From Polyangiaceae bacterium (GTDB taxonomy: Bacteria > Myxococcota_A > Polyangia > Polyangiales > Polyangiaceae): a stretch of 64,000 nucleotides of DNA. Below the pieces are notes generated by a model. That model was not told where the DNA came from. It did no database searches and saw only the letters and a program-made list of their open reading frames with translations. The stretch covers positions 1 through 64,000 of the forward strand of contig JAFGBI010000234.1 of the NCBI GenBank assembly GCA_016933275.1. The letters are read 5' to 3'. Positions 1 through 64,000 of the stretch are shown here, in pieces. The translations under genes and the position numbers were made by a program. Positions within the stretch are counted from its first letter, which is position 1; each line of letters opens with the position of its first letter.

Positions 1-22
1 GTAGGCCCGAAGGCCTAAGAAT

Positions 23-718
23 TTGAATATGGGACTCGACCGGCATAGTACGGTCATGAGTCTTTCGAGCAACGCATCAGCCCCCGCAGCCGACACCTGG
101 TCGGCGGGTGAAGACGTCGGGCTGAGTGACGTGCCCGAGTCGCTTCTTCAGGACAAGGAGGGCTCGGACGGCGGCCCCCACTGGGTGGAGGTCCAGCTCG
201 CTGACGCTGAGGGAACCCGGCGATGGGTTCACTGCCAGGCCGAATGCCATCCCGCTGGGTTCGACGTTCGAGCAGCTGGTCCCGAACCCGGCCAGCGGTC
301 TTCGCTTCGCCTCGTTCGCACAGGGTCTGTCCTGGGACGTGCCGGGCTGGTGTCCACCTCGTCGCTGGTGGCATCCGCGGCCCCTGGTGAGCTTGCGCCT
401 CCCGAGGCTTCGAGCTCGGCGTCTGCTCGTCGCATGAGGGGCAAGGCCCGGCCTGAACGCTCTCCTGATCCGCTCCTCCCCGAGTCCTTGGTCAACCAGC
501 GGATGCCCGTGGTCGACGAACGGATCTTCATGGCGATGGTTCACTCGGGTGAGCTCGTCGCTGAGCGGCTCGGCCAGCTCCACTACACCAGGTGGGCGGA
601 CTACCAGGCGGCCTTCGATCGCCGCCTGAAGGCTCAGGAACCGAAGCTCAAGCCCTCGGACGACCTGAACGACATCCGCGTTCAGCTCGGTTACCTGCCG
701 AAGAAGGGGCACCGGTAG
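23..718 (+). CDS. hypothetical protein encoded immediately upstream of the integrase
   Basis: 231-aa ORF; its TAG stop (716-718) overlaps the GTG start of the integrase (718-720), an operon-like arrangement. No recognised domain. Confidence 0.6.
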   Translation: MNMGLDRHSTVMSLSSNASAPAADTWSAGEDVGLSDVPESLLQDKEGSDGGPHWVEVQLADAEGTRRWVHCQAECHPAGFDVRAAGPEPGQRSSLRLVRTGSVLGRAGLVSTSSLVASAAPGELAPPEASSSASARRMRGKARPERSPDPLLPESLVNQRMPVVDERIFMAMVHSGELVAERLGQLHYTRWADYQAAFDRRLKAQEPKLKPSDDLNDIRVQLGYLPKKGHR

Positions 719-2142
719 TGGCGCGACCCCCCACCGGGCACGTCTACTTCGACCACGGTTCGCGGTTCGCGGCGTTCAGCATTCTGGGCAAGAGAGAGCA
801 CTTCCGCCTCCCTCTCGCGACGACGGACGAAGAGGCCACGAAGACGAAGGAGGTGATGCTGAAAGCCCTCATCCGTCTCCGCAAGGCAGGCAAGGAAACC
901 CAGGCCAAGGCGTTCCTGGAGCAGATTGCCGCGTCCGATGCTCGCCGCCAGCAGAACGTGATGGTGATCCTGGACGGAGTGGTCCGGGGCGTTGAGCTTG
1001 AGGCCCCGCCGGCTCCACCCCCGCCAACCGTGCTCGCGTCACCGCGAGCCCCCGACAAGGTGGTCACGTTCGGCGAGTTCGCAGAGCAGTGGGTGTCCGG
1101 GGAGCTCGCGAGGCTCTACCCAGACCGCGTGAAGGCGATCCGCCACGCGAACACCAACCGCGAACGGCTCAACAACCACATCCTCCACGTCGTGTTCCAG
1201 GGTCGACGCACCGCGGACGTTCCCCTCCACGAGTTCACCCAGGATCACGCCGAGTACATCCTCCGGCTCCCGACGCTTCCGGCCGGTTCGAGGCGCCACG
1301 TTGCCGTCGTCATCAACCGGCTCCTGAACCTGGCGGTGACCCCGGCTCGACTGATTCCGCGATCGCCGCTCCCAACGCGGTGGCTGCCGATCCCGAACGC
1401 CGTGAAGGCTCGTAGCTGGCTCTACCCGACCGAGGTGGATTCGCTCATGGGCTACCGCGAAGCTCCACTCGTGAAGCGCCTCTACATCGGCGTGGCCGTC
1501 CGGGAGGGCCCTCGTCGCGGGAACCTCGTGAACCTGGACTGGGCGAGCCTGGATCTCGCGAAGGACCGCGGCACGGTCACGTTCGATGAAACCAAGGGCG
1601 GGGAGGGGATCGCCTGGAGGCTGGATCCCGGAACGGCGGAGGCCCTGCGTCGATGGAAGCGAATTTGTCCGTCCAAGACCTGGGTCTTTCCGGAGCTTGC
1701 GGTGCCAGCGGACCGGAAGAGGAAGCGGCGGGATCGGCCGATGTACGTGACCAACCTATCGCGTCTGCTTCGTGGGTGGCTTCTGGATTGCGGTGTCGAC
1801 CGTCCCCAGCTTCACACGGCGACGGAGAAGCGTTTGGCCTTGCGGGCCCATGACCTTCGCGCCACCTTCGTCACCGTCGCGTTGGCCGTGGGCAAGACGG
1901 ACTCGTGGGTGATGGACCGGACGGGCCACAAGTCGTACCAGATGCTCGCCCGCTACAAGCGGAGCGCCCGGATGGCCAACGAGATGGGTGTCCAGTGGTT
2001 CGCTGAATTGCACGAGGTCGTCCCCGAGCTCGCCGCACTCGGAGAAAGCGCCACGGGAACGGACGTCGTGAATGGGCTGACGAACGAAACGACACCCCGA
2101 CCCCTGGGGAAGGACCGGAAGCAGCGTGCACCGACGCCGTGA
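718..2142 (+). CDS. site-specific tyrosine recombinase / phage-type integrase
   Basis: C-terminal catalytic motifs: REGPRRGNLVNLDW, HDLRATFVTVAL, GHKSYQMLARYKR (R..HxxR..H..Y pattern). GTG start at 718 in the frame of ORF 592..2142. Located next to a tRNA gene. Confidence 0.9.
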   Translation: MARPPTGHVYFDHGSRFAAFSILGKREHFRLPLATTDEEATKTKEVMLKALIRLRKAGKETQAKAFLEQIAASDARRQQNVMVILDGVVRGVELEAPPAPPPPTVLASPRAPDKVVTFGEFAEQWVSGELARLYPDRVKAIRHANTNRERLNNHILHVVFQGRRTADVPLHEFTQDHAEYILRLPTLPAGSRRHVAVVINRLLNLAVTPARLIPRSPLPTRWLPIPNAVKARSWLYPTEVDSLMGYREAPLVKRLYIGVAVREGPRRGNLVNLDWASLDLAKDRGTVTFDETKGGEGIAWRLDPGTAEALRRWKRICPSKTWVFPELAVPADRKRKRRDRPMYVTNLSRLLRGWLLDCGVDRPQLHTATEKRLALRAHDLRATFVTVALAVGKTDSWVMDRTGHKSYQMLARYKRSARMANEMGVQWFAELHEVVPELAALGESATGTDVVNGLTNETTPRPLGKDRKQRAPTP

Positions 2143-2144
2143 CC

Positions 2145-2188
2145 TGCCGGCAGAACCACCCGGAGTTCTGCCGGCAATATTGCCGGCA
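2145..2188. repeat. cluster of three TGCCGGCA palindromes (inverted repeat TGCCGGCAGAAC...GTTCTGCCGGCA, then TGCCGGCAATATTGCCGGCA)
   Basis: Read directly just after the integrase stop: TGCCGGCA at 2145-2152, 2169-2176 and 2181-2188. Confidence 0.8.
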
Positions 2189-2225
2189 GCTCCCCCGCCT
2201 CACACGGTGCTCGCCCCCGCACCAC

Positions 2226-2255
2226 GAAAAACCCGGCCAATTCCGCCGGGTTTCG
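2226..2255 (-). terminator. Rho-independent-like terminator downstream of tRNA-Lys
   Basis: On the minus strand AACCCGGC-GGAATTG-GCCGGGTT followed by TTTCG: 8-bp stem plus T-run, just 3' of the tRNA. Confidence 0.7.
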
Positions 2256-2258
2256 TCG

Positions 2259-2331
2259 TGGGCCATGACGGACTCGAACCGTCAGCCTCCGGATTAAGAG
2301 TCCGCTGCTCTACCAATTGAGCTAATGGCCC
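2259..2331 (-). tRNA. tRNA-Lys (CTT anticodon)
   Basis: Minus strand GGGCCATTAGCTCAATTGGTAGAGCAGCGGACTCTTAATCCGGAGGCTGACGGTTCGAGTCCGTCATGGCCCA: 7-bp acceptor stem, CT-CTT-AA anticodon loop, GGTTCGAGTCC T-arm. Confidence 0.95.
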
Positions 2332-2476
2332 GGAGCCCTGATCGTACTCCCGAGAGAACACCAGGGAACGCGGCAATTATCACGGCGCGCGCTCCCGTCA
2401 AGGGGAACGGCGCCGCGCGGCGAGGATCGCGGCATCCGGGCCAGGAGTCGCGTATCCTCCAGCGCGGAGCCACCCG

Positions 2477-3046
2477 TTGCCCAACCCTGAGCTTCCCGTC
2501 CAGAGGTCTGCCCCGTCGACACGGGCACCGATCGACGCCAAGCCGGCCGATGACCGATCGGATCGCGCCATTCCGACAGCCGGCACCACGGACGCCACGA
2601 ACCCGGACGCGATCCCCGACGCGGTGGACGCGCGAGCGAGCACCGAAGCCGAGGTCACGGGTGCCGGCGCCAACACCAACGTGGATGGGGCGGAAGCCAT
2701 CACCGAGGTGGGTGCGGTGACCGCGAACGCCGCCGCCACCGCACCGCTCACGCCCGCTGCAGAGGCCAGCGCCTCCCCCATCCCCGGACGTGAACCGGCA
2801 CGGGGCACTCGGCTCGCGTTGACGGCGCTCTGGGTCGGGTACTTGCCGGTCTGGCTGGTGGTGCTGGCCGTCGCTACCCCGAGCGTCCCGGTGGTCCTGC
2901 TCTCGTTCGCGCTCTGGATCCTCCTGCTGGCGCGTGTGCACCAGACGCTGCGTCGCCACCGGTGCGAGCGGTGCGGGGAGCGCTACTACTCGTCCGACCT
3001 CTTCGGGGTGCTCGGCGGCACCGGGTGCACCGGCTGCGAGCATTGA
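2477..3046 (+). CDS. hypothetical membrane protein with C-terminal zinc-ribbon-like CxxC motifs
   Basis: Two hydrophobic stretches (ALWVGYLPVWLVVLAVA, VPVVLLSFALWILLLA) followed by CERCGERYY...CTGC. Confidence 0.6.
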   Translation: MPNPELPVQRSAPSTRAPIDAKPADDRSDRAIPTAGTTDATNPDAIPDAVDARASTEAEVTGAGANTNVDGAEAITEVGAVTANAAATAPLTPAAEASASPIPGREPARGTRLALTALWVGYLPVWLVVLAVATPSVPVVLLSFALWILLLARVHQTLRRHRCERCGERYYSSDLFGVLGGTGCTGCEH

Positions 3047-3448
3047 CCGACGTTGAGCGACGCCGGGCGGTCGGTCGCGGACGCCGACGACCACTCGGGT
3101 CGAACCGAGCTCGGGGAGCTTCGGTTGCACGCCAATCACCTCGTGGCCAAGGGAGAGGAGCCGTTGCACGGCGAGGTGCGGGCAGCGCAACGGATTGGGG
3201 GACGCACCGAGCAGGGCAACCTTCCCGGGCGGGAGCATGGGGCGATGCGATCCGTCGAGCCGAGGAGGGGATCGCTGCTGGTCGTGCGTGGACGACCCGC
3301 GCGCCGACGCGGGATGCTCTTCATGACCGTGCGCGTGAGGAGTGAAGCGTCCCGCCTCGCGCGAATGCACCTGATCCGCTCTTCCCCAGGGCCGCCCGCC
3401 GAACCCGTTTGCTCGTGCTCGCGGATCGTCTGCACGATGACGGGGATG

Positions 3449-3685
3449 CTAGAGAACCCCGGGGACCGTCGCCCCGTAGAACATCCTGAACCCGTCCACG
3501 ATCACGAAGTCTTGGCCGATGTCGCGACCGGCCAGCAACGCCCGCAGCCCGAGCGCGCGGTTGCCGGCCGGGTCGTGGTCGTCATGGTACACGCAGAACA
3601 GGTACGGTTCCCGAGTCTCGAAGTGGAAACCGAGCAGCGCCACGCGCTGGATGGCGGAGGCGGGATCGGGCGGTGGCTCGGGCAT
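3449..3685 (-). CDS. small hypothetical protein
   Basis: 78-aa ORF with plausible composition; alternative-strand ORFs overlap it. Confidence 0.4.
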   Translation of the reverse strand: MPEPPPDPASAIQRVALLGFHFETREPYLFCVYHDDHDPAGNRALGLRALLAGRDIGQDFVIVDGFRMFYGATVPGVL

Positions 3686-3800
3686 CGGTCAGGACCTGGC
3701 GCCGCCAGAGACGGCCGTCGAGAACCACACCGACACCACGACCCGCGCGCCTGTTCACCAGAAACGAGACAGCGCTGGCTTCGAGTGGCACGCTCCCGCC

Positions 3801-4739
3801 GTGCGCCGCGGAGCCTCCCCCCTGGCAACGGTCGCCCGTGCCGCCGCTGGCGGATTGGCGTTGACGCTGGCATTGGCCTGCGCAGTCCGGCACCCGACCG
3901 CCCCCTACACGGCGCCGCCGTTCTACCCAGCGCCAACGGCCACCCCGCCCGCGGCCCCCGGCTACGTCTACGCTGCCCCGAACCCCGCCGGGCTCGAGGT
4001 CATGGCAGGTGGTCCGAGCTTGGGGTCACCAACTACCAATCTGACACCCGAAGCCGCCCCCGCGGGAGGCGCGGCCATCGCCCCGACCGTTCCGTGGCCG
4101 TTCCAGGCGCCCCTCCCCTCACCGGAGCTCTCCCGCAATGCGCCGGCTCGTCGCATCGCCAACCTCTCGCCGGTGGCCTGCCGGGCCGAGCTCGCCAAGA
4201 GCGGGCTCCCTGTCGAGCGGGACCGGCGCCCCACGCCTGGCGTGGCCACGGCCACGCGGGTCACGGGCCCGTTCCACGGGGTGCGGCTGGTGGTGCCTCC
4301 GAAGTCGAGCCCCTACGGGGTGCTCGACTGCCGGCTCGCGCTCACGCTCGGTAGGCTCGCGGAGCTGCTCGCGGAGCGCGGGATCGCGGCCATTCGTATC
4401 GACAACACCTACCGCCCGCGCGCGCACCTGCCCGGGAGCCGGCGCCCGAGCCAGCACAACTACGCGCTCGCGGCCGACGTGACCGCGTTCGTGCTCGCAG
4501 ACGGCCGCACCCTGGAGGTCGAACGCGATTGGCCGGCAGCCATCGGCGAGCCGGCGTGCGGCCCCGAGGCGAGACTCACCAGCGATTCGCCAGAGGCGGT
4601 CGAGCTCCGGAACCTCGTCTGCGCCATCGCCGCCCAAGGCCTGTTTCAGCACATCCTCACCCCGAACTTCGACGCCGCGCATCGAAACCACCTGCACCTC
4701 GACATCCAGCGCGACAACCCACGCGGAACGATCCACTGA
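3801..4739 (+). CDS. extensin-like C-terminal domain secreted protein
   Basis: Signal-peptide-like N-terminus from a GTG at 3801, Pro-rich linker, then CRAELAKSG...GPFHGVRLVVPPKSSPYGVLDCRLALTLGRLAELLAERGI...YRPR...SQHNYALAADVTAF...HRNHLHLDI, matching the extensin-like C-terminal family. Confidence 0.8.
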   Translation: MRRGASPLATVARAAAGGLALTLALACAVRHPTAPYTAPPFYPAPTATPPAAPGYVYAAPNPAGLEVMAGGPSLGSPTTNLTPEAAPAGGAAIAPTVPWPFQAPLPSPELSRNAPARRIANLSPVACRAELAKSGLPVERDRRPTPGVATATRVTGPFHGVRLVVPPKSSPYGVLDCRLALTLGRLAELLAERGIAAIRIDNTYRPRAHLPGSRRPSQHNYALAADVTAFVLADGRTLEVERDWPAAIGEPACGPEARLTSDSPEAVELRNLVCAIAAQGLFQHILTPNFDAAHRNHLHLDIQRDNPRGTIH

Positions 4740-4818
4740 TACCCTAGGAGCGATCCGCGTGGGCGGCCGGTGATCGCTGTGCTGGTCGCGGTCGCCGCGA
4801 GACCGCAGCGCGCTGGCG

Positions 4819-6441
4819 TCAGAACCCGAGGCGATCGCGCCGCGTCGCGGTCGCCTTCACGGTGTTCGTCGCGGTCGCCTTCGCAGTCGTGGGGGTCGCG
4901 GCGCCGGTCCCGGTCGTGCGCGCGACCCCGGTCGAACGACCGACCCCGGTCGTGCGGGGACCGGCGACCACCACGCCACGCCCGGTGGAGGTGGCGGTTG
5001 CCGTCGCGGTCTCTTTGCCCGTGTCCTTCCCGGTCTCCCTCCCCGTGTCCTTCCCGGTGGCCGCCTCGGATCCCGGCGTGACCGAGACCGTAGCGCTCGC
5101 GGTGCCCCCGGGGCTCCCGTCCGTCGTCGTCACCGTGGCAGGCTCGGTCACGATCGCCAGACCTTCGCCCGCCTCGGCGGAGACCGAGCCTCCTACGGTA
5201 CCTCGCCCCCCAACGACCTGGCTCATGGCAAGGAGAGCGACCCCCACTGCCCCACCGACCAGGACCACGAAACCCAGGATCACGAAGAGCACGAGCGCGA
5301 AGCCGCCTCGCTTGGGGATCCGGATCTCGTCGTTCGCGAGGGCGCTCGTCGTCGTCGCTTGCCCGGTCGTGACCGCCACGGCCGCACCCCCGGACTGGTG
5401 GAGGGGGACCGTGGGTGGATCGGGCTGCGATCCTGAGAGATCGGGATGGGGAGTAACGACGGGAACTGCGGGGGCGTATCCCGGCACCCCCGGTTCGCTC
5501 GCGCGAAATGCCTCCCCGTAGCTGCCGGGACTGAGCGGCGGCCCTCCATCCCCGACCGCCGCGCGCAGGGTGGTCGCGAGCTCTCGGGCGGACTGGAATC
5601 GTCGTGCCGGATCCCGATCCGTGGCTCTGCTCCACCACGCGTCGAACCCCGGGGGCACCGGCCCATGTTGGGACGGCACCGGAATGGGCGAGGCGCAGAT
5701 CTGCATGATGAGCGAGCCGAGCCCATCGGCCTCGAAGGGACGCCGCCCGACCAGACATTCGTACGCGATCACGGCCAGCGCCCAGAGATCCGTCCGCCAA
5801 TCGACCCGCTTGTCCCCCTGCGCCTGCTCGGGGCTCATGTAGTAGGGCGTGCCGAGGACAGCGCCCGTGCGAGTCTTCGAGGTCGAGGCGCCGACCATGC
5901 CGGTGGCTTTCGCGACACCGAAGTCGACCACCTTTACGACCTCTTCGTCCTCGTCGCGCGCGAGGAAAACGTTGTCCGGCTTGAGGTCGCGGTGCACGAT
6001 CTCCGCGGCATGGGCCTTGCCGATCGCCTTGGCGATCTCACCCACGATGCGAGCCGTTTCCGCGGGCAGAAGCCGGCCGCAGCGGGTCAGCCGATCGGCA
6101 AGACTCTCGCCGACCAAGAGCTCCATCACGATGTACGGGATGCCCTCGTCAACCCCGAAGTCGAGGGTCTGCACGACGTTTGGGCTCCGCAACGCTGCGG
6201 CTGCCTGAGCTTCTCGGAGGAAGCGGGCCTGGGCCTCGGGGCTGCTCGCGATCGTGGGATCGATGAGCTTGACGGCCACCGGCGCGTTCAGAGCCAGGTG
6301 CTGGGCCCGCCACACCGAACCCATACCCCCCTGCCCAAGCAGAGACTCCAGGCGATACCGCCCGGATATTACGAGCCCCGGCTCCGGCCCATAGGCTGCC
6401 ACGTTTCCCAAGCTACCCCCGGACGCTCTTCCCTTCAACAC
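4819..6441 (-). CDS. serine/threonine protein kinase (PknB-like) with TM segment and Thr/Lys/Gly repeat tail
   Basis: GQGGMGSVW, VAVKLID, HRDLKPDNV, VDFGVAK, GTPYYMSPEQ kinase motifs; TM segment ALVLFVILGFVVLVGGAVGVALLAM; low-complexity C-terminus GKDTGRETGKDTGKETATATATSTG. Confidence 0.93.
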   Translation of the reverse strand: MLKGRASGGSLGNVAAYGPEPGLVISGRYRLESLLGQGGMGSVWRAQHLALNAPVAVKLIDPTIASSPEAQARFLREAQAAAALRSPNVVQTLDFGVDEGIPYIVMELLVGESLADRLTRCGRLLPAETARIVGEIAKAIGKAHAAEIVHRDLKPDNVFLARDEDEEVVKVVDFGVAKATGMVGASTSKTRTGAVLGTPYYMSPEQAQGDKRVDWRTDLWALAVIAYECLVGRRPFEADGLGSLIMQICASPIPVPSQHGPVPPGFDAWWSRATDRDPARRFQSARELATTLRAAVGDGGPPLSPGSYGEAFRASEPGVPGYAPAVPVVTPHPDLSGSQPDPPTVPLHQSGGAAVAVTTGQATTTSALANDEIRIPKRGGFALVLFVILGFVVLVGGAVGVALLAMSQVVGGRGTVGGSVSAEAGEGLAIVTEPATVTTTDGSPGGTASATVSVTPGSEAATGKDTGRETGKDTGKETATATATSTGRGVVVAGPRTTGVGRSTGVARTTGTGAATPTTAKATATNTVKATATRRDRLGF

Positions 6442-6586
6442 GTCGCGCGATCACCCCGAGGGGTGGGGATCCTGCCTGGCCTTGCGGCACCGCCCCCCCG
6501 CCTCCTGCGGCCTGGTGGCCGTGACGATTGCCAAACCCGGCGGACCTCGGGACAATGGCGTTCCTGCTGCGATCCTGGAGGATGAG

Positions 6587-7663
6587 ATGAGAGCCCCGTG
6601 GGTGGTCCGAGGTGTGGCCGTACTCTGCCTGGTGAGCGCGGTCGCCGCCGCGCAATCGGACGAAACCACACGACGGGCGGCGCGCGATCTCGGCAACCAG
6701 GGTATCGAGCTCTACGAAAAGGGGGACTACCCAGCCGCGCTCGACCGACTGAAGCGAGCCTACGAGGTCATGCCGGTGGTGACCCTCGGGCTCTGGTCGG
6801 CGCGCGCCCTGGAGAAGAACGGCAGGCTCGTGGAGGCCTCGGAGCGCTACCTTGCCGTAACGAGAACGGTGCTCAACCCGGGCGCGCCGGACATCCAGCG
6901 CGAGGCGCTGGCGGAGGCACAGCGGGAGTATGACGCCCTCCAACCCCGCATTCCCTCGATCACGATCACCCTCGCCGCCGGTGAAGCGACGGGCGGCGTC
7001 GAAATCGCGATCGACGGCGAGCCGCTGCGAGCCGCCCTCCTCGGGGTGCCCATCGCCCTCGATCCCGGACCGCACCAGTTCGGGGTGACCCGAGAGGGCA
7101 AGCGCCTCCAAGGCCAGGTCCAGCTCGCCGAGCGGGACCGGAAGGTGGTCGAGCTCACCTTCAAGACAGAATCGCCCGCTGGGGCGCCACCCCCCGCCAG
7201 CCCCCCTCCGACCGGGGCCGCACCCGCCGCAGCCCCCCCGCCGGGGCCGGCACCGATGGGACCGGCCGCGCCCACGCCAGCCGAACCCGCTCCCGAGCGT
7301 CCGGTGAACGGAATGCGCATCGGAGCCTTCGTGGCGCTGGGCGTGGGTGCCGCGGGCCTCTTGGCAGGGGGCATCGGGAGCGGCCTCGCCATCGACAAGA
7401 AACACTGGCTCGACCAGTACTGCTTTCACGAGCCTGGAACCAAGGGACAGTGTCCCACCGCAGTCGACGGTCAGGTCGATGAGTATAACCGCTACCGGTC
7501 CATCTCGACGGTGGGGTACGTCATCGGCGCGATCGGGGTGGCGGGAGGGTTCACGCTCCTTCTGCTGGCGCCCCGCAAGGAGTCGGCGCAAAACGAGCCG
7601 ACCGCCCACGCCATCGAGCCCTGGATCGGGCTCGGCGCGGCTGGCCTACGAGGACGGTTCTGA
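6587..7663 (+). CDS. secreted/membrane TPR-PEGA-type protein
   Basis: Signal peptide MRAPWVVRGVAVLCLVSAVAAAQ, TPR-like GNQGIELYEKGDYPAALDRLKRAYEV, Pro/Ala linker, C-terminal TM segments. Confidence 0.75.
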   Translation: MRAPWVVRGVAVLCLVSAVAAAQSDETTRRAARDLGNQGIELYEKGDYPAALDRLKRAYEVMPVVTLGLWSARALEKNGRLVEASERYLAVTRTVLNPGAPDIQREALAEAQREYDALQPRIPSITITLAAGEATGGVEIAIDGEPLRAALLGVPIALDPGPHQFGVTREGKRLQGQVQLAERDRKVVELTFKTESPAGAPPPASPPPTGAAPAAAPPPGPAPMGPAAPTPAEPAPERPVNGMRIGAFVALGVGAAGLLAGGIGSGLAIDKKHWLDQYCFHEPGTKGQCPTAVDGQVDEYNRYRSISTVGYVIGAIGVAGGFTLLLLAPRKESAQNEPTAHAIEPWIGLGAAGLRGRF

Positions 7664-7686
7664 CCGATCCCGACCGCGGCCGGTCC

Positions 7687-7996
7687 AAAGCAGCAATCAG
7701 GTTGATTGCTGCGTCAAACCGATCGCCTAGCCCGGCGGACCCGGAACCAAACAGGCCATCAGCGGCCAGCGGTCAGGCACAACACGGAGACCCTGATTGC
7801 TGACGCCCGGTTGCTGATGGCCACCAGAACGTCGAAGAACATTCTGCCGGATCGGCTCAGAATCCCACCGCCAACGGACTGGGGCACCGACCCGGCAGCA
7901 GACCTCGTCGGTGGCGGCGCTGGAAACACGCCCTCACCTCGCACAGAGGCGTCCTTTGCGCAGCCGTTGCGGTGGGCAACCCGATCGGTGTCCTAG
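7687..7996. repeat. dispersed intergenic repeat, copy A (long form, + orientation)
   Basis: Left end AGCAGCAATCAGGTTGATTGCTGCGTCA, right end GGGCAACCCGATCGGTGTCCTAG; internal ~160-bp segment shared with copy B. Confidence 0.85.
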
Positions 7997-10476
7997 CCGC
8001 GGCGGTCACGCGATCGCGTGGCGCCCGCCTCCGCGGGCGAGCCGGGATCGGGCTCATCGAGCACCGCCCTGACCCAGCGCTCCGCCGCGGGATCCGTGGA
8101 CGAGGGGAGCGGGAACGCCGCCATCTCGCTTATCATGTCCTCCACGTCCATGCACGAGTACTCCCCGCCCCCGAAGGTCTGCTCCGTGAGGTTCGACATG
8201 CCACCCCCATCGTGGTCCTCGGCCCCATCGGGGATCCCGTCGGCATCCGTGTCGGTGTCGGCAGGATCGGTGCCAAAGATCTCCTCTTCGCACTGATCGG
8301 GCAGGCCATCGCCGTCCGTGTCCTCGAGGGGTGGGGGCGCGTACTCGCTCACCATGTCGAAGACGTCCTCGCATTCACCCACTCCCACCTGCTGCTGTTC
8401 CTCGAGGTTCGTCATCCACCCGTAGTCGTGCTCCTCGTCGCCATCGGGCGTCCCGTCGTGATCGGAGTCCACCTGGTCGGGGTCCGTGCCGAAAATCTCC
8501 TCCTCGCACTGGTCCGGCAGGCCGTCGCCGTCCGTGTCCTCGAGGGGTGGGGGCGCGTACTCGCTCACCATGTCGTGGATGTCGGTGCAGGTTTCACCCG
8601 CCTGGGTCTGCTCCTCCAGGTTGTTCAGCGCTCCGCCGTCGTGGTTCTCGCTGCCGTCCATGACCCCGTCGTCGTCCGTGTCGGCGTCGTTGGGGTCGGT
8701 GCCGAAGATCTCCTCCTCGCATCGGTCGGGGAGGCCGTCGTCGTCGCTGTCCCGCATCGGCGGGGGGGCGTATTCGCTGACGCCCGTGGTCTCGCCCCCA
8801 CAGCTCATCACCGCCGCCGCGATGGTGGCGGCCGCCGCCGTCTGCAGGAGCCGCTGTGCGCGGGTTGCCGGGCCGCGCTGGCACGCGACGGTCCGGGAGC
8901 TGGCGGCGAGCCCGAGCGCGCGAACCTGCTCGCGCAGCGCCAGGCCTTCCTCGAGGAGCGCCGCCCGGCTCGCCCGCTCCCGCGCGACCAACGCCCGCGT
9001 GCGCCGGCGAAGCTCGGGATCGTCGAGCCCCGCGGTCTCGGTCGCGACCTGCACGAGCTCGGAGAGTAGCCCGATGAGATCGCCGTTCACGCGGGTGGTC
9101 CAGTCGGCGACGTGCTTCCGGGCCGCAGCGATGCCGGACCCGCGGTGGTAGTGCCGGAGGACGTTGGCGAGGTGATCCAGCCCAATCGCGATCTCCATCA
9201 GGCTCTCCGTCGCCCAGCAACGGTCCTGGAAGATCCGGGTGGCCAGGCGCGACGCCACGTCGATCCGCGAGTCCGCAATAGAATAGGTGCGAGCGAGGTA
9301 GTCGCCCCGGCCGCGTCCCGCCGCCCGGATGCGCGCCTCGAGGGGTGTCCCCGCGTAGGTCTCCACGCGACAGAAGTTCAGCGGGTGCCCCGCGTGGCGC
9401 CGGAGGAACGCGAGGTCGTCCATCACCGTCTTCACGGTCGCGTCGGGGTGGAAGCACATCAAGGTGTACTGCGCCGAGATGCCGAGCTCGCGACAGAGCT
9501 CCAGAGCGGTTTCCGCCGCCGCGACGTCCGCCTCGCGTCCCCAAGCCCCCGCCGAGCGCCCGATCGAACAGAGCCCCTCCGCGGAGCCGGACTCCACCCC
9601 GAGGAAGACGCGCAGGAGCCCCATCTCGCGGAGTTTCTCGAAGACCGAACGGTCCACGTCCGAGGGGCGGCATTTGATCGTGAACCCAACCCCCTTCAGG
9701 CCGCGCTCGGCCCACCCCAGCCGGAGCGCGTCGAGCCGCTCGTGGTTCCGACGCGTGGACGGCACGAGGAAGTTGTCGTCGTGGAAGATGAACTGGCGGA
9801 CGCCGCGCTCGTGATAAAGCGTGGCCATCTCGTCGAGGACGCTGGTCACGCTGCGCTGCCGAAAGCGAGGCCCGGGCGCCACCCGGTGGAGGGTCACGAT
9901 GCAGCAGTAGTCGCAGCTCGAGTAGCAGCCACGGCTCCCCATCAGGTACGCCGTGCGCACCCCCGCCAGGCGACGCACCGGTCCCCGACGGTCGGGGTGG
10001 GGTAGGCCATCGAGGTCCGTGATGGTGGCCCGCGGCGCCGAGCGTCGGAGCACGGTGCCGTCCCGGTAGACCAGCCCCGCGATGTGCGGGAAGCGCGCCG
10101 GGTCGAACCCCGCCTCGACCAGCTCGACCAGGGCCCGCTCACCCTCGTGCAGCACGATGACATCGATGTCGGGGTGGTGTGCCAACAGCTCCTCGGCGGC
10201 GCAGGTCGCGTAGTGCCCACCCGCCACGACCGGCACCTTCGGCGCGTGGAGCTTGAGCGCCGTGGCCAGGGTCAGAAACTCGCGGGCACGCGCCTGGAAG
10301 CACAGGGACAGCCCGACCGCCTCCGCACGGCGCGCGCCGTCGAGGACGCGCGCGAGGTCGTCGAAGCTGTCGAAGGCCGCAATCTGTACCTGGTGTCCCG
10401 CGGCGAGGAGCGATGACGACAGGTAGCGTAGTGACAGATTCTCTTCCCTTTCGGGACCGACGAGCAAGATGCGCAT
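7993..10476 (-). CDS. B12-binding-domain radical SAM protein fused to C-terminal lipobox-like segment and three DxDxDGxxD calcium-binding-type repeats
   Basis: N-terminal cobalamin-binding-like fold (GLSLCFQAR...VPVVAGGHYATCAAEELLAHHPDIDVIVLHEGE), radical SAM CYSSCDYC, then LLQTAAAATIAAAVMSCGG and 3x (V)SEYAPPP...DxDDGLPDxCEEEIFGTDP. Confidence 0.88.
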   Translation of the reverse strand: MRILLVGPEREENLSLRYLSSSLLAAGHQVQIAAFDSFDDLARVLDGARRAEAVGLSLCFQARAREFLTLATALKLHAPKVPVVAGGHYATCAAEELLAHHPDIDVIVLHEGERALVELVEAGFDPARFPHIAGLVYRDGTVLRRSAPRATITDLDGLPHPDRRGPVRRLAGVRTAYLMGSRGCYSSCDYCCIVTLHRVAPGPRFRQRSVTSVLDEMATLYHERGVRQFIFHDDNFLVPSTRRNHERLDALRLGWAERGLKGVGFTIKCRPSDVDRSVFEKLREMGLLRVFLGVESGSAEGLCSIGRSAGAWGREADVAAAETALELCRELGISAQYTLMCFHPDATVKTVMDDLAFLRRHAGHPLNFCRVETYAGTPLEARIRAAGRGRGDYLARTYSIADSRIDVASRLATRIFQDRCWATESLMEIAIGLDHLANVLRHYHRGSGIAAARKHVADWTTRVNGDLIGLLSELVQVATETAGLDDPELRRRTRALVARERASRAALLEEGLALREQVRALGLAASSRTVACQRGPATRAQRLLQTAAAATIAAAVMSCGGETTGVSEYAPPPMRDSDDDGLPDRCEEEIFGTDPNDADTDDDGVMDGSENHDGGALNNLEEQTQAGETCTDIHDMVSEYAPPPLEDTDGDGLPDQCEEEIFGTDPDQVDSDHDGTPDGDEEHDYGWMTNLEEQQQVGVGECEDVFDMVSEYAPPPLEDTDGDGLPDQCEEEIFGTDPADTDTDADGIPDGAEDHDGGGMSNLTEQTFGGGEYSCMDVEDMISEMAAFPLPSSTDPAAERWVRAVLDEPDPGSPAEAGATRSRDRRG

Positions 10477-10563
10477 GAGGACTCCTTCCGGTGCTGGCGT
10501 GGCACAATCGCGGCGGGGCCCTGGAGATTAGCACGTGCCATGCCACCGCCTGCCGCTACGCCG

Positions 10564-11154
10564 TCACGCAAGACGGCGGAGCGTCACGGCGCGACACCAG
10601 GAGATCCGGAGATGTCCCACCACCTCCAGCCCGGTGCGCCGAGCTGCCGCGAGCATGCTCTCGAAGTCCGCCGCCGACACGTGTCCCCGCGGCTCGGCGA
10701 GGAGCAGTCGGCCTTCGCCAGTAAGGGTCGGCGCAACCTCGCCGAAGAAGGCCTCCGCGTCGGGCAGTTCGTGCACCGTCGCGAAGGCGAGGGCGAAATC
10801 GACCTGGTTCGCGAGATCGGTCACGCCGAGCCGGTGCCGTGGCGATTGTCGGAGCTCCACGCTTCCGAGGAGCCCGGCGCGCCGCAGGCGCCGGCCGAGC
10901 GCGACCAGGAGCTGCGGTTCAAGCTCCGCCGCCACCACGCGACCGCTCGCGCCGACCCGACGGGCGAGCTCGAGGGTGAAGTAGCCATTGCCTGGCCCGG
11001 GCTCGAGCACCGTCATGCCCGGCCCGACGAAGGGCGCCACGACTGGCCCGGGTTCGTGCACCAGGCGCCGGACCGGACATGCAACGAGGTTGCCAAGCCA
11101 CGAGGGGTAAACGTACGGGGATCCTCGGCGGGCGGATTGGGGAAGGTCGGCCAT
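10564..11154 (-). CDS. class I SAM-dependent methyltransferase
   Basis: VLEPGPGNGYFTLELARRVGASGRVVAAELEP motif I/II. Confidence 0.82.
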   Translation of the reverse strand: MADLPQSARRGSPYVYPSWLGNLVACPVRRLVHEPGPVVAPFVGPGMTVLEPGPGNGYFTLELARRVGASGRVVAAELEPQLLVALGRRLRRAGLLGSVELRQSPRHRLGVTDLANQVDFALAFATVHELPDAEAFFGEVAPTLTGEGRLLLAEPRGHVSAADFESMLAAARRTGLEVVGHLRISWCRAVTLRRLA

Positions 11155-11278
11155 GCCCGCGAGGATAGACTCGACCTCGCCTCGGCGGGAAGGCGCGGCA
11201 GGCCGTCACGTTTGGACCTCGGAGCCCGGCCCGATAGACTGGCAGCCGAGCTGGAGAGGCGAGCCCGAAGGGATCCCG

Positions 11279-12013
11279 ATGGACCTCCACGAACGACCAG
11301 ACGGTGAATTCCTCCGCCATCCCTGGGAGCTGGCGCGGCGCGAGCTCTTCGGCCGCGTGCTGGATCGCCAGGGGATCCTGTCCCGGACGGCCTCGATGCT
11401 CGACGTCGGCGCGGGGGACGCTTGGCTGTCGCGTTCGCTGTTGTCGCTCGCCAGGCGCCCCGTCGATCTGGTCTGCTGGGACGCGGGGTACGAGCAGGGC
11501 GAGCTCGACGCCGCCGCCGACCGCGTGACGGAGCGCCCCGGTCGATGCTTCGATCTCGTCCTCATGCTCGACGTGCTCGAGCACGTCAGCGACGATCGGT
11601 CCTTCCTCTCCGATACGGTGGAGCGCAATGTCGTGCCCGGCGGTCACCTCCTGTTCAGCGTTCCTGCTTGGCAGGGGCTCTTCTCCGGCCACGACCATAG
11701 GCTCGGTCACCACCGGCGCTATCATCCGCGCGCGGCTCGCGAGCTCATCGTCTCCGTCGGGCTCTCCATCGTGCGCGCCGGCGGCGCGTTCCACTCGCTC
11801 CTCCCCGTTCGATGGGTCAGCGCCGTCGTCGAGCGCCTCCGCGGGTCGCCGGGAAAGGACCGTAGCGAGCTATGCTGGCAGGGAAGCGAGCTCTCGCAGC
11901 GGGCAGTGACGTGGGTGTTGACGCGAGAGCACCAGCTCTCGCTGGCGCTGCAAGCGGTGGGACCAGAGCTTCCCGGACTGAGCTGGTGGGCGCTGTGCCA
12001 GAAGCCGTTCTGA
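11279..12013 (+). CDS. class I SAM-dependent methyltransferase
   Basis: MLDVGAGDAWLSRSLL, FDLVLMLDVLEHVSDDRSFL, VVPGGHLLFSVPAW; ATG at 11279 chosen within ORF 11153..12013. Confidence 0.85.
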   Translation: MDLHERPDGEFLRHPWELARRELFGRVLDRQGILSRTASMLDVGAGDAWLSRSLLSLARRPVDLVCWDAGYEQGELDAAADRVTERPGRCFDLVLMLDVLEHVSDDRSFLSDTVERNVVPGGHLLFSVPAWQGLFSGHDHRLGHHRRYHPRAARELIVSVGLSIVRAGGAFHSLLPVRWVSAVVERLRGSPGKDRSELCWQGSELSQRAVTWVLTREHQLSLALQAVGPELPGLSWWALCQKPF

Positions 12014-12765
12014 TCGTCGTTCCCTGCTTCAATGAAGCACGACGGCTGACGCCGGCGGCGTTCGCTCCGTTGCTGGTGTCACCGGATCTCGCGCTGCTCT
12101 TCGTGGATGACGGCTCCACCGACGACACGGCCATGGTGGTCGAGAGACTCCTTGCCCAGGCAGGCACGGGACAACTGCATCGACTCCCGAAGAACCGCGG
12201 AAAAGCGGAGGCGGTCCGCGCGGGACTGCTCTTCGGCTTGGAGCGCGGCCATCGCTGGGTCGGCTACGCAGACGCGGACATGGCGACCTCGGCCGACGAC
12301 GTGGTCCGGCTCGCGCACACGGTGAAGGACGGGGACGTCGCCGCGGTGATCGCGGCTCGGGTACAGATGCTCGGCTCGCGGGTAGAGCGCAGGTTCACCC
12401 GTCACGTGGTGGGCAGAGTCTTCGCCACCGTGGCGTCGCTAGGGTTGGGGGTCCCCGTGTACGACACGCAGTGCGGGGCCAAGGTGTTCGCGGACGACCC
12501 AGCGCTCCGCTGCGCGCTCGCTCGTCCGTTCAGCAACCGCTGGGCGTTCGACGTCGAGCTGCTGGGACGCCTGCTGTGCCCGGAGGATCCCGCGATCGAG
12601 CCCGTCGCCCCCAGCCGCATCAGGGAGCTCCCGGTCCAGAGCTGGGTCGACGTCCCCGGATCGAAGCTGAGACCGACCTCGATGGTCGCGGCCGGCTTGG
12701 GGCTGCTCCGCATCTGCGCCGACTATCGGTGGCGCCAGGACCGCACGCGCGGCGGGCACCGCTGA
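11986..12765 (+). CDS. family 2 glycosyltransferase (dolichyl-phosphate glucosyltransferase-like)
   Basis: VLIVVPCFNEARRL, LLFVDDGSTDDTAMV, KNRGKAEAVRAGL, YADADMATSADD; overlaps the end of the methyltransferase (translational coupling likely). Start inferred at GTG 11986. Confidence 0.88.
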   Translation: MGAVPEAVLIVVPCFNEARRLTPAAFAPLLVSPDLALLFVDDGSTDDTAMVVERLLAQAGTGQLHRLPKNRGKAEAVRAGLLFGLERGHRWVGYADADMATSADDVVRLAHTVKDGDVAAVIAARVQMLGSRVERRFTRHVVGRVFATVASLGLGVPVYDTQCGAKVFADDPALRCALARPFSNRWAFDVELLGRLLCPEDPAIEPVAPSRIRELPVQSWVDVPGSKLRPTSMVAAGLGLLRICADYRWRQDRTRGGHR

Positions 12766-12905
12766 TCGCCAGCACGAGCCGGCTGCGATTGGGGTGCCGT
12801 CCCATCCCCAAACCCGCAGCTCGCCCGGCGAGCCGCCGATCGAGAGTGCGCGGCGGGGACCGGCCTTGGTGAGGGAAGAGCTGCCATGGTACGGTTCGCC
12901 TCGCC

Positions 12906-14972
12906 GTGGACCGGTCACCCCAGGAAGGACCAGGCGGGCCCACGTCTGGTCCCGGGCAGGAAACGCCCAGCGCCACCCTCCCCACGACGCTCGCCGGCCC
13001 GGCGACCCCCCTGTTGACTCGTTGGCTCGCGGCGGGGGCGGTCTTTGGTTGCGTGGGCGCCTCCCTCGGGTTCGCGATCTGGACGCTGGGGCACCCCCAG
13101 TTGTTGCCGCACTACCTGAGCACGAACGTGATCGACCGCGGCCACCGCCTCGCGCTTCTGGTTTGGATGGGTGGAATGGCAAGCTCCCTCGTCGCGGCCA
13201 CGGTGTTGGCGCTCGTCCTCCAGGGTAGCGAGCGAGCGATCCACGGAGTGGAACGCTGGCGCTACCTCCTGGCCCCCGCGGTCATGACGGGACCCATCGT
13301 GCTCCTTTTTCACTGGCGTGCGTGGGGACGCAACGACCTCCCCTTCTTGGGGCTCGCGACGGTGGTGGTCGTCGGGCTCCGGCCGCTGGTAGAACAGGCG
13401 TTGGCGCACGCGCGCTGGGACCTCCACGTGCCACAGTGGCTGCCCGGACGGTGGCGGAGGATCGGACCGTGGTCGCTCGCGCTCGGCTCAGCGGTGTTCT
13501 TCGCGACGTTCTTCGGCTACTTCACGGTACACAATCATTACAATCTCTGCACCCAGGCCTTCGATCTCGGGGTCGAGCACAACGTCGTCTACAACACGAT
13601 GTTCGAGGGGGAGTTCTTGCGGTCGACGCCGCTCGGCGGCAGCTTCTCGCACAAGGGCTACCACCAGACCTACTTCACCTACCTCATCGGGCTCTTCTAC
13701 CTGGTCGCGCCCTACGTCGAAACGCTCCTCGTCATCCAAGCGCTCGTCGTCGGCGCGGCGGTGATCCCCATCTTCTTGCTGGCGCGACGCCTGGCGGGCA
13801 CCGGGACTGCCACTACGCTGGCCGTGGCCTTCTCCTTCTACGCCCCCGCCCAGGGCGGGATCATGTACGACTTTCACTACCAGCCGTTCAGCGTCTTCTT
13901 CATCCCCCTCATCTACTACCTCTTCCTGACTCGTCGAGATATCGGCCTGCTCGCGGCGATCATCCTGCACCTCTCGCTCCGTGAGGACATGGGGATCCCG
14001 CTGGGTGCGCTGGCGGCGTTTCTCGCGCTCACCGGCCAGCGTCCCCGGGTCGCCGTGGCGATCCTGGCGGTCTGCTCGGCGCATTTCGTGCTCTTCAAGT
14101 TCGTGATCATGCCCCCGTACCTCCAGGGCGCGGAGGCCTACACGTACATGTTCCAGCGCCTCGTCGCCCGTGACATCGGCGGCTTCGCAGGTGTGCTGGC
14201 CACCGTCATCGGGAACCCCGGCTACCTCCTGAACACCGTGCTGACACCCGATCGGTTGGAGTACGTCCTCCTGATCTTCCTCCCGATGGCGTTCCTGCCG
14301 CTAACACGACCGAGCGGCTGGCTCCTCGCCATCCCCGGCGCGATGTTCACCCTGATGACCACGGACGTCACGGCGAGCGTGATGATCTCGTTCCAGTACA
14401 CCGCCCTGTGGACCCCGTTCGTGTTCATCGGCACGGCTTGGGCGATAGCGTCGGTCGAGGGCTCCACGAAAGCCGTGGCGGCGCGGAGACGGGCGGCGTG
14501 GTTGTTCGCGCTCGCGACGGGGCTCCTCGTCACCACCGTCCGGTACGGCTACGTCTTCCAGGACGAGACCACGCTCAGCGCATGGGATCCGGTGCACTTC
14601 GGGTCGACGGCACGCGATCGGAGGAACCACGACGACCTCTACGCCCTCATCGCGCAGCTCGGACCCAACGACAAGGTCGTGGCCTCGGAGTGGCTCGTCC
14701 CTCACCTCTCGAATCGTCGCGACATATACGCCCTGCGGTATGGTGTCTTCGACGCCGAATGGCTGGTCTTCTGGCACGACCTCCGGGGGGACGAGCGACC
14801 GCACGTCGAACGCGTGCTCGGCCGCGGCGAATTCTCCGTGATCGAGCGGCGGGGTAAATTCGTGCTGGCGCGCCGTGGTCTGGCCTCCAAAAAGCTCAAC
14901 TCGGAGACCCTCGCTTGGCTGAGGACGCGTTACGAAGATGGGCCAGAGACGCGCAAGAACACCCTGCCCTGA
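12906..14972 (+). CDS. DUF2079-type polytopic membrane protein (GT-C-like)
   Basis: FDLGVEHNVVYNTMFEGEF, HPF-like early region, IYPIFLLARRL-like TM, YDFHYQPF, SLREDMGIPLG. Confidence 0.8.
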   Translation: MDRSPQEGPGGPTSGPGQETPSATLPTTLAGPATPLLTRWLAAGAVFGCVGASLGFAIWTLGHPQLLPHYLSTNVIDRGHRLALLVWMGGMASSLVAATVLALVLQGSERAIHGVERWRYLLAPAVMTGPIVLLFHWRAWGRNDLPFLGLATVVVVGLRPLVEQALAHARWDLHVPQWLPGRWRRIGPWSLALGSAVFFATFFGYFTVHNHYNLCTQAFDLGVEHNVVYNTMFEGEFLRSTPLGGSFSHKGYHQTYFTYLIGLFYLVAPYVETLLVIQALVVGAAVIPIFLLARRLAGTGTATTLAVAFSFYAPAQGGIMYDFHYQPFSVFFIPLIYYLFLTRRDIGLLAAIILHLSLREDMGIPLGALAAFLALTGQRPRVAVAILAVCSAHFVLFKFVIMPPYLQGAEAYTYMFQRLVARDIGGFAGVLATVIGNPGYLLNTVLTPDRLEYVLLIFLPMAFLPLTRPSGWLLAIPGAMFTLMTTDVTASVMISFQYTALWTPFVFIGTAWAIASVEGSTKAVAARRRAAWLFALATGLLVTTVRYGYVFQDETTLSAWDPVHFGSTARDRRNHDDLYALIAQLGPNDKVVASEWLVPHLSNRRDIYALRYGVFDAEWLVFWHDLRGDERPHVERVLGRGEFSVIERRGKFVLARRGLASKKLNSETLAWLRTRYEDGPETRKNTLP

Positions 14973-15267
14973 ACCGAGCGCCCGGCGACGTCCCCCGCCG
15001 CTGGAGCGACAAGAGAGGAGTGTCGGCCTCCTGGCCGATCCCCCTGGAGCGGCGAAAAACCGGGGCCGACGACCCGGCGAGGCGGGGCCCGCCTCATCGG
15101 GGGGCGGACGGATGACGCTCCCCGGTCCGCTCGACTCGATGCCCATGGTAGGAAAGCTCTCGGTCCTGGCCGCCGTGGCCCCCTTCGAACCTGAAGCCTG
15201 CCATCCCCGTGGCGCGGAGGCGCTCCCCCTGCACCGACCGAGCCCCTTGAGCCCCTAGAGACTTCGC

Positions 15268-16266
15268 ATGAGGGACCCACTCCCACCGCGTCCGGCGCTC
15301 TCCCTGGTCATCCCCATCTTCAACGAGGAGGAGACCATTCCCGAGCTCGCGCGGAGGCTCGAGGCGTTCCTTGCCACCGTGGGCGAGACGTGGGAGGTCG
15401 TCTTCGTCGATGATGGGTCGAAGGATCGTTCCCTCGACCTCTTGCGGGGGCTGACCGCCCGCGAGCATCGCTTCAAGCTGGTGGGGCTGGCGCGGAATTT
15501 CGGGCACCAGATCGCGATCACCGCCGGACTCGACGTGGCGGACGGCGACGCGGTGGTGGTGATGGACGCGGACCTGCAGGATCCGCCGGAAGTCGTGACC
15601 GAGATGCTCGCCCGCTTCCGAGAAGGATACGACGTCGTCTTCGCGATTCGCAGCAAGCGCCACGGAGAGACGGTCTTCAAGCGGGTCACCGCCGGCGTGT
15701 TCTACCGGCTGTTCAACATGATGCTCGGGTTCGAGGTTCCCAACGACGCCGGGGACTTTCGGCTCATGTCCCGCAAGGTGGTGCTGACGCTCCGCTCGCT
15801 GCGCGAGCGTCACCGGTTCGTCCGCGGGATGGTAGCCTGGATCGGCTTCCGGCAGACGCGGGTGTCCTACGAACGCCCCGTTCGCTTCGCCGGGGAGACG
15901 AAGTACCCGTTGAGCAAGATGGTGCGCTTCGCCATCGATGGGATCACGTCCTTCTCCACGGTACCCATGCGCACCGCGACCTGGCTGGCGGGGGCCACCG
16001 CCTCCCTGGCGGTCGTGATCGCAGGCTGGGCGATGCTCCAGAATCTTCGCGGGGAACCGGTCGTCCGCGGGTGGACCACCATCATGATGCTGGTCGCACT
16101 GTGTGCATCGGCGCAGCTTCTGATGATGGGGATCCTCGGGGAGTATGTCGGGAGGATCTACGACGAGGTCAAACGCCGGCCTCTTTACACGGTGCAGGAG
16201 CGGATCAACTTGGATGAACCATCCCGCGAGATGGCCGAACCAACGTCCCGCACCGGGCCCCACTGA
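15268..16266 (+). CDS. GtrB/DPM1-like polyprenyl-phosphate glycosyltransferase with two C-terminal TM helices
   Basis: LSLVIPIFNEEETIPELARRL, VFVDDGSKDRSLDLL, ARNFGHQIAITAGLDVADGDAVVVMDADLQDPPE, GEYVGRIYDEVKRRPLY. Confidence 0.92.
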   Translation: MRDPLPPRPALSLVIPIFNEEETIPELARRLEAFLATVGETWEVVFVDDGSKDRSLDLLRGLTAREHRFKLVGLARNFGHQIAITAGLDVADGDAVVVMDADLQDPPEVVTEMLARFREGYDVVFAIRSKRHGETVFKRVTAGVFYRLFNMMLGFEVPNDAGDFRLMSRKVVLTLRSLRERHRFVRGMVAWIGFRQTRVSYERPVRFAGETKYPLSKMVRFAIDGITSFSTVPMRTATWLAGATASLAVVIAGWAMLQNLRGEPVVRGWTTIMMLVALCASAQLLMMGILGEYVGRIYDEVKRRPLYTVQERINLDEPSREMAEPTSRTGPH

Positions 16267-16663
16267 TCGACTACCGCGAGGAACCACCTCGCCGCACGCG
16301 GAGGGGACAGCGGACCACGGATCGCGAGCCACGGACCGGGGCAACGATCGAGGGGTCGAGGGCGAAGCCCGCGCGAAGGTTTGGTGTGGCCCGGCGTCGG
16401 GACCCGACGGCACGCGGTGATCACCTGGTGTCGCCACGCCGCGCTGCGCTCGTTCAACGATTCAAGATCATTGGCGAAACGATCCGCGCGAGTGAGCCGA
16501 TGGTTCACAGATCCCGAACCCGTGACCAGCGGGGAGACCGGCTCGGATGAGGCGCCTCCACGCACCGCCGGCGGTCGTTCTGCTCGAATGACCAACCCGC
16601 CCCGCCCCTTTCGAGCGCCGGTACCGATGTGCTAGCATCCGCGGCCCCCGGCAGCAGGAGTAC

Positions 16664-17422
16664 ATGGCCGCAAACCACGAATACGACGACGGTTTCTTCC
16701 AGTATATCAACGCTGGATCACTGGCCGCGGCGCGCGTCGTCTGTCCGATGCTGGTTGATTGGCTCAAACCGCGCTCGGTGCTCGATGTGGGGTGTGGCGC
16801 CGGCGCCTGGTGCCGAGTCTGGCTGGAGAGCGGGGTGCCCGAGGTGCTGGGCGTCGATGGCGAGTACGTGAATCGAGCGTCGCTGTTGGTGGCGGCCGAG
16901 CATTTCCGGAGCTTCGACCTATCCCAGCGGTTCGACGTCGGTCGCCGCTTCGATCTCGTCACCTCGCTCGAGGTGGCCGAGCACATCCCGGCCGCGAGCG
17001 CCGATGCCTTCGTGGACAACCTGGTAGCACACGGTAAGGTGGTGCTCTTCTCCGCTGCCGTGCCCGGCCAAGGGGGCGAGTTTCATGTCAACGAGCAGCC
17101 GCTCGAGTACTGGCGTGCTCGCTTCACGACGCGGGGCTATCGCTGCTTCGACCCGCTCCGCTCACGCCTGCTCCGCAACCCCCAGGTCGAGCCCTGGTAT
17201 CGCTACAACACGTTGCTCTACGTGGCACCGGGCGCCGTCGCGTCGCTGCCGGAGGCGATCATGAGTCTCGAGGTCCGGGACGGACGGCCCATCCCCGAGC
17301 TGTCGCCCCTCAGGTGGAGAACGCGCAACGCGGTCCTGCGTGCCGTGCCAACGCGAATGCTCGATCTGCTGGTGGCTGCCAAGCACGAGTGGGTTCGCCG
17401 AACCCGCTCTCGCCGAACTTGA
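16664..17422 (+). CDS. class I SAM-dependent methyltransferase
   Basis: RSVLDVGCGAGAWCRVWLESG...VLGVDGEYV, FDLVTSLEVAEHI. Confidence 0.88.
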   Translation: MAANHEYDDGFFQYINAGSLAAARVVCPMLVDWLKPRSVLDVGCGAGAWCRVWLESGVPEVLGVDGEYVNRASLLVAAEHFRSFDLSQRFDVGRRFDLVTSLEVAEHIPAASADAFVDNLVAHGKVVLFSAAVPGQGGEFHVNEQPLEYWRARFTTRGYRCFDPLRSRLLRNPQVEPWYRYNTLLYVAPGAVASLPEAIMSLEVRDGRPIPELSPLRWRTRNAVLRAVPTRMLDLLVAAKHEWVRRTRSRRT

Positions 17423-17467
17423 CCGTGCGCGTCGAGCACCTCGTTCGCCGGAGGAGCCTTCACCGCA

Positions 17468-19441
17468 ATGACCACCCGTGCCGCTGAGCTACCCCCTTTC
17501 ACCCTGTTGGCACGTTCCTTCACGGGGATTACGCTGGCCACGGGATCCCTGCTGCTAGCGTTGACGCCGCTGGTGCTCGGCGAAGCGCCCGGTAGGTTCT
17601 TCATCAACAACAAGCTCCCGCTCGAGACCCGGCTCCAGGTGGTCGGGGCTTCCTGGGTCGGCGGCTGCGCGTTTGCTCTCCTGGCGCTCCTGATAACTCA
17701 CTTCCGCGCCGATCCGAACGCCGCCCGGGTGCGGCTCTCCAAGCTCATGGCCCCGCTGGTGGTGAGCTGCTTCGTGCCGGTGCTCTTCCAGCGCGAAGCC
17801 TGGACCGGGAAGGAGCTCTCCTTCCTGGCGTTCACGCTCGCCCTCGGTCTCGGCCTCGAACGCCTGTTGCGCCCAGCCGTCGAGGCGGTCCATCCGTGGC
17901 TCGAGCGGTCTTCGTTCCTCGGATCGAAAGCACATCGGATGGGTCGCTATCGAATCGTGCGCTGGTCGGCGGTGGCCATCGCGGCAGCGCTCGCGGGTGC
18001 CTACGTCTATCGGATCGGTCGGCTCACCAACGCCTGCCACGTCAAAATGACGACGATGAGCTCGGACCTGGCCGAGTACGACAACATGTTCTTCAATGCC
18101 CTGCACGGGCATCCCTTTCGTTCCCCCGCGATCGCCGGCCACCTGCAGGATTTCAGCACCCTCCAGGGCCACGCGGAATTCGGCCTCTACCTGTTGCTCC
18201 CGTTCTACTCCCTCTCCCCCGGCTCGGAGGCGTTGCTCTGGATCCAATCCGCCGTCGTGGGCCTGACGGCGATCCCGATCTTCCTCCTCGCTCGTGCTCG
18301 GCTGGGCAGCATCGGGGGACTCTGCTTCGCCGTTGCCTACCTGATGGCACCCGCGGTTCAGCAGCCCAATTTCTACGACTTTCACTTCACTTGCCTGGGC
18401 ATGTTCTTCGTGGCCTGGCTGCTCTTCTTCGCGACGACCTTGGCCCAGACGCCCCCTCGGGTCAGGCGGTGGCGCAGAGTCGGCCTCTACGTGACGCTGC
18501 TCCTGGCCTTCTTGTGCCGCGAGGACATGCCCATGGGAACCGGCGTGTTGGGCGCCTTCCTGGTGCTGAGCGGCCTCTTGGTGAGGGACGGGCTGGCGGT
18601 GGTGATCCTGTCCAGCATCTACTTCTTCTCCATGAAGTTTGCCATCATGCCCCTGTTCGGGACCTGGTGGTTTGACACCATGTACGAGGACCTCAAGGCG
18701 GAAGGCGCGAAGGGGTTCGGCGCGATCATCCTGACCATCCTCACCAATCCCTCTTTCACGCTACGTGCGATGCTCACGGAGCCCAAGCTCCTCTACGTCT
18801 TGCACATGACGGCGCCCGTCCTCGCGCTCTGGCTCCGGCGGCCGCTCTTCTGGCTGGCGTTCCTACCGGGAATGGTGGCGACGCTGCTCGTGACCAATCG
18901 ACCGCCGATGTACACGGCCTCCTTCCAGTACACCTACTTCTGGGTGCCGTACGTCTTCGCCGCTGCGATCCTGGCGACGCGCCGAGGTTTCCGGCGCTTC
19001 GCCGTGTGCGGAGCACTGGTGGTCTGTGCCGCGGCGTTGAGCCACCAGATGGGGGCTTTCCCGGCAGGGAAGAGCATCGTCGGAGGATTCGGCGTGAAGA
19101 CCTTCGCCGTCAGCCCCGCCGAACGGACCGAGTACGAGCAGCTTCGGTCGCTGATCACCAAGATCCCTCCCGAGGCGTCGGTGACAGCCACCGAGGTGGA
19201 AGGGCCACACGCCTCGGCACGACTGATCCTCTACAGCCTGAAGTACACGCTCGGGGTGGACCCCGACTATCTGCTGATCGGCCACGTGCGCCCGGGCGGC
19301 GAGGCCGAACACCTTCGCCAGGCGCTGGGATCGGGGAAGTACGGGGTCGTCGCGGAGGCAGGCCGCTTCGTTCTGGCGCAGCGCGGGGCCGACCCCAGGA
19401 ACAACGACGTGCTCTGGCGCAGGGTTGGGGGACGGCGGTAG
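17468..19441 (+). CDS. DUF2079-type polytopic membrane protein (GT-C-like)
   Basis: DLAEYDNMFFNALHGHPF, LLPFYSLSPGSEALLWIQS, PIFLLARARLG, YDFHFTCLGMFF, CREDMPMG. Confidence 0.82.
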   Translation: MTTRAAELPPFTLLARSFTGITLATGSLLLALTPLVLGEAPGRFFINNKLPLETRLQVVGASWVGGCAFALLALLITHFRADPNAARVRLSKLMAPLVVSCFVPVLFQREAWTGKELSFLAFTLALGLGLERLLRPAVEAVHPWLERSSFLGSKAHRMGRYRIVRWSAVAIAAALAGAYVYRIGRLTNACHVKMTTMSSDLAEYDNMFFNALHGHPFRSPAIAGHLQDFSTLQGHAEFGLYLLLPFYSLSPGSEALLWIQSAVVGLTAIPIFLLARARLGSIGGLCFAVAYLMAPAVQQPNFYDFHFTCLGMFFVAWLLFFATTLAQTPPRVRRWRRVGLYVTLLLAFLCREDMPMGTGVLGAFLVLSGLLVRDGLAVVILSSIYFFSMKFAIMPLFGTWWFDTMYEDLKAEGAKGFGAIILTILTNPSFTLRAMLTEPKLLYVLHMTAPVLALWLRRPLFWLAFLPGMVATLLVTNRPPMYTASFQYTYFWVPYVFAAAILATRRGFRRFAVCGALVVCAAALSHQMGAFPAGKSIVGGFGVKTFAVSPAERTEYEQLRSLITKIPPEASVTATEVEGPHASARLILYSLKYTLGVDPDYLLIGHVRPGGEAEHLRQALGSGKYGVVAEAGRFVLAQRGADPRNNDVLWRRVGGRR

Positions 19442-19465
19442 CGGCAGCCTGAACACCGCACCGCG

Positions 19466-21514
19466 TCAGCGTCCGATTCGGTCCAAGAATGCGGGGTTCT
19501 GCCCGGTGCCGTGGCCTCGACGAGCCAGGGCAAACGGCGGCTCGACCGCCACGATCCCGAAGGTCCCGCTGGTGAGCAGGCGCACGGTCGTCGGGTGCTC
19601 GTCGACGATGAAGTCCTGGCGCTCGCTCGGGACCAGGAGGTACTCGGCATCGAAGAGGCCGATCGTGAGGTTGTAGGCGTCCGGACGGTTGGTGACCTGG
19701 GGGGTGGTGAAGCCCGACGCCGCGATCTTCGCCCTGGGGGGCACCAGGGCCAGCAGCTTCGCCATCGCATCTCGGCGCCAGGCTCCCTCCGCGTCGATGC
19801 CGAACCGATAGTGAACCGGCCCCGCATAGACCGCCTGTCGCTGGAGCACGGCCCCGAACTGGTAGCTGATGGGAAGCGTCGCGCTCAGCATGCCGACCAC
19901 GGCAGCGGTCCGCGCTCGAGCCCACGGCTGGTCGACCGTGCGCTCGAGCGCCCACACCGCGCCAACCAGGAAGAACACCAGCGCATGCGCGCCGTACTGG
20001 AACCGAATATGGGCAACGGGGAGGTATTCCGTCGAAAGGAACGAGAAGACGAGCGTCGGCGCCGCCAGCACCAGGAAGATCGGCCGCCTCACCGGCAGGA
20101 AGAACAGCGGCAGCAGCAGCTGAAGGGAATAGACGAGCTTCTGCTCCTCCCACACCTGGATCAGGGTGAGGAGCGGATTGGTGAGGACCGTCTTGAGGAT
20201 CCCGCTCAATCCCACTTCCCCGGGAGGCAGGAGCTTGCGGTAGATGAAGACGAAGGACTCGGCGCCCGCAAACCGCGGCATGACGAGGAATCTCATCACC
20301 AGGAAGTACACCGCGCCCGCGGCGGCCACGATGAGTCCGGCACGGGGACGAGTGCCCGTCAGAGCGAGCGCCACCCCGAGGATCACGACCCAGGTGGCGA
20401 CGTCTTCCCGCACCGACAAGGTCAAGACGATGGCCAGCGCGGCCAGCACGTCGCGTCGAGTCTCCAGGAAATTCAGCGCCGCCCAGAGGAAGACCATGCC
20501 CAACGGCAGGAAGTGAAACTCGTAGAGATTGGCGTTGTGCACCGCTGGGTGCAGGAGATAGACGAGGGCGAAGGCCGCACCGAACCAACTTCCTACGTGG
20601 CGCCGAGCGAAACAGTATAGAGGCCAGGCCGCAGCGCCGATCAGAACCGATTGCGCCACGAGCAGCGAGTGCGCCCGCGGGTAGATCGCGTAGACCGGTG
20701 CCAGCACATAGGCGAAGAGCTCCGCGTGCACGCCGAAGTGACCACCTTCGGGCCCGAAGCGGGAGGACGATTTGAAGAAGGGCCCCCCGTGGACGAGGTT
20801 CCAGACGAGGTTATCGTAGATGCTCGTGTCGTAGCCAGTGCGCACACAGACGTGGAACGCCACCGTGTAGTACGAGAAATAGGCGACATAGCCGAGGATA
20901 CCCGCCGCCACCAGCAGGGTCGGCGCGCTCGGTGGTCGCCAGCGGCCCCGCCACCTCGGTCGGCATGGCCACCTCGGTCGACCCCACCACGGTCGGCACA
21001 GCCGACGCCAGAGCCGAGCCGGCGCGGTATCACCGCATGGCGCGGGCAGCGCCGCCGCCGCCAATCGAGTCGTACCGTAGGCCGCTAGCGAGAAGGCGGA
21101 GACCAGGCCCAGGAACAGGAGCGGCCGGGATCCCCAGATCGACCAGCGAAACAGGAACGGGATCACGCTAACGAGGAACAACGGCGAGACGACGCGAACA
21201 GCCGCGTAGAGACGGTGGCTCGACCGTGAAAGGGACCTTCGACCTCCTCGCCACGCGGCCAGCCCGAGGTAGAGGGCCGCCGCGAGCGCGAGGAACGCCG
21301 GTAGACCGACCATCGCCGCCAGCATCGTCTTCTGCGACATGGGCGACAGGCCGCCCTCTAGGAAAGCAGGGACCGGCTCGTCGATGAGCAGAAAGGCGCA
21401 GAAGAACCCGAGCGAGACGCCGCCGACGCCCGCGATGGCGAGGGCCCGAAACGCCACGGTGAGGGCCGGGAGGCTGGGCTCGACGAGGGTGGGCTCGGCG
21501 CGCTGGCAGGTCAT
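19466..21514 (-). CDS. DUF2079-type polytopic membrane protein (GT-C-like)
   Basis: YDTSIYDNLVWNLVHGGPFFKSS, HFGVHAELFAYVLAPVYAIYPRAHSLLVAQS, YEFHFLPLGMVF, VREDVATW. Start at 21514 preferred over 21745. Confidence 0.82.
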   Translation of the reverse strand: MTCQRAEPTLVEPSLPALTVAFRALAIAGVGGVSLGFFCAFLLIDEPVPAFLEGGLSPMSQKTMLAAMVGLPAFLALAAALYLGLAAWRGGRRSLSRSSHRLYAAVRVVSPLFLVSVIPFLFRWSIWGSRPLLFLGLVSAFSLAAYGTTRLAAAALPAPCGDTAPARLWRRLCRPWWGRPRWPCRPRWRGRWRPPSAPTLLVAAGILGYVAYFSYYTVAFHVCVRTGYDTSIYDNLVWNLVHGGPFFKSSSRFGPEGGHFGVHAELFAYVLAPVYAIYPRAHSLLVAQSVLIGAAAWPLYCFARRHVGSWFGAAFALVYLLHPAVHNANLYEFHFLPLGMVFLWAALNFLETRRDVLAALAIVLTLSVREDVATWVVILGVALALTGTRPRAGLIVAAAGAVYFLVMRFLVMPRFAGAESFVFIYRKLLPPGEVGLSGILKTVLTNPLLTLIQVWEEQKLVYSLQLLLPLFFLPVRRPIFLVLAAPTLVFSFLSTEYLPVAHIRFQYGAHALVFFLVGAVWALERTVDQPWARARTAAVVGMLSATLPISYQFGAVLQRQAVYAGPVHYRFGIDAEGAWRRDAMAKLLALVPPRAKIAASGFTTPQVTNRPDAYNLTIGLFDAEYLLVPSERQDFIVDEHPTTVRLLTSGTFGIVAVEPPFALARRGHGTGQNPAFLDRIGR

Positions 21515-21850
21515 GCAGTCGATCGGTGGCCTCCCTGAGGAGACCGTCCAGAAGCTGCGTTGGATCGGGACATGCCGCCCCGAAACCAACCACGACAACG
21601 AGAATAGCATGCGCCCCCGACAAAACTCGGCCCCTGCTTGGCGCCGATCGGGGCCATGGACCCGTTCGAGCCGAATTCGTGCCGCCTCGCGGGCGCATCG
21701 GCGGTGAAGCCCGCCGACCTCCGGCGGCTCGATGACGGTCCCCATGGCGGGTGGGGACCGCCCGTGGCTTCGACGCGTCGCACCCGAACGACGGCCAATG
21801 GCCGAGCCCGCCTCATGGTCGGGCTCGACCCGGCCCTTCCAAGAGACTCC

Positions 21851-22203
21851 CTAGAGCAGCAATCAGGTTGATTGCTGCGTCCAATCAACAACCCAAGCCG
21901 GCGGAGCCGGAACCAAACAGGCCAGGCCATCAGCGGTCAGCGGTCAGCGTTCAGGTAGAACGCGGAGACCTTGATCGCTGACGCCTGATTGCTGATAGCC
22001 ACGAGAACGCTGAGAGATTTTCTGCCGGATCCGGTCAAGATCACACCGCCAAGGGACTGGAACACCGAACCGGGAGCAGATCTCGCCAGAGGCGCCGCTG
22101 GAAGCGCGTCCTCGCCTCGCACGGACGCGTTTTCAGCGGCGCCGTTGCGATCGGCAACCTGATCGGTGGTCCACAGCTGCAATCAACCTGACAGCTGCGC
22201 TAG
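21851..22203. repeat. dispersed intergenic repeat, copy B (long form, + orientation; extra degenerate end on the right)
   Basis: CTAGAGCAGCAATCAGGTTGATTGCTGCGTC ... GGCAACCTGATCGGTGGTCCA followed by CAGCTGCAATCAACCTGACAGCTGCGCTAG (reverse-complement-like left end). Confidence 0.85.
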
Positions 22204-22348
22204 GGTCGAGGATCTCGGGATGTCGGTGTCGGGGCCTAGATCGAGGCGAAAGTCCGTGTCGATAATGGCGTGTCGACCGACGCGCTTCACCGCGGCCGCG
22301 CCCTCGCGCCATCTCGCCCGGCGGCCCTCCCCGCGTATACTCCGCGAC

Positions 22349-22645
22349 ATGATGACCGCTGCGCGTCGGATCGGGCTTCCGCTCGCCATCAACCTCGTGG
22401 CCCTCGTCGCTCTGTTCGGTGGTGCGTTCGTCGCCGCTCCATACGGCTGTGCCGGCGGCACCTCTGCCTATGTGTTCGGTGGGATCGGGGTCGTCCTGCT
22501 CGTCATGGCCGTGCCCATCGTCTTCGGGCGGAGGGAATTGGGGACGGCAATCGGCCTCGCGGGACTGAGTGCGCTCGTCGGTCTCACCACCTGGATTTCC
22601 GGCTTTTTCTTGGCGGATCTCCCGGTTATCTGTGCCTTGTTCTAA
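22349..22645 (+). CDS. small hypothetical membrane protein
   Basis: ~98 aa with three hydrophobic stretches from ATG 22349 in ORF 22166..22645. Confidence 0.55.
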   Translation: MMTAARRIGLPLAINLVALVALFGGAFVAAPYGCAGGTSAYVFGGIGVVLLVMAVPIVFGRRELGTAIGLAGLSALVGLTTWISGFFLADLPVICALF

Positions 22646-22776
22646 CTACCCGGACACGATCCGCGGCAACCAGGATCGCAAGCTAGACTGGACACGAACG
22701 GTCCGCCCCCCTCTCAGGCCATTCCTGAGCGAAGAGCAGTCGCCGAGCGACTCGCTCCACGCTAGGCTGCTCCACC

Positions 22777-24936
22777 ATGCGGCGACCGTGGTTGATTCGC
22801 ACCCCCGACGGTGACTTCGAGGCCAGGGTTGCACACCTTGGCGCGAGTCCCGCCGATCGGACCGCATCCGATCGGGCTTCGGCCTGGTTCAGCGCCGATT
22901 TCTCGCTCGCGAACGGCGAGCCCGATGCGCTGTCCAGCGTTCAGGAGCTCCGGCGAGTGGTCACGGGATCCCAAGGATCCTTCCTCGGCGATCGGGAAGA
23001 CGTCTTCGCCATCGCGGAGCTCCGTCGCTGGCTAGAGCAGGCTTGGCGAACCGGGCGAGTGGTCTTCACCCCCATCGCGAGGCCGGTCATCCGCGTGCTC
23101 CGTTCGGCAGCACCAGCCGTGGAGTTCGCGCCGCCACCCGCCTCCACCGACAGCTCGGCCCCAACCTACTTCGAGGTGCGCTTCGTCGACGAAATCGGCG
23201 AGGCCATCGCCGGACTCGAGGTGATCATCACGACCGAAGGGAAGGGGAACCCCGTGACGACCGATGGCGACGGCGTGGCCCGACTCGACGGCGTCACGTC
23301 CAGCTTCGCGAACGTGCGGGTAGCGAGCATCAGCAAGCTTGGTGAGATCGTCGAGCCGAGGTGGTCCACGGTGCGCGCCGGAGATCCTCCGACGGCCGCG
23401 CACCTTACCAGAGCGACCCTCGCCACTCTACCTTCTGGCATCGCCCTCGAGAGCGAGCAGCAGCATCTGGTCGTGATCGAGCCGCGGCGTGGCAAGCTCT
23501 TCATGGAGCTCTGGGACAAGGCTGGACGGGTGCGTCACGTGGGGTGTCGGTACCGCATCAGCGGTCCGACGAGCTTCGATGGAGAGACCGACGAGAACGG
23601 ACGTCTGCTTCACGAGGACGTCCCGCCAGGCGACTACGAGCTGACGTTGACGGTCGAGGTCGAGCTCGCGGGAGAGGTCACCTCCAACGACTACCAGAGC
23701 CCGGCCGTGGTTCTGGACGGAACCGAAGCCGAGCCGCACATCCGTCGCCTCGGCGTGGTCCCGCGGGTGATCATGGCTCGCGTGCGGGGACTGCTCTTCG
23801 ATCTCAACAAGTCCTTCCTCCTGCCTTCCGCGATCCCCGCCCTGCGGCGGATCCGCGACGTATACGCCACCAACAACCCGAGCGAGCTCTTGATCGTCGG
23901 GCATACAGATACGAGCGGGGAGCCCAACATCAACGATCCGCTCTCCGTCGAGCGCGCCGATACGGTCGCCGCCTTCTTGAAGGACGACGTCGACCCGTGG
24001 CTCGCCTGGTATGGCCAGGGGAAGCCCGTGTCCAAGCGGTGGGGCGCGACGGAGGATCTGATGATGATCCAGGCGATGGCCGACTACGGCACCAAGCCGG
24101 CCGATCTCGATCCGGTGAGCTGGTTTCAGAAGCGCCACAACAACAAGCCGGAATCCCACCGCCAGCCGATGAGCTCGCTGAAGGAGGACGGCATCCTGGG
24201 CCCGAGCACGCGCCGGCAGCTCGTGAGCGACTACATGGGATTGGATGGGGCCACCCTGGGAACCGAGAACGGGCTCGACATCCGCATCACCACCCACGGC
24301 TGCGGCGAGAACTTCCCGGTCGACGACACCGGGACCCAGCTCGACAGCGCGCCCGCGGATGACCGTCGAGACCAGCTCGACCGCCGCGTCGAGCTCTTCT
24401 TCTTCGATTCGGAATTCGGCATCGTGCCCCCGCCGCCGGGCAAGAACTCGCGCGCCGGGAGCACGGCGTACCCCGAGTGGCGGAAACGCGCGGAGCAGGA
24501 GCACTTCTTCGATGTCCTCGACCCGATGCGGCTATTGCGACTGCGGGTCCTGGTGCAAGGTGAGGTCCACGCCAGCGCCGCGTACCGCCTCTTCATCGAC
24601 GGTCAGCTGATCGGTGCCGGGGAGACGAACGAGGATGGCTACCTCGTGCTGCCGGTCCCCGTGGACGCCAGCGAGGCGCTCCTCGAGCTGCCGGCGGTCG
24701 GTCTTCGCCGGACGGTGTCGTTGGTGGCGAGCGAGGGATTCCCGAGCGTGGACACGCTGGAGGGGCAGCGGACTCGGCTCCATCAGCTCGGTCTCTACGT
24801 CGGACCGCTCACGGGGGATGCGGACGCAGCCTTCTCCGACGCCGTCGAGCGGTTCCGCGCCGAACGGAGCCTCGGACCAGGCACGGAGCTTGACTCTGCC
24901 GCCCAGCAGGAGCTGGCCGCAACCTACGGGAGCTAA
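22777..24936 (+). CDS. multidomain protein with OmpA-like and C-terminal peptidoglycan-binding-like domains
   Basis: OmpA-like GLLFDLNKSFLLPSAIPALRRI...ELLIVGHTDTSGEPNINDPLSVERADTVAAFL; C-terminal PG_binding_1-like HQLGLYVGPLTGDADAAFSDAVERFRAERSL. Confidence 0.75.
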   Translation: MRRPWLIRTPDGDFEARVAHLGASPADRTASDRASAWFSADFSLANGEPDALSSVQELRRVVTGSQGSFLGDREDVFAIAELRRWLEQAWRTGRVVFTPIARPVIRVLRSAAPAVEFAPPPASTDSSAPTYFEVRFVDEIGEAIAGLEVIITTEGKGNPVTTDGDGVARLDGVTSSFANVRVASISKLGEIVEPRWSTVRAGDPPTAAHLTRATLATLPSGIALESEQQHLVVIEPRRGKLFMELWDKAGRVRHVGCRYRISGPTSFDGETDENGRLLHEDVPPGDYELTLTVEVELAGEVTSNDYQSPAVVLDGTEAEPHIRRLGVVPRVIMARVRGLLFDLNKSFLLPSAIPALRRIRDVYATNNPSELLIVGHTDTSGEPNINDPLSVERADTVAAFLKDDVDPWLAWYGQGKPVSKRWGATEDLMMIQAMADYGTKPADLDPVSWFQKRHNNKPESHRQPMSSLKEDGILGPSTRRQLVSDYMGLDGATLGTENGLDIRITTHGCGENFPVDDTGTQLDSAPADDRRDQLDRRVELFFFDSEFGIVPPPPGKNSRAGSTAYPEWRKRAEQEHFFDVLDPMRLLRLRVLVQGEVHASAAYRLFIDGQLIGAGETNEDGYLVLPVPVDASEALLELPAVGLRRTVSLVASEGFPSVDTLEGQRTRLHQLGLYVGPLTGDADAAFSDAVERFRAERSLGPGTELDSAAQQELAATYGS

Positions 24937-24944
24937 CGGCATTC

Positions 24945-25799
24945 ATGACGATCCTACCGACCCCGCCGGTGCCGATGGACCTCTACGGGGCCACCTTGAA
25001 GCGCCCCGCCTGGATGAACGATCGAACGTGGTACGAGTTCCGGTTCCCCACCGGCCACGTCGGGTCTCTTGCCGTGGAGGCGCAGATCGTGCCACCGGAA
25101 GCGCTCGAGTACCTCGTGACGCAGCGACGAGCGCGGATGCTGGGCGGACCCGGCGTCCAGAGTCCGGACATCACGTCCTATCCGGGGCCATTCCCTGCTC
25201 GCGGGTTCTCTCTGCAGCCAAAAGGCACCGCGGAGACGATGTGCCTGGTCGCCCTCGCCACCCCGGGCCGCGCCACCACGATCCTCAGCACGGGAGCGGT
25301 GGGCCACGACCAGCAGCTGTCGGACTGGCTCGCCCGCGCCGCGGCGCTGCCTGCCACTTGCGTCCTCCGCCAACAGGAACGCCCCTTCTCCGTCCTGGGT
25401 CTCAGCCTCCCGCTGCCGGAGGACGCCATCCCGCCCCGCTCCTTCCAGCTTGGAGGCGAGCGATCGACGCTGGTCATCGACTGGGTGAAGCCGACGAGCG
25501 CGCCGCCCTCGGTAGATCCGGGGGAAGCCTTTTCGCTCGGCCCCGATGCCGGGGTCGAGGTGCGACCCGCGCAGCACTGGCACCGGCGAGACGGGTCGGT
25601 GGTGACCGACACGTGGACGGTCGATGCGCGGGGCGTCGTCGACGGCGATGCGGTCGACCTCTTCGTCGGAGGGGCGAGGGTCGTGAGGGAAGGGTCAGCG
25701 CTCGATATCTTCGCCAAGGCCGAAGCGAGCGATGCGCCTCGACTTCGCGCCGAATTCACCGCGATCGTGGTCTCCGTGCTCATGGAGGTGGCCTCGTGA
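24945..25799 (+). CDS. hypothetical protein, second gene of OmpA/lipase set
   Basis: 284-aa ORF 8 bp after the previous stop; its TGA overlaps the GTG of the next gene (GTGA). Confidence 0.7.
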   Translation: MTILPTPPVPMDLYGATLKRPAWMNDRTWYEFRFPTGHVGSLAVEAQIVPPEALEYLVTQRRARMLGGPGVQSPDITSYPGPFPARGFSLQPKGTAETMCLVALATPGRATTILSTGAVGHDQQLSDWLARAAALPATCVLRQQERPFSVLGLSLPLPEDAIPPRSFQLGGERSTLVIDWVKPTSAPPSVDPGEAFSLGPDAGVEVRPAQHWHRRDGSVVTDTWTVDARGVVDGDAVDLFVGGARVVREGSALDIFAKAEASDAPRLRAEFTAIVVSVLMEVAS

Positions 25800-27310
25800 C
25801 CCAAGGTCAGACCCACCTGCCCGAGACGGGACGTGCGGACACCCTAAACACCAACGTCGTACCCGTGATCCTCGTCCCCGGCGTCATGGGAACCCGCCTC
25901 TTCATGCGGGGGGCGGGTCCCAATTGGGACCCCGCCAACGCGCTGGAGATGCTAAAATGGGTAGCCTGCGACCAACGCCGGGTGGCCCACCTACTCGATG
26001 CCGGGACCCCCGCCGACATCGCGATCGATCTCGTCAAGGCCGCGCAGAAGGCCATCGTGCGTCGCGAAGCGCTCATCGAGTGCGCCCGTCGGAGCCTACC
26101 GCCAGGAACCAGCTCGACGGTGAGCAGGGTCTACACCGACCGAGGCTGGGGCCAGGTCGTCTGGGGCTTCTACGGCCCCGTCCTCATGGAGCTCGAGGAG
26201 CGGCTCAACATGGAGGGAAGCGGCAGCATGCTCCGCCCCGTCTATGCCGTCGGCTATGACTGGCGCCAGAGCAACCGCAACAGCGGCCGGCACCTGATCA
26301 ATCGGATCCGCGCCATCCTGGCGCGCCATCCCCCTGCCCAAAGGGCCATCATCGTCTCCCACAGCATGGGCGGGCTGGTGACGCGGTCGGCACTGCGAGA
26401 CGGAGCGGACCAGCTCCTGGTCGGGGTGGTGCACACCGTCATGCCGAGCGACGGCGCCACCGTCGCCTACCGGCGGTTCCAGACAGGAGCGGTCGCTGCC
26501 TTCGACGCCAACGGGTTCTTCGACATCCCGAGCCACGTGTTGCGCGGGATCATGGGCACCACCCGGCTCGAGTACGCCGTGACGCAAGCGCGCTCGCGGG
26601 GCCCACTGGAACTCCTCCCCGCAGACACGTACCCGGAGCCGTTCGTCACGTTCCAGGACGGGACCACGAACCGGAACGTCACGGACATCTTCAACGAATA
26701 CCTGCGCCAGGATCCCCCCGGCATCGTGCCCCGGGCTGGCGAGCACGATCCCGACCAGATCATCCCGACCGCGCCTCCGGTCGGGATGGGCGGTGCCTTC
26801 CCCGGCATGTTCGAGCCCATCGTCATCCCCGGCTTCCGGGCAGAACAGGCCGACGTCGACGCGCTCAGCCGGAGTCTGCGCCAAGCCCGTGACTTCCTTC
26901 GCTTCCTGCATGGGCCCGCGCCGACCGCGCATCCGCGCACAATCGTTCTGCTCGGTGACGAGCATACGACGGACCTGACCTTCAACTGGCAAGCCGCAAC
27001 GCCCAACGTGCGCGATCGGTTCAACGCCAAGGTGGGCCGAGGACCGCGCGGCGATGGAACGGTTCCCGCCGCCAGCGCCGAGTTCCGAGACGCCGCCCCG
27101 GCGCCCACCGATCGCGGCACCTACCCGGTGGAACACGCCGCCTGCTTCGCGGACCCCGTATTCCGGCTGGTGGTCGAGCTCGGGGTCCGGCGGCAGCTAT
27201 CGCAGGTCGGCGTGTTTCCACCCACGGCGCCGCCACCGCCACCACCGCCCACTGACGACGAGCTCGACGGGGGCGTAGACGACCTACCGGGTGGCGTCGG
27301 CGACGACTAG
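25796..27310 (+). CDS. alpha/beta-hydrolase lipase (PGAP1/LCAT-like) with acidic Pro-rich tail
   Basis: VVPVILVPGVMGTRLF, oxyanion/nucleophile region AIIVSHSMGGLVTRSAL, late VEHAACF. GTG start at 25796 in the frame of ORF 24614..27310. Confidence 0.8.
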   Translation: MTQGQTHLPETGRADTLNTNVVPVILVPGVMGTRLFMRGAGPNWDPANALEMLKWVACDQRRVAHLLDAGTPADIAIDLVKAAQKAIVRREALIECARRSLPPGTSSTVSRVYTDRGWGQVVWGFYGPVLMELEERLNMEGSGSMLRPVYAVGYDWRQSNRNSGRHLINRIRAILARHPPAQRAIIVSHSMGGLVTRSALRDGADQLLVGVVHTVMPSDGATVAYRRFQTGAVAAFDANGFFDIPSHVLRGIMGTTRLEYAVTQARSRGPLELLPADTYPEPFVTFQDGTTNRNVTDIFNEYLRQDPPGIVPRAGEHDPDQIIPTAPPVGMGGAFPGMFEPIVIPGFRAEQADVDALSRSLRQARDFLRFLHGPAPTAHPRTIVLLGDEHTTDLTFNWQAATPNVRDRFNAKVGRGPRGDGTVPAASAEFRDAAPAPTDRGTYPVEHAACFADPVFRLVVELGVRRQLSQVGVFPPTAPPPPPPPTDDELDGGVDDLPGGVGDD

Positions 27311-27326
27311 CCAGCCGTACCCGTCC

Positions 27327-28877
27327 TCACGGGCTCGGCGGCGGCGGCTGGGCTGGGGTCGCCCCAGCCGCCGGCGGGGCCACGATCGGGGCGTTGGACA
27401 CGATGATGTCGGCGGGATCGACATCCGAGTCTGCCTCGCAGGGCCCGAGCTGAATCGTGACGGTGCGCGTCAACTGGGAGCGGTTCATGAACTCGTACGC
27501 CAGCCGCGACACCTGGAAGCGACCATTGTCGCTGTCGGGAGCGCCAGTGGCGATGTCCGCTGCGCCAGGATTGAAATTGTACATGTCCTCGGCGTGAAGC
27601 GTCAGGACGATGTCGAAGCGCCGTCCCGTGGCCGGTTCAGTCACCACCTTCACGTCCGTGCTCAGCCAGATGGCGTGCCCGCCGATGGCTTTTTGCCAAT
27701 TCTCCGTGGCGGGGTACGGATACCGATTGCCGGCGCCCACCGACACGGCGTCGCTGACCATCGAGTAACTGTCCTCCCGTCGCTCGGGGGGAGTGAACGG
27801 GACCTTGGATTGGTGGAGCACCACCGCCGCGCGCACCGCGTCGTCCACCGCTGAGCGGAGCACCTTCCGACCGCTCGCGTCCTGTGCCACGAAGCGCTCG
27901 TAGCTGAAGGAGGACTCGGTTCCCCCACCGAAGAGGTAGTGTTCGTAGGCATCGGTCGCGTCAACGAGATCGGCGCGCAGGAGCTGAGCGCCAGCGAGCT
28001 GCGTCCTCCATTTCGTGAGCGCGAGGTGGTCACCCACGGTTGGATCTCGGTACTTGGACGAGTCGATGTTGCCGTTTCCGTCGTCGAGAAACCCGTGGTC
28101 GTGTTGGATGGCCGGAGCCGCCGCCGGCCCCTCCTTGAACCTGGCGATCTGCGGGGGCGGCGGGGGCGGCGGGGGCGTGGCGTCCGTGGCGACGTCCTTC
28201 GGCCCGCCGATGACGTCGCTCGCGTCCGCCAGCAGGATCGGCTCCGGGGGCGGCTCCTCCACGTACACCGCCTTCGGCTTCTGCGCCGAGATCGGGAACT
28301 CGCGGGTGACGAACAGAGGGATGTCCACGATCCCCGTGGTACCCAGCTCCGCCTCTGGCGCGCCCGCCACCTCGAGCTCCGCCTGGAGCTCGGCGTGGTG
28401 CCAGGTGCCGTCTGGCTCCTGGGGAAGCACGAGGTTCTCGTTGAGCCCCTCGCTGTCAGCCATGTTCTCGAACTGCCCAGCGGCGAACTCCAGCCCCAAC
28501 ACCCGACGGGGTCGGTGCGCCTCGGCAGAGCCCTTCTCCGGTGTCGGATCCAACTCAATCGGCTGCTCGTAGGTGAGGGCGCGCCCCCCTCCCGAGTCGG
28601 CATCGTTCACGAAGACCGGACGCCGTTCGGGACCGCGGAGCTCGACCTGGCCGGTCAACGACGCGAACAGTTCGAAGTCGGTGGCCTTCTCCGGCTGGAC
28701 ACGAGCGAGGTAGCGCGCGAAGAGCTTGAGCGTGGCTGGGACGCGGCCAATGTCCGGCGCCTGCGATTGGCCCGCCCCGAAGCCCGTCAAGGACACGCGA
28801 ACCCGGAGCACCGCGTTGATCTGCTCGGGCTGGGGGGTGGGAATGGGAGCGAGGATTGCTCGGATGCCGTGGGCCAC
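27327..28877 (-). CDS. hypothetical protein convergent to the lipase
   Basis: GTG at 28877 gives 516 aa (HGIRAILAPIPTPQPEQINAVLRVRVSLTGFG...); normal composition, C-terminal region WQKAIGGHAIWLSTDVKV...MYNFNPGAADIATGAPDSDNGRF. Confidence 0.65.
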   Translation of the reverse strand: MAHGIRAILAPIPTPQPEQINAVLRVRVSLTGFGAGQSQAPDIGRVPATLKLFARYLARVQPEKATDFELFASLTGQVELRGPERRPVFVNDADSGGGRALTYEQPIELDPTPEKGSAEAHRPRRVLGLEFAAGQFENMADSEGLNENLVLPQEPDGTWHHAELQAELEVAGAPEAELGTTGIVDIPLFVTREFPISAQKPKAVYVEEPPPEPILLADASDVIGGPKDVATDATPPPPPPPPQIARFKEGPAAAPAIQHDHGFLDDGNGNIDSSKYRDPTVGDHLALTKWRTQLAGAQLLRADLVDATDAYEHYLFGGGTESSFSYERFVAQDASGRKVLRSAVDDAVRAAVVLHQSKVPFTPPERREDSYSMVSDAVSVGAGNRYPYPATENWQKAIGGHAIWLSTDVKVVTEPATGRRFDIVLTLHAEDMYNFNPGAADIATGAPDSDNGRFQVSRLAYEFMNRSQLTRTVTIQLGPCEADSDVDPADIIVSNAPIVAPPAAGATPAQPPPPSP

Positions 28878-29335
28878 GGCAGGACGGTAACATTTGGCGG
28901 GACCCACGGCCTCACCGTTCGCAGGGTCTGCGCTGGTGCGGTGGGGCGAGGAGGTGTCCAGTTTCGGGCGCCATCCGGGGGTTGATCGACGTCGACTGGT
29001 CCTGTCATTGAACGACGACTGCTTCTGCAGCCAGTCCGCCACGAGCGTGGAGACGGCCTTGACTTCCTCGGCGCTCCGTTGAACGTGGCAAGCGGTCCTC
29101 CAGGATCGGGAGCTCGAAGGGAACGAGCTACTGGATTGCCTTCGGGAGGGCCAGGGCGGCTCTGACCGCGAGCCGTTCCTGAACCAGACGGCCGCCGCCG
29201 AACGCGCAGCCACTCGGAACGGGAACCCCGCGCCTCCCACCTCCGTGGTCGAGCGCGCTCTCCCTCGGCATCCTGCTGCCGCGACGACCTCGGTCGGGAC
29301 AACCTTCGAAGGAGGTCGCGCGTCTCCCGGTCGTA

Positions 29336-32300
29336 CTACGGCACCACGCACACCTCGCTCAGGCCCGGTCCCACACGCCGGACCTCCACCCGCACGGGGA
29401 TGCGCTCCTTCATCTCCTCGACGTGGGTGACGAGACCTACCTGCTGGCCCTGGGCGTGGAGAGCGTCAAGCGCCTTCATCACGTGGCGCAGCGTGTCGCC
29501 GTCGAGGCTGCCGAAGCCCTCATCGATGAAGAGCGTCTCGATCGCCTGGCCACCGCTCACGAGGGTGGAGAGCGCAAGGGCCAGGGCGAGAGAGACCACG
29601 AAGGACTCGCCCCCCGAGAGCGTATGCACCGGGCGGGCCGTGTCGTAGTTGTCGTGATCCACGACCACGATGTGCATCGAGTCTCCGAGCTTCTCCAGCG
29701 TGTAGCGCGGCGTGATCTCGCCGAGGCGGAGGTTCGCGTGGACGAGGAGCATCTCAAGCGTGTACTGCTGCGCGAGCTGGCGAAAGGCCTTGCCATCGCG
29801 GGTGCCGACCAGCTCGTGGAGCTGCCCGAAGCGACCGGCGATCACCTGCTGGTCGGCGAGCCGCTGGGCGAGCTCGGCGCCGAGGACCCGGTGCGCGTCA
29901 TCGAGGCGGAGCTTCTCGTCGAGGGCACCCACCTCCTTCTGCAGGGCTTCGCGCCGGGCGTCGAGGGCTCGGCGACCGACCTCGAGCCACGGGAGGAGAT
30001 CCTCCGGCCGGGCGCGCGCGAAGTCAGCCGGTCCCGGCAGGATCCCGAGACGGAGCAGCTCCAGGGCGCGCGCGCAGGGGGGGCCGTGCTCCGCGAGGAG
30101 CAGGGCGGTCTCGCGGAGGTCCGCTTCCGCGCCCGTGAGCTGAGTCGACAGCCTCGTCTCGTCGGTCTCGGCAGCGCGCAGGGCGGCGTCGAGATCCGTC
30201 ACGGCCCGCGTGCGGTCCTCGAGGAGCTGCTGATGGCGCGCGCGCAGACCCTCCACCGGCCGTCCCTCCAGGAGCTCGCCCCGCTGCTGGCGAGCTCCCT
30301 CGAGCTTCGCCCGTCGTCCGGCGACGTCGGTTTCGACCTCGGCGACCTCGCGCCGCGCGGCGTCGCCGTCCCTGACCAGGGCCTCGACGGAGACGCCGAG
30401 CTTCTCCACCTCGTGACGGAGGGAATGCGCGTCCGCCTCGTTCCCCGCGTACTCGACGAGCGCCGCGAGCTCGCGCTCCGCGAACGCCTCCCCCTGCTGC
30501 TCGAGCCTCGGTTGCCAATCGGCGATGGGCCAGAGCGGCGCCAGCTTCTCTGCGGCGTTGTCCGAGGCCTCCTCCAGCTGCGCGAGCTCGTGCGCGAGGC
30601 GCTCGATCCGGTCGGCCAGGCCACGGAGCTCTCCCCTCGCCTTCTCCTGCGCGAGCTGCGCCTCCTTCAGTGCTCGGTGTGCCTCGCCCCAGCTCCGGTG
30701 GCGCTGCCGCAACGTCTGCAGCTGCTCGAGATCGCTGCACGCGAGGGCGGCCTCGTACTCGACCGCGATCGCGGCCGCCCGTTGCTCGGCAGCCTGCCGG
30801 CGCCGCACCGATTCCTCCATCCTATGTCGCGCCTCGTCTCGCTGTCCAACGAGCTCGCGCAGGTCCCGTTCGGCTCGATCGAGCTCATCCTTGAGGCGGC
30901 GTACCTGCTCCCGCAACGCGTCCTCCGTCTTGGATCGATAGGGGTGATCGGTCGCTCCGCACACCGGACAGGACTCGCCGGCCACCAGCCCTGCCCGGAG
31001 TCGCTCGACCGCCCCCTCGGTCACCTCGGCGCCGATCCGATGAGCATGGCGGGCGCGTTCATGGCGCAAGGCAGCCTCGCGCAGGAGCGGTTCAACCGCC
31101 GTGGCGTCGCGCTCGGCGCTGACGAATCGAGCGGCGTGGTCCGCGATCTCCGCGCCCAGGCGTAGCTGCTCCGCTCGCAGCTGGAGCTCGTCATCCAGCG
31201 CCGCCAGCCGAGCGACGTCGACGCCGTCGAGCTCGCCCGTGAATCTGGCCGCCTGCTCCCCGAGCACGGCGAGCGAGGTCGCCAGCGCGGGGAGTTGCTG
31301 CCGCTCCCGGTCGAGCTCAAGCTTCCGGCTCGGCTGCGCGCGGAGCGCGCCGAGGTAGATGTCGAGCTGCTCCTTCACGAACGCGCGCTCGCTGGCCCGG
31401 GGGGCAAGGTGCGCATGCGCCGCCAGCCAGGTCTCGCGCTCGACCAGCTCCCGCCGCCCGTTGTCCAGCCGGGCGCGCTCGCCGGCCAGCACCTGCTCGC
31501 GCTCGGCGAGCACGTCGCGCTTCGTTCTCAGCATCACCCGCCGCGACTCCAGCTCTTGCCCGAGCGCTGCGAGCTGGCTGTCGAGCGCGATCGCGCGGTC
31601 GAGCTCCGGCTGGAGGGAATGCCACTCGGCGCGGGCGCGCTCCGCTTCGTCTTGGGCCGCCGTGAGCCGCGGGCCGAGCTCGGTAAGCCGCTGGCGGAGC
31701 TCGGCGAGCGGCCCCGTGATGCGCTGGAAGACGTTCTCCGCAGTCCTTCGACGCTCGACGATGGTCTGCAACTGCCGCACGAGCTCTACCGAGACAGAAG
31801 CAGCGGCGAGATCACGCAGGCAGTCGCTCCGCCGCACCTCCACCTGCGCCCGGACTACGTCATCGAGGAGGGTCAAGGTCTCGCGCTGGCTCACCAGGGT
31901 TCGGAGCCGCTCGTCCTCGGCCCGCCGTCGGTCCGCGATGGCGCGGCCGATCCTCGTGTAGATCTCGGTGCCGGTGAGCCGCTCGAGGATCTGCGGGCGC
32001 TCGTCGGTATCGTTCGCCTTGAGGAAGGCCGCGAACTGCCCCTGGGCGAGGAGCACCGTGCGGGTAAACTGCGCGAAATCAAGGCCGACCAGCGCCTGGA
32101 TCCGCTGCGCGCATTCCTGCTTGCGGTTGGCGAGCAGCTGCCCGGAGCGGAGGTCCAAGAGGTAGATGTCCTCCTGGGAATGGGCACCCCGGCGCTTGGG
32201 GGCCCGGTAGCCCCAGTGCGCGCGATAGCGCAGGCCGTCACTCGCCAAGAACTCTGCTTCGGCGTGGGCGGTGGCCGCACCGCGTCGGATCACGTGGCGG

Positions 32301-32545
32301 GCATCGCCGAGCGTGGCCTCGCCGAGCGCGCTCTCGAAGGCGATCCCTCGCGCGCCCGCCCCGCTCAGGCGAGGCACCTCATGATAGAGCGCTAGGCACA
32401 GGGCATCGAGCAGGGAGCTCTTGCCCGAGCCAGTAGGCCCCACGATGGCGAAGACCCCTGCCGAGCGGAGGGGCTCTCGATCGAGATCCACCACGAACGT
32501 GCCCAGCGACGCGATGTTGGAGCCGGAGATGGAGAGGACCCTCAC
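29336..32545 (-). CDS. sbcC: SbcC-type exonuclease subunit (AAA ATPase, coiled coil, zinc hook)
   Basis: AIVGPTGSGKSSLLDALCLALY Walker A, ESCPVCGATDHPY zinc hook, TLSGGESFVVSLALALALS signature, LFIDEGFGSLD Walker B. Confidence 0.95.
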   Translation of the reverse strand: MRVLSISGSNIASLGTFVVDLDREPLRSAGVFAIVGPTGSGKSSLLDALCLALYHEVPRLSGAGARGIAFESALGEATLGDARHVIRRGAATAHAEAEFLASDGLRYRAHWGYRAPKRRGAHSQEDIYLLDLRSGQLLANRKQECAQRIQALVGLDFAQFTRTVLLAQGQFAAFLKANDTDERPQILERLTGTEIYTRIGRAIADRRRAEDERLRTLVSQRETLTLLDDVVRAQVEVRRSDCLRDLAAASVSVELVRQLQTIVERRRTAENVFQRITGPLAELRQRLTELGPRLTAAQDEAERARAEWHSLQPELDRAIALDSQLAALGQELESRRVMLRTKRDVLAEREQVLAGERARLDNGRRELVERETWLAAHAHLAPRASERAFVKEQLDIYLGALRAQPSRKLELDRERQQLPALATSLAVLGEQAARFTGELDGVDVARLAALDDELQLRAEQLRLGAEIADHAARFVSAERDATAVEPLLREAALRHERARHAHRIGAEVTEGAVERLRAGLVAGESCPVCGATDHPYRSKTEDALREQVRRLKDELDRAERDLRELVGQRDEARHRMEESVRRRQAAEQRAAAIAVEYEAALACSDLEQLQTLRQRHRSWGEAHRALKEAQLAQEKARGELRGLADRIERLAHELAQLEEASDNAAEKLAPLWPIADWQPRLEQQGEAFAERELAALVEYAGNEADAHSLRHEVEKLGVSVEALVRDGDAARREVAEVETDVAGRRAKLEGARQQRGELLEGRPVEGLRARHQQLLEDRTRAVTDLDAALRAAETDETRLSTQLTGAEADLRETALLLAEHGPPCARALELLRLGILPGPADFARARPEDLLPWLEVGRRALDARREALQKEVGALDEKLRLDDAHRVLGAELAQRLADQQVIAGRFGQLHELVGTRDGKAFRQLAQQYTLEMLLVHANLRLGEITPRYTLEKLGDSMHIVVVDHDNYDTARPVHTLSGGESFVVSLALALALSTLVSGGQAIETLFIDEGFGSLDGDTLRHVMKALDALHAQGQQVGLVTHVEEMKERIPVRVEVRRVGPGLSEVCVVP

Positions 32546-33825
32546 GCGGACTCCCCCTCCGTCATCACCGCGGTCATGACCTCTTCGAACGCCGCCCGGA
32601 CGGGATCGGGCGGTGGTGCCCCGTGCCTGCGCTGCCAGGCGAGCGCGAAGACCTCGAGCGGCGCGGCCCGATCACCGAGGCGCCAGGTGGGCTCGGCAGC
32701 GGCCCGGGACTCGCCGACCATCGGTGCAGGAGCCTCGGGGGGAAACCGGCGGGGAGAGCCGACGAGGCGCAACGGCCTCCCCGAGCAGAGCTTCTCCACG
32801 CGCGCGCGGAGATCGGGCAAGGTCCCATCGTCCAGGAGCTCGAGCTCGACGAAGGGGTAGAGGGCGCGAGGCCTGTCCGCGTAGTCCGCCCAGGCCACGG
32901 CCGCGAACGCCCTGGCGAGGTCGTCCCAGCTCCCCGGCTGTTCGGGGATGCGCAGGAGGGGGACGAAGACGGGCACCTCGATCTCGCTCACCGCTGGCGT
33001 GGCCCCCCGCGCGGCGAGCTCGACGAGCAGGATCCGATGACGATAGCGCCGCTCGTCGAAGTCGATGGCGAAGGGGCTGCCACTGTAGTGGATCCGTTCA
33101 CCACCCACCCGCTGACCACGGTGCAGGTGCCCCAGCGCAAGGTAGTCGAGCCCCTCGGCGATCCCCTCGACGCCGATCCCGTCGATCCCACCCACGAGGA
33201 GGTGCTCGCTGCCCGCCTTCTGGCCCCCACCGAGCGTGAGGTGCCCCATGCCGATCAAGGGCTTCTCGGGGGCGAGACGCTCGGCCTGCGCGCGGAGCGT
33301 GGCGTACAGAGCGCCGAGGCTCCGTTCGTACGCGACCGCCGGGGACTCGTCCGGCCCGAGACGGCAATCGAGGTCGGACACCCGCAGAAAGGGCACCGCG
33401 AGGCAGACCGCAAGGAGGTCACCCCGAACGTCGCGGAGGGGGACCAGCGCCTTCTCGGCCAGGTCGGGAGCGCGTTGGTCGAGCCCGCCGACGATCGCGA
33501 GCCGGCCCAGGGCTTGGCCGAAGGGGCGCGCGGTCTCGAGCCGCAGCGCGGAGTCGTGATTCCCCCCGGTGAGAACGACGGTCGTGTGCGGACAGTCCCG
33601 ATGCATCCCCACGAGGAAGTCCGCGAGCCACCGCTGGGCCGGCGCGGACGGGCTCACGATGTCGTAGATGTCGCCCGCGACGAGCAGGGCGTCCACCTTC
33701 GCTGCTCGGCATTGCTGGCGCAGCCATTCGAGGAACCGCCCCTGCTCGTCGAGACGATCGTGACCCGCCAGATCGAGCCCGAGGTGCCAATCGGAGGTGT
33801 GGATGAAGCGCACGACCCGCATCAT
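32542..33825 (-). CDS. sbcD: SbcD-type exonuclease subunit (metallophosphoesterase)
   Basis: RFIHTSDWHLG, LLVAGDIYD, LTGGNHDS, YLALGHLHRGQ; 4-bp overlap with sbcC. Confidence 0.95.
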   Translation of the reverse strand: MMRVVRFIHTSDWHLGLDLAGHDRLDEQGRFLEWLRQQCRAAKVDALLVAGDIYDIVSPSAPAQRWLADFLVGMHRDCPHTTVVLTGGNHDSALRLETARPFGQALGRLAIVGGLDQRAPDLAEKALVPLRDVRGDLLAVCLAVPFLRVSDLDCRLGPDESPAVAYERSLGALYATLRAQAERLAPEKPLIGMGHLTLGGGQKAGSEHLLVGGIDGIGVEGIAEGLDYLALGHLHRGQRVGGERIHYSGSPFAIDFDERRYRHRILLVELAARGATPAVSEIEVPVFVPLLRIPEQPGSWDDLARAFAAVAWADYADRPRALYPFVELELLDDGTLPDLRARVEKLCSGRPLRLVGSPRRFPPEAPAPMVGESRAAAEPTWRLGDRAAPLEVFALAWQRRHGAPPPDPVRAAFEEVMTAVMTEGESA

Positions 33826-34010
33826 GCTCGATTCTGGACCGATCGGCTCCTTCCTCGAGCAGCTCCGAAGCGTGAGCCGGAATCCGCGGGACGGGTGACT
33901 GACGGGCATCGCGCTTGCGTGCTCCTCGGTCGCCGGGCCACAATCCCGTCCCGCGCGGTCCCGGGTCGGGCCGGGAGGGCAGTCAAGGAACGAGCGTCGG
34001 GAGGACGACG

Positions 34011-36008
34011 ATGAGAAGCTCTGTCGGTTGGGTGCTTGGCCTCGGGTGGTGGGTGTTGGCCTGCAGCGGCACGAGCCAGGACGAACCCCTCACCTCCCTC
34101 GGGTCTGGCGGCACCAACGCGGAGGGCAACGAGCGCGCCGGCGCGGGGAATGGCGGGGCGGGCAACCCCTGCGGCTCCGCCGATCCGACCCTGGCCGAAG
34201 CGGACGCGGAGGAGCTCTTCGGGTTTGCCACGGTGCCGACCTTCGATCTCTTCCTCCCCGCGGACGATTGGGAGGCGCTCGAGCTCCACGCCGTGGACGA
34301 GCAATTCACCGAGGCCGAGGCCTGCTTCGAGGGGCGCTCGATCGGCCGGGTGGGGCTCCGGTTCAAGGGGTCCTACGGCTCGCTCTACAACTGCTTCGAG
34401 GAACCCGGGGTCAACACCTGCCGCAAGCTCGGGATGAAGCTCAAGTTCGACAAGTACGACCCGGACCAGCGCTTCTTCGGCCTGAAGCGCCTGAACCTCC
34501 AGGGAAACCGCTACGACGCCACCTATCTCAAGGAACGGCTCGCCTACGACATCTATCGGGCCGCCGGGATCGTCTCCCCCCGGGCGGCCTGGGCGCTCGT
34601 GCGCGTCAACGACGAACCGCAGGGCCTGTTCGGGATGGTCGAGGCAATCGACGGCCGGTTCACGGCGGATCGCTGGCCCGAGAACGGGGACCAGAATCTC
34701 TACAAAGAGACCTGGCCCATCAACACCGACGCCGAGTGGGTGACCGAGCGACTCAGGACCAACGAAGAAACGGCGGACGTCTCCGCCTTCGTCGCGTTCT
34801 CGCAAGCGATGCTGGACGTCGACGAGACGGACGGCGAGCGCTTGCGTGAGACCCTCGGGCGGTTCGTGGACCTCGACTACTTCGCCCGCTACATGGCGGC
34901 AGACGATGCCGTGGCCGCCTACGACGGCGTCACGGCCTACTACACGAGCAGCGACGCGCTGTGGTCCGGGAACCACAACTTCTACCTCTACCAGGAGGCA
35001 CCCGAACACTTCACGATCATCCCCTGGGACCTCGAGTCGTCGATGCTCCCGAACACCGGGTTCGGTGACGTGCCGCACTGGACCCGAGTGCCGGAGGACT
35101 GCGGCGAGCGCTACCACGCGTGGGGTACCGAGGTACTGGCGATCGCGCCCGGTTGCGACCGCGTGTTCCGCGCGCTGGCCGCCGATCTCACGAGCTACCG
35201 CGAAGCCGGCGAGGCGCTCCTCGCGGGCCCATTCTCCGAGGAGATGCTCCTCGCGGCCATCGACGAGCACGCGGCGTTCATCCGCGAGCACGCCGTCGCC
35301 GACCCGCACGGCCCGGGCGAAACGGCCTTCGAGAGCGACCTCCAGTATCTGAAGAGCCAGCTGCCCCTCCTCGTCGCTCGCTTCGAGCACCTGCTGACCG
35401 GCGATACCTGGACCAGCCTCTCGTTCGGCACGACCGTGGTGAACGGCTTCGAGGAACAGGACGATTTCGGCCTCGTCATGGGCCCAGAGTTCCTGGCGAA
35501 CCCGACGTCGACCATTTCCATCGCGATCAACACGACGAACCCGATGGGAGGGGGCCAGGATGTCCTGATGAGCTTCGAATATCGAAACGAGGACGAACCC
35601 TGGCAGCAATGGATCCACTACCGGGCCCCGCTGGCGGAGGGTCTGGTGGACGTGCGCTCGATGACCGGTATCCGCATGTGGGTGCGCGCGGACCAGCCGC
35701 GGATCTTGCGGTTCGACCTCGACAGCCCGGAGGAATCGGCGGCGGTGGAGGGGATCCGCCTCGGCTGGGAGGTGCCGCTCACCTCGGAGCCGACGCAGGT
35801 GGAGGTGCGGTTCGCCGACGCGCGCGTGCCCGATTGGGCCATCGATCAAGGTCGTGACCCCGGCGACGACCCGCAAGCCATCCTGGCCAACGTGAGCGGG
35901 CTCGCCTTCCACCCGATGTGCGTCAATCGGGGCTCGACCGGGTTCCTCCCCGAAGGCGAGACGGACGCCGGGTTCTTCGCGGTGGACGACCTCGAGTTCT
36001 TCAGGTGA
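34011..36008 (+). CDS. CotH-family lipoprotein
   Basis: Lipobox-like VLACSG after signal, Gly/Asn-rich linker, RVGLRFKGSYGSL...KLKFDKYDPDQRFFGLKRLNLQGNRYDATYLKERLAYDIYRAAGI...FGMVEAID. Confidence 0.88.
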   Translation: MRSSVGWVLGLGWWVLACSGTSQDEPLTSLGSGGTNAEGNERAGAGNGGAGNPCGSADPTLAEADAEELFGFATVPTFDLFLPADDWEALELHAVDEQFTEAEACFEGRSIGRVGLRFKGSYGSLYNCFEEPGVNTCRKLGMKLKFDKYDPDQRFFGLKRLNLQGNRYDATYLKERLAYDIYRAAGIVSPRAAWALVRVNDEPQGLFGMVEAIDGRFTADRWPENGDQNLYKETWPINTDAEWVTERLRTNEETADVSAFVAFSQAMLDVDETDGERLRETLGRFVDLDYFARYMAADDAVAAYDGVTAYYTSSDALWSGNHNFYLYQEAPEHFTIIPWDLESSMLPNTGFGDVPHWTRVPEDCGERYHAWGTEVLAIAPGCDRVFRALAADLTSYREAGEALLAGPFSEEMLLAAIDEHAAFIREHAVADPHGPGETAFESDLQYLKSQLPLLVARFEHLLTGDTWTSLSFGTTVVNGFEEQDDFGLVMGPEFLANPTSTISIAINTTNPMGGGQDVLMSFEYRNEDEPWQQWIHYRAPLAEGLVDVRSMTGIRMWVRADQPRILRFDLDSPEESAAVEGIRLGWEVPLTSEPTQVEVRFADARVPDWAIDQGRDPGDDPQAILANVSGLAFHPMCVNRGSTGFLPEGETDAGFFAVDDLEFFR

Positions 36009-36107
36009 GCTTCTCCCGCGCACGCTTCACCTGGGCCACGCACTCGCGTTGCCGATGTTCGTCGCGGCTTGCGGCGACCGTCAGGGTCGCGCCGGTACGA
36101 GGACCAC

Positions 36108-36220
36108 CTAGAGCGCCGATCAGGTTGCCAACAGCAACGGCAGCGCTAGAGAGATCTGCTGCCGGTTCGGTGCTCTAGGTTGTTGATTTGACGCAGCAAT
36201 CAACCTGATTGCTGCTCTAG
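36108..36220. repeat. dispersed intergenic repeat, copy C (short, - orientation, central hairpin deleted)
   Basis: CTAGAGCGCCGATCAGGTTGCCAACAGCAACGGCAGCGCT|AGAGAGATCTGCTGCCGGTTCGGTGCTCTAGGTTGTTGATTTGACGCAGCAATCAACCTGATTGCTGCTCTAG. Confidence 0.88.
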
Positions 36221-36280
36221 CTCCAGCCCCGCAAATCGGGGGCCGACTGCAGCGCCGGCTTCGACACCAACGGGCGGTTC

Positions 36281-36312
36281 TGACGCCGCAGTCAACCTGA
36301 TTGCTGCTCTAG
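36281..36312. repeat. dispersed intergenic repeat, copy D (solo end hairpin, - orientation)
   Basis: TGACGCCGCAGTCAACCTGATTGCTGCTCTAG, near-identical to the end of copy C. Confidence 0.8.
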
Positions 36313-36331
36313 CGGCTGGGTGCTGCCTGGT

Positions 36332-37588
36332 TCAACGAATGATGGGCGCCGAGGCGCAGCCGAACATCAGCTCGAGACGTAGCTCTGGATCGGACTGAAC
36401 GAGGGAACAGCTCTCGGAGCAGAGGCGGACGCGCTCGGTCGCCGCATCGAAATACCACCCCTGGGTGCAGTCTGGGTCCTGGGATCGCAGGATCTGGATG
36501 GGATCGGTCCCGCCCGGCCAGATGAACAAGTTGATCGCGTCAGAGGAGACCTCCTGTCCCGCTGGCGGCGTTCCCAGGCCATAGTCGCAGCTGATGACCC
36601 GCCCCGCGATGGTCTCGAGGGTCTGCTCGAGCGCGGTGGAGAAGTCCGCTACCTCGACCAGATCGAAGTGGCAGTAGGGCACCCTGTCGTGCGTGCAGCC
36701 GTTGCCGAGGGAGGTACCGCCGAACTCGGCAGCCTCCGAGAGCCACCACCGGTTGTCCAGGCCGGTGTCCATGTGCTGCTCGCTGCCCGGGGAGCCGAGC
36801 ACGAAGGTCTTGATGTCGAGGTCCTGGTTCGCGCTCGTGATCGCATCGATCACCGGCTGCTCGTAGCCGCTGCCCGCCGCGCACTGACCCGGTTCGCAGC
36901 CGAGGGTTAGGGTGGGCGTGCCGTCGGTCATGAGGAGGATGTACTTCTGGCCCACCACGTTGGCGTTCCGGTACGCCTCGACGGCGACGTTGTAGGCGTC
37001 GTGCGTCGGGGTACAGGTCTCCGTCTGGATGGCGTTCAACCCATCCACCACGCGCTGGCGATGCCCGTTGACATCGAGGATCTCTGGCGTGATGGCGGCA
37101 GCGACGTTGACGCACTCCTCGGACCCGCCGGGATTGCCGCTCACCACGCGGTTCGGGTAGCCGAGGAGGCCCACCGCGGTGGTCCCGGGAAGGTTCTGCA
37201 CCGCATCGATCAGCGCGTCACGGGTCGCATCCCACTTGGGACGCCCGTTGGTGTTGGCGGCTTCCGCGTCCATCGAGGAGCTGGCGTCCACGACGAGGAA
37301 CAGACTGGAGCCCATGGGTTCGGGCTCGGCAGACCAGCCCGTGCAGGCGCCGGTCCGAGCGGCATCGATATCGGCGTCGGTGACCGCCACTGCCCCGCCG
37401 CCAAACTCCTCGGCCTGGAGCGGATCGGGCACCCCGTCACCATCCACGTCCCGGAACTGCGGGATGTTCGCGCCGCCGCCGGTTCCATCCGGGTCATCGA
37501 TCCCGTTGTCGTCCTCCTCCGCACAGCTGACGGGTACGAAGAGCCCGAACAACGTACATGCAACCAACGCCGCGCAACGCCTTGCCAT
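36332..37588 (-). CDS. VWA-domain lipoprotein
   Basis: FVPVSCAEEDD lipobox-like, FLVVDASSSMDAEAAN MIDAS motif, LLMTDGTPTLTLG. Confidence 0.85.
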   Translation of the reverse strand: MARRCAALVACTLFGLFVPVSCAEEDDNGIDDPDGTGGGANIPQFRDVDGDGVPDPLQAEEFGGGAVAVTDADIDAARTGACTGWSAEPEPMGSSLFLVVDASSSMDAEAANTNGRPKWDATRDALIDAVQNLPGTTAVGLLGYPNRVVSGNPGGSEECVNVAAAITPEILDVNGHRQRVVDGLNAIQTETCTPTHDAYNVAVEAYRNANVVGQKYILLMTDGTPTLTLGCEPGQCAAGSGYEQPVIDAITSANQDLDIKTFVLGSPGSEQHMDTGLDNRWWLSEAAEFGGTSLGNGCTHDRVPYCHFDLVEVADFSTALEQTLETIAGRVISCDYGLGTPPAGQEVSSDAINLFIWPGGTDPIQILRSQDPDCTQGWYFDAATERVRLCSESCSLVQSDPELRLELMFGCASAPIIR

Positions 37589-38268
37589 ATTCTTCCTCCG
37601 AGAGGTCCTGGTGCACAGGGCCGCCGACCCGCCGCCTCCGCCACCACGGGTGATTCGGGACCCTACCACAACGAATTCAATTGGTTCTCTGGTTCTGGGC
37701 GAGACCTGCCGCCTGCTGGAGCAGGCGCTCCGACCGCGTGAGCGTCGGCTGTATCAGGTATGTCGTGTTTCGGGGACGAAGGGAGGCGAGTAGTTGGTGG
37801 CGCTCGCGTCTTCGCCCACCTCATCGGTAAGCTTTGCATGACCGTCGGGCGACGCCAATCCCGCCGCAGCTCTCGAACCCCCGAGACTTGGTCTGCCGCT
37901 GAGAGTGGAACGTGGGAGGGTAGACACCTACCGTGCTGCCTGTCCCCGTTCTGTCGTAGTAGAGGTGAGTCGGCGCCATGGCAATGAGCCGCGAGGCTCC
38001 ATGAGACAGACAGCCCCATGACGGCCGGCAGCTCGGCACTCTGCTGGTCGACTCCGTGCTCGCTCGTGGCTGTGGCGGTCGGACCATTGGCGACGTCGAA
38101 GGACATCTCCCCACAAAGAGCGCTGCCGGCGCCTGGTTCGTCAGAGGTGGTTCGACCCCGGCGAGTGGCGACGACGGGGAACGACAGAGGCAATCCGGCT
38201 CATCCCGGTGACAGCTCCGCGAGCGAGGCACCGACGCTCGCGGGATACGCGCGGAGACCGCGCGTGGC

Positions 38269-39768
38269 CTACCCTCCCGGCACCACGGCGTTCGTGAGGT
38301 CGCTCCGGCGCTTGCCGGCGAGGTACTCGGCGATGTTGCCGAGCGTCGTCTCGGCGATATTGGCAAGCGCCTCCTCCGTGAGAAACCCCTGGTGGCTGGT
38401 GATGATCACGTTATTGAACGTCATCAGGCGGGCGAGTAGGTCGTCGGTGATCACCCGGTCGGAGCGATCCTGGAAGAAGTACTCGCTCTCCTCCTCGTAC
38501 ACGTCGAGCCCGGCCGCGCCGATGTGCCCGGTCTTGAGCCCCCGCACGAGGGCCGTCGAGTCGATGAGACCGCCGCGGCTCGTGTTGATCAGGACCACGC
38601 CGGGCCGCATCCGCTCGATGCGCTCGGCGTCGACCAGGTGGTGGGTGGCGGGAGTGAGCGGCGCGTGGAGGCTGACCACGTGCGAACGGACGAGGAGCTC
38701 GTCGAGCTCGACCAGGGAGACCCCGAGCTCCACCGCGGTCTCCGGGCGGGCGAACGCATCGTGGGCGAGCACGGTCATGCCAAAGCCACGCAGGATCCGG
38801 GCGAGGCACTGCCCGATCCTGCCGAGACCGACCAGCCCCGCCGTGCGCCCGTGGAGATCGAAACCAACCAGGCCCGCCAGGCTGAAGTTGCCCTCTCGAA
38901 CCCGACCGTGAGCACGGTGCACCTTGCGGTCCAGGGCAAGGATGAGCGCCACCGCATGCTCGGCCACGGCGTGGGGCGAGTAGGCGGGGACTCGGGTGAC
39001 GGAGAGCCCAAGGCGAGCAGCAGCGTCGAGGTCAACGTTGTTGTAGCCCGCGCAGCGCATGGCGATGAGCTCGACCCCGGCCAGCGATAGCCGCTCGAGC
39101 ACGGGAGCACCCAGGTCGTCGCCGACAAAGGCGCAGACCACGCGGAACCCATGGGCGAGCGCGGCCGTCGTGGGGCCGAGTCGCGCTTCGAGGTAGTGCA
39201 GGCGCATGCCCGCCGGGACGCGAGCGTCGAAGCTCTGCCGATCGTAGGGCTTGGCGTCGAAGAACGCGATGCCGATGCGTCCGTCCGGGAGCGCAGCGGC
39301 CTCCAGGGTGGCGATCCGTTGGTTCTTGGCGCGCACCTTCGCGCCGAGGTGCGCGAGGATCGCGCGGCCGAGCTCGGCGTGCGAGCCCAGCAGGACAAGG
39401 AAATCCTGCCGAGCAACGGTGACCAGGACCGACTCGACGCGAGCGCGGAGCGTCGCCGAGCGCCCCTGCTCGAGCGCAACGCTGGTCAAGCCGCCGACGT
39501 CGCCGACGCCGAGCAGGCGGAGCGGTACGTCCGCGCCCTGATCCGAGCGCTTGGTGGCTTCGACCACCCCCCGCGCCACCACGAACACGTAGTCGCTCGG
39601 CTCTCCCTCGCGGAAGACGAGATCCCCAGCCGGAATGACGCGCCGCTCGGCCACAGCCGAAATGGCAAGCCGGGTCGCCGACGTGAGACCGGCAAACACC
39701 TCGGCTCGATCGAGCAGGTCCAGGGTTGAGTCGGCCATTTCGGACCTCGTCGGGGCTTCGGGCGTCAT
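38269..39768 (-). CDS. cyclic-nucleotide-binding domain fused to D-lactate/2-hydroxyacid dehydrogenase
   Basis: N-terminal CAP-ED-like AEVFAGLTSATRLAISAVAERRVIPAGDLVFREGEPSDYVFVVARGVVEATK; C-terminal DRQSFD...GYNNVDLDAA..GRTAGLVGLGRIGQ...LINTSRGGLIDSTALVRGLKTGHIGAAGLDVYEEE..FFQD, characteristic of the LdhA-like subgroup. Confidence 0.9.
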   Translation of the reverse strand: MTPEAPTRSEMADSTLDLLDRAEVFAGLTSATRLAISAVAERRVIPAGDLVFREGEPSDYVFVVARGVVEATKRSDQGADVPLRLLGVGDVGGLTSVALEQGRSATLRARVESVLVTVARQDFLVLLGSHAELGRAILAHLGAKVRAKNQRIATLEAAALPDGRIGIAFFDAKPYDRQSFDARVPAGMRLHYLEARLGPTTAALAHGFRVVCAFVGDDLGAPVLERLSLAGVELIAMRCAGYNNVDLDAAARLGLSVTRVPAYSPHAVAEHAVALILALDRKVHRAHGRVREGNFSLAGLVGFDLHGRTAGLVGLGRIGQCLARILRGFGMTVLAHDAFARPETAVELGVSLVELDELLVRSHVVSLHAPLTPATHHLVDAERIERMRPGVVLINTSRGGLIDSTALVRGLKTGHIGAAGLDVYEEESEYFFQDRSDRVITDDLLARLMTFNNVIITSHQGFLTEEALANIAETTLGNIAEYLAGKRRSDLTNAVVPGG

Positions 39769-39849
39769 CGGCTCGGAAGAGTCATGCGTCCACCGCTAGG
39801 GGATGGCAAGCATCGAACCGGCCCTTCGTCTCGAGCTTGCCGCGATCCT

Positions 39850-40010
39850 GCCTCAGCGAGGCGCAGTGGCTGCTCGTGATCCGTCGTCATTGGGGCGTCG
39901 AAACCGCCCACCAGATCCTCGATGTTGCCCTGGCCGAGGACGACCGCCCGTGGATCGAGGCGAACCCGAGAGGTGCACTGGCGTCGCAATCCCTCGTCGC
40001 CTGGCGCAGT
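39850..40010 (+). pseudogene. transposase C-terminal remnant (ISAs1-like)
   Basis: SEAQWLLVIRRHWGVETAHQILDVALAEDDRPWIEANPRGALASQSLVAWR resembles the [VI]RxHWGxE...LD.aF.ED region of DDE transposases; no intact N-terminal part. Confidence 0.65.
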
Positions 40011-40346
40011 CGAGTAGGGGCGCCCTTGCTCGTGGCTGAGGACCCCGCTCACAGAACCGGGCTTGCGGGCCGCACATCCGGCTCTTCGGGATGCCGACGT
40101 CCTCGGATCGTCCGCGGGCAGCATGCTCGCCGCGCGCGGCCGGTGAGGCGAGGAGTCCGGCCCCGCCTACCCCGTCCGGCCCCAGATCCCAAAGGCTCGC
40201 GCAGCGAGCCACCGATCGAGATGGTGCGCGGCTCCGGCACCGTTGCGACGAGGTTCGGGCGACGGTACCCTTCGGCACGGCTGGCAGATCGTAGACCAAC
40301 GCCCTGGGCGCGGAGCCCGAAGGGGCCACGAGACGGGATCGATGCC

Positions 40347-43127
40347 ATGACCACTGCACGCGATGGCGGGGGTGCGACGCGTGACCGCGACGGCAGGGTT
40401 CTGCGCTTCGGCGCGGTGCCCCTCGGCGTCGTCCTCACGCTGGGCTGCGGCAGGTCGAGCGTGGTCGAGGAGTATCTCCGGACGACGGGGGCGATCGCCG
40501 GGGCTCCCACCGGATCTGTTGGCGCGAGCCCGACAGCAGGTGGCGCGCCAACCACGGGGGGAGGGACCGGGGGGCAAGCGAGCGGCGGCGTGGCCGTGGG
40601 GAGCTCGACCGGCGGAATGACTGCCGGCGGGGTCGCGCCAGGCGGGACCGTGGCCGCTGGTGGCCACGAAGGCGGCAGCGGTAGCCAGGCCGGGGGCGGC
40701 GGGTTCGTGATCCACGCCGGCGCCGCCGGCGAGGCGGGGACGCCGATTGGCGGGGGGACCGCGGGGATTGCCAGCGGAGCGGTTGGAACGGGTGCGGCGG
40801 GCGAAGCGGGTGCGGCGGGCGGAGGCAACGTCCCATCGTGTCCCGCCGGCACCTTCGAGCACGACGGGGATCCCAGCACCCATTGCGTGCCCTGGACGAA
40901 CTGCGAACGAGGCAGCCACGTCGCGAGCGAGGCGAGTCCATCGAGCGACCGGACCTGCCGCTTCTGCACCGACGGCTACAGCACGGAGACCAACGCCGCG
41001 AGCTGTCTGCCCTGGAGCAACTGCCCGACGGGCACGACGGTGCCGCGGACCTCGACGGCGGACGCTCCCTGCGCCGCCGGGATCGCTCGCGTGGCGGCGG
41101 GCGGTCGCAGCAGCTGCGTGCTCCGTCACGACGGCACGGTCGCCTGCTGGGGCCTGCTCCGCGGCTGGCCCGCCGAGTGGGAGACGAGCGCGATTCGCAC
41201 CGCGCCCGTGACCGTGCCTGGCGTGACCAGCGCCACGACGATCGCCACGAACGACGGCCGCACCTGCGTGCTCCTCGAGGACGGCACCGTCGCCTGCATC
41301 GCCGACGGCGCCTATGCCATCGTCCCCGGGATCGCCGGCGCGGTCGCGCTCGACACCGGCGACGACCATTCCTGCGCCCTGCTGGCAGACGGCACCGTCG
41401 CCTGCTGGGGCGCTAACGTGTACGGCGAGCTCGGCGACGGGACCACGACCCACAGCTCCACTCCCGTGACCGTGGTCGGGCTCGATGACGCCATCGCCAT
41501 CACGACCGCCGAATTCCATTCCTGCGCTCTACGCGACGGCGGCACCGTCGTCTGTTGGGGCGCCAATGCCTACGGCGAGCTCGGCGACGGGACCACGACC
41601 CACAGCTCCAGTCCCGTGACCGTGGTCGGCATCACCGCGGCCACTGCGATCTCCAATGGCTCCGCCCACACCTGCGCCGTGACGGGTGACGGGTCGGTGT
41701 CCTGTTGGGGCAACAACGGGAATGGCCGGCTCGGCGACGGGACGAGCGCGAACAGCTCGGTTCCGGTCACCGTGATCGGCCTCTCCGAGATAGCGGACGT
41801 CTCGGCCGGCTTCGCCCACACCTGCGCCCTCGGCCGCGACGGCGCCGTCGCCTGCTGGGGAACCAACCTGGAGGGACAGCTCGGCGACGGCACCTACCGG
41901 ACGAGATCCACCCCGGTCCCCGCCGTCGGCGGAGTCGCCGCGGTCTCTGCTGGCGGGTTCCATACCTGTGCCTTGAACCAAGATGGCACGGTGAGCTGCT
42001 GGGGGAGCGGAGACACCGGCGAGCTCGGAAACGGCTGCTCCGTGCAGACCGCTGCCCCCACCAAGGTGCTGGGCCTCTCCGCCGCCATCGCGATCGCGGC
42101 AGCCGCGTATCACACTTGCACCGTCCTCTCGGAGGGTGAGGTCACCTGTTGGGGTGACAACGGCCTCGGCCAGCTCGGCGTCGAGGCCAAGATGGCCAGC
42201 GACGTGCCGATCACCATCCCTGGGCTGGCGGGAGTATCCACGATCACGGCAGGCCACCTCCACACCTGTGCCTTGCGGCAGAACGGCGGGGTCGCCTGCT
42301 GGGGGCACAACGGACACGGTAAGCTCGGCGATGGAACGACGGTGGACAAGGACACGCCGGTCGCCGTCGTCGATCTCGACGACGCCACCACGGTTGCCGG
42401 TGGCAGCGAGCACACCTGCGCCTCGCGCGCCAACGGCGCGGTCGCCTGCTGGGGGAGCAACGGTTTCGGCCAACTCGGCGACGGCTCCACCACGGACCGC
42501 CTGACGCCCGTGGCCGCCTCTGGCGTCGACGACGCGATCGCGGTCGCCAGCGGCAACGGCCACACCTGCGCCCTGCGAAGGGTCGGCTCCGTCGCCTGCT
42601 GGGGCAACAACGACTCGGGACAGCTCGGCGACGGAACCACCGTGGGCAGCCCGGTGCCGGTCGCGGTCGGTGGTTTGGGTGATGCCCTTGCCCTCGCAGC
42701 CAACGGCGCACACACCTGCGCCCTGCATCGGGGTGGGGCGGTGGTCTGCTGGGGTAGGAACGACTCGGGACAGCTCGGCGACGAAACCGGCGGGGACAGC
42801 CCGACGCCCGTGGCGGTCATCGGTGTCGACGACGCGACCGCCCTCGACGCCGGACCGGCTCACACCTGCGCAGCGCGCCGTGACGGCTCGGTCGCCTGTT
42901 GGGGCAACAACGATGCGGCCCAGCTCGGCGACGGTTCCACCACGGACCGCAACCACGCCGTGGCCGTCGATACCCTCACCGCCGCCATCGCCGTGACCAC
43001 CGGCACCTCCCACAGCTGTGCGCTTCGCCAGAACGGCGAAGCCATCTGCTGGGGGAACAACGAGTTCGGCCACCTCGGCTGTGGGGTCATCAGGTCCAGT
43101 ACTCCGCTGCCCATGCGCTGGCCATAG
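40347..43127 (+). CDS. RCC1-repeat lipoprotein with Gly/Thr linker and Cys-rich TNFR/EGF-like segment
   Basis: VVLTLGCGRSS lipobox-like, long G/T/A linker, CPAGTFEHDGDPSTHCVPWTNCERGSHV...CRFCTDGY..CLPWSNC, then >10 repeats of CALxxDGxVxCWGxNxxGQLGDGTT. Confidence 0.9.
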   Translation: MTTARDGGGATRDRDGRVLRFGAVPLGVVLTLGCGRSSVVEEYLRTTGAIAGAPTGSVGASPTAGGAPTTGGGTGGQASGGVAVGSSTGGMTAGGVAPGGTVAAGGHEGGSGSQAGGGGFVIHAGAAGEAGTPIGGGTAGIASGAVGTGAAGEAGAAGGGNVPSCPAGTFEHDGDPSTHCVPWTNCERGSHVASEASPSSDRTCRFCTDGYSTETNAASCLPWSNCPTGTTVPRTSTADAPCAAGIARVAAGGRSSCVLRHDGTVACWGLLRGWPAEWETSAIRTAPVTVPGVTSATTIATNDGRTCVLLEDGTVACIADGAYAIVPGIAGAVALDTGDDHSCALLADGTVACWGANVYGELGDGTTTHSSTPVTVVGLDDAIAITTAEFHSCALRDGGTVVCWGANAYGELGDGTTTHSSSPVTVVGITAATAISNGSAHTCAVTGDGSVSCWGNNGNGRLGDGTSANSSVPVTVIGLSEIADVSAGFAHTCALGRDGAVACWGTNLEGQLGDGTYRTRSTPVPAVGGVAAVSAGGFHTCALNQDGTVSCWGSGDTGELGNGCSVQTAAPTKVLGLSAAIAIAAAAYHTCTVLSEGEVTCWGDNGLGQLGVEAKMASDVPITIPGLAGVSTITAGHLHTCALRQNGGVACWGHNGHGKLGDGTTVDKDTPVAVVDLDDATTVAGGSEHTCASRANGAVACWGSNGFGQLGDGSTTDRLTPVAASGVDDAIAVASGNGHTCALRRVGSVACWGNNDSGQLGDGTTVGSPVPVAVGGLGDALALAANGAHTCALHRGGAVVCWGRNDSGQLGDETGGDSPTPVAVIGVDDATALDAGPAHTCAARRDGSVACWGNNDAAQLGDGSTTDRNHAVAVDTLTAAIAVTTGTSHSCALRQNGEAICWGNNEFGHLGCGVIRSSTPLPMRWP
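41090..43115 (+). repeat. ~150-bp tandem coding repeats (RCC1 blades)
   Basis: Recurring TGCGCC...GTCGCCTGCTGGGG...GGCCAGCTCGGCGACGG; two units near 41421 and 41571 are almost identical over ~65 bp. Confidence 0.85.
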
Positions 43128-43201
43128 GGGCTGACGGCGACTGACCGTTGGGGGTCGGCGGTCAGCCCGAAGCTCCCAGCCGCCAGCCCGAAGCCGCCAA
43201 C

Positions 43202-43912
43202 CTACTCGGCTCCGTGCTTCTTCAGATACCCGCAGGCTTCCCCGTGCCCGCCGTCGCAGGCTCGGTGGAGCGCAGCGCTCGCGCCGCCCGGATCCTTCTC
43301 CACCCCGCGATCGCCCATCCGGAGGAGCACCCCGAGGTTGAAGCACGCGTCGCCGCTGCCCTTGGCGCAGGCCTTCTCCAGCAATCCCTTGGCCTGCGAC
43401 GGGTTCTTCGCGATCCCGCGACCGCGCCAGAGGGACACCGCGTACTCGGTGCAGCCCCCGGTGTGGCCTTTCTTGCACGCTTGGTCGAAGATCGAAGCCG
43501 CCCGTGCTTCGTCCTGCGCCACGCCCTCGCCGTTCTGGTAGCCCCGTCCAAGCGCGACGCAGCCGCGCGGATCGCCCCCGTCGCAGCCCTTCTCGTACAG
43601 CTTCATGGCCGCTGCGGGGTCCTTCTCGACCCCCTCGCCGAAGGCATACATCTCGCCGGACCTCGTGCAGCCCTCGGCGTCGCCGCCCTCACAGGCCCGA
43701 CCGTAGAGCTTGGCCGCCTCCTTGTAGGCACGCTGGCCGTATGCCTCGTTACCTGCTCTGACACCCTTTCCTGACGATTGCGAACCTCCGCAAGCGACGA
43801 CGGCCGCGATGAGTGCGAGCGCAGCGAGCCGTAGGATCCGCCCCCTCCGGCGGACAACGGGAACGACCACGGTAGAGGAGACGAGGGATACGCTCTTCGT
43901 TGGGTTGGGCAT
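43202..43912 (-). CDS. Sel1-like (TPR) repeat lipoprotein
   Basis: LIAAVVACGGSQ lipobox-like; repeated A..LYE+GCDGGDPRGC..LG..Y..GEGV.+D.A+A motifs. Confidence 0.88.
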   Translation of the reverse strand: MPNPTKSVSLVSSTVVVPVVRRRGRILRLAALALIAAVVACGGSQSSGKGVRAGNEAYGQRAYKEAAKLYGRACEGGDAEGCTRSGEMYAFGEGVEKDPAAAMKLYEKGCDGGDPRGCVALGRGYQNGEGVAQDEARAASIFDQACKKGHTGGCTEYAVSLWRGRGIAKNPSQAKGLLEKACAKGSGDACFNLGVLLRMGDRGVEKDPGGASAALHRACDGGHGEACGYLKKHGAE

Positions 43913-44054
43913 GCGCGGCACCTTGCGGGGAGTTCGACCCTGGCGCAGAGCATGCGACGAGGCACGGACCCGACGCAATCCACATCGCAGGAGCGCGGCC
44001 GCCCGCTCTGCGCCCGCGGATCCCGCCAGCGTGGCGGCTTCGTTGCCGCGCGCG

Positions 44055-44530
44055 CTACTCGAGATACGCCGCGAGCGGGCTGGCCTGGGCGACCAGGCCA
44101 GCGATCACCGGCGCGCCGGAGGCGGAGAAGTGCGTGTGATCGTCGCAGAAGAATTCACCCACGGCACCCGTGGTGGTCGCCGAGACGCCAGCCCCAGGCA
44201 GCGGGCAGAACCCGCGCTCGTTGTAGAGATCGGCGCTGAGCTGGTGAAGATCGATGACCGGAACGTCGTAGTCCTCGCCGGCTTCGAAGGTCACCGTTAC
44301 CTAGCCACCGCGCGTCCCCGCGGCCGTGGTGCCGCTGCGGGAGATCGCGCTCACCGGGGTATGAAGACCGGGTTCGCTCCTCGTCCCCGCGCGGTCTCCG
44401 CCATCATGCCGCACTCTTGCTTGAACCGATCGATCCCAACGTGACGGTCGCAGGTGGAGGAGCCATCGTTGGTGCCGAGCTGGACCAAGAGGTAGTCACC
44501 CTCGACCATGCCGGCGAGTAGGGGATCGCG
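44055..44530 (-). pseudogene. decayed SGNH/GDSL hydrolase (rhamnogalacturonan-acetylesterase-like) C-terminal fragment
   Basis: Minus strand encodes LLAGMVEGDYLLVQLGTNDGSSTCDRHVGIDRFKQECGMMAETARGRGANPVF, then apparent 1-nt deletion, PVSAISRSGTTAAGTRGG, in-frame TAG, VTVTFEAGEDYDVPVIDLHQLSADLYNERGFC...FFCDDHTHFSASGAPVIAGLVA. Confidence 0.75.
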
Positions 44531-44554
44531 AGGGTAGGAAGAGGAACTGACTCA

Positions 44555-45841
44555 CTAGCGAAGGAGATAGGCCTCGAGCGCGAGCTCGATCTCTTCGATG
44601 CACTCGGCGAGGAAGCCGGCCATGATCCGGGCGCCATTCTCCTGGAAATGCGTCCCGTCCACGGTGCCGTCTGCCTTCAGGAAGAAGAAGTCCTCCGGAG
44701 ATGGAGCCGGGCAAACGGAGCTGAGGTGGTCGAAGGTCTTGGTGTTGAGGTCGAGGACCGCCACCTCCTCCGCCTCGCCGAGCTCGCGCATCGCCTGCGC
44801 GTAGCTGCCGAGCGAATTCCCGGTCCCGCAGTACGCGGAGTTGCGCGGCGGGGGCGTGACCAGCACGGGGATCGCACCCGCGGCGCGCGCGGGATCGAGG
44901 TAGTAGTCCTTCAGGTGCGTCTTGAAGTCCGTATCCGGATCCGCGTACCGCTGGTAGGTGACTCCGTCCACGGTGAAGGTCGCGGTCCGGTTGCCGTCGT
45001 TGTGTCCGAACTGGATGAAGAAGTAGTCCCCGGTGGCGATCTCCTCGAGGATCCGCGCAACCGCACCCTCGAGGTGAAACCAGAGCGCCGTGCGCCCTCC
45101 GGCGGCGCGGTTCACCACCGTCAACTGGTCGCTGAAGAACTCGGGGAGCATCTGACCCCAGCCAGCCTGGTCGGCCGCGCTCGCCGTGTCGGTGTAGGTG
45201 GACACGGTCGAGTCGCCTGCCAGGTAGATGGTCCGATCGAGGAGCGGCCCGCCGCCGGTCCCTCCCCCGCCCGCTTCCGTGCCGCCGGTTCCTCCGCTGG
45301 CCGCTCCCGTGCCGCCCGTCTCCGCGCCCGCCATACCGCCGCCGCCGGCTTGCCGGCCACCGGTCTCCGCCCCGCTCGCACCCATGGCTCCGAATCCCCC
45401 GGTCCCCACGCCACCCGTCGGGTCGCCGCCCATCGCTGTCCCGCCCATCTCCGCGCCACCGCTGGTGCCACCGACGCCCGCACCGCCGGTGCTGGCCTGG
45501 CCACCAGTAGCGCCAACGGTTTCGCGGCCACCAATGCCGGTCGTCCCACCCGTCGCCGCGCCGCTGGTCCCGCCTGTCCGCACGCCCCCCGTGCCACCGT
45601 TCCCGCCCGTCGCGCTCACACCGCCGACCGCTGCCCCACCGGTCTGCACGCCACCGGATGGGACCCCCCCTGTCTGACCGCCGCCGGTCCCCCCGGTCAG
45701 CGTGGCACCGGCTGCACCGCCCGCACCCCCACTCGTGCCACCCTCACCACCACAGGCAGCGGCGAGCCCGACGAGGAGCAGGGCCCCAGAGCGGAGGATC
45801 CGATGCGGACCGCGGACAGCGAAGGACCCCTTGGGGTGCAT
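44555..45841 (-). CDS. SGNH/GDSL hydrolase lipoprotein (rhamnogalacturonan-acetylesterase-like) with TGG-repeat linker
   Basis: Lipobox VGLAAACGGE, long (T/A)GG linker, IYLAGDSTVSTYTD, FFIQFGHNDGNRT, VDGTHFQENGARIMA. Confidence 0.88.
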   Translation of the reverse strand: MHPKGSFAVRGPHRILRSGALLLVGLAAACGGEGGTSGGAGGAAGATLTGGTGGGQTGGVPSGGVQTGGAAVGGVSATGGNGGTGGVRTGGTSGAATGGTTGIGGRETVGATGGQASTGGAGVGGTSGGAEMGGTAMGGDPTGGVGTGGFGAMGASGAETGGRQAGGGGMAGAETGGTGAASGGTGGTEAGGGGTGGGPLLDRTIYLAGDSTVSTYTDTASAADQAGWGQMLPEFFSDQLTVVNRAAGGRTALWFHLEGAVARILEEIATGDYFFIQFGHNDGNRTATFTVDGVTYQRYADPDTDFKTHLKDYYLDPARAAGAIPVLVTPPPRNSAYCGTGNSLGSYAQAMRELGEAEEVAVLDLNTKTFDHLSSVCPAPSPEDFFFLKADGTVDGTHFQENGARIMAGFLAECIEEIELALEAYLLR

Positions 45842-46195
45842 GGGTCTCGGATGGCAGGCAGGCTTGTTGGCGTGGAGGAGGTCGTCGTGGCTCTTGCGGG
45901 GCAGAACCTTCGCCGTCACGAAAGCTTGTATGTTCCCTGGTTGCGCGCCAGAGCGAGATCCGGTCACGCCCGGCATGGCGGGTCCCTCCGCCACCCGGCC
46001 CGTCTCCGGCAGCGCCGGGCCATTCGCCCTGATCGTCTCGAAGAAACCTCGGCGCTGACCGGCTCGGGGCCGATGAGGCAACCAACCACATGAGCTGCTG
46101 TGATGGTGCCCGTTCCCACGCTCGCCTGTCCGGTGCCCTTCGTCCGTTCCATTTCGGGACCTCGCGAGAGGTTCTTCCCTCCTCGCGCCGCCGGT

Positions 46196-46837
46196 ATGCT
46201 CCACGGCCTGCCCTTGGCGAGCCGAACCTTGTCCCTCCCGCGCACGAACGACTCGCTCCGCTCGCTCGCAAACCGCGCGGCCGAGGGGGATGCGGCGGCG
46301 ATCCAGAGCCTCGTGGCCGAGGTTGGAGGGTCGATGTTGCATACTGTGCGCAAGGTGCTCGGAAATGAGCACCCAGACGCCGAAGATGTGACCCAGGAGG
46401 CGGTGCTCGGCCTGTTGCGCAGCCTCCCTCGCTTTCGCGGCGAATGTGCCGTAGGACATTACGCCCAACAGGTAGCGCTCCGCACGGCGCTCCACGCGCG
46501 GCGGCACTTCCGGACCCGAGGCAAGCTCGGCGAGCCCGGTGAGGTCGAGCTCGGCGATCCCGAGGATGGCTCGGGCCAATCCCCGCTCGAGGGCGCCCTA
46601 TCACGCGAGCGGCGACGGATCGTGCGGTCGTTGCTCGCCAAGCTCCCGGCGGCGACCGCAGAGGCAATGGCGATGCACTTCATGCTCGGCTTTACGGTCG
46701 AGGAGGTCGCGTCGGCGATGAACGTCTCACCCAACACCGTCTGGAGCCGTCTCAAGCTCGGCAAACGCGCGCTGCAACAGGCGCTCGAACGAGACGAGCG
46801 GCTGAAGGAGCTGCTCGGGGGAGCTTGCCATGGCTGA
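46196..46837 (+). CDS. RNA polymerase sigma factor, sigma-70/ECF type
   Basis: HPDAEDVTQEAVLGLLRSLPRFRGE (region 2), AMAMHFMLGFTVEEVASAMNVSPNTVWSRLKLGKRAL (region 4). Upstream start at 46100 also possible. Confidence 0.88.
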   Translation: MLHGLPLASRTLSLPRTNDSLRSLANRAAEGDAAAIQSLVAEVGGSMLHTVRKVLGNEHPDAEDVTQEAVLGLLRSLPRFRGECAVGHYAQQVALRTALHARRHFRTRGKLGEPGEVELGDPEDGSGQSPLEGALSRERRRIVRSLLAKLPAATAEAMAMHFMLGFTVEEVASAMNVSPNTVWSRLKLGKRALQQALERDERLKELLGGACHG

Positions 46838-47726
46838 CTGCCGCGGAGAGCTGCTCGAGAGGGCAAGGCTCAGCAGCGCCGCCGAGGAGGATCGGGTCCT
46901 GCTCGACGCGCACCTGGTAATCTGTCCGATCTGCCGGCTGACGCAGGCGATCCAGCGCGACTTCGAGCGCTTCGACGCCGTCCGCCCCAACGACACCGAA
47001 TCCTTGACTCGAATCACGAGCGCCGTGATGGAGCGCTTCCCCGCGGAGTACGAGCCGGGCACGCTGAACCCCCGCGCCTCACGCTTCGGTTGGCGGTTGG
47101 CCACGGCAGCTCTCGTCCTCGGCGCGACGGCCGCGGCAGGAGGGCTCGGCTGGTCCCGCCTGGTCGGTGGTTCCTCGCCGGACTCGGTGGACGAGCCGAT
47201 ACCGTCGGCGAGCGGGCCATCGCAGCGTGCGGGCATGGCCAGACCGGCGGTCAGTGCCACGAGGAGTCGCCCTGCCGCCTCGGCCAGTGCAGCGGCCGCA
47301 CCCCGGATGGTGGCAGAGGCCCGGAGCGGCGCCACCCCGCCTGCCGCTCCGGCGACGGCGGCCACGCTCTTCCAGCTCGCCAATGACGCCCGCCGAGCCG
47401 GGCAACCCGAACTCGCCATCGCTCGCTATCGAGAGCTCCAGCACCGGTTCCCGGGCTCGGAGGAGGCGTCACTGTCACGGGTCTCGCTCGGTGGCCTGCT
47501 CCTGCAGCGTGGCGCGGCGGCCGCTGCGTTCGCCGAGTTCGACGCCTACCTCGGCCAAGGGGGTGGCCAGCGGCTGGGAGCCGAGGCACTCTTCGGCCGC
47601 GGTCAGGCCCTGCGCGCGCTCGGCCGCCATGCAGAGGAGGTTCCAAACTGGGAGGAGCTCCTGCTCCGCTACCCGGACTCGCCGTACCGCAGCCAGGCCA
47701 AACGCCGACTCGTCGATCTGCGCTAG
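46830..47726 (+). CDS. putative anti-sigma factor with zf-HC2-like N-terminus, TM segment and C-terminal TPRs
   Basis: AHLVICPICRLT, TM WRLATAALVLGATAAAGGLGW, TPR region LANDARRAGQPELAIARYRELQHRFPGSEEA; 8-bp overlap with sigma gene. Confidence 0.75.
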   Translation: MADCRGELLERARLSSAAEEDRVLLDAHLVICPICRLTQAIQRDFERFDAVRPNDTESLTRITSAVMERFPAEYEPGTLNPRASRFGWRLATAALVLGATAAAGGLGWSRLVGGSSPDSVDEPIPSASGPSQRAGMARPAVSATRSRPAASASAAAAPRMVAEARSGATPPAAPATAATLFQLANDARRAGQPELAIARYRELQHRFPGSEEASLSRVSLGGLLLQRGAAAAAFAEFDAYLGQGGGQRLGAEALFGRGQALRALGRHAEEVPNWEELLLRYPDSPYRSQAKRRLVDLR

Positions 47727-47752
47727 AGGCGGAGACGCGACGCTCGAAGACG

Positions 47753-48895
47753 GTGCATACGCCGCGTTGGGGTGCCGCTTGGGGGCTGCTCTGGTCGCTC
47801 GGAATGGGCGGTCTGGTGCTCGCGCAGGAACCCGCCTCGACCGCGAGCTCAGCCCGGACGGTCGATTCCGTGCCCGCTCCCCCGGCCGTCGGTCGGGCCC
47901 GTGTAGAGCTCATCGTCATTGGCGAGGTCGCAGCGGACTTCGACCTCTCTGCCGCGCTCGGGCCGAACCTTCGCGCGGAATACGAGCTCCGCTTCATGAC
48001 AGCGCGTCGCTTCGACCCTCAGGAGCTCTTTCGGGCGCGCTTCGACTCCACGATCGACGTTCACGTCTGGATCGACGCCACTGACCCGAAGCTTGGCCGG
48101 CTCTACTTCGCCGAGCACACCGGCACGCGCTTCCTCGTCCGTGCGCTCGAGCTGTCGGGGGAGATGGACGAGATGGATCGCGAGGTCCTGGCGCAGGCGA
48201 TCGAGTGGTCGCTTCGGGCGCTCACCGATCGGTCCACGGAGACCCTGACGCGCGCCGAGGCAGAAGCTCTGGTTGGGGGCGGGGACCGCACGGAACCCAC
48301 AATTGCGACGCCGACCACCACGAAGCCGCGAGCAGGGAGCCGCCCCGCCCCGCGCGTTTCGGGGCGTTTCGGATCGTTCTACGGTCTCGGCGCCCACTCG
48401 AACGAGATCCCAATCGTGCACGGCCCAGGACTGCGCCTCGGTCTCGAGGCTCCCCTCGGGCAGCAGCGGCTGGCCATGATGCTCGGCGGACAGTATCAGA
48501 TCCCCCAACGCTGCTCCGATGGACGGCTCGAGCTCGAGCTGCACGCGCTGGTGCTGCGCGCCGCCCTGAGGCTGCTCGGTCCGGAGCTCGGCGCTGGTCT
48601 GCGCATGGGACCGTACCTCGGGGTGGGTGCTGATGCCGTGTTCGCCTCGGTCGAGGTGCTCGACCCCACCGCGGTCACTGCCCATGAGACGGGCACCGAG
48701 CGGACCTTCGTCGCGACGGGCGGGCTCGCGATGGGGCTCGATCTCTGGTCACGCCTCCGGCCGGCGCTCGAGCTCGGGGTCGAGCTGGATCCGGTCGAGC
48801 TCCATTTCGACGTCGAGACGCCGGATGGCCCCGAACCGTTCGTGGAGCACTGGCGGGTGAGGCCAGTGGTGAGCCTCGGCGTTGAGCTGCCGTGA
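47753..48895 (+). CDS. hypothetical secreted/outer-membrane protein of the sigma locus
   Basis: Signal peptide WGLLWSLGMGGLVLAQ; follows the anti-sigma gene after 26 bp. Confidence 0.65.
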   Translation: MHTPRWGAAWGLLWSLGMGGLVLAQEPASTASSARTVDSVPAPPAVGRARVELIVIGEVAADFDLSAALGPNLRAEYELRFMTARRFDPQELFRARFDSTIDVHVWIDATDPKLGRLYFAEHTGTRFLVRALELSGEMDEMDREVLAQAIEWSLRALTDRSTETLTRAEAEALVGGGDRTEPTIATPTTTKPRAGSRPAPRVSGRFGSFYGLGAHSNEIPIVHGPGLRLGLEAPLGQQRLAMMLGGQYQIPQRCSDGRLELELHALVLRAALRLLGPELGAGLRMGPYLGVGADAVFASVEVLDPTAVTAHETGTERTFVATGGLAMGLDLWSRLRPALELGVELDPVELHFDVETPDGPEPFVEHWRVRPVVSLGVELP

Positions 48896-49131
48896 GGCCA
48901 GCGGCGGGAGGGCGGAGGCGAGACGGTGGCCTCCAGGCCATCTCCCCTGGAGCCGCCGGACCTGAGAGGATAGCGACACCGTGGGCGGCCGCTCGCCGGA
49001 CCTCCCCCGGATGTCACCCCGCGGTAGCCAACGGCGTGGTAGCAACGAGGCTCGCGCGCGGATGCGGGCGACGAGCGATGGGGTAGGTCGCTCACGCCGC
49101 ATCCTCACGAATACGACTCCTGGAGGCATCG

Positions 49132-50415
49132 ATGGCAGCGCGTGTTTTCTGGCCACTCCTGTTCGTCGCGTGCGGGATCGCCGGGTGCTCGGGCAAGGAC
49201 GAGTCGCCTGGCGAGGACCGGGGTGGCAGCGGCGCGACTGGCACCGGCGGCCAGGCGAGCGGTGGGGCCGCCGCGGGCGGGGTAGCCACCGGGGGGACGA
49301 TGGGCAGTAGCTCGACGGGCGGCCAGGCGAGCGGTGGGGCCACCACGGGCGGGGTAGCCACCGGGGGCGGCACGACCGGGGGCGTAGTGACGGGCGGTCG
49401 CGCGTCCGGGGGCAGGGCAACCGGCGGCAGGACGACTGGCGGCACCGCCGGCAGCCCGACCGGGGGCGCGGAAGCGGGAGGGAACCCGGCGGGCGGTCGG
49501 GAAACGGGCGGCGTGGCGACCGGAGCCAGGGCGGCCGGGGGCGCGGAGACGGGAGGCGACGCGACCGGGGCGGAGGGTGGCGCGGGCGAGAACGGCTGGG
49601 AGCTCGTCTGGTCCGACGAGTTCGACGGCGCGAGCATCGACGCGACGAAGTGGGAGCATGAGGTGAACTGTTGGGGCGGGGGCAACAACGAAGACCAGTG
49701 CTACGTCACGGACACGAAGAACTCGTTCGTCGCGGACGGGATGCTGCACATCGTGGCCATCGACGACCACCCGAGCGGCCCTATCGCTGGTCCGGAGGAC
49801 AATCCCACGGTCGTCACGCTGGGCCACTCCTCCGCTCGGCTCCGGACCATGAACCGCGGCGACTTCAGGTACGGACGGATCGAGGCCCGCATGCAGCTTC
49901 CGTTCGGGCAGGGGCTCTGGCCAGCCTTCTGGATGCTGCCAACCGATTCAGTCTACGGTGGTTGGGCGGCGAGCGGCGAGATCGACATCATGGAGGCGGT
50001 GAACCTCGGGCCCGGAGACCGCCTCGTCCACGGCACCCTCCACTATGGCGGCGCCTGGCCGGACAACACCAGCTCCGGCTCGAGCACGTCACCGATCGGC
50101 AACGCCTGGGAGGCGTTCCACGTGTACGCCATCGAGTGGGAAGCGGGGGAGATCCGCTGGTTCGTGGACGATCGTCACTACCAGACGCAGACCGAGTGGC
50201 ACACCACGGACGCAACCTTCCCGGCGCCGTTCGATCAGCGTTTCCACCTCCTGCTCAACGTGGCCGTTGGCGGCAGCTGGCCGGGACCGCCCGACGCGTC
50301 AACGACCTTCCCTCAGGAGATGATCGTCGACTACGTGCGCGTCTATCAATGCGTTGCGGACCCGGATACCGGCCACGGCTGCGGTACCACGGACCCTGAG
50401 GTCGAACCGCTCTGA
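49132..50415 (+). CDS. glycoside hydrolase family 16 lipoprotein with TGG-repeat linker
   Basis: GIAGCSGKDE lipobox, TGG linker, WELVWSDEFDGASIDATKWEHEV, GEIDIMEAVN catalytic motif, YAIEWEAGEIRWFVDD, LLNVAVGGSWPG. Confidence 0.95.
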   Translation: MAARVFWPLLFVACGIAGCSGKDESPGEDRGGSGATGTGGQASGGAAAGGVATGGTMGSSSTGGQASGGATTGGVATGGGTTGGVVTGGRASGGRATGGRTTGGTAGSPTGGAEAGGNPAGGRETGGVATGARAAGGAETGGDATGAEGGAGENGWELVWSDEFDGASIDATKWEHEVNCWGGGNNEDQCYVTDTKNSFVADGMLHIVAIDDHPSGPIAGPEDNPTVVTLGHSSARLRTMNRGDFRYGRIEARMQLPFGQGLWPAFWMLPTDSVYGGWAASGEIDIMEAVNLGPGDRLVHGTLHYGGAWPDNTSSGSSTSPIGNAWEAFHVYAIEWEAGEIRWFVDDRHYQTQTEWHTTDATFPAPFDQRFHLLLNVAVGGSWPGPPDASTTFPQEMIVDYVRVYQCVADPDTGHGCGTTDPEVEPL

Positions 50416-50590
50416 CGAAGCGGCCTCGGCGCGAGCGCCTCCTCTCGTGAACCGGTCAACCTGCTTGCAGATGGGCCGCCTCGCCTCGACCATTTCGCGG
50501 AGCCGCTCGCGCAGGGCGCCGTCCGCCGAGCTTCCCGTTCCACCCGCGCCGCCTCTTGGTTGGCGGCCAGCAAGTCGGTAAGCTCTCCCC

Positions 50591-51703
50591 ATGACGGGAT
50601 CCCCCGATGCCACCGGGAACGAGCGGTGCATCGTGCTGACGACAGGGCGGCAGCCCTTCGTCACCCTGGGCCTCCTGCTGGGAGTGCTGCCAGCGCTGTG
50701 GACAATCGGGATGCTCCTCGCCCCCGACACCTTCGTGCTCTTCGAGACCGACCTGAACGGTTCATCGCCCTCCACCGGTGCGAGCATGGTAGCCGGGGTC
50801 GCCCTCCTGGGGTTCGTCCTGTTGACCGTCCGCACACGGAGGGAGCTCAGCGGCCGAGACCCGACAATCCTCGTGGGGAAGCTCTCCGTGTTCGGACGGA
50901 CACTCAGCGAGTATCGCCGAGAGCTGGGGAGGCCAAACGCGGTGACCCTGCAGCGCGAGATCCGTGGGAAGGGCAAGCTCCGATGCGTGGTGTTCCCTCT
51001 CTCGCTCGAGCTGGACGGGCTCGCGCACGAGGTCCACGCGGGCACCGGCTGGCGGAATGCGCGACGGGCTGCGGAGGGGGCCGCGCGGATGTTCGCGGTG
51101 CCGCTGCGCGATCACAGCTCTGGTGGGCTCGTGGAACGCACACCGTCCGAGCTCGACAGCCCCGCCATCACCCGAATCACCGAGGAGGATCTGGTCACCC
51201 GACCGCTGCGCAACGACAGCGCCCTCTCGGTGAAGGCCCTGCCTCGCGGAGCCAAAGAGCTCACGGTCCGGCCGCGGCTCTGGGCGACCAACGTGCTCCT
51301 CGGCGAGCTCGTGCCGACCGTGGTCTTGGCGCTCGCGTTCGGGATGCTCGGGCTGACGGGCGCCTCTAAGCTCGCCATCGTGATCCTCGGCGGCCTATTG
51401 CTCCCGGTGACGCTGCTGCCCGCACTCACTCGGATCTCGCAAAGTGGGCTTCTGCGGCAACGGATCCACGTAAACCAGGAGGAGCTGGCCGTGGCGGGGA
51501 CCTACGGATACCGGATCCCAACCTCCGCGCTAGAGGAGGTCGTCATCATCGAAGGTCCGCTCGGTACGTCCCACGTGCATGTGGCCAGCGACCGGATCGC
51601 CTGCAAGCTCGGCGTGGGGCTCGGGGTGGACGAGCTCGAGCACCTGCGCGCGGCCCTGCTGTCGGGGCTCTCCGGCCGGGAGCTGGTCATCCGTGACGCA
51701 TGA
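50591..51703 (+). CDS. hypothetical membrane protein
   Basis: 370 aa with several hydrophobic segments; no recognised family. Confidence 0.7.
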   Translation: MTGSPDATGNERCIVLTTGRQPFVTLGLLLGVLPALWTIGMLLAPDTFVLFETDLNGSSPSTGASMVAGVALLGFVLLTVRTRRELSGRDPTILVGKLSVFGRTLSEYRRELGRPNAVTLQREIRGKGKLRCVVFPLSLELDGLAHEVHAGTGWRNARRAAEGAARMFAVPLRDHSSGGLVERTPSELDSPAITRITEEDLVTRPLRNDSALSVKALPRGAKELTVRPRLWATNVLLGELVPTVVLALAFGMLGLTGASKLAIVILGGLLLPVTLLPALTRISQSGLLRQRIHVNQEELAVAGTYGYRIPTSALEEVVIIEGPLGTSHVHVASDRIACKLGVGLGVDELEHLRAALLSGLSGRELVIRDA

Positions 51704-51774
51704 GCCTCCGATCGACCATCGGGTGGCTTCCAGGCCATCTCCCGCGGACCGCCAAGACCTGCCAACCTGCGTCC

Positions 51775-53916
51775 ATGACGAGGAAGACCACCGCCATCGC
51801 GGTCGCGGGGCTCACGTTGGTGGCGGGCTGTTCGACCGGAGGCGACGGGGGATCGCCTCGTGACCCGGATCCCAACACCGGTAGCGCTGGTTGGGGAGGA
51901 GCGCTGGCGAGCCAGGCGGGTGGGGTGACGACGGGCGGTGAGGCAGCCGTGGGCGCCACCGAGGCCGGCGGGGAGGATGGGAGCGGAGCCGCCCCAGCGG
52001 GCAGCACCCCAATCGCGGGCGATGGCGCCGGCAGCGGTGAGGAGACGGGTGGGGCGGCAGGCCCCGCGAGCGGCGGCGCGGCCACCGGCAGCGGCGCGAC
52101 CACCGGCGGCACCCTCGCGGGCGGGTCATCGACGGGCGGAGCCGCCGGCACCACCGGTGGCGGGGAGCCCGTCTCCGTCGAGATCACCTGCCGCTCGGAC
52201 GGCGACGGGCGGACGACGGTCGCGTTCGTCAATCGTTGCGAGCGCACAGTGACCTACAATGGCAGCGACATCCCCCCCGCGACTTTGGCTCCAGGTGGTT
52301 TCGCGTGCGAAGACATCGGCAATGCCACGGAGGAGCTCAGCTCCAGGCGCTACTGGGGCTTCGTCGGCAAGGACCCTGGCCCCGAGCGGCATACGCTCGC
52401 CGAGTTCACGTTCAACACCGATTTCTACGACTTCGACTGGTACAACATCAGCCACGTCGACGCGCACAACCTGCCGATGTCCATCGTGCCCGTCGCCCGC
52501 CCCGATTGTCACCCCCTCGCCTGCCCCCAGGACTTCCTCGCGACCTGTCCGGAGGTCGGGCAGGTGCGCGACGTGACGGGTGTGGTCGTCGCATGCGCGA
52601 ACCCCGAGCGCGACGATCCGACGAACCCGATTGCGACCCTCTTCGAGAGCTGCGACGACGCGTACGCATGGTCGGGCGACGACGCCGAGGGCGACGATGT
52701 GAGCCCCATGCGTGCCTGCGCCGGCGAGGACTGGGACGTCGTGTTCTGCCCCGGGGCGGGCGACAGCGGTTCCACTGCGCGCGGCGACGACGCGCTCGGC
52801 GCCTATCCATACACCGAATCGCCGGTCACGCGTGGGGGCACGATGACGTTCACCAACGTCGGCGCCGCGGGGTGGTGGCCGCGCCGGCTGGATGCCGCCG
52901 AGGGCGATCCAGCGTGTGACTACAAGGACGGGCTCGACACCTGGGGTGGACATTGCTGCATGACGCGGCACGAAACCACGAGCCGCGCGCTCTCCCCGTT
53001 CGACGAGGAGATGACCCTCATCCTCAAGGCAATCGACGTCAAGCAGCTCGCCATCTACCAGCCGAGCGCCGCGAGCAGCCAAGCCGACTGGACTCGAGTC
53101 ACGGCCTGGGATCGCCGCCGAGAAGGCGCAGAGAACCTCTGGTTCGCCCAACAGGGAGCGGGGAGCGCGAGCTTCTCGGGCGATCTGACCCATGATGACT
53201 GCGTCGGCTACGTGATGCAGGAGCCGAGCGTCGACTGCGGCGAGGGTCTCGGCTACTACTGCCCGGACGATCCCGGGATCCTACATCGAGGGTACGCCGG
53301 TTCGAAGCTCGTCGTCTTCCTCGGCTCGATGAGCTTCGACGACGAGGGGGTCGCTGCCTGCACCGGCAGCGGCACGGGACACCCGGGTCCCTGGGTCGCC
53401 TTCGTGGCCTCGGAGCTGGTCCGCGACGGGGGACGCAAGTGGAACGGCCTCTGCAACTGCTACACGAAGGCGGAGAACGTGGGCGATGGCTGCGGCGAGC
53501 TCAACCTCTTCGAGGTGGTGATGGACGACAACCAGTACTCGAACCGCGAGTTCATGAGCACCGGGCTGCGCTCCTTCCAGGCCGGACACGTCGGCGGCGC
53601 TGTGTGCCAGGCCACGTGTGACCGCGATGCGTTTCCCAGTGACGTCGACGTGGTCGACGCTTGCGCTCAGGAGGCCTACGCGAATGGGCCCGAGCTCGTC
53701 GTGGGCGGAGACACGGACAGTTGCCCCGTGTGGCGGCGCCCCGACGGCGACCGCTACTTCTTCGTCCTGCTCGACGAGGTGTCGCGGACGATCCAGGTCG
53801 GCATCGTGCATCCCGGCCTCGTCCCTGCGGCCGCGAGCGGTCTATTGCCCGAGCTCCCGGGCGCGTTGCCTCGCACCGTGATCGACGGCGTGGTGGCGAT
53901 GCGGCTCCCGAGCTGA
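51775..53916 (+). CDS. Tos1-like (DUF2403/DUF2401-like) secreted lipoprotein with thaumatin-like region and TGG linker
   Basis: LTLVAGCSTGG lipobox; YNISHVDAHNLPMSIVP (thaumatin-like); GGHCCMTRHETTSRALSPFDEEMTLILKAIDVKQLAIYQPSAASS..WTRVTAWDRR (Tos1-like). Confidence 0.65.
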   Translation: MTRKTTAIAVAGLTLVAGCSTGGDGGSPRDPDPNTGSAGWGGALASQAGGVTTGGEAAVGATEAGGEDGSGAAPAGSTPIAGDGAGSGEETGGAAGPASGGAATGSGATTGGTLAGGSSTGGAAGTTGGGEPVSVEITCRSDGDGRTTVAFVNRCERTVTYNGSDIPPATLAPGGFACEDIGNATEELSSRRYWGFVGKDPGPERHTLAEFTFNTDFYDFDWYNISHVDAHNLPMSIVPVARPDCHPLACPQDFLATCPEVGQVRDVTGVVVACANPERDDPTNPIATLFESCDDAYAWSGDDAEGDDVSPMRACAGEDWDVVFCPGAGDSGSTARGDDALGAYPYTESPVTRGGTMTFTNVGAAGWWPRRLDAAEGDPACDYKDGLDTWGGHCCMTRHETTSRALSPFDEEMTLILKAIDVKQLAIYQPSAASSQADWTRVTAWDRRREGAENLWFAQQGAGSASFSGDLTHDDCVGYVMQEPSVDCGEGLGYYCPDDPGILHRGYAGSKLVVFLGSMSFDDEGVAACTGSGTGHPGPWVAFVASELVRDGGRKWNGLCNCYTKAENVGDGCGELNLFEVVMDDNQYSNREFMSTGLRSFQAGHVGGAVCQATCDRDAFPSDVDVVDACAQEAYANGPELVVGGDTDSCPVWRRPDGDRYFFVLLDEVSRTIQVGIVHPGLVPAAASGLLPELPGALPRTVIDGVVAMRLPS

Positions 53917-53937
53917 ATGGAGCGTCGCGCCGGGAAG

Positions 53938-54438
53938 CTATCCCGAGGCGACGACGCGAATGCGCTCGCGGACGAGGTGGGCGACGTGCCCGATCTCCTC
54001 CCCGATGAGCCGACGGATCCGTTCGCGGCCGGCCGATTCGGGGATGTACGCCTCCAAGCCCTGGAAGACCGCAATCGAATCGCGCTCGAACCCGATGGCA
54101 ATCTCCAGAACCTCGAGCGCTGACTCGTTCCCCCGGAACACCTCCGCGGGGCCGAGCCCCTGGTTGAGGACGTGGCGCGCCGCCATCGCCGTGAGGTATA
54201 GGAGGGTGTCGTCCTCGGGATCCAGGGGTTGCGCGGCCTTCTCGGCCCCCACGAGCTCGCTGCGGAGCTGGCCGAACAGAGCCTCGTGGCTCGCTTCCCA
54301 CTCGGCGAGTTCGAGGAGCGTGGCACGAACGGCTGGATCGCGGACGATCTCGGCGGCGCGCCGGTAGAAGGAGGTGCCGCTCCGTTCGATCCGTTCGGCC
54401 AAGGCGAAGGCTTCGTCGGCGGTGAAGGCGAGGGGCAT
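53938..54438 (-). CDS. ferritin-like / rubrerythrin-family protein
   Basis: FALAERIERSGTSFYRRAAEI, LLELAEWEASHEALF, EIAIGFERDSIAVFQGL, LIGEEIGHVAHL (E..ExxH iron ligands). Confidence 0.82.
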   Translation of the reverse strand: MPLAFTADEAFALAERIERSGTSFYRRAAEIVRDPAVRATLLELAEWEASHEALFGQLRSELVGAEKAAQPLDPEDDTLLYLTAMAARHVLNQGLGPAEVFRGNESALEVLEIAIGFERDSIAVFQGLEAYIPESAGRERIRRLIGEEIGHVAHLVRERIRVVASG

Positions 54439-54599
54439 GACGACGGATCCCTTTCAGACCGCGGGGCGCCGGTCCCACCATGGATGGCCCCGTGATGCTA
54501 CGCGCGCGGACAGATGGGGCCGCCTGGGTGGACCGTCAAGCATGGCCGGACCAGCGACGCTGGCGCCGACCGTCGAGCATGGCCGTTCTCGTGCGGCGC

Positions 54600-55724
54600 C
54601 TACAGCACCTCGATACTCACGACATGGGCCCGCACCACGCGCTGCGGGTGGGAGCCGATGTCCGCGGGATCGATGCCGAGGTTCAGCAAATCCAGCCCGA
54701 TCCGCGGCGCAGGCAGCCGCACGGGTGCGCCGCCACCCGGATCGGGCACGTCCACCATGTCAACCTTGAGCTGCGGCTTGAGGAGGTCGATCTGCGCTGA
54801 CCTCTTGCCCTTCCCCTTCTTGAGCGGGATCCCGGCCACGGTCACCCCGAGCCCGGGGTCGGCACCGCTCGGGAGCTGTTCGCGGGCCTCCAGGTGGATC
54901 TTGAGCGCGAGCCCACGGGCACCGTCAGAGAGGGCCAGTCGCCGCCCGTCCAGCGCGGTCCGCGCGTGTGCGGCGACGCGCGACCACGCACCGAAGTCCC
55001 GCGAGGTCTCCAGCAGCTCGAGCCGCACCACCCGCCCCTCGTGATCGACCCGCGCCACGAAGAGGGCGGTCGCATTGGTCGGGGTCAGCACGAGGTTCGC
55101 GGCCTGCTCGAGCGCGGCGATGATCGGCCCATGAGGCCCGAGTCCGAGCTCGACGTCGTGCTCGGCGGCGGGCTGAGCGAGGGATCGCGCAAGGCGTTGT
55201 TCCGCCGAAGGCCGCGTCGGTGCCCCCGGACGGTGAAGACCGAGCACGGCGCGTCCCCCGGGTCCGACACCCAACGCCTCGAGGCTCAGCGACGCGTGCG
55301 GAGCCGCGCCGGCGCCCTCTCCTGATCCGTCCCCGGCGCCGCCGGGTTCGCGGTCGCCGCCGCTGCCGTCGATCCCCAGCTCCACGCCGGCAGCATCGAG
55401 CCCAGAACGGTCGCCGGGATTTGGAGTGAGCGAGGCCACGACCGATGACAGGCGCGCCCCCGCGGGCGCGGCGCTGCGCTCGGCCCCCCCTGACACGCCG
55501 CGGAACGCCGCGGCTGCCGGCACTCGATCGACCGGCTCGAGGTCGACCTCGATCGCGGACTCGAGCCGCGCTGCTGACACCGCCGGCGCGAGAGGCAGGC
55601 GTGGCAGTGCCACCACGATGGCGATCGCGACCCCATGCAGAGCCAGCGCCACCGCCACCGCAACCGCGTCGCGCCACCACGCGAACCCGAGCAGCGTCGC
55701 CCGTCGTCGGTGCATGGCCTGCAT
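54600..55724 (-). CDS. TonB-like energy-transducer/hypothetical protein
   Basis: N-terminal TM WRDAVAVAVALALHGVAIAIVVALP followed by IEVDLEPVD; C-terminal TonB/TolA-like ATALFVARVDHEGRVVRLELLETS. Confidence 0.55.
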   Translation of the reverse strand: MQAMHRRRATLLGFAWWRDAVAVAVALALHGVAIAIVVALPRLPLAPAVSAARLESAIEVDLEPVDRVPAAAAFRGVSGGAERSAAPAGARLSSVVASLTPNPGDRSGLDAAGVELGIDGSGGDREPGGAGDGSGEGAGAAPHASLSLEALGVGPGGRAVLGLHRPGAPTRPSAEQRLARSLAQPAAEHDVELGLGPHGPIIAALEQAANLVLTPTNATALFVARVDHEGRVVRLELLETSRDFGAWSRVAAHARTALDGRRLALSDGARGLALKIHLEAREQLPSGADPGLGVTVAGIPLKKGKGKRSAQIDLLKPQLKVDMVDVPDPGGGAPVRLPAPRIGLDLLNLGIDPADIGSHPQRVVRAHVVSIEVL

Positions 55725-55829
55725 GATATCTCCGAACGCCAACGATGGCCCGGACTGGGCCAATCGGACCGAAACCCTGGTCGCACGGATCCCGAGCAGG
55801 TATCCCATCCGGAATCCCCCGAGATCCCC

Positions 55830-55986
55830 AGAGCAGCAATCAGGTTGATTGCTGCGTCAAATCAACAACCTAGAGCACTGAACCGGCAGCAGACCTCGCC
55901 AGAGGCCGCGCTGGAAACGCGTCCTCCCCTCGCACAGACGCGTTTCCAACGCTGCCGTCGCTGTTGGCAACCTGATCGGTGCTCTA
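55830..55986. repeat. dispersed intergenic repeat, copy E (short form, + orientation)
   Basis: AGAGCAGCAATCAGGTTGATTGCTGCGTCAAATCAACAACCTAGAGCACTGAACCGGCAGCAGACC...GGAAACGCGTC...GACGCGTTTCC...GTTGGCAACCTGATCGGTGCTCTA. Confidence 0.9.
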
Positions 55987-56058
55987 TTAGATCAGGGGCG
56001 TGGGGTTGGGTCCGCTTGACCCGCTCGCGCGGCTACTGTTAGCTTCGCGCGAACCGCC

Positions 56059-57669
56059 ATGCCTGCCGATTCCACTCCCGTCGATCCACGAGAAGAGTCC
56101 TGGGATGTCATCGTGGTGGGAACGGGAATGGGAGGCGCCACTCTGGGATACGCGTTGGCGCGACGGGGAAAGAAAGTATTATTCTTGGAGAAGGGGCTGG
56201 ACCTCTTCGGCAGTCACGATCGGGGCGACGGGAGCATGCCGAGCGATGAACCCGAGGACGCAGAGGAGCGCTTGCGCTCGGGTCGCTGGCCCTTGCGATT
56301 GGAGGGTGACACCTCGTTCGGCGCCATGAAGTTCTTCGGCGCGATCGGCTGCGGCACCGGGGGTTCCAGCAGCATCTATGCGGCCCAACTCGAGCGGCTG
56401 ATGCCCCACGACTTGGAGCCTCGCCGGCACTTCGCGAAGTACAAGGATACCTCGCTGCCTGAACGTTGGCCGATCACCTATGACGAGCTCGTGCCTTACT
56501 ACCGCCAGGCCGAGGCGCTCTACCGGGTCTGCGGCTCGCCGGATCCGTTGAATCCGGACCCCAAGAGCCCGATTCTCGAGCCACCACCGATGAGTGACCG
56601 GGACGCTTCCTTGTTCGCTGCCTTCCAGCAGCTGGGGCTGCACCCGTATCGCGCCCATCTCGGATGCCGTTTCCTCAGCAAGGACTGCGGCGGCTGCGCG
56701 GGGGTCCTCTGCCCCCGGGGGTGCAAGAGCGATTCAGGGAACATCTGTCTCTTGCCGGCCGTCGAGCAACACGGGGCGCGAGTCATCACCGAAGCCGAGG
56801 TGCTTCGGCTCGAGGCCAACGGGTCGCGAGTCGAACGCGTGATCTACCGGCATCGCGGTGAGGAGCGGTGGGTCCGCGGCAAGGTCGTCGCCGTGGCCGC
56901 AGGGGCGCTCATGACGCCGGTGCTGTTCCTGCGCTCCCAGTCCGACGTATGGCCGAACGGTCTTTCGAACCGGACAGGCCTCGTTGGCCGCAACCTGATG
57001 ATGCACACCTCGGACTACTATGCGATCCGCCCGAGCCGCTATCATTCGCCGGAGGGGCCATACAAGGGGATCTCCCTCAACGACCTCTACCTCAAGGATG
57101 GGGTCAAGATGGGGACCCTGCAGTCGGCGGGGATGGCCGTAAACGCGGGGATCATCAACTACTACCTCAAGACCCTCGCCGAGAAGCTGTGGTACATGAG
57201 GATCGGCAAGGTGGCGCGAAAACTCGCGTCATACGCCGGCGCCGCCATCTTCAATCGCTCGGCGGTGATGGTCAGCATCGTGGAAGATCTCCCCTACCAT
57301 GACAATCGCGTCGTGCTCGATTCGAATTCGCTCGACGGGAGGCGCTTCATCTACACCTATCCTCGAGAGCTGGCAGAACGCAACGAGCAGTTCTATCGAC
57401 ACCTCCGCCAGCTGCTGGCGCCGAAGCTGATGGTCCTCCCCATCTTCTTCGGCAAGAACAACCTCAACTTCGGGCACGTCTCGGGGACTTGCCGTGGGGG
57501 TGACGACCCCGCCACTAGCGTCGTCAACCGCGACAACCGGAGTCACGACGTAGAGAACCTCTACGTCGCGGACAGCTCGGCGTTCCCGTCGAGCGGGGGG
57601 ATCAACCCGTCGTTGACGATCGCGGCCAGGGCACTCCAGGTGGCCGACGCGATCGACGCCGCTCTGTGA
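56059..57669 (+). CDS. GMC-family oxidoreductase (FAD-dependent)
   Basis: DVIVVGTGMGGATLGYALARRGKKVLFLEKG FAD-binding motif; C-terminal NLYVADSSAFPSSGGINPSLTIAARALQVAD. Confidence 0.93.
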   Translation: MPADSTPVDPREESWDVIVVGTGMGGATLGYALARRGKKVLFLEKGLDLFGSHDRGDGSMPSDEPEDAEERLRSGRWPLRLEGDTSFGAMKFFGAIGCGTGGSSSIYAAQLERLMPHDLEPRRHFAKYKDTSLPERWPITYDELVPYYRQAEALYRVCGSPDPLNPDPKSPILEPPPMSDRDASLFAAFQQLGLHPYRAHLGCRFLSKDCGGCAGVLCPRGCKSDSGNICLLPAVEQHGARVITEAEVLRLEANGSRVERVIYRHRGEERWVRGKVVAVAAGALMTPVLFLRSQSDVWPNGLSNRTGLVGRNLMMHTSDYYAIRPSRYHSPEGPYKGISLNDLYLKDGVKMGTLQSAGMAVNAGIINYYLKTLAEKLWYMRIGKVARKLASYAGAAIFNRSAVMVSIVEDLPYHDNRVVLDSNSLDGRRFIYTYPRELAERNEQFYRHLRQLLAPKLMVLPIFFGKNNLNFGHVSGTCRGGDDPATSVVNRDNRSHDVENLYVADSSAFPSSGGINPSLTIAARALQVADAIDAAL

Positions 57670-57736
57670 TCTGCTTGCCTGCCCGCCGTCCGAACCAGGT
57701 ACGCGCTCGGGAACGGGTGGCCAGCCGTGGCGCGCC

Positions 57737-58165
57737 TCAGGTCTCGCCGGATCCCTCGGTGAGCAGCGCGCAGTAGCGCGCCATCGCGGCCAGACGCCGC
57801 AAGGAGCGCTCGGAGTCGAGGTCGACCTCGTCAACCAATTCCGCGAGCTTGACGCGCTCCTGGTCGTCATTCGCTTCGAACGAGAACCCGGCTCGACTCC
57901 CCTCCGACCAAACGAGGGAGGCACGAACGGACATGGGCCGAAGACGTCCCGGAACATGAAGGAGCATCGGGATCGTCACCTCATGCTCGTGAGCAATGGC
58001 GCTTGGTCGCTCGACCCTGATACCGGTGGAGGATAGATCGGTCGCCCGTGCGCGCACCTGCCAGCGCTCGTGGCCCCAGACAACATCGAAAGCGACACGA
58101 CGCCGCTCGGCGCCACGGCGCTCCGCAGCGGGGGGGGGACGGCGCACGGGCTCCCTGCTAGCCAT
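57737..58165 (-). CDS. PilZ-domain protein
   Basis: ERRGAERRRVAFDVVW...RATDLSSTGIRVE...VSLVWSEGSRAGFSFE. Confidence 0.85.
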   Translation of the reverse strand: MASREPVRRPPPAAERRGAERRRVAFDVVWGHERWQVRARATDLSSTGIRVERPSAIAHEHEVTIPMLLHVPGRLRPMSVRASLVWSEGSRAGFSFEANDDQERVKLAELVDEVDLDSERSLRRLAAMARYCALLTEGSGET

Positions 58166-58305
58166 TGCCGACAACTCGGTTAGTGTGCCGAGAAGGACCC
58201 AATCATCCAGAAATCTGTGTCCCGTTCCGAGAACGCCTCGATTTCGGCCGAGCAGCCACACTAGCGGGCTGGACACCCCGGCCCAACTTCCCGTTCCCGC
58301 TAGCC

Positions 58306-58464
58306 AGAGCAGCAGTCAGGTTGATTGCTGCGTCATATCAACAACCCAAAGCACCGAACCGGCAGCAGATCTCGCCCGAGGCGCCGTTGGAAACGTACCC
58401 TCGTTGGGCATGGGTACGTTTGCAGCAGCGCTGTTGCTGTTGGCAACCCGATCAGTGTTCTAGT
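58306..58464. repeat. dispersed intergenic repeat, copy F (short form, + orientation, covarying stem)
   Basis: AGAGCAGCAGTCAGGTTGATTGCTGCGTCATATCAACAACCCAAAGCACCGAACCGGCAGCAGATC...AAACGTACCC...GGGTACGTTT...GTTGGCAACCCGATCAGTGTTCTAG. Confidence 0.9.
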
Positions 58465-58570
58465 CAGCCGTCAGGCGGGACGCAGAATGCTGGTTGCCGA
58501 TGGCCGAGGGATCTCCGGCGGGCTCTGGTCAAGACCGCAACACCACGGGACTGCGCTCGCCGCGGGCGCT

Positions 58571-60145
58571 TCAGCCCCCTCGCACCCGCGCCACGTTCCG
58601 CCCGAGCGCGTGCTCGAGCCGCACCACGGCGATCCGAGCACCGACGAGGGCGTCGATGAGCTCGATGCGTGCCCGAGTGAGGTCCGTCTCGGCGTCCGTC
58701 AGCTCGACGGAGGTGGCGCGACCGGCAAGGTACTGGTCGCGCCGCACTCCATACGCCGCGGTGGCCGCGCGGTGGGCACGCTCCGCCGCGCTGATCGCAC
58801 GCTCGGCCTGCTCGACCCCACGGATCGCCGTCACCACCTCGGTCCGCAGCGCATCGCGAACCGCGCCCTGCTGAGCGGTGATTGCCCGCACCTGGGCGGA
58901 GATCCCGCGACGACTCGCCGCCGCGATCGGCGCGTCGTTCACGGTCCAGGTCGCTTGCACGCCGAGCGCCCAGGTCGCGTGAAACACGTCGTCGGCTGGA
59001 AAGTAGCGGGGGTTCGGGTTCGCGAGCAGGGCCTCGCCCGTGGCATCGAGTCGTGGCAGCTGCTGCGCGCGCAGCGACGCTTCCTGCTCACGGAGTTTTT
59101 CGCGGTTGGCGGCGAGGGCGCGGAGCTCCGGTCGCAATCGCTCAGCCTCGGCCCAGGCCGCCTCCACCGTCGGCGCTCGAGGAAGCGCGGGGGCGGCGAG
59201 CACGTCTTCTCCGATTGTGAACACCGTACCCGGAGGCAAGTGCTGCAGGGTGGCGAGGCGTTCGACGGCGACGCTCGCGGCGTCGGCAGCGCGGAGCTCG
59301 ATGAGCTCGGCCTGGGCCTCCTGCGCTTCCACGGCGCGGACATCCGCGCTGGTCGCGAGCCCCGCCGCGAGGGCCCGCTCGACGTCACGGAGGTGCTGGG
59401 CCGCACGACGACGCGCTTGCCGCATGGCGACGGACCCTAGCTCCGCCCTCACCCAAGCGTAGTAGGCAAGGCGCGCTTCGCTGTCCGCGCGCACACGCCG
59501 CGCAACGGCGTCGTGGTCGGCGACGGAGCGGGCGTGCTTCGCCGCGGAGAAGGCCTGGGGGAAACGAAGGAAGTAGTCGGTCAGGGGAACCACCAGCGAG
59601 GCCCGAAACTGGATCTGATTGAGGATCACGGGGAACGAGATGGGAGCGGCGACGAGCAGCGCGTCGTCCGGGAGGCGTTGGCTAGGTTCGGCGCCCGGCG
59701 CGGCAACCAGGGTCCCGAGCACGGGTTCTTCGATCGGGGACAGCCGCTGGTAGCCCGCGCCGAGCGTGAGGCGAGGCGCGTAGCGGACGCGAGCACCGTC
59801 AACCTCGGCGTCGGCGACAGCGCGCAGGGCTTCCGCCACGGAGACGTCCTGGCTCGTGGCCACGACACGCTCCGCGACGGTGTCGGCGGTGAGTCCACCG
59901 GGGCGCCCCACGAGCTCGGCGAGCTCGCGTTCGAGCGCGGCCGCCGCATCCTTCGGCGCGGCCGTCGCGGCCGTCGCGGCCGGGGCGTTGCTGCTGCCGG
60001 CGGCCGCGGTGGGGGCCGGGTCTGCGGGTTGTGCGCGAGCGGTCGTCACCCCAACCTCCCAGGCGATGAGCACCAGCAAGCACAGGCCGAGCGCTGCGCG
60101 CGCGCCGTTGGTGAGACGACGGCCCATCGTTGTTGATTTCGTCAT
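58571..60145 (-). CDS. TolC-family outer-membrane efflux protein
   Basis: Signal peptide, two alpha-hairpin repeats (AYYAWVRAELGSVAMRQARRRAAQHLRDVERALAAGLATSADVRAVEAQEAQA; GVRRDQYLAGRATSVELTDAETDLTRARIELIDALV). Confidence 0.92.
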   Translation of the reverse strand: MTKSTTMGRRLTNGARAALGLCLLVLIAWEVGVTTARAQPADPAPTAAAGSSNAPAATAATAAPKDAAAALERELAELVGRPGGLTADTVAERVVATSQDVSVAEALRAVADAEVDGARVRYAPRLTLGAGYQRLSPIEEPVLGTLVAAPGAEPSQRLPDDALLVAAPISFPVILNQIQFRASLVVPLTDYFLRFPQAFSAAKHARSVADHDAVARRVRADSEARLAYYAWVRAELGSVAMRQARRRAAQHLRDVERALAAGLATSADVRAVEAQEAQAELIELRAADAASVAVERLATLQHLPPGTVFTIGEDVLAAPALPRAPTVEAAWAEAERLRPELRALAANREKLREQEASLRAQQLPRLDATGEALLANPNPRYFPADDVFHATWALGVQATWTVNDAPIAAASRRGISAQVRAITAQQGAVRDALRTEVVTAIRGVEQAERAISAAERAHRAATAAYGVRRDQYLAGRATSVELTDAETDLTRARIELIDALVGARIAVVRLEHALGRNVARVRGG

Positions 60146-60212
60146 GCGGCAAGGTCCTTCTTCGATTCCGGCGTCCGGAAGGGAGAACAGCCACTCGGGC
60201 AGGCGTGTGTCG

Positions 60213-61385
60213 TCACCCAAGCCCCCGTCGGAAGCGCCAGGCGGCGAAGGCGAGCACAGTGACCCCGATCCCGGCGAGCGCCAGAAGCTCGAACCAGAGC
60301 TCCGAGAGGGTCGCGCCCTTGATCAGGACACCACGCACGATCACCGCGTAGTAGCAGACGGGGTTGACGTACGTGAGGGGTCGCAACCATTCGGGGATCC
60401 CCCACAGCGGGGTCATCACTCCGGAGAGCAGGAGCGCCGGGAGCATGCAGAGGAACCCGCCGATGAAGGCCTGCTGCTGGGTGCGGCTGAGGGTGGAGAC
60501 AAGCAGGCCCGTGCCGAGCGTCGAGGTGAGGTACGCGGCAGTGCCGAGGAACACCACGCCGAGGTTGCCGTTGATGGGGACCCCGAAGGCGAAGGCAGCG
60601 ACCACGAGCGCCATCAGCAGGTCGAACAGCCCGGCGACGAGGTAGGGCAGGAGCTTGCCCGCGAGGAGCGTCGTGGCTCCAATCGGGGTCACCATCACCT
60701 GCTCGAGGGTCCCGGTCTCGCGCTCGCGAGCCAGGCCCATCGCCGCGATGATCAGGGTAACGACGGCCAGGAGCAGCGCCATCACGCCGGGGACCATGTA
60801 GACCGCCGTCCGAAGCCGGGGGTTGTGCAGGACGCGAGGTACGAGGACGACCGGTCCGGGTGCTTGCCTCACGGAACCGGTGGAGGGCCCCCCCGCCGTC
60901 GGGGTGCCACGCGCGCTCCGGGCCGCAGCAACGAGGCGGGCGCTCTCGAAGCGCGCGTAACGCCCTGCCGCCGCGGTCGCGACAGCGCTCTGGTTCGGGT
61001 CCGTTCCCGCGGCGACGAACTGGATCTCCGCCGGTTCCCCCCGCTCGAGGCGCTCGCCGAACCCAGGGGGAACGATCACGGCGGCGACCGCGCGACCCTG
61101 GTCGATCGCCGCGAGCGCCTCCGCGTCGGAGGTGGTGTCGAAGGCACGGCGCAGGGTGCCGTCGGCGAGCACATGCTCGATGTGGTGACGGCTCGCTGCA
61201 GAGCGATCGTGATCTACTACCACCGTGGCCACGCGGTCCACGTCGAAATCCACGGCCGCCCCGAGGATTCCTAGCTGGAGGGCGGGGGCGATCATGAGGA
61301 GCGCCACCATGCGGCGGTCGTTGACCGTCTGCAGGGTCTCCTTCTTCGCGACCGCCAAGAGCTGGATCAGAGGGCGGGGGAGCAT
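60213..61385 (-). CDS. ABC-2 type transporter permease
   Basis: AVAKKETLQTVNDRRMVALLMIAPALQLGILGAAVDFD; C-terminal ABC-2 TM block with RERETGTLEQVMVTPI. Confidence 0.92.
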   Translation of the reverse strand: MLPRPLIQLLAVAKKETLQTVNDRRMVALLMIAPALQLGILGAAVDFDVDRVATVVVDHDRSAASRHHIEHVLADGTLRRAFDTTSDAEALAAIDQGRAVAAVIVPPGFGERLERGEPAEIQFVAAGTDPNQSAVATAAAGRYARFESARLVAAARSARGTPTAGGPSTGSVRQAPGPVVLVPRVLHNPRLRTAVYMVPGVMALLLAVVTLIIAAMGLARERETGTLEQVMVTPIGATTLLAGKLLPYLVAGLFDLLMALVVAAFAFGVPINGNLGVVFLGTAAYLTSTLGTGLLVSTLSRTQQQAFIGGFLCMLPALLLSGVMTPLWGIPEWLRPLTYVNPVCYYAVIVRGVLIKGATLSELWFELLALAGIGVTVLAFAAWRFRRGLG

Positions 61386-62516
61386 CTAGTCGAGCCTCCT
61401 CCGGAACTTGGCCGCGCTCACCCCCACGATCACCGCAGCGAACGCGCCCAGGGCGAGGAGCTGTACCCACACCTCGGAGAAGCCATTGCCGCGTAGGAGG
61501 ATCCCGCGCAGCGCCCCGATGTAGTGGGTGGCGGGCATGACGTAGGCAAGCGGCTGGAGCCACCACGGCATGTTCGCGACGGGGAACACGAACCCACTCA
61601 GGAGCTGCGTGGGGATGATCGAGCTCAGGGCGCCGACCTGAGTAGCGACCATCTGGTTCTTGGTAATGACGGAGATGAAGAGCCCCTGCCCCAGCATTCC
61701 CACGAGGAAGAGGAGCGACGCCGCACCGAGCGCCGGGAGCGAACCCCGGATGGGAACGTCGAAGACCCAGGCGCCTACCGCGAGCACGAGGAGCACGTCG
61801 AGGACACCGAGCCCGACGTATGGCAAGAGCTTGCCAACGACGATCTCATCACGCCGAATCGGCGTGGTGAAGAGCTGCTCCATCGAGCCACGCTCCCACT
61901 CACGGGCCACGGTGAGCGCGGTCAGGAGCACGCACACCATGGCCAAGATGTAGGCCATGAGCCCCGGCACGATGAAGAGGGCCGAACGCCCGCCGGGGTT
62001 ATAGAGCGTCCACGTCTCAGCTACCAGCCGGGGAGCATCGCTCGTCGCACCCGGCTCCAGAGGGAGCGCCATGCTGGAAATGGCGTCGGCCTTGTTGATG
62101 GTCTGGACGGCCGTGTTCGCGTCGACCCCATCGACGAGGAGCTCAAGCTCGCCCGCCTCGCCCCGCCCGAGGGACCGGGAGAACCCGGCGGGGATGATCA
62201 GCACCGCCACGGCCCGCGTCCGGCGCATCTCCCGTTCGCCGTCGGCGACGCTGTCGGGGCGAGCGGCGACCACTATCTCGCGAGAGTTGGCGAACGACTC
62301 CGTGACGGTCCGCGAAACGCTGGTGCGATCCTGGTCTACGACCGCGATGGGGAGACGCTCGAGATCGAAGGTGACCCCGTAGCCGAAGAGGAGCAGTAGT
62401 CCCACCGGCATCGCGAGGGAGAGCGCCAGGGTTTGGGGGTCGCGACGGATGTGGGTCGCCTCCTTGACCGCCATGGCGACGATCCGCAGAAACGATCGCT
62501 GGAGGGCGCCTCCCAT
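61386..62516 (-). CDS. ABC-2 type transporter permease
   Basis: AVKEATHIRRDPQTLALSLAMPVGLLLLFGYGVTFD; AREWERGSMEQLFTTPI. Confidence 0.92.
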   Translation of the reverse strand: MGGALQRSFLRIVAMAVKEATHIRRDPQTLALSLAMPVGLLLLFGYGVTFDLERLPIAVVDQDRTSVSRTVTESFANSREIVVAARPDSVADGEREMRRTRAVAVLIIPAGFSRSLGRGEAGELELLVDGVDANTAVQTINKADAISSMALPLEPGATSDAPRLVAETWTLYNPGGRSALFIVPGLMAYILAMVCVLLTALTVAREWERGSMEQLFTTPIRRDEIVVGKLLPYVGLGVLDVLLVLAVGAWVFDVPIRGSLPALGAASLLFLVGMLGQGLFISVITKNQMVATQVGALSSIIPTQLLSGFVFPVANMPWWLQPLAYVMPATHYIGALRGILLRGNGFSEVWVQLLALGAFAAVIVGVSAAKFRRRLD

Positions 62517-63463
62517 CACCCCTTCCCCATCGGCGCAGCGCCGCTGCCGTTCGTGACGACGGCGAGGAAGACGTCCTCGAGCGACACGTCGGCGGACTCC
62601 ACGGTGACTCCCTCCAGGGCCGCGAGCGCCGCCGTGACCGCCTCGCAGCTCGGCGTCTCCGTGGAGAAGCGCACGTGCACCGTGGCGCCGAACGGCTCCA
62701 CCGCCAACAGCCCCGGGCAGTCGGTGACCGCCGTCCGCACGGCTGCGAGGTCGCGCCCACGCACGGCGAGCACCCTCCCGGGGACCCAGGTTCGCTTCAA
62801 CGCGCGGGGCACGTCGAGGGCCACCAGACGCCCGGCGACCATCAATCCGATGCGCCCGCAATACTCCGCCTCATCCATGTAGTGGGTGGTCACGAACACC
62901 GTGGTCCCGCCGCGCGCGAGCTCGCGGATCAAGCGCCAAAAAGCGCGCCGGGACCCCGGGTCCACCCCCGCGGTCGGCTCGTCCAAAAAGACGACTCGGG
63001 GCTCGTGGAGCAGGGCCGTCGCGAGGGCGAGGCGCTGCCGGAGCCCACCAGGAAGGTCCCCGGTCAACACCCTTCGCGCGTCGCCGAGCTCGATGAGGTC
63101 GAGCACCGCGTCACGGCGCCGGGCGAGCGCGCGCCCGATGAGCCCGTACGCCCCGCCGAAGAAGTCGATGTTCGCCTCGACGGTGAGGTCGAGGTAGAGC
63201 GAGAATCTCTGAGACATGTAGCCGATGCGGGAGCGCAGGGCGAACGACTCCTTCCCCACCGCGCAGCCGGCGACGGTCGCCCGTCCGCCGGACGGGGCGA
63301 GCAGCCCGCAGAGCATGCGGATCGTCGTCGACTTGCCGGCACCGTTCGCGCCGAGGTAGCCGAAGATCTCCCCCTCTTCGACGGTGAACGAGACGTCATC
63401 GACCGCGACGAAGCGCCCGAAGGTCCGCCGGAGCGCCGCGACCTCGATGACCGGAGCGCTCAT
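62516..63463 (-). CDS. ABC transporter ATP-binding protein
   Basis: GYLGANGAGKSTTIRMLCGLL Walker A, LPGGLRQRLALATALLHEPRVVFLDEPTAGVDPGSRR signature/Walker B. Confidence 0.95.
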   Translation of the reverse strand: MSAPVIEVAALRRTFGRFVAVDDVSFTVEEGEIFGYLGANGAGKSTTIRMLCGLLAPSGGRATVAGCAVGKESFALRSRIGYMSQRFSLYLDLTVEANIDFFGGAYGLIGRALARRRDAVLDLIELGDARRVLTGDLPGGLRQRLALATALLHEPRVVFLDEPTAGVDPGSRRAFWRLIRELARGGTTVFVTTHYMDEAEYCGRIGLMVAGRLVALDVPRALKRTWVPGRVLAVRGRDLAAVRTAVTDCPGLLAVEPFGATVHVRFSTETPSCEAVTAALAALEGVTVESADVSLEDVFLAVVTNGSGAAPMGKG

Positions 63464-64000
63464 GCGTCACCCCTCGCGACTGGCCCCGCCAGCGGTCGTG
63501 CAGCGGCGGACGCTCGCGGCGCGTCGCCCGCGGCCGCGATGCGCGTGAGGAAGACGTCCTCGAAGTCCGCCGTCACCGGCGCGAGGGCGGCGCCGAGCGT
63601 CCCGAGCTCTGCCGTCAGCGCCGGCACGGTCGAGGCCACGAGCACGACCCGCAGGCGGTCACCCGCGGGGGACGCCGCGATGACACCGGAGAAGCCCTCG
63701 AGCAGGGCGTGCAGGGCCACCCGGTCGCCGCCCCGCACCTCGAACACGGGGTGCTCGAGCTGCCGCACTAGCGCTCGCGGCTCCCCCGCAGCGATGACGC
63801 AGCCGCCGTGGAGGAGGCACACGCGATGGCAACGCTCGGCCTCGTCCATGTACGCAGTGGACAGGAGCACCGCCATCCCCTCGCCAACAAACTCGTGCAG
63901 AAGCTCCCAGAGCTCGCGGCGACTCACGGGATCCACTCCGTTCGTGGGCTCGTCGAGCAGGAGAACCGCTGGACGGTGGAGGAGGGCGCAGGCGAGGGCG
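63460..64000 (-). CDS. ABC transporter ATP-binding protein, partial (N-terminus beyond window)
   Basis: Right edge encodes ALACALLHRPAVLLLDEPTNGVDPVSRRELWELLHEF; 4-bp overlap with next gene; open at the window edge. Confidence 0.92.
   Translation of the reverse strand, partial: ALACALLHRPAVLLLDEPTNGVDPVSRRELWELLHEFVGEGMAVLLSTAYMDEAERCHRVCLLHGGCVIAAGEPRALVRQLEHPVFEVRGGDRVALHALLEGFSGVIAASPAGDRLRVVLVASTVPALTAELGTLGAALAPVTADFEDVFLTRIAAAGDAPRASAAARPLAGPVARGDA

What the first reader, a model, noticed from the sequence alone, without database searches (positions are those of the whole stretch)
55830..58464. Dispersed MITE/REP-like intergenic repeat family with CTAG-bounded terminal inverted repeats
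Sequence shows six related intergenic copies (A 7687-7996, B 21851-22203, C 36108-36220, D 36281-36312, E 55830-55986, F 58306-58464). Ends are imperfect inverted repeats: CTAGAGCAGCAATCAGGTTGATTGC on one side versus CTAGAGCACCGATCAGGTTGCCAAC (reverse complement of the other side). No transposase is encoded inside. Established: IS630-family elements insert at CTAG duplicating TA, and REP elements carry a conserved tetranucleotide at a hairpin foot. Inference: non-autonomous element mobilised in trans. I do not recognise it as a named family.
Basis: partly seen in the sequence, partly recalled or inferred. Interest (0 to 1): 0.78.

Follow-up and report, generated by a model that had tools for sequence, protein, structure and literature searches.

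The report
CTAG-bounded MITE family in a polyangial genome
Hundreds of copies of a 160-base "hitch-hiker" DNA element, with no gene of its own, sit between the genes of a relative of Sorangium; its ends and its strict CTAG landing site match an IS1182-family jumping gene, so it is a known kind of parasite DNA in a lineage where I found no earlier description of it.

Summary
The window repeat is a 160-bp element bounded by CTAG. The genome has 761 sites within two mismatches of its 20-base end, against 1 for a reversed control. Two of the six window copies are full-length (E, F), two are composites carrying a second CTAG-inserting repeat (A, B), one is an internal deletion (C) and one a left-end fragment (D). 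Occupied/empty comparisons show insertion at CTAG with CTAG (or its central TA) duplicated.

The IS630 and REP readings are not supported. The genome holds three IS630 remnants, one of them interrupted by the element, and one IS200-type gene with no repeat near it. A search with the repeat's ends alone found a 1737-bp IS1182-family insertion sequence, seven near-identical copies in a genome of exactly the size of Sorangium cellulosum So0157-2. One IS end matches the repeat's end at 19 of 20 bases, and its empty site in relatives is a single CTAG. The window's genome has no detectable IS1182 transposase, so the copies look orphaned.

Verdict: a genuine MITE family, most likely mobilised by an IS1182-type transposase. 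New member of a known kind; moderate interest for copy number, self-supplied CTAG targets and nesting.

The parts
55828..55987 (+). Copy E: full-length 160-bp family I MITE (terminal CTAG decayed to CCAG left, CTAT right)
   Evidence: strong fold z -5.8
58304..58463 (+). Copy F: full-length 160-bp family I MITE of a second subfamily (different but still self-complementary inner stem)
7685..7996 (+). Copy A: composite, family I with family II at its internal CTAG (family II about 7726-7880)
21851..22174 (+). Copy B: composite, family I with family II at its internal CTAG (family II about 21888-22058)
22176..22203 (-). Extra inverted left-end module abutting copy B, ends in CTAG 22200-22203
36108..36220 (-). 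Copy C: 113-bp family I derivative with an internal deletion, CTAG intact at both ends
36281..36312 (-). Copy D: left-end fragment of family I only
55828..55847 (+). Left terminal inverted repeat of copy E
55968..55987 (-). Right terminal inverted repeat of copy E
55870..55873 (.). Internal CTAG of copy E, the position where family II sits in composites

Best explanation
Family I is a MITE: a 160-bp gene-free element with 20-bp inverted ends (CTAGAGCASCRATCAGGTTG) that inserts at CTAG and leaves CTAG on both sides. An IS1182-family DDE transposase supplied in trans most likely recognised the ends and moved it. Shown: the ends, the copy number, CTAG-specific insertion with duplication of CTAG (or its central TA), an end shared with a CTAG-targeting IS1182 element of the same bacterial family, and no detectable IS1182 transposase in this assembly. 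Inferred: that IS1182 transposase actually moved it, that the autonomous partner was lost here (or lies in the missing 7% of the genome), and that the inner palindrome is kept because it helps transposition or copying.
For: 761 end sites against 1 control. Sharp ends: C before TAG in 37 of 38 copies, random sequence beyond. Empty family III copies read AAGAAAC-CTAG-CGCGGGCACG and filled ones AAGAAAC-CTAG[family I]CTAG-CGCGGGCACG. A search with the ends alone found seven 1737-bp elements in G100, at least 99.9% identical, bounded by CTAG, encoding a transposase over the NF033551 IS1182 cut-off (290 against 270 bits). One IS end matches the family I right end at 19/20 and left end at 17/20. Of 2009 CTAG-started 20-mers in the 1.62-Mb sample, 103 lie within 3 mismatches of that IS end and 101 of those are in family I/II. 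IS copies of G107 have a single CTAG in the empty sites of G100 and G111. The G003 IS1182 remnant has the end CTAGAGCACCGATCACGTTG.
Against: The window's genome has no IS1182 match, and the one long IS1182 gene in G009, the other carrier of close family I copies, has different ends (CTAGGAGCGTGTAGGGGATAG); so the cognate pair is joined across genomes, not inside one. The second IS end matches less well (15/20 and 13/20). The middle of family I is unrelated to the IS as far as read here. Family III empty sites are paralogous repeats, not the same locus in two strains.
Confidence: 0.78

Rival explanations
1. An IS630/Tc1-mariner transposase moved the element, duplicating TA within CTAG.
For: CTAG with duplicated TA cannot be told apart from a 4-bp CTAG duplication; family II junctions (CTA-ACCC...GGGAC-TAG) fit a TA duplication; three IS630 remnants exist.
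Against: No inverted family I ends were found around any IS630 remnant; L118 is an IS630 gene interrupted by family I, that is a target, and L120 has a 118-bp derivative next to it. IS1182 has the same ends.
Confidence: 0.1
2. REP/BIME-like element moved by a RAYT (IS200-type TnpA).
For: The left end is a hairpin just inside a conserved tetranucleotide; one Y1_Tnp gene exists in the genome.
Against: That gene has no copy of the repeat beside it; the element has two-sided inverted ends and duplicates its target, which IS200/REP elements do not do (general knowledge).
Confidence: 0.03
3. The copies are kept for a host function, for example as bidirectional terminators between convergent genes.
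For: About 92% of full copies lie outside predicted genes; 29 of 73 lie between convergent genes against 22% of all gene pairs (binomial p 0.0007). Stable fold, with double-sided changes in the stems (15 of 19 pairs; shuffles mean 8.5, maximum 13).
Against: Removal of insertions in genes and promoters gives the same bias; gap length was not controlled and gene calls were crude; the stem changes mostly separate two subfamilies, so they need not reflect selection after insertion; copies decay (10% of them are below 80% identity to consensus).
Confidence: 0.08

Closest known systems
IS1182-family insertion sequence of Sorangium found here (1737 bp; NF033551)
   Same: CTAG target and CTAG at both ends; 20-bp end 19/20 identical to the right end and 17/20 to the left end of family I; same bacterial family
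   Different: Carries a transposase gene; not present in the window's genome; middle not shared
ISPse1 (IS1182 family, Paracoccus seriniphilus, PMC3281130)
   Same: IS1182 family with a listed 16/16 inverted repeat and 4-bp direct repeat
   Different: Autonomous, single captured element; target sequence not given in the passages read
IS1272 (IS1182 family, Staphylococcus, PMC5678879)
   Same: IS1182 family; a larger form with a tandem duplication of the left-end side, recalling the doubled left module of family I
   Different: Replaces inverted repeats without target duplication; family I loses no target DNA at family III sites
MITEs of Haloquadratum walsbyi (PMC3119063)
   Same: MITEs whose matching transposase is disrupted or missing in the genome, and mobile elements inserted into one another
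   Different: Archaeal, related to other transposons, fewer copies (55 per strain)
IS630-linked MITEs such as RUP and Correia-type elements (from memory, not tested)
   Same: Short, palindromic, intergenic, TA-related duplication
   Different: Different ends and transposase family

Membership tests
MITE | Short, no transposase gene | tested here: met
   160 bp, 57 of 74 aligned copies exactly 160 bp
MITE | Terminal inverted repeats | tested here: met
   20-bp imperfect ends
MITE | Target duplication with occupied and empty sites | tested here: met
   Family III empty and filled copies, in paralogous repeats
MITE | Ends shared with an autonomous element | tested here: met
   IS1182 end 19/20 in a sister genus; not within this genome
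IS1182-mobilised element | Cognate transposase in the same genome | tested here: not met
   No NF033551 match in G000, nine of twelve genomes rang; assembly 93% complete
IS1182-mobilised element | Transposase acts on these ends | not testable with these tools
   Needs a transposition assay
IS630-mobilised element | IS630 copy bearing the same inverted ends | tested here: not met
   Three truncated remnants, no paired ends
IS630-mobilised element | 2-bp TA duplication | tested here: inconclusive
   TA and CTAG duplication look the same at CTAG targets
REP/BIME | RAYT gene flanked by the hairpin | tested here: not met
   Only Y1_Tnp gene has no copy near it
Rfam RNA family | Match above gathering score | tested here: not met
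   Only a tRNA in the window; none in L001, L281, L187

The most novel reading that the evidence does not exclude
The family supplies its own landing sites: each insertion turns one rare CTAG into three (two ends and one internal), so repeats covering 2% of the sampled DNA hold a quarter of its CTAG sites, and copies build nested and tandem arrays as a self-feeding, gene-sparing expansion that outlived its transposase.
Probability: 0.2. Interest if true: 0.5.

Novelty: new member of a known kind. Interest (0 to 1): 0.36.

Why it matters
It ties a very abundant intergenic repeat of Polyangiaceae (the family of Sorangium) to a concrete transposase family and target rule, may explain many contig breaks in such assemblies, and gives a marked set of insertion sites for dating and typing. 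IS1182-linked MITEs at CTAG were not found in the papers searched, but most subscription papers and ISfinder were not available, so priority is not established.

Tried and rejected
IS630 and RAYT as mobilisers. Protein BLAST of the Sorangium transposase in seven genomes found nothing; repeated with the family model and positive controls. Plasmid and phage collections: no match to a full copy. Rfam: none. MITE empty sites among Sorangium genomes: one usable locus only (G107 at 4.169 Mb); three of the four relatives compared have CTAG at the right junction (the fourth TTAG), but the left spacer is several tens of bases longer in them, so it is not a clean empty site. Replacement of an inverted repeat, as for IS1272, was considered and rejected for family I because family III sites lose nothing. 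E and F as the ends of one composite transposon carrying the GMC oxidoreductase and PilZ genes: no evidence; they are same-orientation copies of different subfamilies.

Full report
Observation. The window is a 64-kb piece of an 8.25-Mb, 464-contig genome. Copy E gave 654 first-look candidates in the genome, of which 40 were scored; the 40 direct matches are 92-95% identical apart from E itself. The 23-base left hairpin with up to 3 mismatches is found 322 times forward and 340 reverse against zero for the reversed control; near-perfect copies count on both strands. The 20-base end CTAGAGCASCRATCAGGTTG with up to two mismatches is found 761 times (control 1), about 380 pairs.

Anatomy. From 1.62 Mb in 31 contigs: 178 non-overlapping family I segments, 80 of them full-length; 57 of 74 aligned copies are exactly 160 bp. 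Consensus: CTAG-AGCAGCAATCAGGTTGATTGCTGCGTCAAATCAACAAC-CTAG-AGCACCGAACCGGCAGCAGACC...inner hairpin...GTTGGCAACCTGATCGGTGCT-CTAG. A left module of about 42 bp with its own hairpin is followed by a near-palindrome of about 118 bp that starts with CTAGAGCACCGA and ends with TCGGTGCTCTAG. Flanks are random beyond CTAG. The left module can be doubled in tandem (L118, L093), and left modules are also found joined to other middles.

Nesting. A second repeat, family II (about 170 bp, 33 solo segments), sits at family I's internal CTAG in 13 composites, all in the same orientation; the composites have different flanks, so the unit was copied and probably arose once. Window copies A and B are of this kind. 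A third repeat, family III (about 205 bp), carries an internal CTAG that is empty in some copies and filled by family I in others. This is the main evidence that CTAG is duplicated on insertion. Of 99 full, composite or shortened family I elements examined, 28 have another repeat at an end. Repeats I-III cover 2.0% of the sample but hold 248 of its 1007 CTAG sites; CTAG is rare (1007 seen, 1744 expected from trinucleotides). The two shares (28% and 25%) are similar, so no preference for repeats beyond their CTAG content is needed.

Mobiliser. Only truncated IS630 remnants and one IS200-type gene turned up in the genome. Searching complete genomes of the same family with the end pattern gave seven inward pairs exactly 1737 bp apart in G100. 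G100 is 14,782,125 bp, the published size of Sorangium cellulosum So0157-2 (PMC3696898), so the family is Polyangiaceae by inference. The 1737-bp element encodes an IS1182-family transposase. Copies in G107 have empty sites in G100 and G111: gatatt-CTAG-ccttcg against CTAG[IS]CTAG. Other IS1182 elements in the family are also bounded by CTAG or a one-base variant, including one in G009 that shares its right CTAG with a family I relative. The IS left end matches family I ends at 19/20 (right) and 17/20 (left); an IS1182 remnant in G003 has an end that scores the same. Elements of 116-252 bp with these ends and different middles were seen in a dozen genera; across the class, 21 of 85 genera sampled have the end motif.

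Absence in this genome. The IS1182 family model finds nothing in G000, while ringing in nine of twelve genomes in the same call. The family I copies are therefore probably orphaned; the assembly is 93% complete, so a missed copy is possible.

Function. Full copies are about 92% intergenic and enriched between convergent genes (29 of 73 against 22%; crude gene calls). The fold is strong, and the inner stem keeps pairing through double changes that mostly separate two subfamilies. I read this as palindrome maintenance in source elements plus removal of harmful insertions; a host role is not shown.

Known versus new. MITEs, orphan MITEs and elements nested in elements are known (PMC3119063). IS1182 members with a listed 4-bp duplication (ISPse1, PMC3281130) and with inverted-repeat replacement and no duplication (IS1272, PMC5678879) are known. 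I found no paper joining IS1182, CTAG and MITEs, nor one on this repeat, within the open library searched.

Noticed in passing
window 7726-7880 and 21888-22058; solo e.g. L117:16650-16827: Family II, about 170 bp, a second dispersed repeat with CTA-ACCC...GGGAC-TAG junctions; its own mobiliser is unknown.
   Followed up: partly
L102 (contig C318:36029-36228), L235 (contig C129:17231-17437): Family III, about 205 bp, a third dispersed repeat with CTAG-like ends that serves as host for family I; 27 BLAST segments in 1.62 Mb, none in the window.
   Followed up: partly
L118, L093:6403-6909: The left-end module of family I is doubled in tandem, recalling the IRL tandem duplication reported for IS1272; mechanism unexplained.
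   Followed up: no
G000 contigs 152, 171, 219, 235 and others: Left modules are followed by an unrelated middle, CTAGGGACCCGCGTCCTCCGGGC..., perhaps a further CTAG-inserting repeat.
   Followed up: no
L194 (G009:C243): An IS1182 element with other ends (CTAGGAGCGTGTAGGGGATAG) shares its right CTAG with a family I relative.
   Followed up: partly
L162 (G107:C1:4169308-4169456): A Sorangium MITE with these ends has the middle AACCACAGAGGCACAGAGG...CCTCTGTGGTT, a palindrome that looks like a separate repeat.
   Followed up: no
window 56059-57669 and 57737-58276: Genes between copies E and F: a GMC-type oxidoreductase and a PilZ-domain protein; copy E lies in the divergent gap upstream of the former.
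   Followed up: partly

Follow-up and report, generated by a model that had tools for sequence, protein, structure and literature searches.

A covarying, CTAG-integrating palindromic element of about 160 bp in Polyangiaceae and other Myxococcota

The central hairpin of a repeat family in the 64,000-nucleotide stretch of Polyangiaceae DNA analysed here (the window) is one part, designated P2, of a 160-bp multi-copy element. The layout of the element is fixed at about 160 bp, its ends are conserved, and its stems vary in sequence and yet stay paired; it inserts at CTAG, is dispersed in intergenic DNA and has relatives across many Myxococcota. The covariation of its stems at the level of lineages is genuine, and the CTAG-targeting mobile palindrome is real and widespread; it is probably also undescribed, no paper joining myxobacteria, MITEs and CTAG having turned up in the open-licence literature. 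The reading favoured here, at slightly better than even odds (about 0.55), is a non-autonomous REPIN/MITE-like mobile palindrome that integrates at CTAG and whose fold is needed for mobilisation. A first-pass annotation of this DNA had described the repeat family and the central hairpin of its copies E, F and B; the P2 arms of all three lie where it had placed them, the exact coordinates being recovered, and they pair despite their different bases.

Anatomy, copies and insertion sites

The element reads CTAG-hairpin H1-linker-P1-P2-P1'-CTAG. Its outer ends are an imperfect, CTAGAGCANCNATCAGGTTG-like inverted repeat enclosing a non-coding unit of ~160 bp. The consensus arms of H1 are GCAGCAATCA and TGATTGCTGC with a GGT loop, and the linker between H1 and the left strand of P1 is GTCAAATCAACAAC. 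Copies E and F are both 160 bp long and 79% identical; copy F begins with CCAG, a decayed CTAG, and ends with CTAG. Copy E folds better than 200 of 200 dinucleotide shuffles as DNA (z=-6.7), as does copy F as RNA (z=-3.3). The H1/P1/P2 fold is predicted for subfamilies A and B of the host and for the consensus sequences of its relatives G027 and G009, whose P2 stems share little sequence, and is predicted again, with different stem sequences, for the relatives in G028 and G002; predicted energies run from -64 to -109 kcal/mol, and the reverse strand folds equally well. In G027 the left and right terminal motifs shift jointly, from ATCAGGTTG to ATCAGTTTG in most copies, as is expected if the ends are recognised. 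The relatives in G029 and G115 are P1-type palindromes with terminal repeats of 20-24 bp and no H1, which makes H1 dispensable in some branches. Long forms of ~310-410 bp carry extra modules internally and no insert of transposase size. The module lies between H1 and P1 in the two window examples (where it measures ~150-160 bp) and at L045, L051, L060, L069, L092 and L093, and contains short GGTCAGC-type tandem repeats; at L055, L082 and L090 it is the P2 loop that is extended instead.

Table 1. Coordinates of the element, its parts and associated sites (window positions unless a locus is named)
Feature	Position	Strand	Basis or remark
Copy F, complete (160 bp; divergent subfamily B)	58304..58463	+	nhmmer/BLAST alignment to copy E, 85 genomic copies
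H1 hairpin of copy F, left-end palindrome	58309..58331	+	Predicted fold; pair 8-26 between genera
P1 of copy F, left strand (CTAGAGCACCGA in the consensus)	58346..58357	+	Predicted fold, alignment
P1 of copy F, right strand, also the right terminal repeat (TCGGTGCTCTAG in the consensus)	58452..58463	+	Predicted fold, alignment
P2 (reported central hairpin) of copy F	58380..58432; arms 58391-58400/58412-58421	+	Predicted fold, exact positions
Copy E, complete (160 bp; common subfamily A)	55828..55987	+	
P2 hairpin of copy E	55904..55956; arms 55913-55923/55937-55947	+	Predicted fold, exact positions
Copy B, long form	21851..22174; P2 arms 22091-22111/22123-22143	+	Left end 21851-21894, extra module, P1-P2-P1' unit 22056-22174
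Degraded long form	7685..7996	+	Left end ~7685-7730; P1-P2-P1' unit ~7873-7996
Element with P2 hairpin deleted, ~112 bp, ends intact	36109..36220	-	
Solo left-end (H1) fragment	36277..36312	-	nhmmer E=0.0007
Weak candidate for another left-end fragment, adjoining copy B	22166..22205	-	BLAST E=0.003; nhmmer E=0.53
Empty-site cases	L011:6094, L090:8959, L087:13848, L059:3718, L054:5960		
Loci of the CTAGCGCGGGACAGGCCCGCAACCC repeat, host genome (examples)	L054 ~5960, L061 ~16224, L078 ~7433		

The host genome comprises 8.25 Mb in 464 contigs and yields 652 first-look candidates. The 1.32 Mb of it (about one sixth) that were examined directly, as stretches, hold 141 matches. Of these, 86 are near-full and 85 could be used, and 68 have a length of precisely 160 bp. 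The 85 include one wrongly joined long form (window 7685-7840) and may include a few others among the copies with low scores. Contigs C1-C20, picked independently of the repeat, carry 43 full copies per Mb, which extrapolates to ~355 copies; the genome-wide number is about 350-650.

To find empty insertion sites, the two flanks of every copy were fused and the fused sequence was sought in the host genome. The empty sites thus found, within other repeats, have a single CTAG (or a one-base variant of it), whereas in occupied sites a CTAG stands on either side of the element. Tandem copies have one CTAG in common (L060, L077 and in G002). CTAG stands at both ends of 40 of the 85 copies, and an identical altered tetramer at both ends of none. 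One CTAG in the empty site and two in the filled site fit target duplication and an element carrying its own CTAG equally well. CTAG is scarce outside the elements, at 0.49 per kb in the 1.32 Mb as against 2.9 expected from base composition. A second repeat of ~220 bp with inverted ends CCTGGATTTCGCGCCTC ... GAGGCGCGAAATCCAGG, present at L065:8604-8821 and at least 15 other loci of the host genome, is itself a target of the 160-bp element, which inserts at a CTAG inside it, and another CTAG-bordered repeat (CTAGCGCGGGACAGGCCCGCAACCC...) adjoins the element at a common CTAG. Also in the window is a tandem repeat in coding sequence (41111-43055; period 150 bp, ~10 units), inside a 1133-aa ORF (39726-43127) that looks like a putative RCC1-type repeat protein.

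With genes assigned by simple GC3-based calling, 76 of the 85 copies overlap called genes by less than 10%, compared with 26% of random placements. Between co-directional genes, 15 copies have the orientation of their neighbours and 15 the opposite one; gaps between convergent genes are mildly enriched (28 of 74, binomial P=0.009, uncorrected for multiple testing).

Among relatives, a DNA search of 59 genomes finds the element in G009 and G027, and a covariance model matches 9 of the order's 184 genomes, host included, all of one family. Same-length relatives of the 160-bp element are present in other genera. The exact terminal 20-mer CTAGAGCACCGAACAGKTTG occurs in 70 stretches from 19 assemblies (GTDB r220), all labelled Myxococcota or Deltaproteobacteria but for a single Gemmatimonadetes contig, in keeping with the ~1 chance match that we estimate for a collection of this size. 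Plausible end pairs in these stretches lie 104-322 bp apart, mostly 141-184 bp, and the P1-type elements among them have long predicted hairpins with no recognised H1; these wider elements may be related to the host type over their whole length or at the ends alone. The viral contigs and plasmids searched contain no match to the element. In G027, copies stand at the ends of contigs C357, C322, C533, C300 and others, so that the repeat appears to break the assembly.

Covariation of the stems

A 14-sequence alignment spanning three genera has 94.9% of its cells paired. Both sides are changed in 49 cells, as opposed to 16.3 after shuffling and 1-13 when the register is slid; two-sided changes occur in 13 of the 45 pairs, 9 of these in P2. 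Pair 8-26 of H1 (alignment A1) goes from A-U to G-C between genera. Since shuffles ignore relatedness, changes were also reconstructed on a tree of 95 copies and redistributed over its branches. On this measure, compensatory events falling on one branch number 11 in P2, where 4.4 are expected (P=0.0075; 0-4 in slid registers); the counts for H1 (3 against 1.4) and P1 (2 against 3.0) are not significant. In an independent set of 15 ungapped copies from G028, with the structure taken from that genome's own consensus, 91.7% of cells pair, whereas the null reaches 69% at most. In H1 of this set there are 3 compensatory events where 0.4 are expected (P=0.008); in P2, additional Watson-Crick types number 11 compared with 4.4 (P=0.001) and same-branch events 5 compared with 2.7 (P=0.085). 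These P values are nominal, uncorrected across several helices and measures. In a self-made, R-scape-like pairwise test, a P2 pair (81-125) ranks first among all column pairs, with E=0.12, so that no single base pair is significant alone. Covariation beyond phylogeny, on whose presence in aligned copies the first-pass annotation had let its proposal depend, is thus supported at the level of helices, for P2 and for H1 of G028, and is not significant for single base pairs.

The annotation had also proposed that pairing rather than primary sequence is under constraint. That is supported for lineages and genera; for individual copies it is not. One-sided changes in P2 of the young subfamily A comprise 31 transitions that keep the pair, 29 that break it and 36 transversions. 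The median divergence in subfamily A is 0.034 in P2 and in unpaired positions alike (means 0.043 and 0.063), and individual copies have no wobble preference. It thus seems that pairing has little or no influence on how inserted copies decay, and that the constraint on pairing acts on the spreading lineage rather than on each copy.

A live rival to fold-dependent mobilisation, although an unlikely one in our estimation, is neutral templated correction, in which one arm of a quasi-palindrome is copied from the other by template switching at the replication fork, so that both change at once and pairing is not selected at all. Lone double changes in near-identical copies (A-T to C-G at L064, G-C to A-T at L065, G-C to T-A at L061) are what such copying would leave, a G028 H1 pair that is found as A-T, C-G and G-C fits as well, and so does the indifference of individual copies to wobble pairs. 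However, templated correction should mend recent mismatches, and subfamily A has 103 one-sided changes against 14 two-sided ones; on its own it also leaves unexplained why the ~160-bp layout and the arrangement of P1 and H1 are kept across genera.

Search for a mobilising enzyme

No tested transposase family (Y1, Y2, DDE_Tnp_1, DDE_5, rve) is seen in every carrier. Y1_Tnp is absent from G009, G028, G002 and G115, DDE_Tnp_1 from G028 and G115, rve from G002, Y2_Tnp from G028, G002 and G029, and PF13546 (DDE_5) from the host DNA examined; because the carriers are mostly draft MAGs, these absences are not proof. Element ends flank a gene at none of the 70 loci of transposase-family matches: L284, the locus of a DDE_Tnp_1 match in G009, holds an ordinary ~160-bp copy rather than a transposase bounded by ends, and L301 and L316 hold one degenerate end-like match each. 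Nor did any transposase turn up within a TIR-bounded element of 0.6-3 kb, and no parent IS with the element's ends is present in the 1.32 Mb of host genome, the 70 GTDB stretches or the 70 transposase-match loci. A RAYT was rejected as mobiliser, the only Y1_Tnp of the host (on contig C23; an IS200-like TnpA in our reading) having no element ends nearby and Y1_Tnp being absent from the four carriers named. The host's DDE_Tnp_1 matches, which look IS1634-like by sequence, were set aside as partners for lack of element ends at their loci, and searches for DDE_5, rve and Y2 partners gave none.

These searches bear on a second alternative, an ordinary MITE of a DDE insertion sequence with CTAG duplication (IS5-, IS701- or IS481-like), for which the ends alone would matter and the palindrome would be a by-product. 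The IS5-, IS701- and IS481-like families use CTAG-like targets. Terminal inverted repeats, CTAG on both sides and the single CTAG of empty sites agree with this proposal, as do the 20-24 bp terminal repeats of the G029 and G115 elements; an ordinary double-strand DDE transposon would account for inverted ends and a duplicated CTAG no less well than fold-dependent mobilisation does. We nevertheless think it improbable, given that no IS with these ends occurs in the DNA examined, that DDE_Tnp_1, DDE_5 and rve are each missing from at least one carrier, that transposase-match loci lack the ends as a flanking pair, and that internal pairing is conserved far from the ends. Similarly doubtful is the broader proposal of phylum-wide CTAG-targeting hairpin elements mobilised through a folded single-stranded DNA or RNA copy by a machine outside the tested families.

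A structured non-coding RNA (a regulatory or mRNA-end element) selected at each locus is very improbable, for although the predicted folds are very stable and convergent gaps mildly favoured, orientation shows no preference, pairing is not under per-copy purifying selection, the reverse strand folds as well, and copies insert into other repeats, one window copy lacking P2 altogether. At the gathering threshold, Rfam families gave only a tRNA in the window and none in 19 relative loci. The annotation had left open a folded RNA or single-stranded DNA: strand-specific structured RNA is the less likely of these, with no orientation bias, wobble preference or Rfam match to commend it, and single-stranded DNA during mobilisation fits better.

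Proposed fold-dependent mobilisation and known systems

Fold-dependent mobilisation would proceed as follows. H1 and the P1/P2 hairpins would form in single-stranded DNA, either the lagging-strand template or an excised strand; a transposase would recognise the hairpins, bind both ends and join the element into CTAG. Only foldable source copies would be propagated, and stems would therefore covary along lineages, each inserted copy afterwards decaying neutrally. The mobilising enzyme may be lost, may act in trans from elsewhere or may belong to another family. Counting against this reading are the failure to find a mobiliser in the DNA examined, the branches that do without H1 and the equal fit of the ends to a DDE transposon.

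The closest known behaviour is that of REPINs, in which the spacer keeps its length and its ability to form a hairpin and compensatory changes are frequent (Bertels and Rainey 2011, PMC3116915). Like the REPIN/RAYT (TnpA-REP, Y1 HUH) system, the element has a palindromic unit with conserved ends, a tetranucleotide at the foot of a hairpin and a spacer that is constant in length, can form a hairpin and shows compensatory changes, and it occurs outside genes in hundreds of copies. It differs in its tag, which is CTAG and not GTAG/GGAG or CGTC (GTAG/CGTC being the REPIN/REP tag; PMC3733652), in its ~160-bp size, separate H1 and CTAG on both ends, and in the lack of a Y1_Tnp (RAYT) gene in four carriers. 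With bacterial MITEs (PMC10969869) it shares short length, absence of coding capacity, terminal inverted repeats, intergenic location, an apparent target duplication and a stable predicted folded transcript, and it fits the loose definition of a MITE; here, however, no parent IS was found, the host is GC-rich, the internal stem covaries and length is almost fixed. Palindromes of the ERIC/RU-1, RU-2 (168 bp) and Correia type are similar in size, in having multiple intergenic copies and in being MITE-like (PMC2759123, PMC2229807); they belong to another host phylum and are likened to the element by description, not by sequence or target site.

If fold-dependent mobilisation is true, Myxococcota carry widespread, apparently undescribed mobile palindromes that depend on their fold and are REPIN-like without the REPIN transposase. 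These repeats appear to break assemblies, and they shape intergenic DNA, and their hundreds of copies per genome in several genera constitute a natural data set for weighing selection on hairpins against templated correction of palindromes.
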